From an uncultured Nocardioidaceae bacterium (lineage in GTDB: Bacteria > Actinomycetota > Actinomycetes > Propionibacteriales > Nocardioidaceae): DNA of 36,176 bases. Position 1 is the stretch's first letter. The number at the start of each line of letters is the position of its first letter. Location: NCBI GenBank assembly GCA_902805845.1, contig CADCUI010000039.1:1-36176 (forward strand). The letters are read 5' to 3'. The notes beneath the pieces are model-generated. The model was not told the origin of the DNA. It searched no databases and was given only the letters and a program-made list of their open reading frames with translations. The translations under genes were made by a program, and so were the position numbers. This document shows, one piece after another, positions 1-36,176 of this stretch.

Positions 1-106
1 CGATCTCCACCAGCGGCCGGGCAGTCCGCCGTTGCCGCGGATGAGCCGAGGACATGGTGCTAGGACCAACGGACAATAGCGGCTATACCGGGGTAGCTTG
101 GACGAG

Positions 107-460
107 GTGAGCTACGACGACTTCGCCGTCTGTGGTGAGGCCGCCTCGCTCGTCGGCCGGGTGTTCCTCGGCTAACGCTCGACCGGGGCGGAGAGCGGCA
201 ACTACACCTCGACCTTCATCGACCGCACCACGGGGACGCTCACCGTCGGCGACGACACCTACCGCTACCAGAGCGTCAGCCAGTTCACCGAGCTGGAGGT
301 GCCCGAGGGCGACAGCCGGACCCAGCGGCTCAGGGGATGGGTCCGCCTCGCCGGCAGTGGTCCCCTTGCCGGCACGAAGCTCGATCAGCGGATCCACATG
401 GTCATCGACGCCAAAGGCGAGCGCCGGGTCGACACCTACGTGTCGTCGTTCTGCCAGTGA
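107..460 (+). pseudogene. Remnant of a small hypothetical gene with an in-frame TAA
   Basis: One reading frame runs from a GTG at 107 to the TGA at 458-460 but is interrupted by TAA at 173-175. Downstream of the stop the frame encodes about 94 residues that look like real protein, including ESGNYTSTFIDRTTGTLTVG and a Cys near the end (SSFCQ), with the high-GC third-position pattern expected here. No good start with a ribosome site follows the stop; the first in-frame GTG is at 298. I do not recognise a family. The last 25 bases overlap the 3' end of the opposite-strand ANTAR gene. It could instead be a sequencing error or a gene starting outside the window in another frame. Confidence 0.4.
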
Positions 461-1197
461 CTGCCTGACGGGGCGGCCGCCGGCTGCACACCGTCGCTGG
501 TGTCGGGGTGCTGCGCGTTGCGCTTGTCCACAAGCTCCTGTGCGATGTCGCGCACCGTGACCTTGCCCTGCGAGGAGGTGCGAGCGAGGAAGGCGACCGC
601 CCGATCCTCGTTCAGCTGGTGGCGCTCCATGAGGATCCCGATCGCCTCGCCGATGACCCTGCGGGACTGGAGCGCCTCGGTCAGCATCGCTCGCTCCCGG
701 GCGCTGCTGAGGGCGAGCGCTGCCTGCGTCGCGAACAGCTCGGCAACGGGCTGGACCTCCGGATGCACCGCGCCCGATCGGGTGGAGTAGTAGTTGAGCA
801 CGCCGAGCGTGCCCTCGCCATCAAGAGAGAGCTTGACCGCGAGCTGTGCGCGCAGCCCCGCCTGCGCGGCGAGCCTGGCGTAACGCGGCCACCGCTGGTC
901 GTGCTGGATGTCGGGCGCCCACACCACCGCCTGGTCCCGCAAGGTCGCCACACAGGGCCCTTCGCCCAGGTCGTACTGCGCCTGGTCGAGGGTGAGGACG
1001 AGATCTCCCGTCGCAGCCCGGGTCTCGGCCCGCCTGTTCCCCAGCAGGATCGAGATCCCGGCGTGGTCGAAACCCGGGACGGAGTCACGAGCCACCTCGA
1101 CGATGGTCTGCAGAGTCTCGTCCAGGCCGACGCTGTGGTCGTTCATGGCGCGAGCAGCAGAAGCGACGGCGGTGGCGAGCTCGGGACGAGGCGTCAT
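436..1197 (-). CDS. GAF and ANTAR domain-containing RNA-binding regulator (1)
   Basis: A 253-residue protein. Residues about 20-160 form a GAF-type sensor domain (motifs GISILL, GEGPCVATL, GVLNYYS). Residues about 170-230 form an ANTAR domain (VIGEAIGILMERHQL, then FLARTSS and VRDIAQELV). ANTAR domains bind paired hexaloop hairpins in nascent RNA and prevent transcription termination, so this is probably a cytoplasmic signal-responsive antiterminator. The ATG at 1197 is preceded by GAAGG at suitable spacing; frames extending further upstream read into the divergent gene and are unlikely. It is divergent from a second GAF-ANTAR gene at 1352. The ligand is unknown. Confidence 0.9.
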   Translation of the reverse strand: MTPRPELATAVASAARAMNDHSVGLDETLQTIVEVARDSVPGFDHAGISILLGNRRAETRAATGDLVLTLDQAQYDLGEGPCVATLRDQAVVWAPDIQHDQRWPRYARLAAQAGLRAQLAVKLSLDGEGTLGVLNYYSTRSGAVHPEVQPVAELFATQAALALSSARERAMLTEALQSRRVIGEAIGILMERHQLNEDRAVAFLARTSSQGKVTVRDIAQELVDKRNAQHPDTSDGVQPAAAPSGSHWQNDDT

Positions 1198-1232
1198 GGG
1201 ACCTTCGAGAGACTGAGGCAAAGGGCAGGCCG

Positions 1233-1247
1233 CAGCGGTCACCGCTG
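1233..1247. promoter_or_regulatory. Perfect 15-bp palindrome between divergent ANTAR genes
   Basis: CAGCGGT C ACCGCTG is a perfect inverted repeat with 7-base arms, in the 154-base region between the two divergent GAF-ANTAR genes (1198-1351). Its position suits an operator shared by both promoters, but the factor that would bind it is unknown. It could also form a short RNA hairpin in the leader of the minus-strand gene. Confidence 0.35.
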
Positions 1248-1351
1248 ACCCGCCCAAGGAGCCTCTGCTCGACCGCTCGGGAAACGTCGCTGTGGACGAT
1301 ACAGCGCGCACCGTACGGCTGACCAGCGGCAAACGTGGCACAGTGGCAGAC

Positions 1352-2047
1352 ATGGCTGTATCGAGCTCGCTCTCCCGGCACCTCGCCGACGCGGCACGCG
1401 AGCTGCAGCACGAGACCACCGCCGACGAGACCATGCAGACGGCGGTGAGGCTGGCGGTCCTGCTGGTCGATGGCTGCGAAGCGGCAGGCATCTCCCTGGT
1501 GCACGGGAGCAACCACATCGACACTCCGGCTGCCACCAGCGACGCGGCCCGCCGGGTGGACGAGCTCCAGTACGAGTTCGCGCAGGGCCCGTGCCTCGAT
1601 GCCCTCCGGCACCAAGAGACGGTCTACTGCCGAGATCTCGAGAACGAGACCCGCTGGGACGACTGGGGACGTCGTACGGCGGAGGAGACCGGTGTGCGCA
1701 GCATGTTGTGCTTCCAGCTCTTCACCAACGAGAAAACGGTGGGTGCGCTCAACCTCTATTCCTTCAGCCCAGATGGCTTCGACGGGGAGGACCGTGACCA
1801 CGGGCTGGCGATCGCGGCCCATGCGGCGGTGGCGGTGGCGGCGGCCCGAGAGCTGGACCAGATCAAGAGCGCCGTCGAAGGGCGGACCGTGATCGGTCAG
1901 GCGCAAGGCATCGTCATGGAGCGCTACGGCATCAACGCGAGCCAGGCCTTCGACCTGCTGGCACGGGTGTCGTCGCAGACCAACACCAAGCTCCGCGAGG
2001 TCGCCCAAGGCCTGGTCGAAACGCGCCACGTGCCCGGCACCGTGTAG
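1352..2047 (+). CDS. GAF and ANTAR domain-containing RNA-binding regulator (2)
   Basis: A 231-residue paralogue of the neighbouring divergent gene. Residues about 15-150 are a GAF domain (AAGISLVHG, AQGPCLDAL, GALNLYSF). Residues about 165-225 are an ANTAR domain (VIGQAQGIVMERYGI, FDLLARVSSQTN, LREVAQGLV). The predicted role is signal-dependent transcription antitermination. The ATG at 1352 was chosen because homology to the GAF-ANTAR family starts just after it; there is no strong ribosome site, and in-frame starts at 1344 (GTG) and 1292 remain possible. Two divergent GAF-ANTAR genes suggest local duplication. A strong terminator follows at 2056. Confidence 0.88.
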   Translation: MAVSSSLSRHLADAARELQHETTADETMQTAVRLAVLLVDGCEAAGISLVHGSNHIDTPAATSDAARRVDELQYEFAQGPCLDALRHQETVYCRDLENETRWDDWGRRTAEETGVRSMLCFQLFTNEKTVGALNLYSFSPDGFDGEDRDHGLAIAAHAAVAVAAARELDQIKSAVEGRTVIGQAQGIVMERYGINASQAFDLLARVSSQTNTKLREVAQGLVETRHVPGTV

Positions 2048-2055
2048 CCCGGGTA

Positions 2056-2091
2056 GAGCCCCGCGCCAGTGGGGATGCAGGCGCGGGGCTC
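2056..2091. terminator. Perfect 12-bp stem hairpin, probable bidirectional terminator
   Basis: GAGCCCCGCGCC (2056-2067) pairs perfectly with 2080-2091 around a 12-base loop. It lies between the convergent ends of the ANTAR gene (2047) and the DUF6766 gene (2154). No T-run follows, which is common for actinobacterial terminators. The same 12-base arm begins hairpins at about 3538 and 10263. Confidence 0.75.
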
Positions 2092-2153
2092 GACGGTGGG
2101 GACCTTAGGCCGACGGCAGGTCCCGCCGACCAGAGCAGGTGGTGCCGCGAGTC

Positions 2154-2837
2154 TCAACCGGTCTCGCCGGTGTCCGCGTGTGCTGCTCCCACGGGCTTGC
2201 TCTCGGGCGACCCCCGCTGCCGGAGATAGATGCTCAGGACCGCCATGGAGCCGACCGCGAGGAACTCCGACTGCCAGTTCTGCAAGGTCCTCGACCAGAA
2301 GTCGGCGTTGAGCAGGTAGGCGGGATAGGTCAGAGGATCCTGCATCCGTTGCAGCCGTGTCTCGTTGTACATGCCCCAGCCACCGATCGACTGCACCAGC
2401 CAGGAGACCAGGAAGATCAGCCCCATCGCCAGGACCAGCGAGTTCGACAGCACCGTGGTGCGGACCCCACCGGTTCGAGCCCACCGCGGTGACTCGGGGA
2501 CGGTGTGCTCGCCCAGCATCTGGTCCGCGTCGCTCTCACGACCTGCCTCGTCGCGTGCCGCCGACTCGGGCGATCCCCGCTGAATCAGCCACACCGTCGC
2601 CAGGATGTAGAGCAGGAATTGGAGGTACTCGCTCTGCCAGTTCTCGGTCACATCGGTGACGAAGTCGGCTGATGTCAGGTAGTCGGCCCACGTGATCGTG
2701 TCCAGCCCTTCGGCGTGCTGGTCGTTGTTGAACTGCGCCAGCCCGGCGAAGAACTGTCCGACCAGCGCCATGAGGAAGATGACGGCGAAGAAGAGACCAA
2801 GGCCGTTGTCGGCCAGGACGCGGCGGGCGCTGCTCAT
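2154..2837 (-). CDS. DUF6766 family membrane protein
   Basis: A 227-residue integral membrane protein with an internal duplication. Each half has hydrophobic segments followed by a NWQSE(Y/F)L motif and a QRGSPES motif (about residues 67-100 and 185-215), separated by a polar linker. Membrane segments lie at about 12-32, 72-88, 131-150 and 193-207. It matches the actinobacterial DUF6766 family, whose function is unknown. Its ATG at 2837 overlaps the stop of the upstream small gene (ATGA), so translation is probably coupled. It is the last gene of a three-gene operon with a small membrane peptide and a lipoprotein. Confidence 0.85.
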   Translation of the reverse strand: MSSARRVLADNGLGLFFAVIFLMALVGQFFAGLAQFNNDQHAEGLDTITWADYLTSADFVTDVTENWQSEYLQFLLYILATVWLIQRGSPESAARDEAGRESDADQMLGEHTVPESPRWARTGGVRTTVLSNSLVLAMGLIFLVSWLVQSIGGWGMYNETRLQRMQDPLTYPAYLLNADFWSRTLQNWQSEFLAVGSMAVLSIYLRQRGSPESKPVGAAHADTGETG

Positions 2838-2917
2838 CCGTGCCTCAACGCGACGATGAAGAAGAACGCCAAGCCGCCCCAGATGACGATCAGGTACCCG
2901 TAGAACATCGCTCGCAC
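2834..2917 (-). CDS. 27-residue single-span membrane peptide
   Basis: A very short gene with strong translation signals. AAGGAGG at 2926-2932 lies 8 bases upstream of a GTG start at 2917. The stop TGA (2836-2834) overlaps the ATG of the DUF6766 gene. The peptide is VRAMFYGYLIVIWGGLAFFF followed by IVALRHG, that is, one hydrophobic span with a basic C-terminus. An internal ATG at 2908 is possible but less well placed. The gene begins 4 bases after the stop of the upstream lipoprotein gene. A structural or regulatory partner of the DUF6766 protein is a reasonable inference; a pure coupling leader is the alternative. Confidence 0.7.
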   Translation of the reverse strand: MRAMFYGYLIVIWGGLAFFFIVALRHG

Positions 2918-2921
2918 AGGG

Positions 2922-3332
2922 TCAGCCTCCTTCGACCGAGCAGTCGTAGGGCTGCCCGGGCACGGGCTCGCACGCGGCGGCCATGACTTTCCAGCCGTCG
3001 TCGAACTGCGCCAAGAAGGCGACGTCCCCGGCGTAGCGCACCTGCGCCATGGTGCCGAAGACCTCGGTACGACGCCGGTCGCCGACGTTCGTGACGGCTT
3101 CCTCGAGGATGGCCTGGTCGCACGGCTTGTTGCTGGACTGCTCGAGCTCCGACTTCGTCTCGGGCGCCAGGAGGGCGCAGGCCACTGCCCCGCGCTCGGC
3201 CTCGAGTGCCGTGTAGAAGCTGATCGCAGTGGCGTTGACGGTTTGCTCGTGGCCGCTCGCGCAGCCCGCGGCGGACAGGCACACGCACGCCGTAGCGGTC
3301 GCGGAGACGACGCGGAAAGCAACGCTCCCCAT
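2922..3332 (-). CDS. Small secreted lipoprotein
   Basis: A 136-residue protein with a type II signal peptide. From the ATG at 3332 the N-terminus is hydrophobic and ends in a lipobox LSAAGC, with the lipidated Cys at residue 24. The mature part is about 110 residues with motifs FYTALEAERGAVACALLAPE and VAFLAQFDDGWKVMAAACEP. The layout (helical start, then GWKV) resembles small NTF2-like lipoproteins; this is inference. Further Cys residues could form disulfides outside the cell. An alternative ATG at 3377 would give an unusually long n-region. It is the first gene of the operon with the 27-residue peptide and the DUF6766 protein. Confidence 0.78.
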   Translation of the reverse strand: MGSVAFRVVSATATACVCLSAAGCASGHEQTVNATAISFYTALEAERGAVACALLAPETKSELEQSSNKPCDQAILEEAVTNVGDRRRTEVFGTMAQVRYAGDVAFLAQFDDGWKVMAAACEPVPGQPYDCSVEGG

Positions 3333-3689
3333 GGCCCCGAAGTGCCCGGTCGCACGCCGCGGCAAACCAGTCGGCACACGTCACCGGCCTCGTTCGCCGC
3401 CGTCGTTCGGAGCGGTCGAACACCCTGTCCCTGTCCCGACGACGCGTTAGGGTGAGCTCAAAACACGATGCAAGCGCTTCCCGGGAGGTGCAGGTATCCA
3501 GCCCCAGCGTCTCGACGAATGGCTCTGCGGGTGTGCAAGAGCCCCGCGCCTTTGATGGTCAGTGCGGGGCTCTTGTGTCGCGCAGGTCATGTCCGGCAGC
3601 CACGACGCGTTGAGCCCTTCGTATCCACCTGACCACGACCGTCCGTGTCAGTTCCCGGCGGAGCCTCGACCGCCGGCTGATCTGTCGTC
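3333..3689. other. Intergenic region upstream of the lipoprotein operon
   Basis: No convincing gene is visible here. On the minus strand TTGCAT (3469-3474) with a weak CTAACG-like element 17 bases on might be the promoter of the lipoprotein operon, but this is uncertain. The region also holds the terminator-like hairpin at 3536-3575 and the probable tail of the broken membrane gene that follows TetR. Confidence 0.4.
3536..3575. terminator. 12-bp stem hairpin, probable terminator
   Basis: CAAGAGCCCCGC (3536-3547) pairs perfectly with GCGGGGCTCTTG (3564-3575) around a 16-base loop. On the minus strand it lies downstream of the TetR gene and its broken partner, where an operon terminator is expected. 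It shares the GAGCCCCGCGCC start with the hairpins at 2056 and 10263. Confidence 0.7.
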
Positions 3690-3959
3690 CTAGGTGCTCG
3701 ATGAGTCGGGGAGGCGGGAGGCCGGTGTGCGACGACGCCCGCCGCGCTGACGACGCCGACCGCGGTCAGGAGGAACGCGGCCGCTCCGGGCGCGTTGAGG
3801 CCACGAAGCTCGTGCTGTCGACCACGAGCGAGTAACCGCGGGTGTCAGAGAACAGCACCTCCTCGCCCTCGGCTCGAGCATGGTGAAGGCTCCGTGGACT
3901 ACCCAGAGCACGCCACCTCCTGCCAAGCCGATGCCTGTCACCCACGCCGACCAGCTCAC
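3690..3959 (-). pseudogene. Two-span membrane protein gene broken by two frameshifts
   Basis: A GTG at 3959 overlaps the TetR stop (GTGA), the usual sign of a coupled second gene. The first frame encodes a membrane span (GIGLAGGGVLWVVHGAFTML) and then loses protein character. A second frame continues with a polar stretch, GEEVLFSDTRGYSLVVDSTS. A third frame resumes with a second span (NAPGAAAFLLTAVGVVSAAG). Joining the three gives a credible protein with two transmembrane helices and an outside loop. Two indels therefore seem to have destroyed the gene, unless they are sequencing errors. Its function is unknown; it was probably co-regulated with TetR. Confidence 0.55.
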
Positions 3960-4585
3960 GAGGCGGGCCTCTCGTCCCGGACGCGGGTGTAGGGAACCAG
4001 GATCTCCTCGACGATGTGCTCGACGAGGTCGTCGGAGATCGGATCTCCGGTGACCAGGAAACGGTGCCACAGCACTGCCTGCCCCAGCTCCCGCGCTATC
4101 TCGAACGGCACGTCGGGTCGGACCTCGCCCCGGCCGATCGCTCGCGTCAGCATCGCGGCCATCGCCTCCTTGCGCCAGGCGATGACGCCGTCGCGGAAGG
4201 CGGAGGCCAGCTCCGGGTCGTGTGGCATCGCGCCGATGATCGCGGTGGCCACGCTGCCTCGGGGGCTCGCGAACAGCTCCGCCCAGCCGCGAAGGATCGC
4301 GCGCATGTCGCCGCGGTAGCTGCCGGTGTCGGGATCTGGGATGGCGTCCTTGGCAAGCGGCACGAGGGTCTCGCGAAGCAGCGCCGACCGGTCCGGCCAA
4401 CGCCGGTAGAGCACGGGCTTGCTGGTCCCGGCGCGCTCCGCGACCGCCTCCATCGTGACCCGTGCCACCCCGTGCTCGATCACCAGGTCGACGACGGCGT
4501 CCCGGATCGCGGTCTCCAGGACCTGGCCGCGCCGCCGGGTGGGCCGCGGTTCCGCACCGGACGCCCGCGCAGGTTGTGGGGTCAT
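3956..4585 (-). CDS. TetR/AcrR family transcriptional regulator
   Basis: A 209-residue repressor. The N-terminal helix-turn-helix region (about residues 25-70) has the typical pattern VTMEAVAERAGTSKPVLYRR followed by WPDRSALL. The rest is a helical ligand-binding and dimerisation domain resembling TetR_C proteins (WHRFLVTGDPISDD near the end). The ATG at 4585 follows GAGGAG at good spacing. It is divergent from the PhlG-like gene at 4672, with 86 bases between, so it probably controls that gene. In Pseudomonas the TetR proteins PhlF and PhlH control phloroglucinol genes including phlG; the parallel is suggestive only. Confidence 0.92.
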   Translation of the reverse strand: MTPQPARASGAEPRPTRRRGQVLETAIRDAVVDLVIEHGVARVTMEAVAERAGTSKPVLYRRWPDRSALLRETLVPLAKDAIPDPDTGSYRGDMRAILRGWAELFASPRGSVATAIIGAMPHDPELASAFRDGVIAWRKEAMAAMLTRAIGRGEVRPDVPFEIARELGQAVLWHRFLVTGDPISDDLVEHIVEEILVPYTRVRDERPAS

Positions 4586-4606
4586 GCGACTCCTCGCAAG
4601 AAACGG

Positions 4607-4636
4607 TTGCGTACCCAATGTGCCCAGGTCTACGGT
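4607..4636 (+). promoter_or_regulatory. Putative promoter of the PhlG-like gene
   Basis: TTGCGT (4607-4612) and TACGGT (4631-4636) are separated by 18 bases and lie upstream of the PhlG-like gene. ACGGT recurs, and the pair ACGGT (4632) / ACCGT (4650-4654) forms a short inverted repeat over the likely start site, a possible TetR operator. No footprint or homology supports this directly. Confidence 0.35.
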
Positions 4637-4671
4637 CCCAAGACACGTCACCGTATCCAAGGAGGCTACCG

Positions 4672-5316
4672 ATGAGCCGTCTCGCCCTGCCGGAGCCGCG
4701 CCGGATCGTTCACCCGCTGCGGGACGCTACGACCGCGGTCACCTCCGTGCAGGAGCTGCCGAACCACCGGCGCCGGGTCACGATCGACCACCAGCCCCTC
4801 CACGGCGTCACGCCGGCGATGCTCCTGTGGTGGTTCCAGAACATCGGCGGGACGATGGAGTACGACGGCGAGGTGGTCGACAGGTACCTGGTCTGGCACC
4901 CCGTGGACCACATCCGCTGGGAGCTGGCCAGACCCTCGCCAGCAGGGGGTGCACGAGAAGGTGCCCGATTCCGCATCGTCGAGGCGCTCGGCGCCCGGCC
5001 GGAGTACTACATCGACACCACCGAGCGCGTGGAGAAGCTCGACGAGACCGGGATCCGTCTGGTGCGCCGGTTCGCGGGCGTCAAGGTCCTGGAGCTCAGC
5101 CACACCTGGTCCCGCTGTCAGGGGCACACGCACTACGTCAGCGTCATGGAGATCGGTGCGGTCGCCCGCACGTACGCCGGCGTCAACCGCTACCTCACCC
5201 GCCGTCGCTTCCCCGTCGCGATGGCGAGAGCCTGGGTCGTGCACAACGTCGAGGAGGTCGGGCTGCTGGAGCACATCCTCCCGGCCCTCCATCCGTTCGA
5301 GCCTGCACGGGCGTGA
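4672..5316 (+). CDS. DAPG hydrolase (PhlG-like) family protein
   Basis: A 214-residue protein of the family that includes PhlG, the zinc enzyme cleaving a C-C bond in 2,4-diacetylphloroglucinol. Visible family features are LLWWFQNIGG (about 51-60), WHPVDHIRWE (75-84) and a C-terminal H191-N-V-E-E195. The last matches the i, i+4 His/Glu zinc-ligand spacing of PhlG; His76 or His80 could be another ligand. It is shorter than PhlG (about 294 residues). The ATG at 4672 follows a near-perfect AAGGAGG. Divergent TetR control suggests induction by an aromatic or polyketide-like compound. The substrate cannot be read from the sequence. Confidence 0.8.
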   Translation: MSRLALPEPRRIVHPLRDATTAVTSVQELPNHRRRVTIDHQPLHGVTPAMLLWWFQNIGGTMEYDGEVVDRYLVWHPVDHIRWELARPSPAGGAREGARFRIVEALGARPEYYIDTTERVEKLDETGIRLVRRFAGVKVLELSHTWSRCQGHTHYVSVMEIGAVARTYAGVNRYLTRRRFPVAMARAWVVHNVEEVGLLEHILPALHPFEPARA

Positions 5317-5483
5317 CCTCGGGCACGAGCCCCTGATCGGGTGCGACCGTCCCGACCGCCACCTTGCAGGCGTTGGGGTTGCTGGTCGAGGAGGCGCGGA
5401 CGAGGAAGTGGAACGCCACAGGTGTCTGTGCGTCGCTCACTCGCCGACGTTTGCGGTGGCCTGGATGCGAGCAGGGTCTGTAG

Positions 5484-5954
5484 ATGAGCGACGACAAGCG
5501 GATCACAGTGGAGCGCACCATCAACGCCTCGAGCGACGCCGTCTTCGACGTACTGAGCAACCCGGCCCGGCATCCCGAGCTGGATGGCTCGGGATTCATC
5601 CAGTCCGACGAGGGCACCGACCGCATCCAAGGCACCGGTGATGTGTTCACGATGAACATGTCCGGCGACCACATGGAGGGGGACTACCGGACGGAGAACC
5701 ACGTGGTGGGGTACTCACCGAACCAGCTGCTGGCCTGGCGTACCGCTCCGGCCGGCCAGGAGCCGCCGGGGTGGCAGTGGGTGTGGGAGCTGGAGTCGCA
5801 GGGGTCTGACTCCACCCTGGTGCGCCACACCTACGACTGGAGCGACGTCACCGACCAGGAGCTCCTGCAGAAGATCGGCTTCCCGCTCGTCAGCCAGGAC
5901 CAGATGGAGGACACCCTGGTGCGGCTCGACGAGAGCGTAACCGGCGCTAGGTAG
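5484..5954 (+). CDS. SRPBCC (START-like) family protein
   Basis: A 156-residue protein with the SRPBCC hydrophobic-pocket fold. The N-terminal pattern ITVERTINASSDAVFDVLSN is typical of polyketide cyclase/dehydrase-like members. It is followed by a central strand region (GYSPNQLLAWRTAP) and a long C-terminal helix. Such proteins bind hydrophobic ligands in the cytoplasm; the ligand is unknown. The start is the ATG at 5484 with a weak ribosome site. It lies 167 bases after the PhlG-like gene on the same strand and might be co-transcribed. Confidence 0.87.
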   Translation: MSDDKRITVERTINASSDAVFDVLSNPARHPELDGSGFIQSDEGTDRIQGTGDVFTMNMSGDHMEGDYRTENHVVGYSPNQLLAWRTAPAGQEPPGWQWVWELESQGSDSTLVRHTYDWSDVTDQELLQKIGFPLVSQDQMEDTLVRLDESVTGAR

Positions 5955-5980
5955 GTAACCGCCGCGATCTGCGCCGGGTG

Positions 5981-6172
5981 TCATGGCGCCCGGCTTGGCA
6001 GTGTCCTCGTAGGCCTGGGCGATGATTCTTCCTGCCTGGACCGTTCGCTGCGCCACTGGCCACGGCCGCCGAGCTTCAGTGCTGGCCGGTCGCCGCGCTT
6101 CACGAGTGCGCTGATCTGAGCCGTACTCGTGGCCAGTTCCTCGGCCACGTCCGGGATGGTGGTGAGGAAGCG
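5981..6172 (-). pseudogene. Decayed excisionase-type helix-turn-helix gene
   Basis: On the minus strand one frame reads IPDVAEELATSTAQISALVK and then GDRPALKLGGRGQW, a clear match to the actinobacterial excisionase-type HTH proteins that carry a GGRGQWR motif. After QWR the normal family ending appears only in another frame (RIIAQAYEDTAKP, at about 5990-6028), so an indel has broken the gene. No start codon with a ribosome site is found upstream. The original product probably bound DNA. It may be a relic of a mobile element, as a decayed integrase lies 1 kb away, though such HTH genes also occur in stable chromosomal positions. Confidence 0.6.
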
Positions 6173-6622
6173 TGTGCGGGATCTCGTGGGTAAAGGTTGA
6201 CCGCGCGATCTACACGACGTCGCGAGCGACCGTCATACTGACCCACAGACACATGGCAGGGGGCTGCGCAGGGTGTCTGGTCTGCCACATGAAGATCTCC
6301 CCGGCGCGTAGCGTGCGCCGGGGAGATCTTGGGCGGAGGCCCTGCAGTGACTCTCCGAATGTCGGGACGCAGGCACTTGGGGAAATGACCTGCTGCCGGG
6401 ACCCGGGGGTGGGGTCACTGTGGCTGCCCGACTCAACCAGTGTGCGCAGGACCTTTGTCCCGCGGCAAGTCCGATAAGGCAAAATTCGGGCATAGCGGAT
6501 TTCCGCCAGTGGTCGTCGATGAAGCCCATGCCGTGGCGGCCTATGCTCGTTCGCATGCGACGTGCCTCCCTATGACGGCCCTCACTCGGAGGGTGGTCCT
6601 TGGTTGAGAGGAGCGTCCCGCC
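6173..6622. other. Gene-poor segment with one very strong hairpin
   Basis: I see no convincing coding sequence here in any frame. The only clear feature is the 16-bp perfect hairpin at 6292-6330. The segment lies between a decayed HTH gene and a small hypothetical gene and looks like degraded accessory DNA. Confidence 0.5.
6292..6330. terminator. 16-bp perfect stem hairpin with 7-base loop
   Basis: AAGATCTCCCCGGCGC (6292-6307) pairs perfectly with 6315-6330 around GTAGCGT. It is the longest perfect stem I found in the window and ends in AAGATC/GATCTT. It would act as a strong terminator in either direction, but no intact gene ends close by. It may be the terminator of a lost gene or of an unrecognised small RNA. 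Confidence 0.6.
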
Positions 6623-6808
6623 GTGGCCGCTTTCGCTTCGCTGCTCGTGACACTGACCCGGCATCGGGTGTGCTGCCGGATCCCCGGCTGGACCGCGCGC
6701 GTCGGCCAGTCGTGGGACGTCTACGACACCGCGCCGTTCAACCTCTACAACACCTGGTGGCGGCTCGGGCAGTGGGTGACCAGGCACGAGGCGCCCGCCG
6801 ACTGCTGA
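6623..6808 (+). CDS. Small hypothetical protein, 61 residues
   Basis: A short frame starting at GTG 6623, with GAGAGGAG about 9 bases upstream. It has consistently G/C-ending codons. The product begins with a hydrophobic, cationic segment (AAFASLLVTLTRHRVCCRIP) and ends in a Trp-rich part (SWDVYDTAPFNLYNTWWRLG). I do not recognise the family. The surroundings are degraded, so it could be a fragment of a larger gene, but translation signals and codon pattern support a real small gene. Confidence 0.5.
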   Translation: MAAFASLLVTLTRHRVCCRIPGWTARVGQSWDVYDTAPFNLYNTWWRLGQWVTRHEAPADC

Positions 6809-6827
6809 CGCGGTTCAGCCGCGTCCC

Positions 6828-6989
6828 TCAGCGCAGTGCGCGGGCCTGCTCGACAGTGAGGAGTGCGGCGAGGCAGCCGAGCAACCACAGCACCGCGAGA
6901 GCCGCGACAGAGAGCTCCCGAACCTGGCCGCGGGCAGCGCCGAGAGCGTAGACAGCAGAGCCCGCAAAGGGGATCCACGCGCCTAGTAA
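6828..6989 (-). pseudogene. C-terminal fragment of a membrane protein
   Basis: On the minus strand the frame ending in TGA at 6828-6830 encodes two hydrophobic stretches (LGAWIPFAGSAVYALGA and SVAALAVLWLLGCLAALLTV) and a short polar tail, VEQARALR. No start codon with a ribosome site precedes it, and coding character ends near 6989, where the decayed integrase region begins. It looks like the remaining C-terminus of a two-span membrane protein. Confidence 0.4.
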
Positions 6990-7076
6990 CGTCGACTCGC
7001 CCCGCGACCTCGACCATGCCGGGAGTGTTGCATGTCCGGCCGAAGATGCCGGCTGATCCAGGGTGAGAGAACGGAA

Positions 7077-7659
7077 CCCGTCGAGGTCGACCTGCTCCCA
7101 GGTGAGTCAGAGGGCCTCGGCTTGCCGGAGCCCCTGGAGGAACTTGATCGCCTACCGGGACCCGTCCGGACGCGCGGCAACGCGCTCGAGCAGCTTGAGG
7201 GCGTCCGGGAGCGGGATGGCCTGCCAGCCGTTTGACCGCCTTGACCGCCTTGACCGCCTTGACCGGCTTGTCGGCCAGGAGCATGTTCGGCGGGCTGGCG
7301 TAGCCGTCGCGGGAGGCGGCCTTCAGCATCCGCCTCAGGCCCCGTGGTAGCGCAGGGCCGTCGAGGTCGACCGTTTGTCGGCCCTCAGTTTCCGTGCGAC
7401 CGTGCGCACGTCGTCGGGAGCGATGTCGGCGAGCCTCGCTGCACCGATGGCCGAGAGAATTCCGCTCCACCTCCAGCCGATTGTCGCGCAGCTTGCGACC
7501 ACCTCGGCCCGGGTCTTGCCCGAGACGGTGATGCGCCGGCGGGCGACCCGAGGCGGTGTAGCTGGCCTCGAGGGTGCCCATCCAGCGTCCGTCGGACTGG
7601 CGCTGGTAGATGATGCTCCCGGTCCGGTACTCGCGCCGGGCCATCAGCGCTACAGCCAT
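7077..7659 (-). pseudogene. Decayed tyrosine recombinase (phage-type integrase)
   Basis: Fragments of an actinobacterial tyrosine integrase appear in order on the minus strand but in changing frames. They are an N-terminal REYRTGSIIYQRQSDGRWMG, then RRITVSGKTRAEVV, KLRDNRLEVERN, a SAM-like core part (LADIAPDDVRTVARKL, LRRMLKAASRDGYA, LADKPVKAV), then PLPDALKLLERVA and KFLQGLRQAEAL with the catalytic-region Arg. At least three frameshifts and two in-frame stops are present. The C-terminal catalytic domain (HxxR, Tyr) is missing. The gene begins about 73 bases from the 3' end of tRNA-Val(GAC), the classic site and orientation for an integrase next to attL. It is a non-functional relic. Confidence 0.8.
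7232..7267. repeat. 9-bp tandem repeat, four copies
   Basis: TTGACCGCC occurs three times exactly (7232, 7241, 7250) and once with a change (7259). It lies in the integrase relic and encodes VKA repeats on the minus strand where related integrases have a single KPVKAV. It looks like slippage expansion after loss of selection. Confidence 0.85.
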
Positions 7660-7731
7660 CTCTTAGCCGATCCATGGTGGCTCATGGTTCGCCATGGGGC
7701 CGACAGTCAGCCAGTTCACGCTCGGATCGTG

Positions 7732-7803
7732 TGGGCGATACTGGGTTTGAACCAGTGACCTCTTCCGTGTCAAGGAAGCGCGCTACCACTGCGCCAATCG
7801 CCC
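7732..7803 (-). tRNA. tRNA-Val (GAC)
   Basis: A 72-base cloverleaf on the minus strand. The acceptor stem is GGGCGAT/ATCGCCC, the anticodon arm is CTTCC-TTGACAC-GGAAG with anticodon GAC, and the T arm is ACTGG-TTCAAAC-CCAGT. The discriminator is A and CCA is not encoded. It is the last of a Gly-Cys-Val trio. Its 3' end faces the integrase relic. Confidence 0.96.
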
Positions 7804-7816
7804 TCAGGGTGTTTCG

Positions 7817-7887
7817 AGGTGGAGACGGGATTCGAACCCGTGTACACGGATTTGCAGTCCGTTGCCTCGCCTCTCGGCCACTCCACC
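7817..7887 (-). tRNA. tRNA-Cys (GCA)
   Basis: A 71-base cloverleaf on the minus strand. The acceptor is GGTGGAG/CTCCACC with discriminator T, as expected for tRNA-Cys. The anticodon loop CTGCAAA gives anticodon GCA, and the T arm has the GGTTCGAATCC pattern. It is the middle of the Gly-Cys-Val trio, a conserved actinobacterial cluster. Confidence 0.96.
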
Positions 7888-7917
7888 CAAGGAGTGGGGC
7901 ACTGCGACCCTTCTCCG

Positions 7918-7990
7918 AGCGGACGACGAGGCTCGAACTCGCGACCTCAACCTTGGCAAGGTTGCGCTCTACCAACTGAGCTACGTCCGC
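7918..7990 (-). tRNA. tRNA-Gly (GCC)
   Basis: A 73-base cloverleaf on the minus strand. The acceptor is GCGGACG pairing with CGTCCGC, the anticodon arm is CAACC-TTGCCAA-GGTTG with anticodon GCC, and the T arm includes GTTCGAGCC. It is the first gene of the Gly-Cys-Val trio. The divergent aminotransferase gene starts 128 bases away. Confidence 0.96.
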
Positions 7991-8106
7991 CTGCGCTCGA
8001 CCAGGTCCTCCCGGTCGACGTGCGGGTGAAACTGTAGCGGACGGGCCGGGGCTGACCCAATTCAGGACCTCGCGCGTCGGCCTCCCCCTGCAGGTGCTCG
8101 CGGCCG

Positions 8107-8112
8107 TAGCGT
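8107..8112 (+). promoter_or_regulatory. -10 element for a leaderless class IV aminotransferase mRNA
   Basis: TAGCGT lies 6 bases before the ATG at 8119, so transcription would start at or next to the start codon. No ribosome site is visible, which fits a leaderless mRNA, a common actinobacterial arrangement. Confidence 0.45.
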
Positions 8113-8118
8113 TGCCGG

Positions 8119-8940
8119 ATGCATGCATGGGTCGACGGCAGGCTCCTGAGCGATCCGGCGGAGCCGGCGATACGGGTGACCGACCACGGCCTCACCGTCG
8201 GGGACGGCGTGTTCGAGGCGGTCAAGGTGCTGGACGGCCAGCCGTTCGCGCTCACCCGCCACCTGGCGAGGCTGGACTTCTCGGCGCGCGGGTTGGGACT
8301 TCCGGCCCCGGACCCCGGGGAGGTGCGGCGAGCCGTGGCTGAGGTCCTTGCCGCGGAGAACCTTCCGCGCGGCCGGCTGCGCATCACCTACACCGGGGGA
8401 CCGGCGCCGCTGGGATCCGGTCGGGGCGATCAGCCGCCCACCCTCGTCGTGGTGGCCGCGCCGCTGGCGCCGGCCCAGGCGTCGGTCACGGTGGTCACCG
8501 TGCCGTGGCCGCGGAACGAGCGCGGTGCGGTGTCGCGGTTGAAGACGACGTCGTACGCCGAGAACGTGGTGGCGCTCGCCTACGCCGCCGAGCGCGGCGC
8601 GGGCGAGGCGATCTTCGCGAACACGGTTGGAAGCCTGTGCGAGGGGACCGGCTCCAACGTCTTCTACGCGGTGGACGGCGAGCTGCGGACCCCGACGCTC
8701 GCGTCAGGCTGCCTGGCCGGCATCACGCGCGCGTTGCTCGTCCAGTGGTGCGAGGTGCGGGAGGTGGACGAGCCCGTCGAGGTGCTGGGAGAGGCGGACG
8801 AGATCTTCCTCGCCTCGACCACGCGCGACGTCCAGCCGGTACGCCGGTGCGACGGTCGGGAGCTGGGCGAGGCCGGACCGCTCACGACGCGGGCCGCCGC
8901 GACCTGGCGCGAGCGCGAGGCGCTCGACGCAGACCCGTGA
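8119..8940 (+). CDS. Class IV PLP aminotransferase, probable aminodeoxychorismate lyase
   Basis: A 273-residue fold-type IV PLP enzyme. The N-terminal DHGLTVGDGVFEAVKV is the family signature. The Schiff-base Lys lies in SRLKTTSYAENVVALAYA, and GSLCEGTGSNVF with the late ASTTRDVQPV complete the cofactor pocket. Size and motifs fit PabC, which converts aminodeoxychorismate to p-aminobenzoate for folate synthesis. Branched-chain or D-amino-acid aminotransferases share the fold and cannot be excluded. It is transcribed away from the tRNA trio, probably as a leaderless mRNA, and ends 3 bases before the convergent SsgA-like gene. Confidence 0.85.
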   Translation: MHAWVDGRLLSDPAEPAIRVTDHGLTVGDGVFEAVKVLDGQPFALTRHLARLDFSARGLGLPAPDPGEVRRAVAEVLAAENLPRGRLRITYTGGPAPLGSGRGDQPPTLVVVAAPLAPAQASVTVVTVPWPRNERGAVSRLKTTSYAENVVALAYAAERGAGEAIFANTVGSLCEGTGSNVFYAVDGELRTPTLASGCLAGITRALLVQWCEVREVDEPVEVLGEADEIFLASTTRDVQPVRRCDGRELGEAGPLTTRAAATWREREALDADP

Positions 8941-8943
8941 GGG

Positions 8944-9396
8944 TCAGGCGGTCTCAGCGGTGAAGATCGCAGTGATCGCGGCGTCGATGTCGAGGTGAGC
9001 CGACTCCCCGCCCACGGCGACCGCGGCGGTCATCCGCTCGACGAACCTGGTGATGTCGGCGGTCCGGCCCTGGACCAGCGCCTCGCCGTCGGGGGAGCAG
9101 AGCTCGATGATCACGACCGGACGGCCCTCGTTGTCCGTGCACGGCCACACGTGGACGTCTCCGTCACCGGTCGGCTCCTGAAGCCCACCGATGAGCAGCT
9201 CGCGCCCGAAGGTCCAGCGGACCTCGCCACCGACGGTGAGGAAGGTCGCGGACACCGCGAAGGGGTCCTGCAGGTTGTAGCTCAGCTCGGTCTGCAGCGG
9301 CGTCGCGGTGCCCGCTGCGTCGATGAGCTCGAGGGTGACGACCTGGGTCACCGTCGTGCCTGCGCCGTTCCTGGTGGTGTTGATGCTGAAGTCCAT
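8944..9396 (-). CDS. SsgA family sporulation/cell division regulator (SsgB-like)
   Basis: A 150-residue SsgA-like protein. Family features are the start MDFSINTT, ELSYNLQDPFAVSATFL, VRWTFGRELLIGGL, GDVHVWPC and VIIELCSPDGEALV. In Streptomyces SsgA and SsgB recruit FtsZ to division sites; non-sporulating actinobacteria usually keep one such protein of less clear role. The ATG at 9396 has GGGAGAGG upstream. Reading frames extending further upstream lack family similarity. It converges with the aminotransferase gene. Confidence 0.93.
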   Translation of the reverse strand: MDFSINTTRNGAGTTVTQVVTLELIDAAGTATPLQTELSYNLQDPFAVSATFLTVGGEVRWTFGRELLIGGLQEPTGDGDVHVWPCTDNEGRPVVIIELCSPDGEALVQGRTADITRFVERMTAAVAVGGESAHLDIDAAITAIFTAETA

Positions 9397-9752
9397 CGTG
9401 GTTGCCTCTCCCTTGGCACTGACGTCGCAGAGGCGGCCTCCCAGTGCCTCTGTGACGCGGATCCACGGATGTGTCGGGACCTTGTTCCCGGGCCGTTCGT
9501 CCGCGATTAGATTGCAGTGCACAGGGCTTCCCTGTACACACTAATGACCAAAGTCCTGCAGTTTGAACCCTTCGGGCTAGTCCCTCGGTGCTATGGCGGT
9601 GACACCGGATGGCCGAACGGTGGAGCACCTGACCCAGACGCGCCTCTCGGCATGGGTCATGGATGGCGGCCGGTGGCAGCCGCCCACCTGCGTGGCGGCC
9701 GGTCCGCGACGATGGGGTAACCTGTCCGGCGCGTCGACACCGTCGACTCCTG
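9397..9752. other. Leader and promoter region of the SsgA-like gene
   Basis: No convincing gene is visible. It holds about 120 bases of likely leader for the SsgA-like gene, an imperfect palindrome at 9517-9539, and sequence up to tRNA-Val(CAC). Open frames here run through the tRNA and are not credible. Confidence 0.45.
9517..9539. promoter_or_regulatory. Inverted repeat upstream of the SsgA-like gene
   Basis: GTGCACAGGG (9517-9526) and CCCTGTACAC (9530-9539) form a 10-base-arm inverted repeat with one mismatch and a 3-base centre. Its place about 120 bases upstream of the SsgA-like start suits an operator. The regulator is unknown. Confidence 0.4.
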
Positions 9753-9824
9753 GGGCGATTGGCGCAGTGGTAGCGCGCTTCGTTCACACCGAAGAGGTCA
9801 CTGGTTCGAACCCAGTATCGCCCA
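9753..9824 (+). tRNA. tRNA-Val (CAC)
   Basis: A 72-base cloverleaf. The acceptor is GGGCGAT/ATCGCCC, the anticodon arm is CTTCG-TTCACAC-CGAAG with anticodon CAC, the T arm is ACTGG-TTCGAAC-CCAGT, and the discriminator is A. Apart from the anticodon arm and one T-loop base it is identical to tRNA-Val(GAC) at 7732, in opposite orientation. Confidence 0.96.
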
Positions 9825-9832
9825 CTTCACGC

Positions 9833-9874
9833 AAACGGCCTCTCACCTGCGGAAACGCCAGGTAGGGGCCGTTT
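9833..9874 (+). terminator. Terminator of tRNA-Val (CAC)
   Basis: AAACGGCC (9833-9840) pairs with GGCCGTTT (9867-9874), with an inner CACCTG/CAGGT stem. The hairpin starts 9 bases after the tRNA and ends in TTT. Confidence 0.8.
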
Positions 9875-9997
9875 CCCCTCCGGCCTCGTGTCCCATACGG
9901 GGCCTACGGTCCCAGGCGCATAGGGGCACACCATGACTCACGACGTGCAGAGCATCGACCCGACGCCATCAACCCGCTACGGTCGCGCAGTCAGCGC

Positions 9998-10200
9998 ATG
10001 GAGCCGGTCGAGCTCGAGCTGGACTGCAGCCGCGACACAGACGCATTCGGCCACATCGTCCTGCGGCTCGGCATCGACGGGTCCATCGACAGGGTCATCG
10101 TGAATCCACCCAGCACGCCGACATGACCGAGGTGCTGCGTCAAGCGCGGGACGCCATCGCCGTACCCCTCGACGCCCTCGACCTGCTGAGCAAGCAGTAG
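9998..10200 (+). pseudogene. Small hypothetical gene broken by one frameshift
   Basis: A frame starting at ATG 9998 encodes MEPVELELDCSRDTDAFGHI, then VLRLGIDGSIDRVIVN, and ends soon after at TGA 10124. A different frame continues at once with QHADMTEVLRQARDAIAVPL and DALDLLSKQ up to TAG 10198-10200. Together they give one protein of about 66 residues with consistent coding character, so a single indel near 10107-10113 (in a CCACCC run) is likely. There is no recognised family. It may be a true pseudogene or a sequencing error; no ribosome site is obvious. Confidence 0.5.
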
Positions 10201-10263
10201 CTCACCGAGGGACTAAGGGCACTGGCGACCCGGCCGGGTCCATGACCTAGATTCTTTACCTAG

Positions 10264-10305
10264 AGCCCCGCGCCAGCATCCCCCGTCTGGTGCGGGGCTT
10301 GCTTT
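10264..10305 (+). terminator. Hairpin with T-rich tail, probable terminator
   Basis: AGCCCCGC (10264-10271) pairs with GCGGGGCT (10292-10299), followed by TGCTTTT. It shares the GAGCCCCGCGCC start with the hairpins at 2056 and 3536 and lies downstream of the frameshifted gene ending at 10200. Confidence 0.65.
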
Positions 10306-10446
10306 TGGCGGGCGGTCCCAAAGTCCGCCATCTTGAGCCGCTGGGACCTCGATGCCGCGATGCCGTTCTCGCAACCTCGACACCTTGGCGACCGGGTGCC
10401 CCAGTCCAGCCGTCCCAAACTTATGCATCTGCGTCCTCACCCTTGA

Positions 10447-10556
10447 CGACTCAGTGCGCGGGGGGAAACGCTGAGTCGCGAGTGGGGGGCATCCCAACTG
10501 TCCACTCGCCGCCCCTGTCCATCCCCTCGGTCGTCAATCCGCCGGTGGACAGGGGC
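10447..10556. other. Three consecutive perfect hairpins, candidate structured RNA
   Basis: Three stems follow one another almost without spacers: CGACTCAG (10447-10454) with 10471-10478; GCGAGTGG (10478-10485) with 10502-10509; and GCCCCTGTCCA (10511-10521) with 10546-10556. All are perfect. The first two have 16-base loops, both G-rich. No protein frame explains the arrangement. It could be part of a non-coding RNA, a regulatory leader or a protein-binding array; the direction of transcription is unknown. Confidence 0.45.
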
Positions 10557-10971
10557 TCTCTCTTGCTCCGGCTTGCAACATCATGCACTGCACGTTCCGG
10601 GGGGTTTGCACCCCTTTCGGCCCAGCCTCCCGTCGACCTACCTTGGAAAGGTCGAGAGAAGCGCAATAGGCCCGACTCCCAGGGCCCCGGTAGCGCGCCC
10701 GACCCACATAAAGGGGCCCGACATGGCCGGGAGGCGGCCTCCCAGAAGCCTCCCGCCCTCGGCTTGCCGGGTACGTGACCGTGGCTCTGAGCCAATGGTG
10801 ACCCCTGCTCACGCCGGGACCACTGCCCCGACCGTGGCTCGAACAACGCCCGTTATCGGCTGAGCGCTCACTCTCGCACACGACCATTGCTCGCGCTTCC
10901 ACCGCCTTCTGGCCATGGCCCTCGCCCTCTCGACAAGCACGCGGCATGAGAGAAGCAAGCGCAGCGTCGGG

Positions 10972-11060
10972 CCGCCCCGGTCGGAACTCGAGTCGACGGC
11001 CGGGGCGGTTGCCTGGAGTTCGCCGGTCAAGCTCCCGCGGACGGGTCAGGCGACCCGTCC
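10972..11060. other. Two further strong hairpins
   Basis: CCGCCCCGG (10972-10980) pairs perfectly with CCGGGGCGG (11000-11008). GGACGGGTC (11039-11047) pairs perfectly with GACCCGTCC (11052-11060) around the tetraloop AGGC. They lie in the gene-free segment upstream of the convergent membrane protein gene. Confidence 0.45.
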
Positions 11061-11207
11061 ACCGCGACGGTCGTCGGATGCACCCACTTCATGCACCCGC
11101 ACGCCTCGGTCCCTCGTACACCTACCAAGCAGGGGAACTAGGTCCCTTGTCCCGGCACGACGGACGCGCCACGATGGGACGCGAGCAGGACCCGAGACCT
11201 GCTCAGT

Positions 11208-11250
11208 CCCCCCGCCATCGTTCATTCGGTGCGCGGGGGGCCCTAATTTT
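11208..11250 (+). terminator. Intrinsic terminator with T-tract
   Basis: CCCCCCGC (11208-11215) pairs with GCGGGGGG (11233-11240) and is followed by CCCTAATTTT. This is the most textbook-like plus-strand terminator in the gene-free segment. It implies transcription from the left although no protein gene ends there. It could also serve the minus-strand gene ending at 11296 in the other direction. Confidence 0.6.
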
Positions 11251-11295
11251 GCGCGACAAAAAGACCCGGGATGCTCTGCGGCCGTCCGCCCCCGG

Positions 11296-11673
11296 TCAGC
11301 GTCGGTTGCGTCCGCTCCAGGCGTGGGCGGCGTTCACGGCTGCGATCCCCGCCCAGGCGACCAGGACGCCCGGAAGCCCGTCGCCGAGCGCGCCGGCAAT
11401 GGCAGTGATGGGGATCCCGGTCCCCAGCGAGACGATGCCGAGCACCATCTGCCGCTGGTGCCGTTGGCCGTGGTCGGCCTGGTGGCGACGACTCTCCTCC
11501 AGCTGCGCATCGACGCGAGCTTGGATCGCCGTCTCGATCTTGTCCGTGAGCGACTCGACGAGCGCCGGCTCGTAGGCCGGACCCAGATCGCGCCGCGCCT
11601 CGAGGACCGCTTCGACGTCCTGGGGATCGAGGTGGTGATGCGCGGGGCGCTGCCCACCGATGCGTTCCGCCAT
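11296..11673 (-). CDS. Conserved hypothetical membrane protein
   Basis: A 125-residue protein. The N-terminal 75 residues are charged and helical (DPQDVEAVLEARRDLGPAYE, SLTDKIETAIQARVDAQLEE). Two membrane spans follow (about 77-95, LGIVSLGTGIPITAIAG, and 98-116, GLPGVLVAWAGIAAVNAAHA). This layout is common in actinobacterial proteins without assigned function. The ATG at 11673 is preceded by a weak TAAGG. It is divergent from the TasA-like gene at 11788. A cytoplasmic coiled region tethered to the membrane is the most that can be inferred. Confidence 0.75.
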   Translation of the reverse strand: MAERIGGQRPAHHHLDPQDVEAVLEARRDLGPAYEPALVESLTDKIETAIQARVDAQLEESRRHQADHGQRHQRQMVLGIVSLGTGIPITAIAGALGDGLPGVLVAWAGIAAVNAAHAWSGRNRR

Positions 11674-11787
11674 GTCCGCGACCTTACGGTCCGCAGTGGC
11701 TGGGGGCTTCGCGAGACGGCTCGTCGCGCCAGGGGTGATTGTCCGATTAGCCCCTATAAGGCGCTCCGATTCCCTTATCGTTGCCGG

Positions 11788-12690
11788 GTGCCGCGCGCGA
11801 ACAGCCGGACCCTTCGGCTCCTGCTCAGCCTGGGAGTGATCCTGGGCGTCGGGTCGACGGCTACGGCCGCTACCTGGATCGACCCGGTGGCGGTCAGCGG
11901 GACGACGATCGGGACGGCCAACGTCGACCTGCAGGTGCAGGGGCTCAACACGGTGACGAACTACAGCGGCCTCACCATGACGAACCTCGCGGCAGGGCTC
12001 AGCACGGCCGGCGTGCTCACGGTGCGGAACAACGGGAACGTGCCGTTGCGGTACTACGTCGACGCGAGCGCCACCAACCCCGACGGCAAGGGGTTGGCGA
12101 CCGCCCTCGAGGTCAAGGTCACCAGCAACGGCGCGACCTCGGGAACACTGCCCAACCGCACCTGCGCCAACGGGGCCCTCGCCGGCACGGCGTCCTCGTT
12201 CACGTCCAGCTTCGTCGGTTCGGCCGCATCCCCTCGGTCTCTGGCCGCCGGCGCCTCCGAGACCTTGTGCATCCAAGCCGGGCTGCCCAGCACGGCGCCG
12301 ACCACCCTGCAGACGGCCAGCACCGCGGTCAGCTTCTCCTTCACGGCCGCGATGGTCCCGGCCAGCAGCTGGGCGGACTCAGTCGCGGTCAGCGGCACGA
12401 GCCTGGGGACGCCGACCCTCGTCACGCCGACGTTGTCCTGCGCCGCGCAGAATTCGATCCAATCGGTGGTGGAGTGGTCGGCCTCGACCGGGGCGACCGG
12501 CTATCGGCTCTACTACGGCACCGGCAGCACGTTGACCGAGGACCTTCTGGCTAGCCAGAGGAGCTACCCGTTCAAGGCACCCACGTCAGGTACGGCGTAC
12601 GTGCAGGCGCTGTACGGCCCGGTCTGGCTGTCGGCCAATTCCAACAGTCGCACCTACTTCGCCGACGGGAACACCACGACCTGCAGCTGA
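11788..12690 (+). CDS. TasA-like secreted protein with SipW-type signal and Fn3-like C-terminus
   Basis: A 300-residue secreted protein. The GTG start at 11788 is followed by a SipW-dependent-type signal region (RLLLSLGVILGVGSTATAAT, then WIDPVAVSGTTI). Residues about 45-195 form a TasA/camelysin-like domain closely matching the protein at 26561, with shared patterns STAGVLTV, PLRYYV, DGKGL and ASETLCIQ. Two conserved Cys (in RTCANG and ETLCIQ) may form a disulfide. Residues about 215-300 are a unique Fn3-like extension (VVEWSASTGATGYRLYYGTG). No signal peptidase gene is adjacent, so the SipW enzymes at 25-28 kb probably process it. A fibre or matrix role is inferred from TasA. Confidence 0.82.
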   Translation: MPRANSRTLRLLLSLGVILGVGSTATAATWIDPVAVSGTTIGTANVDLQVQGLNTVTNYSGLTMTNLAAGLSTAGVLTVRNNGNVPLRYYVDASATNPDGKGLATALEVKVTSNGATSGTLPNRTCANGALAGTASSFTSSFVGSAASPRSLAAGASETLCIQAGLPSTAPTTLQTASTAVSFSFTAAMVPASSWADSVAVSGTSLGTPTLVTPTLSCAAQNSIQSVVEWSASTGATGYRLYYGTGSTLTEDLLASQRSYPFKAPTSGTAYVQALYGPVWLSANSNSRTYFADGNTTTCS

Positions 12691-12695
12691 GCGGC

Positions 12696-12791
12696 TCACC
12701 TCGTGAAGATCAGCACCAGGATCACCGTGATGACGATGGAGACGAGCAACGAGCCGCCGCAGCCCAGTCGGTTGCTGAAGAAGACGAACAT
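12696..12791 (-). CDS. 31-residue single-span membrane peptide
   Basis: On the minus strand ATG at 12791 follows GAGGAG by 6 bases, an excellent ribosome site. The peptide is MFVFFSNRLGCGGSLLVSIV followed by ITVILVLIFTR: a short cationic N-terminus with a GCGG motif, then one membrane span. It ends 5 bases from the convergent stop of the TasA-like gene. Similar tiny membrane proteins are scattered in actinobacterial genomes, usually unannotated. The function is unknown. Close convergence with the TasA-like gene may be chance. Confidence 0.7.
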   Translation of the reverse strand: MFVFFSNRLGCGGSLLVSIVITVILVLIFTR

Positions 12792-13082
12792 AGGGGGCTC
12801 CTCGGTGACGTGACGACGGACTCGGCCTCCCGCCGGAGGGCGTCCGCGCTGCTGTTGGCGCAAGAGACGGAATCATGTCCTGCCTCGCGAAGCGGAAACC
12901 CGAGACCGACGCCCGTCACCGGGGACAACCACGCATCGGCCTCAGCCGCACCGCTCGAGCAGGGTTGGGCGATGCTCTCGTGGGTATCAGGGACTCAGCC
13001 GAGCCAGTTCACGCACCATGACGGATCGCGCTAGCAGGAGCCCTCCGCGTCTCGGGATCGGAGGGCTCCGCTGCGTCCGGAC
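12792..13082. other. Intergenic region upstream of the 31-residue peptide gene
   Basis: No convincing gene is visible. It contains the minus-strand ribosome site and presumed promoter of the 31-residue peptide gene and, at its right end, the hairpin at 13037-13069. Confidence 0.4.
13037..13069. terminator. 11-bp perfect stem hairpin
   Basis: GGAGCCCTCCG (13037-13047) pairs perfectly with CGGAGGGCTCC (13059-13069) around an 11-base loop. It is a probable terminator, but neither flank has an intact gene ending close to it. Confidence 0.6.
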
Positions 13083-13427
13083 GTGCCACCCGCGACGGCC
13101 ACGAGGGCGCCAGTGACCGAAGACCCGAAACCGGACCACCCGAACGTGTACCGACTCTGGCCGATCAGCCCCTGTGCCGCCGCCGCCGCAGGCAGTCCAC
13201 TGTGCACTGTGACGGGCACTCTCGGGCCAGGGCGCGGCGACAGCGCGAACACCGACGTACTCAGCCGACATCTCGACGACTGGCGGCGGCTGGAGTCAGC
13301 CGCTCGCGAACGCGGGGACGTGGCCCGTGCCGACGAGCTGGCACGAGTGGTGAGTGACTACGAAACCGAGGTGGCGGCGCGCACGGAGGCGACCAACGGC
13401 GACCTCCGCCACCAGGGGGGCGGCTGA
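13083..13427 (+). CDS. Hypothetical protein
   Basis: A frame of 114 residues from the start at 13083. The first 45 residues are Pro/Ala-rich with little protein character. The second half is amphipathic and helical (LSRHLDDWRRLESAARERGD, then ARADELARVVSDYETEV) and looks real. An internal GTG at 13209 would give a 72-residue product restricted to that part. I do not recognise a family. Codon ends are G/C-rich throughout. Confidence 0.45.
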   Translation: MPPATATRAPVTEDPKPDHPNVYRLWPISPCAAAAAGSPLCTVTGTLGPGRGDSANTDVLSRHLDDWRRLESAARERGDVARADELARVVSDYETEVAARTEATNGDLRHQGGG

Positions 13428-13649
13428 GGCGGTTCCTCCACGGACCCATCCCCTGCGAGGGGCCGGCACGAACTCGGGGTGTCGTCACCGCAACGACCGA
13501 GGGGCTCGCGCGCGTTCGCCGCGGCTGCCTGTCGCCGGTGATGCGCGCAGGTGGCACCCCGTGATACCTCTCCCTCTCGCGCGGGTGCCACCTCCCGCGC
13601 CCTGCTTTCGAGCGTGACACGCCCATCAGGGCCGCGCCACAATGCACAT

Positions 13650-13871
13650 ATGAGCGACATGGTGAACGACATGGTGTTCGAGTTCCCAGAACGTGAGCAG
13701 CGAGACCGAGCGGTCGCCCGGCTGAGGGAGCAGGGGCTGCAGCCCGCCATCCCCCCGCAGCCGCCCACCGACGTCTTCCCGATGCGGGTCGCCAACGTCC
13801 CCGCCGAGAAGCGCGCCGACATCGAGACCGCGGTGCGCAAGGTGGCACCGGACACGAAGATGCGCCACTAG
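13650..13871 (+). CDS. Small hypothetical protein, 73 residues
   Basis: ATG at 13650 starts a 73-residue charged protein: FEFPEREQRDRAVARLREQG, a Pro-rich turn, then VANVPAEKRADIETAVRKVA. The alternation of strand, helix, strand, helix suggests a small ferredoxin-like alpha/beta fold, but this is inference. There is no recognised family, no signal peptide and no membrane span. It is a stand-alone gene followed by a hairpin at 13999. Confidence 0.6.
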   Translation: MSDMVNDMVFEFPEREQRDRAVARLREQGLQPAIPPQPPTDVFPMRVANVPAEKRADIETAVRKVAPDTKMRH

Positions 13872-13998
13872 CCCAGGGTCCGAAGCGGCTCGCGGCCGCT
13901 GGGACAGAGCGCGGTGGTATGGACCGCCGTGATTTCTCGTCTCGGCGGGGTAAAGGGACTGCACCGGTCGACGTGATCCCCCCCACGGCTTGCCGGTT

Positions 13999-14033
13999 GC
14001 CGAGCCGAACCGCCCCCAGCGGAACGGCTCGGC
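13999..14033. terminator. 9-bp stem hairpin upstream of the MTA phosphorylase gene
   Basis: GCCGAGCCG (13999-14007) pairs perfectly with CGGCTCGGC (14025-14033), followed by ATCGTTT. It probably terminates the small gene ending at 13871. A weaker CGAGCGC/GCGCTCG hairpin (14089-14116) lies nearer the next gene. The remainder of 13872-14138 holds nothing else I can support. Confidence 0.6.
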
Positions 14034-14138
14034 ATCGTTTCCGGCAGATGACGTGCGGCTGCAGCCAGCCTTCGGGGAAGGCGAAGAGCGAGCGCCCCGG
14101 GTGGAACCCGCGCTCGTGCCCTGTCAGGCTTCGCAGCT

Positions 14139-14951
14139 GTGACACGTGCATCCCGCGCCGAGGCCGACGTCGCCGTGATCGGCGGCTCAGGTTTCTACTC
14201 GTTCCTCGACCACGCCGAGGAGCACGTGGTCGACACGCCGTACGGCGCGACGTCGGGCCCGATCGCGGTGGGCACTGTCGCGGGTCGACGCGTGGCCTTC
14301 CTTCCACGGCACGGTCCCGGCCATGAACATCCGCCTCACCTGATCCCGTACCGCGCGAACGCCTGGGCACTTCGCGCGCTGGGAGCGCGGCAGGTCCTCG
14401 CGCCGTGTGCCGTGGGCGGGTTGAGCCACGAGGTGGCGCCCGGCGACGTGGCGGTGCCCGACCAGCTCGTGGACCGCACCCACGGCAGGGTGCAGACCTT
14501 CGTCGACAAGGGCGCGGTCCACCTGCCCTTTGCGGACCCCTACTGCCCGCGGCTGACCCGCACTGTCGCCGCGGTCGACCCTGTCGTCCGCTCCGGCGGC
14601 ACGATGGTGGTCGTCGAGGGTCCCCGGTTCTCCACCCGGGCCGAGTCCCAGCACTACGCCGCCCAGGGGTGGACCTTGATCAACATGACCGGTCATCCGG
14701 AGGCCGCGCTGGCGCGCGAGATGCGCCAGTGCTACGTCTCGATCGCCCTGGTGACCGACCTCGACGCGGGCCTCGAGAGAGGCTCCGGCGTGGGGCAGGC
14801 GGAGGTGTTCGCGCTGTTCGCGAGCAACCTCGAGCGGCTGAAGGTGCTGCTGTCCGACGTGATCGCCGCGCTTCCCGACCCCGCCGGCTGCAGCTGCTCG
14901 TCATGGGCGGACGACCTGGAGCTGACCTACGACATCCCGGCGGCGGAGTGA
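14139..14951 (+). CDS. mtnP: S-methyl-5'-thioadenosine phosphorylase-like purine phosphorylase
   Basis: A 270-residue nucleoside phosphorylase of the MTAP/PNP family. It would split methylthioadenosine (or another purine nucleoside) with phosphate to adenine and a ribose-1-phosphate. Motifs are the phosphate loop GGSGFYSF (about 15-22), FLPRHGPGHEHPPHLIPYRA, VEGPRFSTRAES, and the base-site region NMTGHPEAALAREM. A C-terminal CSCSSW contains a CxC pair like that described in some thermostable MTAPs. The GTG at 14139 was chosen from the start of homology. The stop overlaps the next ATG (TGATG), so it is coupled to the epimerase. Substrate specificity (MTA, inosine or guanosine) is not certain. 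Confidence 0.85.
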   Translation: MTRASRAEADVAVIGGSGFYSFLDHAEEHVVDTPYGATSGPIAVGTVAGRRVAFLPRHGPGHEHPPHLIPYRANAWALRALGARQVLAPCAVGGLSHEVAPGDVAVPDQLVDRTHGRVQTFVDKGAVHLPFADPYCPRLTRTVAAVDPVVRSGGTMVVVEGPRFSTRAESQHYAAQGWTLINMTGHPEAALAREMRQCYVSIALVTDLDAGLERGSGVGQAEVFALFASNLERLKVLLSDVIAALPDPAGCSCSSWADDLELTYDIPAAE

Positions 14952-16006
14952 TGCGGGTGCTCGTCACCGGCTCTGCAGGCTTCATCGGCGCAGCCGTCGC
15001 AGCCGAGCTCGAGGCGGGCGGCCACGAAGCGGTGAGGGTCGACGTGCTCCTGCCACAGGCGCACGGGCCGGATGCGGACGCCACGGACACCCACGTCCTC
15101 GACGTGCGCGAGGCCGAGGCCTGGGTGGACCTCCTGCACGGAGTCGACGCGGTCTGTCATCAGGCCGCGCTCGTGGGAGCCGGGGTGCGGGTCGGCGACC
15201 TGCCGGGCTACGCCGCCCACAACGACCTGGGAACGGCGGCGCTGCTGGCGGCCATGCACCGCGCCGGGGTCGACCGGATGGTGCTCGCCTCCTCGATGGT
15301 CGTCTACGGCGAAGGTCGATACGCCTGTGCCCGCCACGGCGCCCAGTCGCCGCCGCCGCGCTCGCGCGAGGACCTTGACGCCGGTGACTTCGAGAACCGC
15401 TGTCCCCGCTGCGGGATCCCGTTGGCATGGGAGCTCGTCGAGGAGCACGCGCGTCCCGACCCGCGCAGTGCCTATGCCGCGAGCAAGCTGGCGCAGGAGC
15501 ACTACACCTCGGCGTGGGTGCGTCAGGCCGGGGCGGCCGCGGTCGCGCTGCGCTACCACAACGTGTACGGGCCCGGCATGCCGCGCGACACGCCGTACTC
15601 GGGGGTGGCGGCGATGTTCCGGTCGGCGCTCGAGCGAAGCGAGCCTCCGCGGGTCTTCGAGGACGGCGGGCAGATGCGCGACTTCGTCCACGTCAGCGAC
15701 GTCGCCAGGGCCAACGTCGCCGCGCTCTCCTCGATCGTCGACGCCCCGAGCGGCTCGAACGTCGCCTACAACGTCTGCTCGGGGACACCGGTGTCGATCC
15801 TGCAGGTGGCCGAGCTGGTGGCGCGAGGCACCGGCACCGGTCCCGGCAGCGGCCACTGGCCCACGGTCACCGGCGAGTACCGGCTCGGGGACGTCCGGCA
15901 CGTGGTGGCGTCGCCGGAGCTCGCCCGCCGGGAGCTCGGCTTCCGGGCGGTGGTCGGGCCGGAGCAGGGGCTTGCCGCCTTCGCGCACGAGCCACTGCGC
16001 GCCTGA
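14951..16006 (+). CDS. NAD-dependent epimerase/dehydratase with CxxH...CxxC insertion
   Basis: A 351-residue extended short-chain dehydrogenase. The NAD-binding GSAGFIGAAVA starts at residue 8. Catalytic residues are Ser114/115 (LASSMVVYG) and Y175-x3-K179 (YAASK). RYHNVYGPGM and RDFVHVSDVARANV are typical of UDP-sugar epimerases. An insertion before the catalytic Tyr carries C126-x2-H129 and C151-x2-C154, a possible zinc ribbon not found in standard GalE-type enzymes. It is coupled to the phosphorylase gene by a 1-base overlap. The nearby glycosyltransferases suggest it supplies a modified sugar nucleotide; the substrate is unknown. Confidence 0.9.
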   Translation: MRVLVTGSAGFIGAAVAAELEAGGHEAVRVDVLLPQAHGPDADATDTHVLDVREAEAWVDLLHGVDAVCHQAALVGAGVRVGDLPGYAAHNDLGTAALLAAMHRAGVDRMVLASSMVVYGEGRYACARHGAQSPPPRSREDLDAGDFENRCPRCGIPLAWELVEEHARPDPRSAYAASKLAQEHYTSAWVRQAGAAAVALRYHNVYGPGMPRDTPYSGVAAMFRSALERSEPPRVFEDGGQMRDFVHVSDVARANVAALSSIVDAPSGSNVAYNVCSGTPVSILQVAELVARGTGTGPGSGHWPTVTGEYRLGDVRHVVASPELARRELGFRAVVGPEQGLAAFAHEPLRA

Positions 16007-16009
16007 GCC

Positions 16010-17371
16010 TCACCAGCTGGTGTAGAGGAGGTGCTGGACGAGGAGCGCCAGCCCGACCTGGAGTCCCAGGCCGGCGCGACGCCATCGCCGGGGAAGCACC
16101 GCCGTGGAGAGCAGCAGCCAGGGCACGAACGGCAGCCAGATGCGCTCCACCTCCGCCTTGCTCATCCGTGACAGGTCCGCCACCAGGACCGCAGCGGCCG
16201 CGGCTCCCGCGAGGAGCAGCACCGTCCGGTCGGCGCGGCGGCCCAGCGCGCCGAGCCGGCCGAGCGCCGCCCCCAGGACCGGCCCTGCGCTGAAGCACAA
16301 CGAGGCGAGGTTGCCCCAGAGCCAGTACGACGCGGGCCGCACCCGGGAGACCCCGTCCCAGTAGCGCTCGCGCAGCACCGGAAAGGCCTCCCACCACATG
16401 AAGCCGGCGGCGGCGAAGGCCAGGACGACGAGGAGGGCCGTGCCCGCGGCCACCGGCAGCGGGCGCCACGACCCCGCCACCACGAGCACCGCCACCGCCA
16501 GCAGACCGAGCAGCGGCAGTCCGTAGGACATCATCACGCAGTAGCCGAGGAGGAGGCCCGAGACCGCCGACCATCCCGCGACGGCGAGACGGGTGTCCCG
16601 GGTGGCGCCGAGCGCCAGGGCGCACAGGCCCCATGCCGCCACGGTCCCGAACAGCGCGTCGGCCGACACCGCCGTCCACACGGCGGCGGGACCGAGCACC
16701 AGGAAGGGCGCTGCCCGCCGGGCGACGTGCTCGGCTCCCAGCGCCCGAACCGTGACGAGCACCGCCACGCTCGTGGAAGCGGCGAGCAGGGTCACGACCA
16801 TGCCGGCCGGCCAGTCCCCGCCGAGGCCCAGCCGGTGCAGCACCACGAAGACCAGCAGGGCGCCCGGCGGATGACCGGCCACATGGGTCACATAGTTGTC
16901 GGGTGCTGCGTAGGCGATCCGGTCGGCGTACTCCGCCAGCATGCGGGGCACGTCGTCGGTGGCGCGGGCGGTCTCGAGGTACTCGTAGCCGTGCCCGAGA
17001 ACACGGGAGATGCCCTCGGAGCCGTCGACGTAGGCCAACGCCAGCGACCACGCCAGCCCGCCGAGGTAGCACGCCCACAGCAGTCTGCGCCAGGGCAACC
17101 GGTCCGCCCACGTCACGGCGTACCAGAAGCCGAGCGCGGCGATCAGGACCGCCGGGAGAGTGCCGGCCCCGATCTTGGGCGCCCACTTCGAGTGCAGCGG
17201 TGCGACGTCCAGGTTGCTGGGGCGTCCGTGGCTGTGCACCTGCCAGTCGAACAGCAGGGGCACCGCGACGGCGACCGCCATCAACAGCAACGCCGCGCCC
17301 AACCCGGCCCAGGCGGCGCGGTCTGCGACTCGTTCCGACCGGGCCCCTGGCTCGGCCGTGCGGGTCACCAT
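16010..17371 (-). CDS. Polytopic membrane protein, possible GT-C glycosyltransferase
   Basis: A 453-residue protein with about ten or eleven membrane spans and a loop region after the third span (DGSEGISRVLGHGYEYLETA, then PDNYVTHVAGHPPG). Size and topology resemble lipid-linked-sugar glycosyltransferases of the GT-C type and related actinobacterial membrane proteins, but no decisive catalytic motif is visible. The ATG at 17371 has a -10-like TAGGCT 7 bases upstream and no ribosome site, so the mRNA may be leaderless. It faces the epimerase gene (3 bases between stops) and is divergent from the glycosyltransferase gene at 17421, which supports a shared pathway. Confidence 0.75.
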   Translation of the reverse strand: MVTRTAEPGARSERVADRAAWAGLGAALLLMAVAVAVPLLFDWQVHSHGRPSNLDVAPLHSKWAPKIGAGTLPAVLIAALGFWYAVTWADRLPWRRLLWACYLGGLAWSLALAYVDGSEGISRVLGHGYEYLETARATDDVPRMLAEYADRIAYAAPDNYVTHVAGHPPGALLVFVVLHRLGLGGDWPAGMVVTLLAASTSVAVLVTVRALGAEHVARRAAPFLVLGPAAVWTAVSADALFGTVAAWGLCALALGATRDTRLAVAGWSAVSGLLLGYCVMMSYGLPLLGLLAVAVLVVAGSWRPLPVAAGTALLVVLAFAAAGFMWWEAFPVLRERYWDGVSRVRPASYWLWGNLASLCFSAGPVLGAALGRLGALGRRADRTVLLLAGAAAAAVLVADLSRMSKAEVERIWLPFVPWLLLSTAVLPRRWRRAGLGLQVGLALLVQHLLYTSW

Positions 17372-17378
17372 GGCGTCG

Positions 17379-17413
17379 AGCCTAGGTGCGCCCTGCCGCG
17401 CCAGCCCTACGGT
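17379..17413. promoter_or_regulatory. Divergent -10 elements for two leaderless genes
   Basis: On the minus strand TAGGCT (17384-17379) lies 7 bases before the ATG at 17371. On the plus strand TACGGT (17408-17413) lies 7 bases before the ATG at 17421. Neither gene has a ribosome site, so both mRNAs would start at or next to their ATG. The whole divergent promoter region is only 49 bases. Confidence 0.5.
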
Positions 17414-17420
17414 TGGCGCC

Positions 17421-18080
17421 ATGGAACCCGTCTGCGACCTGGTGCTGCCCTGCCGCGACGAGGCGCCGGCGCTCACCGCGCTGCTGCCTGCGGTGCCGCG
17501 CGAGTTCGCGGTGATCGTGGTGGACAACGGCTCCACCGACACCACGGCGCAGGTGGCGACCGAGCTGGGAGCCACGGTCGTGGTCGAGCCGGTCCCTGGC
17601 TACGGAGCGGCGGTGCATGCGGGGTTGACGGCTGCCACGCGGGATCTCGTCGCGTTCATGGACGGCGACGGCTCCTTCGACGCGGCCCAGCTGTGCGTGC
17701 TGCTGGAGGACGTCCGGTCCGGGCGTGCCGACCTGGCCGTCGGCCGGCGTCGGCCGGTGGGACGGGGGACCTGGCCCTGGCACGCGCGTGCCGGCAACAC
17801 GCTCGTGGTGACCTGGCTGCGGCACCGCATCGGGATGACCCCGCACGACCTCGCCCCGATGCGGCTCTGCCGGCGCACCGACCTGCTGGCACTGGACGTG
17901 CGCGACCGGCGCTTCGGCTACCCCGTCGAGCTGCTCCAGAAGGCCACGCTCGCGGGGTGGCGCATCGTCGAGCACGACGTCGACTACCGGCCGCGCGCCG
18001 TGGGCACCAGGTCGAAGGTCTCCGGCTCGGTCATGGGGACGGTCCGCACCGCGCGCGACTTCTGGCGGACGCTGTCGTGA
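17421..18080 (+). CDS. Family 2 glycosyltransferase
   Basis: A 219-residue GT-A glycosyltransferase. Motifs in order are DLVLPCRDEAPALTALLPAV, VIVVDNGSTDTTAQVA (about 32-47), GYGAAVHAGL and AFMDGDGSFDA, the DGD/DxD metal site. The rest resembles DPM1/DPG-type enzymes that use polyprenyl phosphate or other lipid acceptors, but there is no C-terminal membrane span. The stop overlaps the GTG of the DUF2064 gene, a coupling typical of these pairs. It is probably transcribed without a leader. Donor and acceptor are unknown. Confidence 0.9.
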   Translation: MEPVCDLVLPCRDEAPALTALLPAVPREFAVIVVDNGSTDTTAQVATELGATVVVEPVPGYGAAVHAGLTAATRDLVAFMDGDGSFDAAQLCVLLEDVRSGRADLAVGRRRPVGRGTWPWHARAGNTLVVTWLRHRIGMTPHDLAPMRLCRRTDLLALDVRDRRFGYPVELLQKATLAGWRIVEHDVDYRPRAVGTRSKVSGSVMGTVRTARDFWRTLS

Positions 18081-18751
18081 ACCCGCCAATGGGGGTCCGG
18101 GTGCTGGTCGTGGCCAAGGCACCGGTCCCGGGCCGGGTGAAGACAAGACTCGGGCACGTCCTCGGGATGGACCAGGCCGCACGGCTGGCCGCCGCCTCGC
18201 TGCGGGACACGGTCCGCGCGTGCCGCGACGGCTACGGCGTCGACCGCTGTCACCTGGCCCTCGACGGCGACCTGACCCGGGCGGTGGACGGTCCCGAGCT
18301 GCACGCCCTCCTGGACGGCTGGACCGTCTTCCCGCAGCGCGGCACCGGACTGGCCGAGCGGCTGGTGCACGCCCACCTCGAGATCGCCTCCCGCGGTGCG
18401 GGTCCGGTGCTGCAGATCGGCATGGACACCCCCCAGGTCACGCCCGGGCTGCTTTACGACGCGGCGCTCGCCCTCGAGCACAGCGACGCCGTGCTGGGCA
18501 TGGCCCTGGACGGCGGGTGGTGGGTCCTCGGGATGCGAGACAGCACCCGTGTCGCCCCCGTGGGCGCGGTGCCGGTGTCCACGCCGACCACGGGCGAGGA
18601 GACCCGACAGGCGCTCGCGCGCGGCGGGCTCGTCGTCGCGGCCACCACCCTGCTTCGCGACGTGGACACCGTCGAGGACGCCGAGGCCGTGGCTGCGCTC
18701 GCCCCGGACGGGGACTTCGCGCGCACGTGGTCCCGGCTGCGGCCGTCCTGA
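18077..18751 (+). CDS. DUF2064 / TIGR04282-type glycosyltransferase-like protein
   Basis: A 224-residue protein of the DUF2064 family, a nucleotidyl/glycosyltransferase-like Rossmann fold. The start motif VLVVAKAPVPGRVKTRLG is diagnostic; later motifs are LQIGMDTPQVTPGLL and GMALDGGWWVLGM. The GTG at 18077 overlaps the preceding stop (GTGA); an ATG at 18089 is an alternative. Family members usually sit beside a GT2 enzyme, as here, and the pair is thought to act together, but no reaction is established. A strong terminator is not obvious before thrS. Confidence 0.88.
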   Translation: MNPPMGVRVLVVAKAPVPGRVKTRLGHVLGMDQAARLAAASLRDTVRACRDGYGVDRCHLALDGDLTRAVDGPELHALLDGWTVFPQRGTGLAERLVHAHLEIASRGAGPVLQIGMDTPQVTPGLLYDAALALEHSDAVLGMALDGGWWVLGMRDSTRVAPVGAVPVSTPTTGEETRQALARGGLVVAATTLLRDVDTVEDAEAVAALAPDGDFARTWSRLRPS

Positions 18752-18791
18752 GCCCCGGAAAATGGCGCTACGGCCGGGTGCAGTGGGCCGA

Positions 18792-18797
18792 TACGAT
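18792..18797 (+). promoter_or_regulatory. -10 element of the thrS promoter
   Basis: TACGAT lies 111 bases upstream of the thrS GTG, in the gap after the DUF2064 gene. It matches the actinobacterial housekeeping -10 (TANNNT). No convincing -35 is visible. Confidence 0.5.
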
Positions 18798-18850
18798 CGC
18801 CGGGCCGTCGTACGGCGGCGAACGAGCGCACACGGACGAGCCCACGACCG

Positions 18851-18895
18851 GCCCGCAACAAGCCCGCAACAAGCCCAGCAACAAGCCCAGACAAG
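18851..18895 (+). repeat. 11-12-bp tandem repeats in the thrS leader
   Basis: Two exact copies of GCCCGCAACAA (18851, 18862) are followed by GCCCAGCAACAA (18873) and GCCCAGACAAG (18885), ending at the ribosome site GGGGAG. The tract is C/A-rich and should be unstructured RNA. It may be an expanded spacer or a regulatory leader; I see no T-box features. Confidence 0.7.
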
Positions 18896-18907
18896 GGGAG
18901 CCCCGAG

Positions 18908-20887
18908 GTGTCCGAGATCAGCGTGACCGTGGCCGACGCAGGCGTGCCTGCCGAGCGCGCGGTGACCACCGGCACGCGGGCCTGGGAGCTGTTCGCCGAC
19001 ACCCCCGAGGTGATCGCCGTCCGCGTCGACGGTGTGCTGCGGGACCTCGCCTGTGAGCTGGACGACGGCGCGGTCGTCGAAGGGGTCCGGATCGACGAGC
19101 CGGACGGCCGCGACATCCTGCGCCACTCGACGGCGCACGTCCTTGCGCAGGCGGTGCAGGAGCTGTTCCCCGAGGCCAAGCTCGGCATCGGTCCGCCGAT
19201 AGACGACGGGTTCTACTACGACTTCGACGTGCCCGAGCCGTTCCGCCCCGAGGACCTGGAGGCGCTGGAGTCGCGGATGCGCAAGATCGTCAAGGAGGGG
19301 CAGAAGTTCGCACGACGCGTCGTCTCCGACGACCAGGCGCGGACGGAGCTGGCCGCCGAGCCCTACAAGCTCGAGCTGATCGGTCTCAAGGGCGGGGCCG
19401 CCGACGCCGCCGAAGGAGCCGAGGCCGAAGTAGGTGCGGGCGAGCTCACCATCTACGACAACCTCCGCCGCAACGGCGAGCTGGCGTGGAAGGACCTCTG
19501 CCGAGGTCCGCACCTCCCCACCACCAAGCGCATCCCGGCCTTCAAGCTCATGCGGAGCGCGGCGGCGTACTGGCGGGGGAGCGAGAAGAACCCGCAGCTG
19601 CAACGCATCTACGGCACCGCGTGGGAGTCGAAGGAGGCGCTCGAGGAGCACCTGCACCGCCTCGAGGAGGCCGAGCGGCGCGACCACCGACGGCTGGGCC
19701 GCGAGCTGGACCTGTTCAGCTTCCCCGACGAGCTCGGGTCCGGGCTCGCGGTGTTCCACCCCAAGGGTGGCGTGCTGAAGCGGGAGATGGAGGACTACGT
19801 CCGGCGCCGGCACATCGAGGAGGGCTTCGAGTACGTCGGCACCCCGCACATCACCAAGCAGGGGCTCTTCGAGACCTCGGGCCACCTGCCCTACTTCGCC
19901 GACACGATGTTCCCCCCGATGGAGATGGAGGGGAGCAACTACTACCTCAAGGCGATGAACTGCCCCATGCACAACCTGATCTACAGGTCGCGCGGGCGGT
20001 CCTACCGTGAGCTGCCGCTGCGCCTCTTCGAGTTCGGCACCGTCTACCGCTTCGAGAAGTCGGGTGTCGTCCACGGGCTCACCCGTGTCCGGGGGCTCAC
20101 GCAGGACGACTCCCACTCCTACGTCACGCCGGAACAGGCGCCGGGAGAGGTCAAGCACCTCCTCAACTTCGTCCTCGGGCTCCTCCGGGACTTCGGTCTC
20201 GAGGACTTCTACCTCGAGCTCTCGACCCGCGACGCGTCAAAGGACAAGTTCATCGGGAGCGACGAGGAGTGGGAGGTGGCCACCAGGGTGCTCGACGAGG
20301 CCGCGACGGAGACGGGGCTCGAGCTGGTGCCGGACCCCGGCGGGGCCGCCTTCTACGGGCCGAAGATCTCCGTGCAGGCCAAGGATGCGATCGGCCGGAC
20401 CTGGCAGATGTCGACGATCCAGTACGACTTCAACCAGCCGGCGCGGTTCGGGCTCGAGTACGTCGCCGCGGACGGCTCGAGGCAGCAGCCGGTGATGATC
20501 CACTCCGCGAAGTTCGGGTCGATCGAGCGGTTCTACGGTGTCCTCGTCGAGCACTACGCCGGCGCCTTCCCGCCGTGGCTGGCGCCGGTGCAGGTCATCG
20601 GCATCCCGGTCGCGGAGCGTCACCACGACCACCTCTTCGCCCTCGCCGAGCGGCTCCGCCGGGCCGGCATCCGGGTCGAGATCGACACCTCGGACGAGCG
20701 GATGCAGAAGAAGATCCGCAACGCCCAGCTCCAGAAGGTGCCGTTCATGCTGCTCGCCGGCGACGACGACGTCGAGGGCGGCGCGGTGTCGTTCCGGTTC
20801 CGGGACGGCGAGCAGGCCAACGGCGTGCTCCTCGACGACGCGGTCGCGCGCGTCCAGGATGCCGTCGAGCGGCGGGTCCAGGTCTGA
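18908..20887 (+). CDS. thrS: Threonine--tRNA ligase
   Basis: A 659-residue class II aminoacyl-tRNA synthetase that charges tRNA-Thr. In order: an N-terminal TGS domain (about 1-65), the editing domain starting with [10 protein letters not shown] (His73 and His77), the catalytic core with the zinc-site [10 protein letters not shown] and class II motif 2 ([13 protein letters not shown]), motif 3 near [14 protein letters not shown], and the C-terminal anticodon-binding domain ([31 protein letters not shown]). The length is normal. GTG at 18908 follows GGGGAG by 7 bases. It heads the conserved PIM/PLP gene string; the stop overlaps the HIT gene start (TGATG). Confidence 0.98.
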
Positions 20888-21471
20888 TGTCGAGCGGGCC
20901 GGGAGATCCGGAGCCCGGCTCCCCGGCCGATGCCCACCTCCAGGACGGCGTCGGCGTCCCCGACGAGCTGGAGCGGCTGTGGACGCCGCACCGGATGGCC
21001 TACATCTCCGGGGAGGACAAGCCGTCGGACAGCACGCCGGGGGAGTGCCCTTTCTGCCGGGTGCCCGGGCTCGACGACGAGTCCGGGCTCGTGGTGCACC
21101 GGGGCGAGGCCGCGTTCGCCGTTCTCAACCTGTACCCGTACAGCCCGGGCCACCTCATGGTCTGCCCCTACCGCCACGTCGCCGACTACACCGACCTCAC
21201 CCGGGACGAGACCGACGAGGTGGCCGGGCTGACCCAGGAGGCCATGCGAGTGATCCGCGAGGTCAGCGGTGCGCACGGATTCAACGTCGGCATGAACCAG
21301 GGCGCGATCGCCGGTGCCGGCATCGCCGCCCACCTGCACCAGCACGTGGTGCCCCGATGGGCCGGTGACCAGAACTTCATGCCCATCATCGGACGCACCA
21401 AGACGCTGCCGCAGCTGATGGGCGAGACCCGGGCGCTCCTCGCCGCGGCCTGGCCGTCGCCGGACCGGTAA
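20887..21471 (+). CDS. HIT family protein (nucleotide hydrolase/phosphorylase)
   Basis: A 194-residue histidine-triad protein. The active-site triad is H149-L-H151-Q-H153-V-V. Upstream are a CPFC pair (54-57), the strand LVVHRGEAAFAVLNLYPYSP and GHLMVCPYRHVADYTDL. It resembles actinobacterial HIT proteins related to AP4A phosphorylase, which act on adenine dinucleotides or nucleotide-amine bonds. ATG 20887 overlaps the thrS stop (TGATG), so it is translationally coupled. This position next to thrS and pgsA is conserved in actinobacteria. The physiological substrate is not known. Confidence 0.93.
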   Translation: MSSGPGDPEPGSPADAHLQDGVGVPDELERLWTPHRMAYISGEDKPSDSTPGECPFCRVPGLDDESGLVVHRGEAAFAVLNLYPYSPGHLMVCPYRHVADYTDLTRDETDEVAGLTQEAMRVIREVSGAHGFNVGMNQGAIAGAGIAAHLHQHVVPRWAGDQNFMPIIGRTKTLPQLMGETRALLAAAWPSPDR

Positions 21472-21484
21472 CCTTCGGAGCGCC

Positions 21485-22120
21485 ATGCTCGATCGCTTCC
21501 GCGCCTTCTGGACCGCAGTGTTCACCCCCGTGGTGAACCTGCTCCTGAGGTGGGGCGTCAGCCCGGACGCGGTGACCCTGGTCGGCACCCTCGGCGTCGT
21601 CGCCGGCGCCCTGGTCTTCTTCCCGCGTGGGGATCTCTTCGTCGGAGTGCTGGTGATCACCGCGTTCGTGTTCTCCGACCTCGTCGACGGGGCCATGGCC
21701 CGCCAGTCCGGCCGCGTCAGCGTCTTCGGCGCCTTCCTCGACTCCACCCTCGACCGGATCGGCGACGCGGCGATCTTCGCCGGCTTGGCGATGTACTTCG
21801 TCGGGCCCGGTGACAACGACGCGCTCGCCGCGCTGGCGATCTACTGCCTGGTGATGGGCTCGGTGACCTCCTACGCCCGGGCGCGGGCCGAGGCGCTGGG
21901 AATGCAGGCGAAGGTAGGGATCGCCGAACGGGCCGACCGGCTGGTCTCCATCCTCGTCATCACCGGGCTCGCCGACCTGGCCGTCATCCTCGGGGCGAGC
22001 CAGAAGGCGTTGTGGGCAATCCCGGTCACGCTCGGCGCGCTGGCCGTGGCGAGCACCGTGACCGTGGTGCAGCGCATCCTCGTCGTGCGCCGGCAGGCCC
22101 ACGCCCTGGCAGCTTCCTGA
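21485..22120 (+). CDS. pgsA: CDP-alcohol phosphatidyltransferase, phosphatidylinositol phosphate synthase
   Basis: A 211-residue membrane enzyme that joins inositol-1-phosphate to CDP-diacylglycerol, the first step to phosphatidylinositol and the PIM glycolipids. The family signature is complete: D65-x2-D68-G-x2-A-R, then G82-x3-D86-x3-D90. About six membrane spans are visible. The gene is followed directly by the PIM acyltransferase and PimA genes, which strongly supports the inositol-lipid assignment over plain phosphatidylglycerol-phosphate synthase. The ATG at 21485 lies 13 bases after the HIT stop. Confidence 0.92.
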   Translation: MLDRFRAFWTAVFTPVVNLLLRWGVSPDAVTLVGTLGVVAGALVFFPRGDLFVGVLVITAFVFSDLVDGAMARQSGRVSVFGAFLDSTLDRIGDAAIFAGLAMYFVGPGDNDALAALAIYCLVMGSVTSYARARAEALGMQAKVGIAERADRLVSILVITGLADLAVILGASQKALWAIPVTLGALAVASTVTVVQRILVVRRQAHALAAS

Positions 22121-23071
22121 GTGGTGAGGACGATCCTCGGCGGACCGCTGGGCCGCGGGCTCGGCCGTGCCGCCTCGGTGTCCGCGGAGCAGGCGGTCGC
22201 CACCGGCTACGTCACCGGCTGGAAAGTGGTGCGCCGCCTCCCCGAGCCGCAGGCGCGCCGGCTCTTCGACGCCGGCGCCGACCGTGTCCACCGGCGGGAC
22301 GGGCGCGGGGTCCGTCGGCTGCGCTCGAACCTGGCCAGGGTGCGGCCCGAGCTGTCGCGCAGCGGGCTGGAGGACCTGGTCCACCGCGGGGTCCGCTCCT
22401 ACTTCCGCTACTGGTGCGAGTCGTTCCGGCTGCCGGCCTGGCCGCTCGACGACCTCGTCGCCCGCACCCGCACCGTTCGCGAGGAGCGGCTCCGCACGCC
22501 GTACGCCGAGGGCCGCGGGGTCGTCATGCCGCTGCCGCACCAGGCGAACTGGGACTGGGCCGGCGCCTGGGCCGGCGCCACGGGCATGCCCGTCACCACG
22601 GTGGCCGAGAGACTGAGGCCCGAGCGGCTCTACGACGAGTTCGTCGACTACCGGGCCGGCCTGGGCATGAGGATCCTGCCGCTGACCGGCGGGGAACCGC
22701 CGCTGCGGCTGCTCGAGGACAGCCTGAGGGAGGGCGCGTTCGTGCCGCTCCTCGCCGACCGTGACCTCGGCCGCACCGCGGTCGAGGTGACGCTGTGCGG
22801 CCACCGGGCCCGGATGCCGACCGGGCCCGCGCTGCTCGCCCGAGAGACGGGCGCCGCGCTCGTCCCGCTGACGCTGGCGTACGTGGGAGACCCCTCCCGG
22901 CCGGAGCTCGAGCTGACCTTCGCCGAGGAGGTGCCGGTGGGCGCCGGAGCGGAGGGCGTCGGGCGAGCGATGCAGCAGGTGGCCGACGTGTTCACCGCCG
23001 GCCTGAGGGCACACCCGGAGGACTGGCACATGATGCAGCGGGTCTTCTCCGACGACGAGGGGACAGCCTGA
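22121..23071 (+). CDS. patA: Phosphatidylinositol mannoside acyltransferase
   Basis: A 316-residue LpxL/HtrB-like acyltransferase. The catalytic HX4D motif is H140-QANW-D145 (MPLPHQANWDWAGAW), followed by LADRDLGRTAVEVTLCGHRA and the RMPTGPALLARETGAALVP acceptor-side region. In mycobacteria PatA acylates the mannose of PIM1/PIM2 on the inner face of the membrane. The gene begins directly after pgsA with tandem GTGs (22121, 22124) and its stop overlaps pimA (TGATG), so the three genes form one coupled unit. Confidence 0.92.
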   Translation: MVRTILGGPLGRGLGRAASVSAEQAVATGYVTGWKVVRRLPEPQARRLFDAGADRVHRRDGRGVRRLRSNLARVRPELSRSGLEDLVHRGVRSYFRYWCESFRLPAWPLDDLVARTRTVREERLRTPYAEGRGVVMPLPHQANWDWAGAWAGATGMPVTTVAERLRPERLYDEFVDYRAGLGMRILPLTGGEPPLRLLEDSLREGAFVPLLADRDLGRTAVEVTLCGHRARMPTGPALLARETGAALVPLTLAYVGDPSRPELELTFAEEVPVGAGAEGVGRAMQQVADVFTAGLRAHPEDWHMMQRVFSDDEGTA

Positions 23072-24312
23072 TGCGGATCGGTCTCGTGTGCCCCTACTCC
23101 TTCGACGTCCACGGCGGGGTGCAGCACCACGTCCGGTCGTTGGCGGCGAGCCTGCACGCCTTGGGGCACCAGGTGGCGGTCCTGGCGCCGGGCGAGCAGC
23201 CGGACGCCGACGGCGGCCGGGCGCCGGCGTACGTGACGACGACCGGGCGGGCGATCGCGATGCCCTACAACGGGTCGGTCGCGCGGGTGGCCTTCGGCCC
23301 GCTCGTCGCCGCGCGGGTGCGCCGATGGCTCGCCGACGGTCGCTTCGACGTGCTCCACATCCACGAGCCCGCCACGCCGAGCGTCTCGGTGCTCGCGCTC
23401 TGGGCCGCCCGCGCCCCCGTGGTGGCGACCTTCCACACCTCCCAGGAGCGCTCCCGCACGCTCGAGACCTCCGCGGCGACCCTGCTGCGGGCCGGCCTGG
23501 CGAAGATCGAGGGGCACATCGCCGTGTCGGAGGCCGCTCGGGAGACGATGGCGCGCTACCTCGAGGTGACGCCGACCCTCGTCCCGAACGGGGTGCACCT
23601 CGCCGACCTCGTCCCTGACCGCGCGGCACCAGCGCGAGCGGACGACACGGCTCCCACCCTGCTCTTCCTCGGCCGGCTCGACGAGCCCCGCAAGGGGCTG
23701 TCGGTGCTCCTCGCCGCGCTCCCCTCCATCGCGCGGCGGCATCCCGCGGTGCGACTGGTGGTGGCCGGAGCAGGCAACGGGCCGGCAGTCGTGCGCGCGC
23801 TCCCGGAGGAGGTGCGCCACCGCGTCGAGGTCCGGGGCATCGTGGACGAGGCCGCCAAGGCGCGGCTGCTCGCGGGGGCGGACGTCCTCGTGGCGCCCAA
23901 CACCCACGGCGAGAGCTTCGGGATCGTGCTGGTGGAGGCGATGGCCGCAGGAACGGCGGTGGTCGCCAGTGACCTGCCCGCCTTCCGCCGCGTGCTCGAC
24001 GACGGCAGCCTCGGCCGGCTCTGCACCCCCGGCGACCCCGGCGGTCTGGCCCGTGAGGTCACCCGGGTGCTCGCGGACCGCGACGGCCGGGCACGGCTGG
24101 CGGACCGGGCCGCGGTCGCCGCGGCGGCGTACGACTGGCCGGTCCTGACCCCCCGCATCCTGGAGGTGTACCGGTCGGTGCTCAGGCGCCCTCGCGCCGT
24201 CGCGGCCGGGCTGAGCGGCCCGCTCCCGGCACTGGCCGTCGGCGGTAGGATGGGGGCATCCATCGTCCCGGGCGCCGCGGCGTCCCCCGAGCACGAAGAA
24301 GAGCGCACGTGA
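23071..24312 (+). CDS. pimA: GDP-mannose-dependent phosphatidylinositol alpha-mannosyltransferase
   Basis: A 413-residue GT4-family, GT-B-fold glycosyltransferase that adds the first mannose to phosphatidylinositol. The N-terminal [20 protein letters not shown] holds the glycine-rich acceptor loop. [10 protein letters not shown], the nucleotide-sugar region [13 protein letters not shown] (198-210) and the EX7E motif E281-SFGIVLV-E289 follow. A C-terminal extension of about 30 Ala/Pro-rich residues follows the domain. ATG 23071 overlaps the patA stop, and its own stop overlaps the pdxS GTG (GTGA). Confidence 0.95.
24246..24251 (+). promoter_or_regulatory. Possible internal promoter for pdxS
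   Basis: TAGGAT within the 3' end of pimA lies 57 bases before the pdxS GTG. It fits the local -10 pattern and could give pdxS its own transcript, while coupling from pimA remains possible. Confidence 0.35.
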
Positions 24313-25244
24313 CTGACGGCACCACCGACATCCAGACCTCCGACCAGGGCTCCGCACCGCAGCGCGCCACCGGCACCGCGGGGGTGAAGCGAGGCATGGC
24401 GGAGATGCTGAAGGGCGGCGTCATCATGGACGTCGTCACGGCCGAGCAGGCGAAGATCGCCGAGGACGCCGGTGCCGTCGCGGTGATGGCGCTCGAGCGG
24501 GTGCCCGCCGACATCCGTGCCCAGGGCGGGGTCTCCCGGATGAGCGACCCCGACATGATCGACGGCATCATCGAGGCCGTCTCGATCCCGGTCATGGCGA
24601 AGGCCCGGATCGGCCACTTCGCCGAGGCCCAGGTCCTGCAGAGCCTCGGCGTCGACTACATCGACGAGTCGGAGGTGCTGACCCCGGCCGACTACGCGCA
24701 CCACATCGACAAGTGGGCGTTCACCGCTCCCTTCGTCTGCGGGGCCACCAACCTCGGCGAGGCCCTGAGGCGGATCACCGAGGGCGCGGCGATGATCCGC
24801 TCGAAGGGTGAGGCCGGCACGGGCGACGTCTCCAACGCGGTCACCCACATGCGCACCATCCGCGCGGAGCTGCGGCGGCTGCAGGGCATGGAGAAGGACG
24901 AGCTGTACGTCGCGGCCAAGGAGCTCCAGGCGCCGTACGCGCTGGTCAAGGAGGTCGCCGAGGCCGGCAAGCTGCCGGTGGTCCTCTTCACCGCCGGCGG
25001 CATCGCGACCCCGGCCGACGCCGCGATGATGATGCAGCTCGGCGCCGAGGGTGTGTTCGTTGGCTCCGGCATCTTCAAGGCCGGCAACCCGGCCCAGCGT
25101 GCCGAGGCGATCGTGAAGGCCACGACGTTCTTCGACGACCCCGACGTGGTCGCCAAGGTCTCCCGCGGTCTGGGCGAGGCGATGGTCGGCCTCAACGTGG
25201 AGGACATCGCCCAGCCGCACCGGCTGGCCCAGCGCGGCTGGTAG
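24309..25244 (+). CDS. pdxS: Pyridoxal 5'-phosphate synthase, lyase subunit PdxS
   Basis: A 311-residue TIM-barrel enzyme that combines ribose-5-phosphate, glyceraldehyde-3-phosphate and ammonia into PLP. Visible are [20 protein letters not shown] with Asp41, the first imine Lys98 in [13 protein letters not shown], the second Lys166 in [12 protein letters not shown], and [14 protein letters not shown] near the end. The GTG at 24309 overlaps the pimA stop. Ammonia is supplied by PdxT (27934). The two genes, normally adjacent or nearly so, are separated here by about 2.7 kb holding four SipW/TasA-type genes. Confidence 0.97.
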
Positions 25245-25404
25245 CCGCGCAGCAGGGACAGGCGGCGGGCGAAGGCCCGACGATATCCGTCCCTATTTTT
25301 CTCTTAACTTCTTCCTCCGCCACCCGATGGGGGAGTCGGCTACGCCCGACGTGGGCGTCCTTGTCCGGCGCGTGCCGGACTGGTCCCAGCCGGCAGGAGT
25401 GGGC
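25245..25404 (+). promoter_or_regulatory. Promoter/leader of the SipW cassette
   Basis: After pdxS an unusually T-rich stretch (about 25291-25315) stands out from the GC-rich background and is a likely promoter or upstream element. A 7-bp hairpin follows, GTCCGGC (25363-25369) with GCCGGAC (25374-25380), then the ribosome site AGGAG before ATG 25405. The T-rich part could alternatively be the tail of a pdxS terminator. I see no known riboswitch. Confidence 0.45.
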
Positions 25405-25947
25405 ATGAAGAAGACAGTGAAGGGCATCCTCGCCACGGGTGCCGGTGTGGCGCTGCTGATCGGGGGCACCGGGACGCTCGCGTTCTGGACCGACAGCAAG
25501 CCGATCACCGGCGGTGCCATCAACAGCGGCCACCTGAGGCTCGTCACGGACGCGACGAACACCGGTTGCGGCGTCTGGAAGCTCGACTCGGGCGAGTCCG
25601 CCCCAGTGAGCTACACCGTCGGTGACCCGATCGTCCCCGGTGACGTGCTCACCCGGGAGTGCGCCTACACCGTGCAGGCCACCGGCAACCACCTCCGGGC
25701 CACGGTGGGGATCTCGGCCGTGAACTTCTCCGGCGCCTCCTCCAACTTCGGTGGGAGGCTCTCTGCGTCGGTTTCGGCGGTCAGGCTCAATGGGAGCCCG
25801 ATCACGAGCTTCACCGAGGCCGCCGACAGCGGGGCCCTGTCCGCCGACGTGACTGTCACCTTCGACTCGGCGGCCGCGAACTCGACCCAGGACCTCGCCA
25901 CCGTGCTCGACTCGCTCACGCTGACCGCCACCCAGGTGCACAGCTGA
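25405..25947 (+). CDS. Secreted protein with alternate (SipW-type) signal peptide
   Basis: A 180-residue protein. The N-terminus KKTVKGILATGAGVALLIGG followed by TGTLAFWTDSKPI matches the alternate-type signal peptide family (TIGR04089-like), which ends in an A-F-W-x-D motif and is processed by SipW signal peptidases. The mature part (about 150 residues) is Ser/Thr-rich beta structure with two Cys (in TGCGVW and RECAYT). ATG 25405 has AGGAG 5 bases upstream. It is the first gene of the cassette and probably a surface or fibre subunit, by analogy with TasA/CalY systems. Confidence 0.85.
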   Translation: MKKTVKGILATGAGVALLIGGTGTLAFWTDSKPITGGAINSGHLRLVTDATNTGCGVWKLDSGESAPVSYTVGDPIVPGDVLTRECAYTVQATGNHLRATVGISAVNFSGASSNFGGRLSASVSAVRLNGSPITSFTEAADSGALSADVTVTFDSAAANSTQDLATVLDSLTLTATQVHS

Positions 25948-25982
25948 CCGGACCCGCCGGCGCGGGTGGGCAGACAACCACG

Positions 25983-26564
25983 ATGACGACCTGGTCTCAG
26001 ACGACTCCACGGCGACGGGCCGGCCGGGTGGCCGGCGCGGTGCTGCTGGCTGCCGCGATCGCCCTGCTGGTCATCGCGGTGCTCGTGCCGATGGCCGCCG
26101 GTGGCAAGGCCTACACCGTCCTCACGAGCTCGATGTCGCCGGCGCTCGAGCCGGGCAGCCTGGCCATGGTGCGACCTGTCGACACCGAGAACATCGGCGT
26201 GGGTTCGGTGATCACCTACCAGCTCCAGTCCGACAAGCCCGAGGTGGTCACCCACCGGGTGGTGACCATGGGACTGCGCGAGGACGGCTCGCCGGTGTTC
26301 CGCACCAAGGGGGACGCCAATCCCACCCCTGACCCGGAGTGGGTGCGCCCCGTCCAGGTCATCGGCAGCGTCTGGTACGCCGTGCCCTACGTCGGCAGGC
26401 TCAACAGCCTCATGACCCCGCAGCACCGCGACCAGCTGATCCGGGCGATCGCGGTCTCGCTGATGGCCTACGGCCTGTTCGAGCTGCTGGTCGCCGCGCG
26501 GGACCGGCTGGCGCGACGTACCCGGCAGTGGGACCGCCGGTGGGGCCGGGAGGTGGCGCGATGA
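25983..26564 (+). CDS. SipW-like signal peptidase I (first of two)
   Basis: A 193-residue membrane peptidase of the ER-type S26 family. A first membrane span (about 15-37) is followed by TSSMSPALEPG with the catalytic Ser50. The second catalytic residue is His91 (VVTHRVV) in place of the bacterial Lys, as in SipW and eukaryotic signal peptidases. GDANPTPDPEWV is the conserved box after it, and a second span lies at about 145-165. A basic cytoplasmic tail ends in RRWGREVAR. The stop overlaps the ATG of the TasA-like gene (ATGA). It probably removes the signal peptides of the neighbouring proteins. Confidence 0.9.
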   Translation: MTTWSQTTPRRRAGRVAGAVLLAAAIALLVIAVLVPMAAGGKAYTVLTSSMSPALEPGSLAMVRPVDTENIGVGSVITYQLQSDKPEVVTHRVVTMGLREDGSPVFRTKGDANPTPDPEWVRPVQVIGSVWYAVPYVGRLNSLMTPQHRDQLIRAIAVSLMAYGLFELLVAARDRLARRTRQWDRRWGREVAR

Positions 26565-27151
26565 GGGAACGACTCCGCCGGCTGCGCCGCCTCGACGGCC
26601 GGTCCTTGCGCATCCTGCTGAGCCTCGGCGTCGTCGTCGGGATCGGCGCCACGGGCACCTTCGCCGCCTGGACCGACTCGGTCGCCATCACCGGCACGAC
26701 GATCTCGACCGGCACCATCGACCTGAAGGTGAACAACGCCGACACCGTGAGCACCTTCACCACCATGAACATCACCACGATGGTCCCGGGCAACTCCACG
26801 GCCGGGGTCCTCACCGTCTCCAACTCCGGGACCGCGCCGCTGAGGTACTACGTCAACGCGACCGTCTCCAACACCGACGGCAAGGGGCTGGGCAACGCCC
26901 TCGGCGCCAAGGTGACCGGGGACGCCACGGTCACCGGGTCCTCCCCCTCAGCCACCTGCGCAAGTGCTGCGCTGGGTGGCACCAGCACCGGCTTCGGCTC
27001 GAACCTGGTGAGCTCGGCGACACCGCGGCTGCTCGCCCCCGGCGCCTCCGAGACCTTGTGCATCCAGGCGACCCTGCCGAGCGGCGCTGCCCAGAGCCTC
27101 CAGAACGCGACCACGAGCATCCAGTTCAACTTCACCGGGAGCTCCTTCTGA
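26561..27151 (+). CDS. TasA/CalY-like protein with SipW-dependent signal peptide
   Basis: A 196-residue secreted protein. A basic N-terminus (RERLRRLRRLDGRS) precedes the hydrophobic LRILLSLGVVVGIGATGTFA and the A-W-T-D motif of SipW-dependent signals. The mature domain shares STAGVLTV, PLRYYV, DGKGL and ASETLCIQ with the protein at 11788, including two Cys positions, but lacks the C-terminal Fn3-like extension. The start and stop overlap the two signal peptidase genes (ATGA and TGATG). TasA homologues polymerise into extracellular fibres; that role here is inferred. Confidence 0.87.
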   Translation: MRERLRRLRRLDGRSLRILLSLGVVVGIGATGTFAAWTDSVAITGTTISTGTIDLKVNNADTVSTFTTMNITTMVPGNSTAGVLTVSNSGTAPLRYYVNATVSNTDGKGLGNALGAKVTGDATVTGSSPSATCASAALGGTSTGFGSNLVSSATPRLLAPGASETLCIQATLPSGAAQSLQNATTSIQFNFTGSSF

Positions 27152-27861
27152 TGCACGGGCTGACCCTCACCGTCGGACGGCACCTTCAGCAGCTGGCGCT
27201 GACGATCGCGGCCGTGCTCGGCGTCGTGTGCCTGCTGATGACCGTGGCCGCGCCGCTGCTCGGCGTACGGCCGCTGATCTTCCTGTCGGGCTCCATGGAG
27301 CCCACGATCCCGGCGGGCAGCCTGGGCTTCGCCCAGGTCATCCCCGCTGGGGAGATCGCCGTCGGCGACGTGGTCACGGTGCCGGTCGAGGACTCCTACC
27401 TCACCCACAGGGTCATCGAGGTCACCCATCACCACCACGCGGCCGCGCTGCGACTGCAGGGGGACGGCAACCGGGATCCCGACCCGTCGGTCCACCAGGT
27501 GACCGAGGTGCCGAAGGTGATCACGTTCGTGCCGGAGGCGGGCACCGTGGTGGCCTGGTTCTCCCGGCCACCCGGGGTCTACGTGCTCGCTGCCTATGTC
27601 GCGTTCGCGGTCGGCCTCCTGCGGCGCCGTCACGACCGGGGCAACCGTCACGAGGTCGGCAGACACCGTCGCGAGGACCAGCGCGGAAGCCGCCGGCGCC
27701 GGCAGGGAGCGTCGACACTCCAGCAGGGTCGCCGGTGGGGGCGGCGTGCGGTCGCAGCAGGGGTGGCGACGAGGGCTCCCCTGGCCGGCTCGCGACCACT
27801 CCGCGCCGCCCTCGACACGCGCCCTTGCTACGAGCTCACCGGCAGGCTTGCCTGCTTCTGA
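27151..27861 (+). CDS. SipW-like signal peptidase I (second), with basic C-terminal tail
   Basis: A 236-residue ER-type S26 peptidase. A first span lies at about 15-37. FLSGSMEPTIPAG carries the catalytic Ser48, LTHRVIEV the catalytic His86, and GDGNRDPDP the conserved box. A second span at about 137-160 (PGVYVLAAYVAFAVGLL) is followed by an unusual tail of about 75 residues rich in Arg, Gly and His and ending in Cys (GRLACF). ATG 27151 overlaps the stop of the TasA-like gene. Two different SipW enzymes in one cassette suggest separate substrates, or a division between cleavage and assembly. Confidence 0.88.
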   Translation: MHGLTLTVGRHLQQLALTIAAVLGVVCLLMTVAAPLLGVRPLIFLSGSMEPTIPAGSLGFAQVIPAGEIAVGDVVTVPVEDSYLTHRVIEVTHHHHAAALRLQGDGNRDPDPSVHQVTEVPKVITFVPEAGTVVAWFSRPPGVYVLAAYVAFAVGLLRRRHDRGNRHEVGRHRREDQRGSRRRRQGASTLQQGRRWGRRAVAAGVATRAPLAGSRPLRAALDTRPCYELTGRLACF

Positions 27862-27921
27862 GGGAGCTCACCAGGGCTGGTCGCCGGGGGTCACCGAGCG
27901 GGGGCGTCTCAGGCCGCCGCC

Positions 27922-27927
27922 TACGAT
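27922..27927 (+). promoter_or_regulatory. -10 element for a leaderless pdxT mRNA
   Basis: TACGAT lies 6 bases before the pdxT GTG at 27934. With no ribosome site present, transcription would start at or next to the GTG. This gives pdxT a promoter independent of pdxS, as expected once the cassette separated them. Confidence 0.5.
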
Positions 27928-27933
27928 GGAACG

Positions 27934-28542
27934 GTGACCCACCCCCTTCGTGTCGGCGTGCTCGCGCTGCAGGGCGACGTCCGTGAGCACCTCGCCATGC
28001 TCGAGGCGTCCGGGGTGGAAGCGGTGCCGGTACGCCGCGCCGAGGAGCTCGGCTCCCTCGACGGCCTCGTGCTGCCGGGTGGCGAGTCCACCACGATGTC
28101 GAAGCTGGCGAGGACCTTCGACCTGCTGGAGCCGCTGCGCCAGGCCGCGAAGGACGGACTGCCGATGTTCGGCACCTGTGCGGGGATGATCATGCTCGCC
28201 GACCGGATCGAGGGCGGGACCGCGGACCAGGAGACGATCGGCGGGCTCGACGTGGTCGTGCGGCGCAATGCCTTCGGCCGCCAGGTGGACTCGTTCGAGG
28301 CCGACCTCGACGTGGCGCGGCTCGGCGAGGTCTTCCACGCGATGTTCATCCGTGCGCCGTGGGTCGAGGGCGTCGGCCCCGACGTCGAGGTGGTCGCCAC
28401 CGTGGCCACCGGCCCGGCCACCGGTAGGATCGTGGCGGTTCGCCAGGGGCACCTGCTCGCCACCTCCTTCCACCCGGAGGTGACCGGCGACGCGCGCATC
28501 CACGAGGTCTTCGTCGAGATCGTGCGCGACGCTGCGAGCTGA
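27934..28542 (+). CDS. pdxT: Pyridoxal 5'-phosphate synthase, glutaminase subunit PdxT
   Basis: A 202-residue class I glutamine amidotransferase that hydrolyses glutamine and channels ammonia to PdxS. The start [14 protein letters not shown], the LPGGESTTM loop (48-55), the nucleophile Cys82 (FGTCAGMI) and the His180-Pro-Glu182 pair (SFHPEVTGD) complete the catalytic triad. GTG 27934 is probably the first base of the mRNA. The gene lies 72 bases after the second SipW gene and upstream of yebC. Confidence 0.96.
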
Positions 28543-28620
28543 GCCGGACCGGTCGCGCGGGAGCGCGGCAGTCCTGGCGGGCGCGGCCACCTGGCCACCG
28601 AGCGAGCGGAGGAACCTGCC

Positions 28621-29385
<765 letters not shown>

Positions 29386-29388
29386 CCC

Positions 29389-29445
29389 CCGCCGAGTCGG
29401 CGCTTGTGCACGCCGAGATGCCGCCGAGTCGGCGCTTGTGCACGC
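29389..29445. repeat. 25-bp perfect direct repeat after yebC
   Basis: Positions 29389-29413 and 29421-29445 are identical over 25 bases, separated by CGAGATG. Each copy contains the palindrome GCCGA-G-TCGGC followed by GCGCTTGTGCACGC. The pair lies between the yebC stop and the ruvC promoter. It looks like a REP-type intergenic element or a terminator made from repeated palindromes. Confidence 0.8.
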
Positions 29446-29525
29446 GATGACCGCGCGCGGACGCGCTGTCGACGACCTCGGCGGCGAGTCTGGTCGGCTC
29501 GGGACCACCGGCGCGGCTACCTTGT

Positions 29526-29545
29526 GTCCGAACGTCTGTTCGGAC
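29526..29545 (+). promoter_or_regulatory. LexA-type SOS box upstream of ruvC
   Basis: GTCCGAAC-GTCT-GTTCGGAC is a perfect 8-base-arm inverted repeat containing CGAAC-N4-GTTCG, the actinobacterial/Gram-positive LexA operator form. It lies 13 bases before the ruvC ATG, where LexA would block transcription of ruvCAB until DNA damage. Confidence 0.85.
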
Positions 29546-29558
29546 AGAAGGGGCTGCG

Positions 29559-30092
29559 ATGCGCGTGCTGGGGATCGACCCGGGGCTGACCCGGTGTGGC
29601 CTCGGCGTCGTCACCGGCTCCGTGGGGCGTCCGCTGCACCCGGTGGCCTTTGACGTGATCCGCACCGGCGCCGACCTCCCGGTCGCCGAGCGGCTCAGGC
29701 TCGTCGACGAAGGCATCGGCTCCTGGCTCGACGAGCACCAGCCGGACCGGGTGGCGGTCGAGCGCGTCTTCAGCCAGCACAACGTCCGCACCGTGATGGG
29801 CACCGCCCAGGTCAGCGGGATCGCCCTGGTCGCGGCCGCACGACGCGGCATCCCGGTGGCGATGCACACCCCCAGTGAGGTGAAGGCGGCGGTGACAGGC
29901 AGCGGGAGGGCCGACAAGGACCAGGTCGGCGCCATGGTCACCCGCCTGCTGCGACTCGACCGACGCCCGACCCCTGCGGACGCCGCGGACGCGCTGGCAC
30001 TCGCCATCTGCCACATCTGGAGGGGCGGGGCCCAGGACCGCATCCAGAGTGCACTGGCCCGGGCCGTGCCGGTCGGAAGGGGACAACGATGA
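29559..30092 (+). CDS. ruvC: Holliday junction resolvase RuvC
   Basis: A 177-residue endonuclease that cuts Holliday junctions. The acidic active site is visible: Asp7 ([10 protein letters not shown]), Glu68 (VAVERVF), and Asp141/Asp144 ([11 protein letters not shown]). The start is ATG 29559, directly after the SOS box, with AGGGG upstream. The stop overlaps ruvA (ATGA). It is the first gene of the ruvCAB operon, probably induced by the SOS response. Confidence 0.98.
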
Positions 30093-30688
30093 TCGCCTTC
30101 GTCAGAGGTGCCGTGGCGTCGGTCGGACCCGGCTCCGCCGTGCTCGACGTCGGCGGGGTGGGCCTGGAGCTGCAGTGCACGCCGGGCACCCTCGCGTCGC
30201 TTCGGGACGGCAGCACGGTCACTCTGCCGACGAGCATGGTGGTGCGTGAGGAGTCGCTGACGATCTTCGGGTTCCTCGACGAGGACGAGAAAGGTGTCTT
30301 CGAGATGTTGCTGACGGCCAGCGGAGTGGGGCCCAAGCTGGCACAGGCCATGCTCGCCGTGCACAGCCCCGACGAGCTCCGGCGCGCGGTGACCCGCGAG
30401 GACGTGCGGGCGCTGACCCAGGTGCCCGGCATCGGTCAGAAGGGCGCGCAGCGCATCATCCTCGAGCTCAAGGACCGCATCGGCCCACCCACGGCGAGCA
30501 GCTCGGGCGCGTCGGTGGCGGCGACCGAGCCGGCCTGGCGAGCGCAGGTTCGCGAGGGGCTGGTCGGTCTCGGGTGGTCGGCCAAGGACGCAGACCGCGC
30601 CGTCGACTCCGTGGCTCCCGAGGGTGGGTCCGTGCCCGACGTCGGTGAGGTGCTCCGGGCCGCGCTGCGCACGCTGAGCCGGGCGTGA
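30089..30688 (+). CDS. ruvA: Holliday junction DNA helicase subunit RuvA
   Basis: A 199-residue DNA-binding subunit that holds the four-way junction and loads RuvB. It has an N-terminal OB fold ([20 protein letters not shown]), helix-hairpin-helix motifs ([31 protein letters not shown]) and a C-terminal RuvB-binding domain ([15 protein letters not shown]). It is coupled to ruvC by an ATGA overlap and lies 1 base before ruvB. Confidence 0.97.
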
Positions 30689-30689
30689 C

Positions 30690-31787
30690 GTGAGCGGCGA
30701 GATCTCGAGCCGCGACGACGAGCTCACGGCCGCCGAGATGGCGTACGTCGCCGACCGAGTCGTCGACTCCGAGGCCCACGAGGACGACCGGGCCGTCGAG
30801 GCAGCCCTCCGGCCACGCACGCTGGACGAGCTGATCGGTCAGGACCGGGTGCGCGACCAGCTGTCCCTGGTGCTCCACGCCGCGGTCGCGCGCGGCCGGC
30901 CGCCCGACCACGTGCTGCTGAGCGGCCCACCCGGACTGGGAAAGACCACGCTGGCCATGATCATCGCCGCGGAGCTGTCGGCGCCGCTGCGCGTCACCAG
31001 CGGACCTGCCATCACGCATGCCGGGGACCTGGCCGCGATCCTGTCGGGGCTCAACGAGGGCGACGTCATCTTCGTCGACGAGATCCATCGGATGGCCCGT
31101 CCCGCCGAAGAGATGCTCTACCTCGCCATGGAGGACTTCCGGGTCGACGTGGTGGTCGGCAAGGGGCCCGGAGCCACCGCGATCCCACTGGAGCTGCCCG
31201 CGTTCACGCTGGTCGGAGCCACCACCCGGTCCGGGCTGCTGCCCAGCCCGCTGCGCGACCGGTTCGGGTTCACCGCGCACCTGGAGTTCTACGAACCTGC
31301 CGAGCTCGAGCTCATCGTCCGCCGCAGCGCGGCGCTGCTCGACGTGCGGCTGACCGACGAGGCCGCGGTCGAGGTGGCCTCCCGTAGCCGAGGCACCCCC
31401 CGGATCGCGAACCGGCTGCTCCGGCGGGTCCGAGACTTCGCGCAGGTCCGGGCCGACGGGATCTGCACCGTCGACGTGGCCCGGCGGGCGCTCGACCTCT
31501 ACGAGGTCGACGCCTCGGGGCTCGACCGCCTCGACCGAGCGGTCCTCGATGCGCTCTGCCGCCGGTTCGGCGGTGGCCCGGTGGGACTGGGGACGCTGGC
31601 GGTCGCCGTGGGGGAGGAGCGGGAGACCGTCGAGGAGGTTGCCGAGCCGTTCCTGGTCCGGTGCGGACTGCTCGCCCGTACCCCCCGAGGTCGCGTCGCC
31701 ACACGCTCGGCGTGGGAGCACCTGGGGCTGGTGCCACCCGCCGGGGGCGAGCCGACCCTGTTCGACACTCCCGTCGAAAGCGGATGA
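30690..31787 (+). CDS. ruvB: Holliday junction branch migration ATPase RuvB
   Basis: A 365-residue AAA+ motor. Walker A is GPPGLGKT (79-86), Walker B is VDEIH (129-133), with sensor 1 (LVGATTRSG), an arginine-finger region (SPLRDRFG) and a C-terminal winged-helix domain ([20 protein letters not shown]). GTG 30690 is 1 base after the ruvA stop. The N-terminal about 35 residues are an acidic extension common in actinobacterial RuvB. Confidence 0.98.
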
Positions 31788-31813
31788 CCGCAGGGCGGTG
31801 AGGCCCGGGCGGC

Positions 31814-31819
31814 TAGACT
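31814..31819 (+). promoter_or_regulatory. -10 element upstream of yajC
   Basis: TAGACT lies 40 bases before the chosen yajC GTG and 26 bases after the ruvB stop. The same hexamer occurs before relA at 35984. It probably starts the yajC-secD-secF transcript. Confidence 0.5.
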
Positions 31820-31859
31820 CGTGGCTTTGGTGGCGACGAGAGACGAGGGGCCACAGTCC

Positions 31860-32243
31860 GTGAACGATCTGGCGGGGCTCGCGCCCCTGGTCCTCATTGC
31901 CGTCGTCTTCTGGTTCCTGCTGGTCCGACCCCAGCGCCGGCGGCAGATGGAGCTGCAGGCGGTGCAGCGCGGCGTCGGCATCGGCGACGAGGTCATGCTG
32001 GGCTCCGGGATCCTCGGGCGGGTCGCCGAGGTGGGTGAGGAGTACCTCCGTCTGGAGGTCGATCCCGGTGTGCACCTCAAGGTGGCCCGTCAGGCCGTCG
32101 TCCGCGTGGTGAACCCGGACCCCGGGCCTGATGCCCCGAGGGACATCCATGGCGACGTCCATGGCGACATCCCTGGCGACACCCCGACCGAGACCCCCGC
32201 CGACCGGCGCGACACCACCCGCGACTCAGAGCGCGACCACTGA
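31860..32243 (+). CDS. yajC: Preprotein translocase subunit YajC
   Basis: A 127-residue single-span membrane protein of the SecDF-YajC complex. The N-terminal span LAPLVLIAVVFWFLLVRPQR is diagnostic, followed by IGDEVMLGSGILGRVAEVGE. GTG 31860 has GAGGGG 9 bases upstream and lies downstream of the -10; in-frame GTGs at 31821 and 31830 fall at or before the likely transcription start. The C-terminus is an acidic tail with DIHGDVHGDIPGD repeats encoded by a 12-base tandem repeat. It is followed by secD. Confidence 0.94.
   Translation: MNDLAGLAPLVLIAVVFWFLLVRPQRRRQMELQAVQRGVGIGDEVMLGSGILGRVAEVGEEYLRLEVDPGVHLKVARQAVVRVVNPDPGPDAPRDIHGDVHGDIPGDTPTETPADRRDTTRDSERDH
32142..32177 (+). repeat. 12-bp tandem repeat in the yajC tail
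   Basis: Three copies of GAC(A/G)TCC(A/C)TGGC start at 32142, 32154 and 32166 and encode the DIHG/DVHG/DIPG repeats. They lie in the non-conserved C-terminal tail and look like replication slippage. Confidence 0.8.
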
Positions 32244-32301
32244 ACACGACCGACCACGGGGGCTGACGGCCCTCGTCGGACGGCCAACCACGAGGAGCAC
32301 C

Positions 32302-34071
32302 ATGGCGACGAAGGCGTCCCGACCCGGGCGCACGTTGATCGTCTTCATCCTGGTCGTCCTGGCCATGTACGCCGGTCTGGCTGCGACGAACACCTGGAAG
32401 CCCAAGCTCGGGCTCGACCTCCAGGGCGGCACCCGCATCACGCTGCAGGCGTCCACGACGACCGGTGAGTCGATCACCCCTGAGAAGCTCAGGGAAGCGG
32501 CCGACATCATCGACAGCCGCGTCAACGCCTCCGGCGTCGCGGAGTCGGAGGTCTCCACGCAGGGCGACCGCAACATCGTCGTGGAGATTCCCGGGGAGAA
32601 CCGCAACGACCTCGTCGACACGGTCAAGCAGACCGCGCAGCTGAGGTTCAGGCTCGTCGCCGCCAGTGCGCCGGGCACGCCGGCGCCCAGCCCGGAGCCG
32701 TCGGCGAGCCCCTCGGGCAAGGCGTCGAAGGGAGACGGGGGCGCCTCGTCGAAGGGGACGTCGAAGGGGACGTCGAAGGGGACGTCGAAGGAGAACGCCG
32801 AGCCGAAGGAGTCCGCGCAGCCGTCCGCGAGCCCGAAGGGGCGGGCGGTCTCCGACGGCCTGGTCCGGGCGGACGAGACCCCAGCGCCGGGTGGCGAGGG
32901 CTCACCCGGCCCCACGCCCGACGCCCAGCCCACGCCGCCGGCTCCCGAGGGAGCCGCCGAGGTGCCGACGAACGAGTCGACGGTCCCCGAGCTGCTCGCC
33001 TGGTCCCGCAACCCCGATCCCCGCTCGCAGGAGAGGTTCGCGGCCTACACCTGCAAGGACGCCGGGGAGGTCGTCGACAACCCGGCGAAGCCGCTGATCG
33101 GCTGCGACAAGGAGGGCAACAAGTACCTCCTGTCGCCGGCGATGATCGAAGGCACCGAGCTCAGCGACGCCAGCTTCGGCATCCCCCCGAACGACGTCCA
33201 GTACGTCGTCAACCTCGACCTCGAGGGCGGGGCCACCGACGTGTTCGCCCAGGTCACCCGGGAGCTGACCGGCACCCAGGAGCAGTTCGCGATCGTGCTC
33301 GACGCCGTCGTCCTCTCCGCCCCCGTCGTGAACACCCCGATCACCGACGGCAACGCGCAGATCAGCGGCAACTTCTCGGAGGCCTCGGCCCGGTCGTTGG
33401 CCAACAGCCTCAAGTACGGCGCGCTGCCGCTGAAGTTCGACGTACCCGTGGTGAGCGAGGAGGGTCCGACGCTCGCGCAGGACCAGTTGAGCGCCGGCCT
33501 GCTCGCGGGCGGGATCGGTCTCGGGATCGTGCTGCTCTACTGCCTGGCCTACTACCGCGGGCTCGGGGTGGTGGTCGTCGCGTCCCTCGGGATGGCCGCT
33601 GCGGTCACCTACGCCGCCGTGCTGTTCCTCAGCGAGAACGCCGGCTTCACCCTGACGCTGCCCGGCATCGCCGGGCTGATCGTGGCCGTCGGCATCACCG
33701 CGGACTCGTTCATCGTCTACTTCGAGCGCATCCGCGACGAGATGCGCGAGGGTCGCAGCGTCCGGGTCGCGGTAGAAGCCGGCTGGGACCGGGCGAAGAT
33801 GACGTGTCTCGCCGCCGACGCCGTCTCGCTGCTGGCCGCAGTGGTGCTCTTCATCTTCGCGATCGGCGTGGTGAAGGGCTTCGCCTTCGCCCTCGGCATC
33901 AGCACCCTGATCGACCTGGTGGTGTTCTTCCTGTTCACCCACCCGATGGTCAGCTGGCTGGCGAAGTTCCCGTTCTTCGCCCGTGGGCATCGCTACTCTG
34001 GCCTCTCCGCCGACCACGTGGGCGTCCAACGCATCGGCATCGCCCGCACGGCACCGGAGGGAGCGCGATGA
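32302..34071 (+). CDS. secD: Protein translocase subunit SecD
   Basis: A 589-residue RND-family membrane protein that uses the proton gradient to pull secreted proteins through SecYEG. A first span lies at about 10-29, then the family motif LGLDLQGGTRITL (37-49). A periplasmic region follows, with NIVVEIPGENR and the late FSEASARSLANSLKYGALPL, and then five C-terminal spans. An insertion at residues about 123-227 is Ser/Pro/Lys-rich low-complexity sequence with GTSK repeats, beyond the usual SecD P1 domain. The ATG at 32302 has GAGGAG upstream. The stop overlaps secF (ATGA). Confidence 0.97.
   Translation: MATKASRPGRTLIVFILVVLAMYAGLAATNTWKPKLGLDLQGGTRITLQASTTTGESITPEKLREAADIIDSRVNASGVAESEVSTQGDRNIVVEIPGENRNDLVDTVKQTAQLRFRLVAASAPGTPAPSPEPSASPSGKASKGDGGASSKGTSKGTSKGTSKENAEPKESAQPSASPKGRAVSDGLVRADETPAPGGEGSPGPTPDAQPTPPAPEGAAEVPTNESTVPELLAWSRNPDPRSQERFAAYTCKDAGEVVDNPAKPLIGCDKEGNKYLLSPAMIEGTELSDASFGIPPNDVQYVVNLDLEGGATDVFAQVTRELTGTQEQFAIVLDAVVLSAPVVNTPITDGNAQISGNFSEASARSLANSLKYGALPLKFDVPVVSEEGPTLAQDQLSAGLLAGGIGLGIVLLYCLAYYRGLGVVVVASLGMAAAVTYAAVLFLSENAGFTLTLPGIAGLIVAVGITADSFIVYFERIRDEMREGRSVRVAVEAGWDRAKMTCLAADAVSLLAAVVLFIFAIGVVKGFAFALGISTLIDLVVFFLFTHPMVSWLAKFPFFARGHRYSGLSADHVGVQRIGIARTAPEGAR
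32749..32784 (+). repeat. 12-bp tandem repeat inside secD
   Basis: TCGAAGGGGACG is present in three exact copies (32749, 32761, 32773) with diverged units on both sides. It encodes the SKGT repeat of the SecD low-complexity insertion. Confidence 0.88.
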
Positions 34072-35396
34072 GCAAGCTGTCGCACTTCGGGCAGGCACTC
34101 TACGAGGGAACAGTCTCGATCGACTTCGTCGGTCGCAAGTGGCTCTGGTACGCCCTCTCCGGCGTTGTCCTCCTCGTCGCGGTGCTCGGTCTCACCGTCA
34201 AGCAGCTCAACATGGGCATCGAGTTCACGGGCGGGGTGGAGTACCGCATCTCGCTGCCGGCCGGTCAGGCGGACCAGGACGCGGTGACCGACGTACGTGG
34301 GGCTGTTGCCGGGTCCGGCATCGACGCGGCGTCGTCGCCGATCGTCAACACCTCCGGCAGCGACAACATCCGGGTGCAGACCGAGCCGCTGACCAACGAC
34401 CAGACCATCGCGATCTCCGAGCGCATCCAGGACGCCATCGACGTCGGTCCCGACGACATCAGCCAGGACGCGATCGGTCCGTCCTGGGGACAGCAGGTCG
34501 GGCAACGCGCACTCATCGGGCTCGGCGTCTTCCTCGTGCTCGTGATGCTGCTGATCTGGGGCTACTTCCGCGAGTGGAAGATGTCCGTGGCAGCCATCGT
34601 GGCGCTGATGCACGACCTGATCATCACGATCGGCGTGTACGCGCTCTCCGGCTTCGAAGTGACGCCCGCGACGGTCACCGGCGTTCTCACCATCCTCGGC
34701 TTCTCGCTCTACGACACCGTCGTGGTCTTCGACAAGGTGCGTGAGAACACCAAGAACCTCGCGCGCACCCGCAAGACCTACGCCGAGGCCGCCAACCTCG
34801 CGGTCAACCAGACCCTGGTCCGCTCGATCAACACCTCGATCGTGGCGCTGCTGCCGGTCGGTGCACTGCTGTACGTCGGCACCGTCCAGCTGGGCTCCGG
34901 CGCCCTCAAGGACCTCGCTCTGGCGCTGTTCGTCGGGATGGCCGCCGGTGTCTACTCCTCGGTCTTCATTGCCACCCCCCTCCTGGTGCAGCTGAAGGAG
35001 CGGGAGACCGGGGTGCGCGCCGGTGACGCCCGGGCCCGCCGCCACCGCGCGAAGCGAGAGGCCGACCCGTTCGCGAACGTGCCGGTCTTCACCGAGGACA
35101 TGCCGATCCGCGACTCCGAGGCCGGGCTCGACGAGGGCTTCGAGGAGGACCCCGACGACCTCGACGACCCGCGGGACGGGGGGCGACGCACGGGTGCCAC
35201 GGCCCTCGGAGCCGGCGGCGGCCCCGGTGGTGGCACCGGTGGCCGGTCGGCCGCGGCGAGCGCCCCGACCCGGGTGACCGCAGGCGAGCGGCCCCCGACG
35301 GCCCGACCGGTCTCGGAGTCGACGTCCGCCGGAAGGCCGCAGCCCACCCGCAAGCCACGCAGCCAGCGCGGTGGCTCCGGACGGGGCAAGGGCTGA
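34068..35396 (+). CDS. secF: Protein translocase subunit SecF
   Basis: A 442-residue partner of SecD. A first span lies at about 25-43, then the motif NMGIEFTGGVEYRI (48-61), and the C-terminal membrane domain with KMSVAAIVALMHDLIITIGV, GFSLYDTVVVFDKVRE (211-226) and ALALFVGMAAGVYSSVFIAT. Residues about 311-442 form a long disordered cytoplasmic tail, first acidic (EDPDDLDDP) and then Gly/Ala and Arg/Pro-rich. Such tails are common in actinobacterial SecF but this one is long. It is coupled to secD by an ATGA overlap. Confidence 0.97.
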   Translation: MSKLSHFGQALYEGTVSIDFVGRKWLWYALSGVVLLVAVLGLTVKQLNMGIEFTGGVEYRISLPAGQADQDAVTDVRGAVAGSGIDAASSPIVNTSGSDNIRVQTEPLTNDQTIAISERIQDAIDVGPDDISQDAIGPSWGQQVGQRALIGLGVFLVLVMLLIWGYFREWKMSVAAIVALMHDLIITIGVYALSGFEVTPATVTGVLTILGFSLYDTVVVFDKVRENTKNLARTRKTYAEAANLAVNQTLVRSINTSIVALLPVGALLYVGTVQLGSGALKDLALALFVGMAAGVYSSVFIATPLLVQLKERETGVRAGDARARRHRAKREADPFANVPVFTEDMPIRDSEAGLDEGFEEDPDDLDDPRDGGRRTGATALGAGGGPGGGTGGRSAAASAPTRVTAGERPPTARPVSESTSAGRPQPTRKPRSQRGGSGRGKG

Positions 35397-35407
35397 GTGG
35401 TCCGGCG

Positions 35408-35956
35408 GTGACCGCGCTCGACGGCGCGCCGGACCCGCTCGCGGGGCTGGTCCGTGACGTCCCGGACTTCCCGCGTCCGGGCATCGTGTTCAAGGACATC
35501 TCGCCGCTCCTGGCCGACCACGAGGGGCTGACCGAGGCGGTCCGCCGACTGGCGGAGGCAGGCACGTCGCAGGACGGCGCGCCGGCCGTGGACAAGGTCG
35601 TCGGCATCGAGGCGCGGGGGTTCATCCTGGGCGCCCCCGTCGCGCTGGCCCTGGGCGCGGGTTTCGTGGCGGTCCGCAAGGCGGGGAAGCTGCCGGGGGA
35701 GACCCATCAGGTGGCCTACGACCTCGAGTACGGCGAAGCGGTCCTCGAGGTGCACCGCGACGCCTTCGCGCCGGGGGACCGGGTTCTCGTCGTCGACGAC
35801 GTACTCGCGACGGGGGGCACCGTGGTCGCCGCCCGGGCACTCGTGGAGGCCTGCGGCGGCACCGTGTCCGGCGTCGCCGTGCTGCTCGAGATCGCCGCGC
35901 TCCCCGGACGACGGACGCTGGGGGAGCTGCCGCTCACGGCGCTGCTCACCGTCTGA
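35408..35956 (+). CDS. apt: Adenine phosphoribosyltransferase
   Basis: A 182-residue purine salvage enzyme that makes AMP from adenine and PRPP. Visible are VRDVPDFPRPGIVFKDISPL, the GIEARGFILGAPVALALGAG core, the flexible loop GKLPGETHQVAYDLEYG and the PRPP-binding motif RVLVVDDVLATGGT. It could take the adenine released by the phosphorylase at 14139. GTG 35408 lies 11 bases after the secF stop. The position between secF and relA is conserved in actinobacteria. Confidence 0.96.
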   Translation: MTALDGAPDPLAGLVRDVPDFPRPGIVFKDISPLLADHEGLTEAVRRLAEAGTSQDGAPAVDKVVGIEARGFILGAPVALALGAGFVAVRKAGKLPGETHQVAYDLEYGEAVLEVHRDAFAPGDRVLVVDDVLATGGTVVAARALVEACGGTVSGVAVLLEIAALPGRRTLGELPLTALLTV

Positions 35957-35983
35957 CCCGCAGACCGTGATCCGGGCGCGGCA

Positions 35984-35989
35984 TAGACT
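35984..35989 (+). promoter_or_regulatory. -10 element upstream of the probable relA
   Basis: TAGACT lies 25 bases before the GTG at 36015, in the gap after apt. It is identical to the element before yajC. Confidence 0.5.
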
Positions 35990-36014
35990 GGCCGTCGGAA
36001 CGGAGGGAGCCCTG

Positions 36015-36176
36015 GTGGTCGAGGAACGGGTGTCGAGCGCGGCCCTGGACGAGGCCGAGCCTTCCCCTGCCCTCCCGTCCAACGGCGACCCGAGAGCCGG
36101 AGCCGGCACCGGGCGCCGCGCCCCCGCGACGCCTGCCGAGGCACCAGCGGCGGGCGACACGCCCACCGCCGCGGCC
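36015..36176 (+). CDS. N-terminal part of a probable RelA/SpoT (p)ppGpp synthetase
   Basis: GTG 36015 with GGAGGGAG upstream opens a frame that continues to the window edge (54 codons). Only a variable Ala/Pro-rich leader is visible (VVEERVSSAALDEAEPSPAL and onward), so the identity rests on the conserved order secD-secF-apt-relA in actinobacteria, where RelA has such a leader. The catalytic HD and synthetase domains would lie beyond the window. Confidence 0.6.
   Translation, partial: MVEERVSSAALDEAEPSPALPSNGDPRAGAGTGRRAPATPAEAPAAGDTPTAAA

Follow-up and report, generated by a model that had tools for sequence, protein, structure and literature searches.

A SipW/TasA-like gene cassette between pdxS and pdxT of an uncultured Nocardioidaceae bacterium and the donor-strand fibre it may encode

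Gene order and genomic setting

The window, i.e., the whole stretch of DNA analyzed here, comprises 36,176 nt from an uncultured Nocardioidaceae bacterium. Four genes were found between its two PLP synthase genes, in the order pdxS-g1-SipW-1-g3-SipW-2-pdxT and all on the forward strand. The lyase subunit gene, pdxS (24309..25244; NF003215, E 1.4e-157), is followed by g1 (25405..25947), which encodes a TIGR04089-family beta-sandwich protein secreted in a SipW-dependent manner, and by SipW-1 (25983..26564), which encodes an ER-type (Ser-His-Asp) signal peptidase. Next are g3 (26561..27151), encoding a predicted TasA/AbpA-like fibre subunit, SipW-2 (27151..27861), encoding a second ER-type signal peptidase with an Arg-rich tail and without an FN3 module, and the glutaminase subunit gene, pdxT (27934..28542; TIGR03800, E 3.6e-72). 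An initial annotation of this DNA had described a tightly overlapping SipW/TasA-like cassette inserted between pdxS and pdxT. All four ORFs were open and the gene identities held, as both peptidases matched TIGR02228 and g3 combined a TIGR04088 signal with a predicted TasA-type fold. Overlap was confirmed for SipW-1/g3 (4 bp) and g3/SipW-2 (1 bp) but not for the other junctions, where gaps of 35 bp (g1 to the ATG of SipW-1 at 25983), 160 bp (pdxS to g1), and 72 bp (SipW-2 to pdxT) were observed.

A TIGR04089 gene scoring over the cut-off lay inside the pdxS-pdxT interval in 47 of 149 sampled Nocardioidaceae genomes, and every classed g1, g3, and SipW gene (202/202) was on the pdxS strand in those retrieved family intervals that contain pdxS and SipW-1. 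Because of this conservation a chance arrangement of genes is excluded. The 47 genomes likewise rule out a recent insertion into one genome, and gene order kept across families rules out a set of scattered housekeeping genes. The proposed insertion needs to be recast, as the location recurs widely across the family. The interval itself varies from about 15 bp to 12 kb; it is short or empty in many relatives, and in others it is occupied by unrelated genes (AurF oxygenase, TetR). The location was seen in seven Nocardioidaceae genera and, outside the family, in two genomes, G377 and a Promicromonosporaceae MAG. The cassette was also found at other loci in Rhodococcus, Gordonia, Williamsia, and Arthrobacter, and 24 named SipW-2 loci held the cassette with no pdx genes in view (flanks of up to 6 kb). 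In a class-wide sample, TIGR04089 exceeded its cut-off in 33 of 394 genomes, 12 of which were outside Nocardioidaceae; among these 12, pdxS and pdxT were present on both sides only in G377 (stretches of 13 kb, one of 7.7 kb). The same family matched 0 of 14 control genomes, including B. subtilis. Loci from named genomes were retrieved with an alignment query, a scan with SipW-1 alone having returned nothing. A simple gene caller skipped some real genes (e.g., SipW-2 in loci L040, L063, and L064), so the absence of a gene was judged together with an ORF/HMM scan.

Secreted proteins and signal peptidases of the cassette

The g1 product matched TIGR04089 (exp_by_SipW_III) at full length (profile 1-179 of 179) with 119.3 bits against a cut-off of 60, and TIGR04088 with 26.6 bits. 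Its predicted signal peptide (25405-25482) is cleaved at A26|F27, which places Trp28 at P2'. The TIGR04088 SipW-type signal of g3 scored 24.7 bits (cut-off 19), with a predicted signal at 26561-26665, cleavage at A35|A36, and Trp37 at P2'. Signature counts were taken from alignments, since our first signal regular expressions were too strict or circular; the alignments took 67 of 73 g1 rows and 62 of 70 g3 rows of the named loci plus the window, and the count was repeated with all. A26, W28, and P78 of g1 were invariant in 68 rows and likewise in 74, and C133 and C167 of g3 were invariant. P1 Ala together with P2' Trp occurred in 74/74 g1 and 71/71 g3 rows (145 together, rows chosen by profile), and the proline of a Pro-Gly pair was present in 74/74 and 66/71 rows, respectively. 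An aromatic P2' is poorly handled by ordinary LepB, as described in the available part of PMC10269814.

The structure of g3 predicted with AF2 (pLDDT 85.1) was compared with 350,542 PDB chains using Foldseek. The TasA fibre 8aur ranked first (E 1.5e-5), followed by an archaeal bundling pilin (7ueg; 8.3e-4) and a Sulfolobus thread (7pnb; 1.2e-3), while several chaperone-usher pilins were found among other beta-sandwiches below rank 3. Superposition on 8aur gave a VIA Z of 8.1, with an rmsd of 3.3 over 127 residues and TM-scores of 0.46/0.40; this Z was equalled by two glycosidase chains and is close to what the tool gives as typical of common arrangements. When the g3 sequence profile was run against PDB sequences, the axonemal protein FAP74 ranked first (3.3e-5), with AbpX (E 0.0039) and TasA (0.009, 0.011) at ranks 2-4. 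The g3 product fell below the cut-off of the Pfam camelysin/TasA family (PF12389; 20.6 vs. 22.5 bits), and a PF12389 search across the whole genome of origin gave 0 matches, with the B. subtilis control matched. Structure prediction thus lent moderate support to the TasA-like fold that had been proposed, and g3 is predicted, with moderate confidence, to carry a TasA-type jelly-roll/Ig-like subunit fold. In TasA, Phe29 (P2') touches the conserved Pro62, according to the portion of PMC10151520 available; judged by position, the Trp and Pro of g3 may be the equivalents of this pair. The g1 model (AF2 pLDDT 86.6) had no PDB fold match at E ≤ 0.001.

Both peptidases exceeded the TIGR02228 cut-off of 51.85, with 89.5 bits for SipW-1 (query started 12 bases upstream of the ATG) and 56.9 bits for SipW-2, and both were below the cut-off of the Bacillus SipW equivalog NF046067 (63.2 and 42.5 bits vs. 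190). As initially annotated, each has the Ser and His of an ER-type active site by sequence, and Ser, His, and Asp were invariant in 88/88 SipW-1 and 63/63 SipW-2 rows, those of the window included. SipW-1 and SipW-2 form two deep clades, with the two window enzymes on their respective sides. The SipW-2 clade had an SH-aLRT of 99 in a quick tree, and the split was recovered at 100/100 in a tree rebuilt under a mixture model from 56 rows picked from 155 (bootstrap not fully settled), which rules out a long-branch artefact of the quick tree. In the family intervals SipW-2 was never found without SipW-1 (38/38; SipW-1 in 48). That SipW-1 accompanies SipW-2 at each of the 56 SipW-2 loci used for the tree is no argument, as these loci had been retrieved with a SipW-1 query. 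Six family cassettes (G013, G029, G044, G075, G078, and G132) contained g1 and g3 with SipW-1-clade enzymes only, further, unclassed SipW-type matches lying outside the cassette in these genomes. What consistently separates the clades is that SipW-2 usually continues into another SipW-type signal followed by an FN3 module.

The FN3 module, a second g3, and the LPxTG partner

Three features lie beyond the initial annotation, namely the module fused to SipW-2, an LPxTG gene in relatives, and a second g3 13 kb upstream in the window. A strict second SipW-type site was present in 40 of 63 SipW-2 proteins vs. 1 of 88 SipW-1 proteins (shuffles expect 1.33 and 0.05), one of the 40 (L194) looking like a chance match. 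SipW-2 tails were at least 95 aa in 55/63, the aromatic P2' was missing from most long tails of Rhodococcus, Gordonia, and Williamsia, and the loop ahead of the third hydrophobic segment was net positive in 37/39. A profile of the module, from an alignment of 28 of 41 modules plus that of the window, matched fibronectin chains (best E 2.5e-9), and PG[DNSET] occurred in 3/29 modules and in 8/41 of a wider set, module rows having been chosen by motif. The module has a donor-like start and an FN3-type domain, which may correspond to the donor N-terminus and the complete V-set Ig domain, free of an acceptor groove, of TapA. In most relatives SipW-2 and a fibre-type protein form one polypeptide, from which the enzyme probably cuts the latter free. 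Of the six family cassettes that lack SipW-2, four had the module as a stand-alone gene with a signal of its own, whereas none was found in G044 and G078. In the window and in G377 the module was fused to g3, with W-[TA]-D kept and no signal preceding it. Stand-alone and g3-fused modules imply that the peptidase is dispensable to the module. An aromatic P2' that is invariant in the 145 g1 and g3 rows and is kept in the two signal-less fusions points to a role at a subunit interface.

After its second hydrophobic segment, the SipW-2 of the window continues for 79 aa, of which 22 are Arg; the best 18-mer hydropathy is 0.68, and no second SipW-type site was found in this tail. A frameshifted module behind this gene was ruled out, as no ORF of at least 60 aa there matched the module. 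The module is instead part of g3' (11788..12690, forward strand; likely start GTG at 11788), an orphan g3 paralogue (g3 profile, 116 bits) that consists of a hydrophobic N-terminus, a TasA-like domain, and the FN3 module that is C-terminal in relatives' SipW-2. This module (12364..12687, forward strand) has the donor-like start SSWADSVAVSG and aligned with relatives' SipW-2 modules at up to 36% identity; it matched the module profile at E 4.6e-8, and at E 1.6e-21 in its own genome when the profile included the g3' row itself. No Pfam or NCBIfam match, TIGR04088 included, was obtained for g3'. The window copy is a rearranged cassette, with SipW-2 lacking the module, the module on a second g3, and no anchor gene found.

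Relatives often add to the cassette a gene for an LPxTG protein with the hydrophobic segment and basic tail of sortase-anchored proteins, and an LPxTG-type tail was seen in 30 family gene calls. The protein of locus L222 exceeded the cut-offs of PF00746 (21.9; cut-off 20) and TIGR01167 (23; cut-off 15.9), while that of L170 was under both (12.3 and 15.4). In an alignment of 21 of the 32 LPxTG ORFs of the named loci, the proline of Pro-Gly was present in 21/21 and an aromatic-x-acid start in 0/21; a looser scan found an aromatic-x-acid triplet at residues 19-50 in 5/30 family LPxTG proteins. This alignment matched nothing in PDB sequences under E 0.1. The window cassette lacks an LPxTG gene, and a search of its genome (96% complete) with the LPxTG alignment, run without a positive control, gave no match at E ≤ 0.1; two sortases are encoded there. 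The subunits appear from their sequences to sort, though not cleanly, into donor-only, donor-acceptor, and acceptor-only types.

A candidate donor-strand fibre and competing readings

We consider it fairly probable that the cassette builds a TasA/AbpA-type donor-strand surface fibre, including the roles given here to the module and the LPxTG protein. SipW-1, and perhaps also SipW-2, would cleave the precursors of g1 and g3 C-terminal to Ala, making Trp the second residue of the mature protein. The N-terminal strand of a mature subunit would then enter the groove of the next, with the Trp packing near the conserved Pro-Gly in a manner modelled on Phe29 and Pro62 of TasA. In most relatives SipW-2 comprises the peptidase, a transmembrane segment, the second SipW-type site, and the FN3 module, which has a donor start and mostly lacks Pro-Gly. 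Once freed, this module may act like TapA, which initiates as a donor only and has a complete Ig fold in the available text of PMC10151520 and PMC9674648, and would supply the initial donor strand and cap one end. The LPxTG protein, with Pro-Gly and no donor Trp, could accept the final strand and be anchored to the wall through sortase. The genome of the window has a SipW-2 without the module, carries the module on g3', for which TIGR04088 is not matched, and yielded no LPxTG partner; the model in full is thus based on relatives. More tentatively, SipW-2 may carry its own substrate and release one donor-strand FN3 module per enzyme from its C-terminus, starting the fibre at the site of secretion and yielding a self-initiating, wall-anchored pilus.

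If correct, the model describes an actinobacterial donor-strand pilus without chaperone or usher, made of donor-only, donor-acceptor, and sortase-anchored acceptor-only subunits, and would add soil actinobacteria to the Bacillota and archaea in which TasA/AbpA-type fibres have been studied. The need for a special peptidase would also be explained, as the aromatic residue that the fibre interface would require is one that ordinary signal peptidase processes badly; through its aromatic P2' the cassette makes it possible to test directly why SipW exists. Literature searches found no paper on the cassette, which bears out the earlier view of a little-described actinobacterial fibre-type system, and neither the fusion of a peptidase with an initiator-like module nor a sortase-anchored partner was described in the papers found.

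Alternatively, the SipW-2 module may never be released and may serve as a membrane-tethered outer domain, a scaffold or chaperone that holds subunits near the peptidase and is not part of the fibre. A plain transmembrane helix could account for the third hydrophobic segment, and the long tails of Rhodococcus, Gordonia, and Williamsia mostly lack the aromatic P2'. We regard this as rather unlikely, however, given the P1-Ala/P2'-aromatic site kept in 40/63, the stand-alone modules with their own SipW-type signal, and the two modules fused to g3. It is also unlikely, and more so, that the substrates form no fibre and are simply soluble secreted proteins or enzymes of an ordinary kind, with the TasA-like fold just a common beta-sandwich. 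The middling Z-scores tied with unrelated beta-sandwich domains, FAP74 as the top profile match, and the lack of a significant fold match for g1 would fit such proteins, yet the top three Foldseek matches of g3 are all filament subunits, the Trp and Pro-Gly pair of the TasA interface (PMC10151520, in the part available) is nearly invariant, and the signal is unusual and served by dedicated peptidases.

The initial annotation had assigned two SipWs to two substrate types, and a division in which SipW-1 cuts g1 and SipW-2 cuts g3 would agree with the two deep clades (100/100) and with the usual position of SipW-2 directly after g3. We consider such a division quite improbable, as g1 and g3 have one common cleavage signature, the six family cassettes contain both substrates with no SipW-2-clade gene in the cassette (unclassed SipW-type matches lying elsewhere), and what consistently sets the enzymes apart is the module fused to SipW-2. 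That the location reflects a functional link with PLP synthesis, with fibre and vitamin B6 genes co-regulated, is highly doubtful despite the shared strand (202/202) and the recurrence of the location in seven family genera and two outside genomes, as the interval is empty, short, or otherwise occupied in many relatives and 24 named loci have the cassette with no pdx genes within flanks of up to 6 kb.

The donor-strand fibre favored here is most readily compared with tapA-sipW-tasA of B. subtilis, which is alike in its ER-type SipW, aromatic P2' signal, TasA-like subunit fold, conserved aromatic-proline interface residues, and, putatively, donor-strand initiator with a complete Ig-type domain (TapA), for which the FN3 module is the candidate here. 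Unlike that system, the cassette has two SipW paralogues, Trp at P2', and two invariant Cys in g3, and relatives have an initiator-like FN3 module on SipW-2 and an LPxTG-anchored subunit; the g1 family had no match in the B. subtilis control. The sipW-tasA/calY region of B. cereus and sipW-bsaABCRSD of C. perfringens also have several filament-type SipW substrates per region but a single SipW, and the available parts of PMC13082335 and PMC7395162 describe no peptidase-substrate fusion and report that srtB is not required for the BsaA polymers of C. perfringens. AbpA/AbpX and the Sulfolobus threads, the second and third fold matches of g3 (AbpX also being its second profile match), differ in being archaeal. 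Compared with sortase pili of the SpaA/EbpC type, g1 and g3 of the window end without LPxTG and would polymerize by strand exchange rather than through isopeptide bonds, while the LPxTG protein of relatives' cassettes could be a wall anchor, as in those pili.

The pdxS-pdxT cassette and its distribution

The four-gene set placed by the initial annotation between the PLP synthase genes pdxS (24309-25244) and pdxT (27934-28542) is real, with all six genes on the plus strand. It comprises g1 (25405-25947), a secreted protein of the TIGR04089 family (119.3 bits) with a SipW-type signal (TIGR04088, 26.6 bits); the ER-type signal peptidase SipW-1 (25983-26564; TIGR02228, 89.5 bits); g3 (26561-27151), a TasA-like protein with a SipW-type signal (TIGR04088, 24.7 bits) that falls just under the Pfam TasA/camelysin threshold (20.6 versus 22.5 bits); and a second ER-type peptidase, SipW-2 (27151-27861; TIGR02228, 56.9 bits; all TIGR models from NCBIfam). 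Described as tightly overlapping, the genes do overlap at two junctions (4 and 1 bp), but g1 and SipW-1 are separated by 35 bp. A whole-genome search of the same assembly found only SipW-1 and SipW-2 over the TIGR02228 cut-off, together with five SipW-type signals above cut-off and three TIGR04089 genes, so that substrates encoded elsewhere probably rely on this pair.

Among 149 sampled Nocardioidaceae genomes, TIGR02228 was above cut-off in 94, TIGR04089 in 63, and pdxS and pdxT were present in 143 and 142, respectively. The two pdx genes were at most 15 kb apart in 135 genomes, with a gap exceeding 2 kb in 58 of them. Comparison of this interval across the family placed a TIGR04089 gene inside it in 47 of the 63 genomes, in two or more copies in nine. 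These span seven genera (genus codes g1, g5, g6, g7, g9, g14, and g20); for the window's own genus, the figure is one of five. In a set of 80 named loci with flanks of up to 6 kb, both pdx genes were found in 23 and one in 13. No pdx gene was in view at 24 SipW-2-clade loci, which include loci of Gordonia, Williamsia, Rhodococcus, Prescottella, Arthrobacter, and one Intrasporangiaceae MAG; outside the family, the pdx location was seen in genome G377 and one Promicromonosporaceae MAG. Taken together, this spread indicates a unit that is mobile or has been retained repeatedly, with the gap between pdxS and pdxT as its preferred site in the family.

In genus-g5 loci (L053, L073, and similar), a group of genes for DUF6891, an AurF-type oxygenase, a ferredoxin/FAD reductase, and TetR recurs within the interval as well (Pfam assignment from L053). 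Five Aeromicrobium loci (genus g20; L034, L041, L042, L049, and L071) carry cassettes doubled in tandem, with an extra short SipW-2-clade peptidase without the module described below between them.

The system had been called little described, and a literature search (SipW/TasA with actinobacteria, camelysin, sortase, FN3) indeed found no paper on it, an absence that is unproven given that most subscription papers and all bioRxiv preprints were outside its coverage.

Two peptidases and the module fused to SipW-2

SipW-2 formed one clade of 63 rows in a tree of 155 SipW domains (SH-aLRT 99), and a careful mixture-model tree of 56 selected rows supported the SipW-1/SipW-2 split at 100/100. The catalytic Ser, His, and Asp are conserved in both types (88/88 and 63/63, respectively). 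SipW-1 occurred in 48 of the 79 family intervals examined and SipW-2 in 38, always with SipW-1 (38/38). Six family cassettes (G013, G029, G044, G075, G078, and G132) have both g1 and g3 but no gene of the SipW-2 clade; these genomes have other SipW-type matches outside the cassette, of unassigned clade. The proposal that the two enzymes serve two substrate types was not supported, as g1 and g3 have a common signature at the predicted cleavage site: P1 is Ala and P2' is Trp in all 74 g1 and all 71 g3 rows. A third, divergent SipW-like peptidase type was seen in the pdx interval (L073:8362-9225; L058, which is the L191 locus; L067; and L062) beside different substrates, with xWTxA starts or a LamG-like protein; of four tree rows that probably belong to this type, only one has Asp in the catalytic Asp column.

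The fusion of a peptidase to a C-terminal module is a more interesting feature than the idea of two specificities. Tails of at least 95 aa occurred in 55/63 SipW-2 versus 5/88 SipW-1, and a second SipW-type site, preceded by a hydrophobic segment and followed by 60 residues or more, in 40/63 versus 1/88 (shuffled-tail expectations, 1.33 and 0.05). The sole SipW-1 case is a rearranged Nocardioides bruguierae locus, and the match in L194, counted among the 40, looks fortuitous. With L194 left out, the stretch before the third hydrophobic segment is net positive in 37 of 39 SipW-2 and the preceding hydrophobic segment was found in 37 of 39, from which the module is predicted to be extracellular. 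Its profile matched fibronectin type III chains (best E 2.5e-9). Four of the six SipW-2-less cassettes (G132, G075, G013, and G029) encode the module as a stand-alone gene that has a signal of its own; none was found in G044 or G078. Module-g3 fusions occur in G377 and in g3', an orphan g3 paralogue in the window (11788-12690). Both retain the W-[TA]-D start without a preceding signal peptide, an argument in favour of the Trp being structural. The scheme does not hold throughout, since the module in the long Rhodococcus, Gordonia, and Williamsia tails mostly lacks the aromatic residue.

Fold, proposed subunit interface and LPxTG partner

The predicted structure of g3 (63 rows; pLDDT 85.1, the first 40 residues low) matched, in rank order, the TasA fibre, AbpA, and the Sulfolobus thread. 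The TasA match (Z 8.1, 127 residues aligned) had the same score as two glycosidase chains. At the sequence-profile level, the first PDB match was FAP74 (E 3.3e-5), followed by AbpX (0.0039) and TasA (0.009). The g1 model (pLDDT 86.6) had no significant fold match; AbpA, CFA/I pilin, and TasA were within its top four non-significant ones.

LPxTG-type sorting signals end 30 family gene calls, each immediately after SipW-1. Of these, 28 carry an AxA-type signal, and a scan for the SipW-type pattern matched none. Such a gene accompanies SipW-1 in at least 27 of 48 family loci, a lower bound set by the gene caller. In pairwise profile comparisons, the LPxTG domain was related to g1 (E 2.1e-7, probability 93.6) and g3 (E 2.7e-6, probability 88.5), and g1 to g3 (E 7.4e-14, signal peptides included).

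Two sources (PMC9674648, PMC10151520) place the P2' residue of TasA, Phe29, within the donor strand, touching Pro62, where the interface is most conserved, and describe TapA as donor-only; LepB is reported to handle an aromatic P2' poorly (PMC10269814). By position, Trp would here correspond to Phe29 and the Pro of a Pro-Gly motif to Pro62. This Pro is present in 66/71 g3, 74/74 g1, and 21/21 LPxTG proteins, and an aromatic-x-acid start within the first 12 mature residues in 0/21 LPxTG proteins. Combined with the TasA, TapA, and LepB descriptions, the pattern led us to propose that subunits would divide into donor-only, donor-acceptor, and acceptor-only parts. Counting against clean sorting, PG[DNSET] occurs in 8 of 41 modules, and under a less strict scan, covering residues 19-50, 5 of the 30 LPxTG proteins of the family have an aromatic-x-acid triplet. 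The fibre role suggested initially is plausible, and better grounded than before. The window cassette has no LPxTG gene, and a profile search of its genome, which encodes two sortases, gave no match; a fibre made here may be shed or otherwise held.

g3' and other substrates of the genome

The window SipW-2 has an Arg-rich end of 79 aa (22 Arg) past its second hydrophobic segment, with no further hydrophobic segment or second SipW-type site, and no module ORF was found behind it. A profile search of the genome (E<=0.01) matched the module at one place only, within g3', whose N-terminus gives no TIGR04088 match. The module strand could fill the groove of the g3 domain of g3' itself; if so, our guess, consistent with the role of TapA, is that g3' would be an end subunit that starts itself.

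Three orphan SipW-type substrates are encoded elsewhere in the genome, two on contig C79 (31000-44000) and one on C9 (42000-51462), and neither stretch has a SipW match. One of the C79 pair is a 393-aa ORF with a C-terminal half of unknown type. g3' itself, which could be an island remnant, lies in a gene-poor region ~2 kb downstream of tRNA-Val(cac) (9753-9825); from 9522 to 13650, a simple gene caller predicted nothing else. Consecutive tRNA genes for Val, Cys, and Gly occupy the minus strand at 7731-7990.
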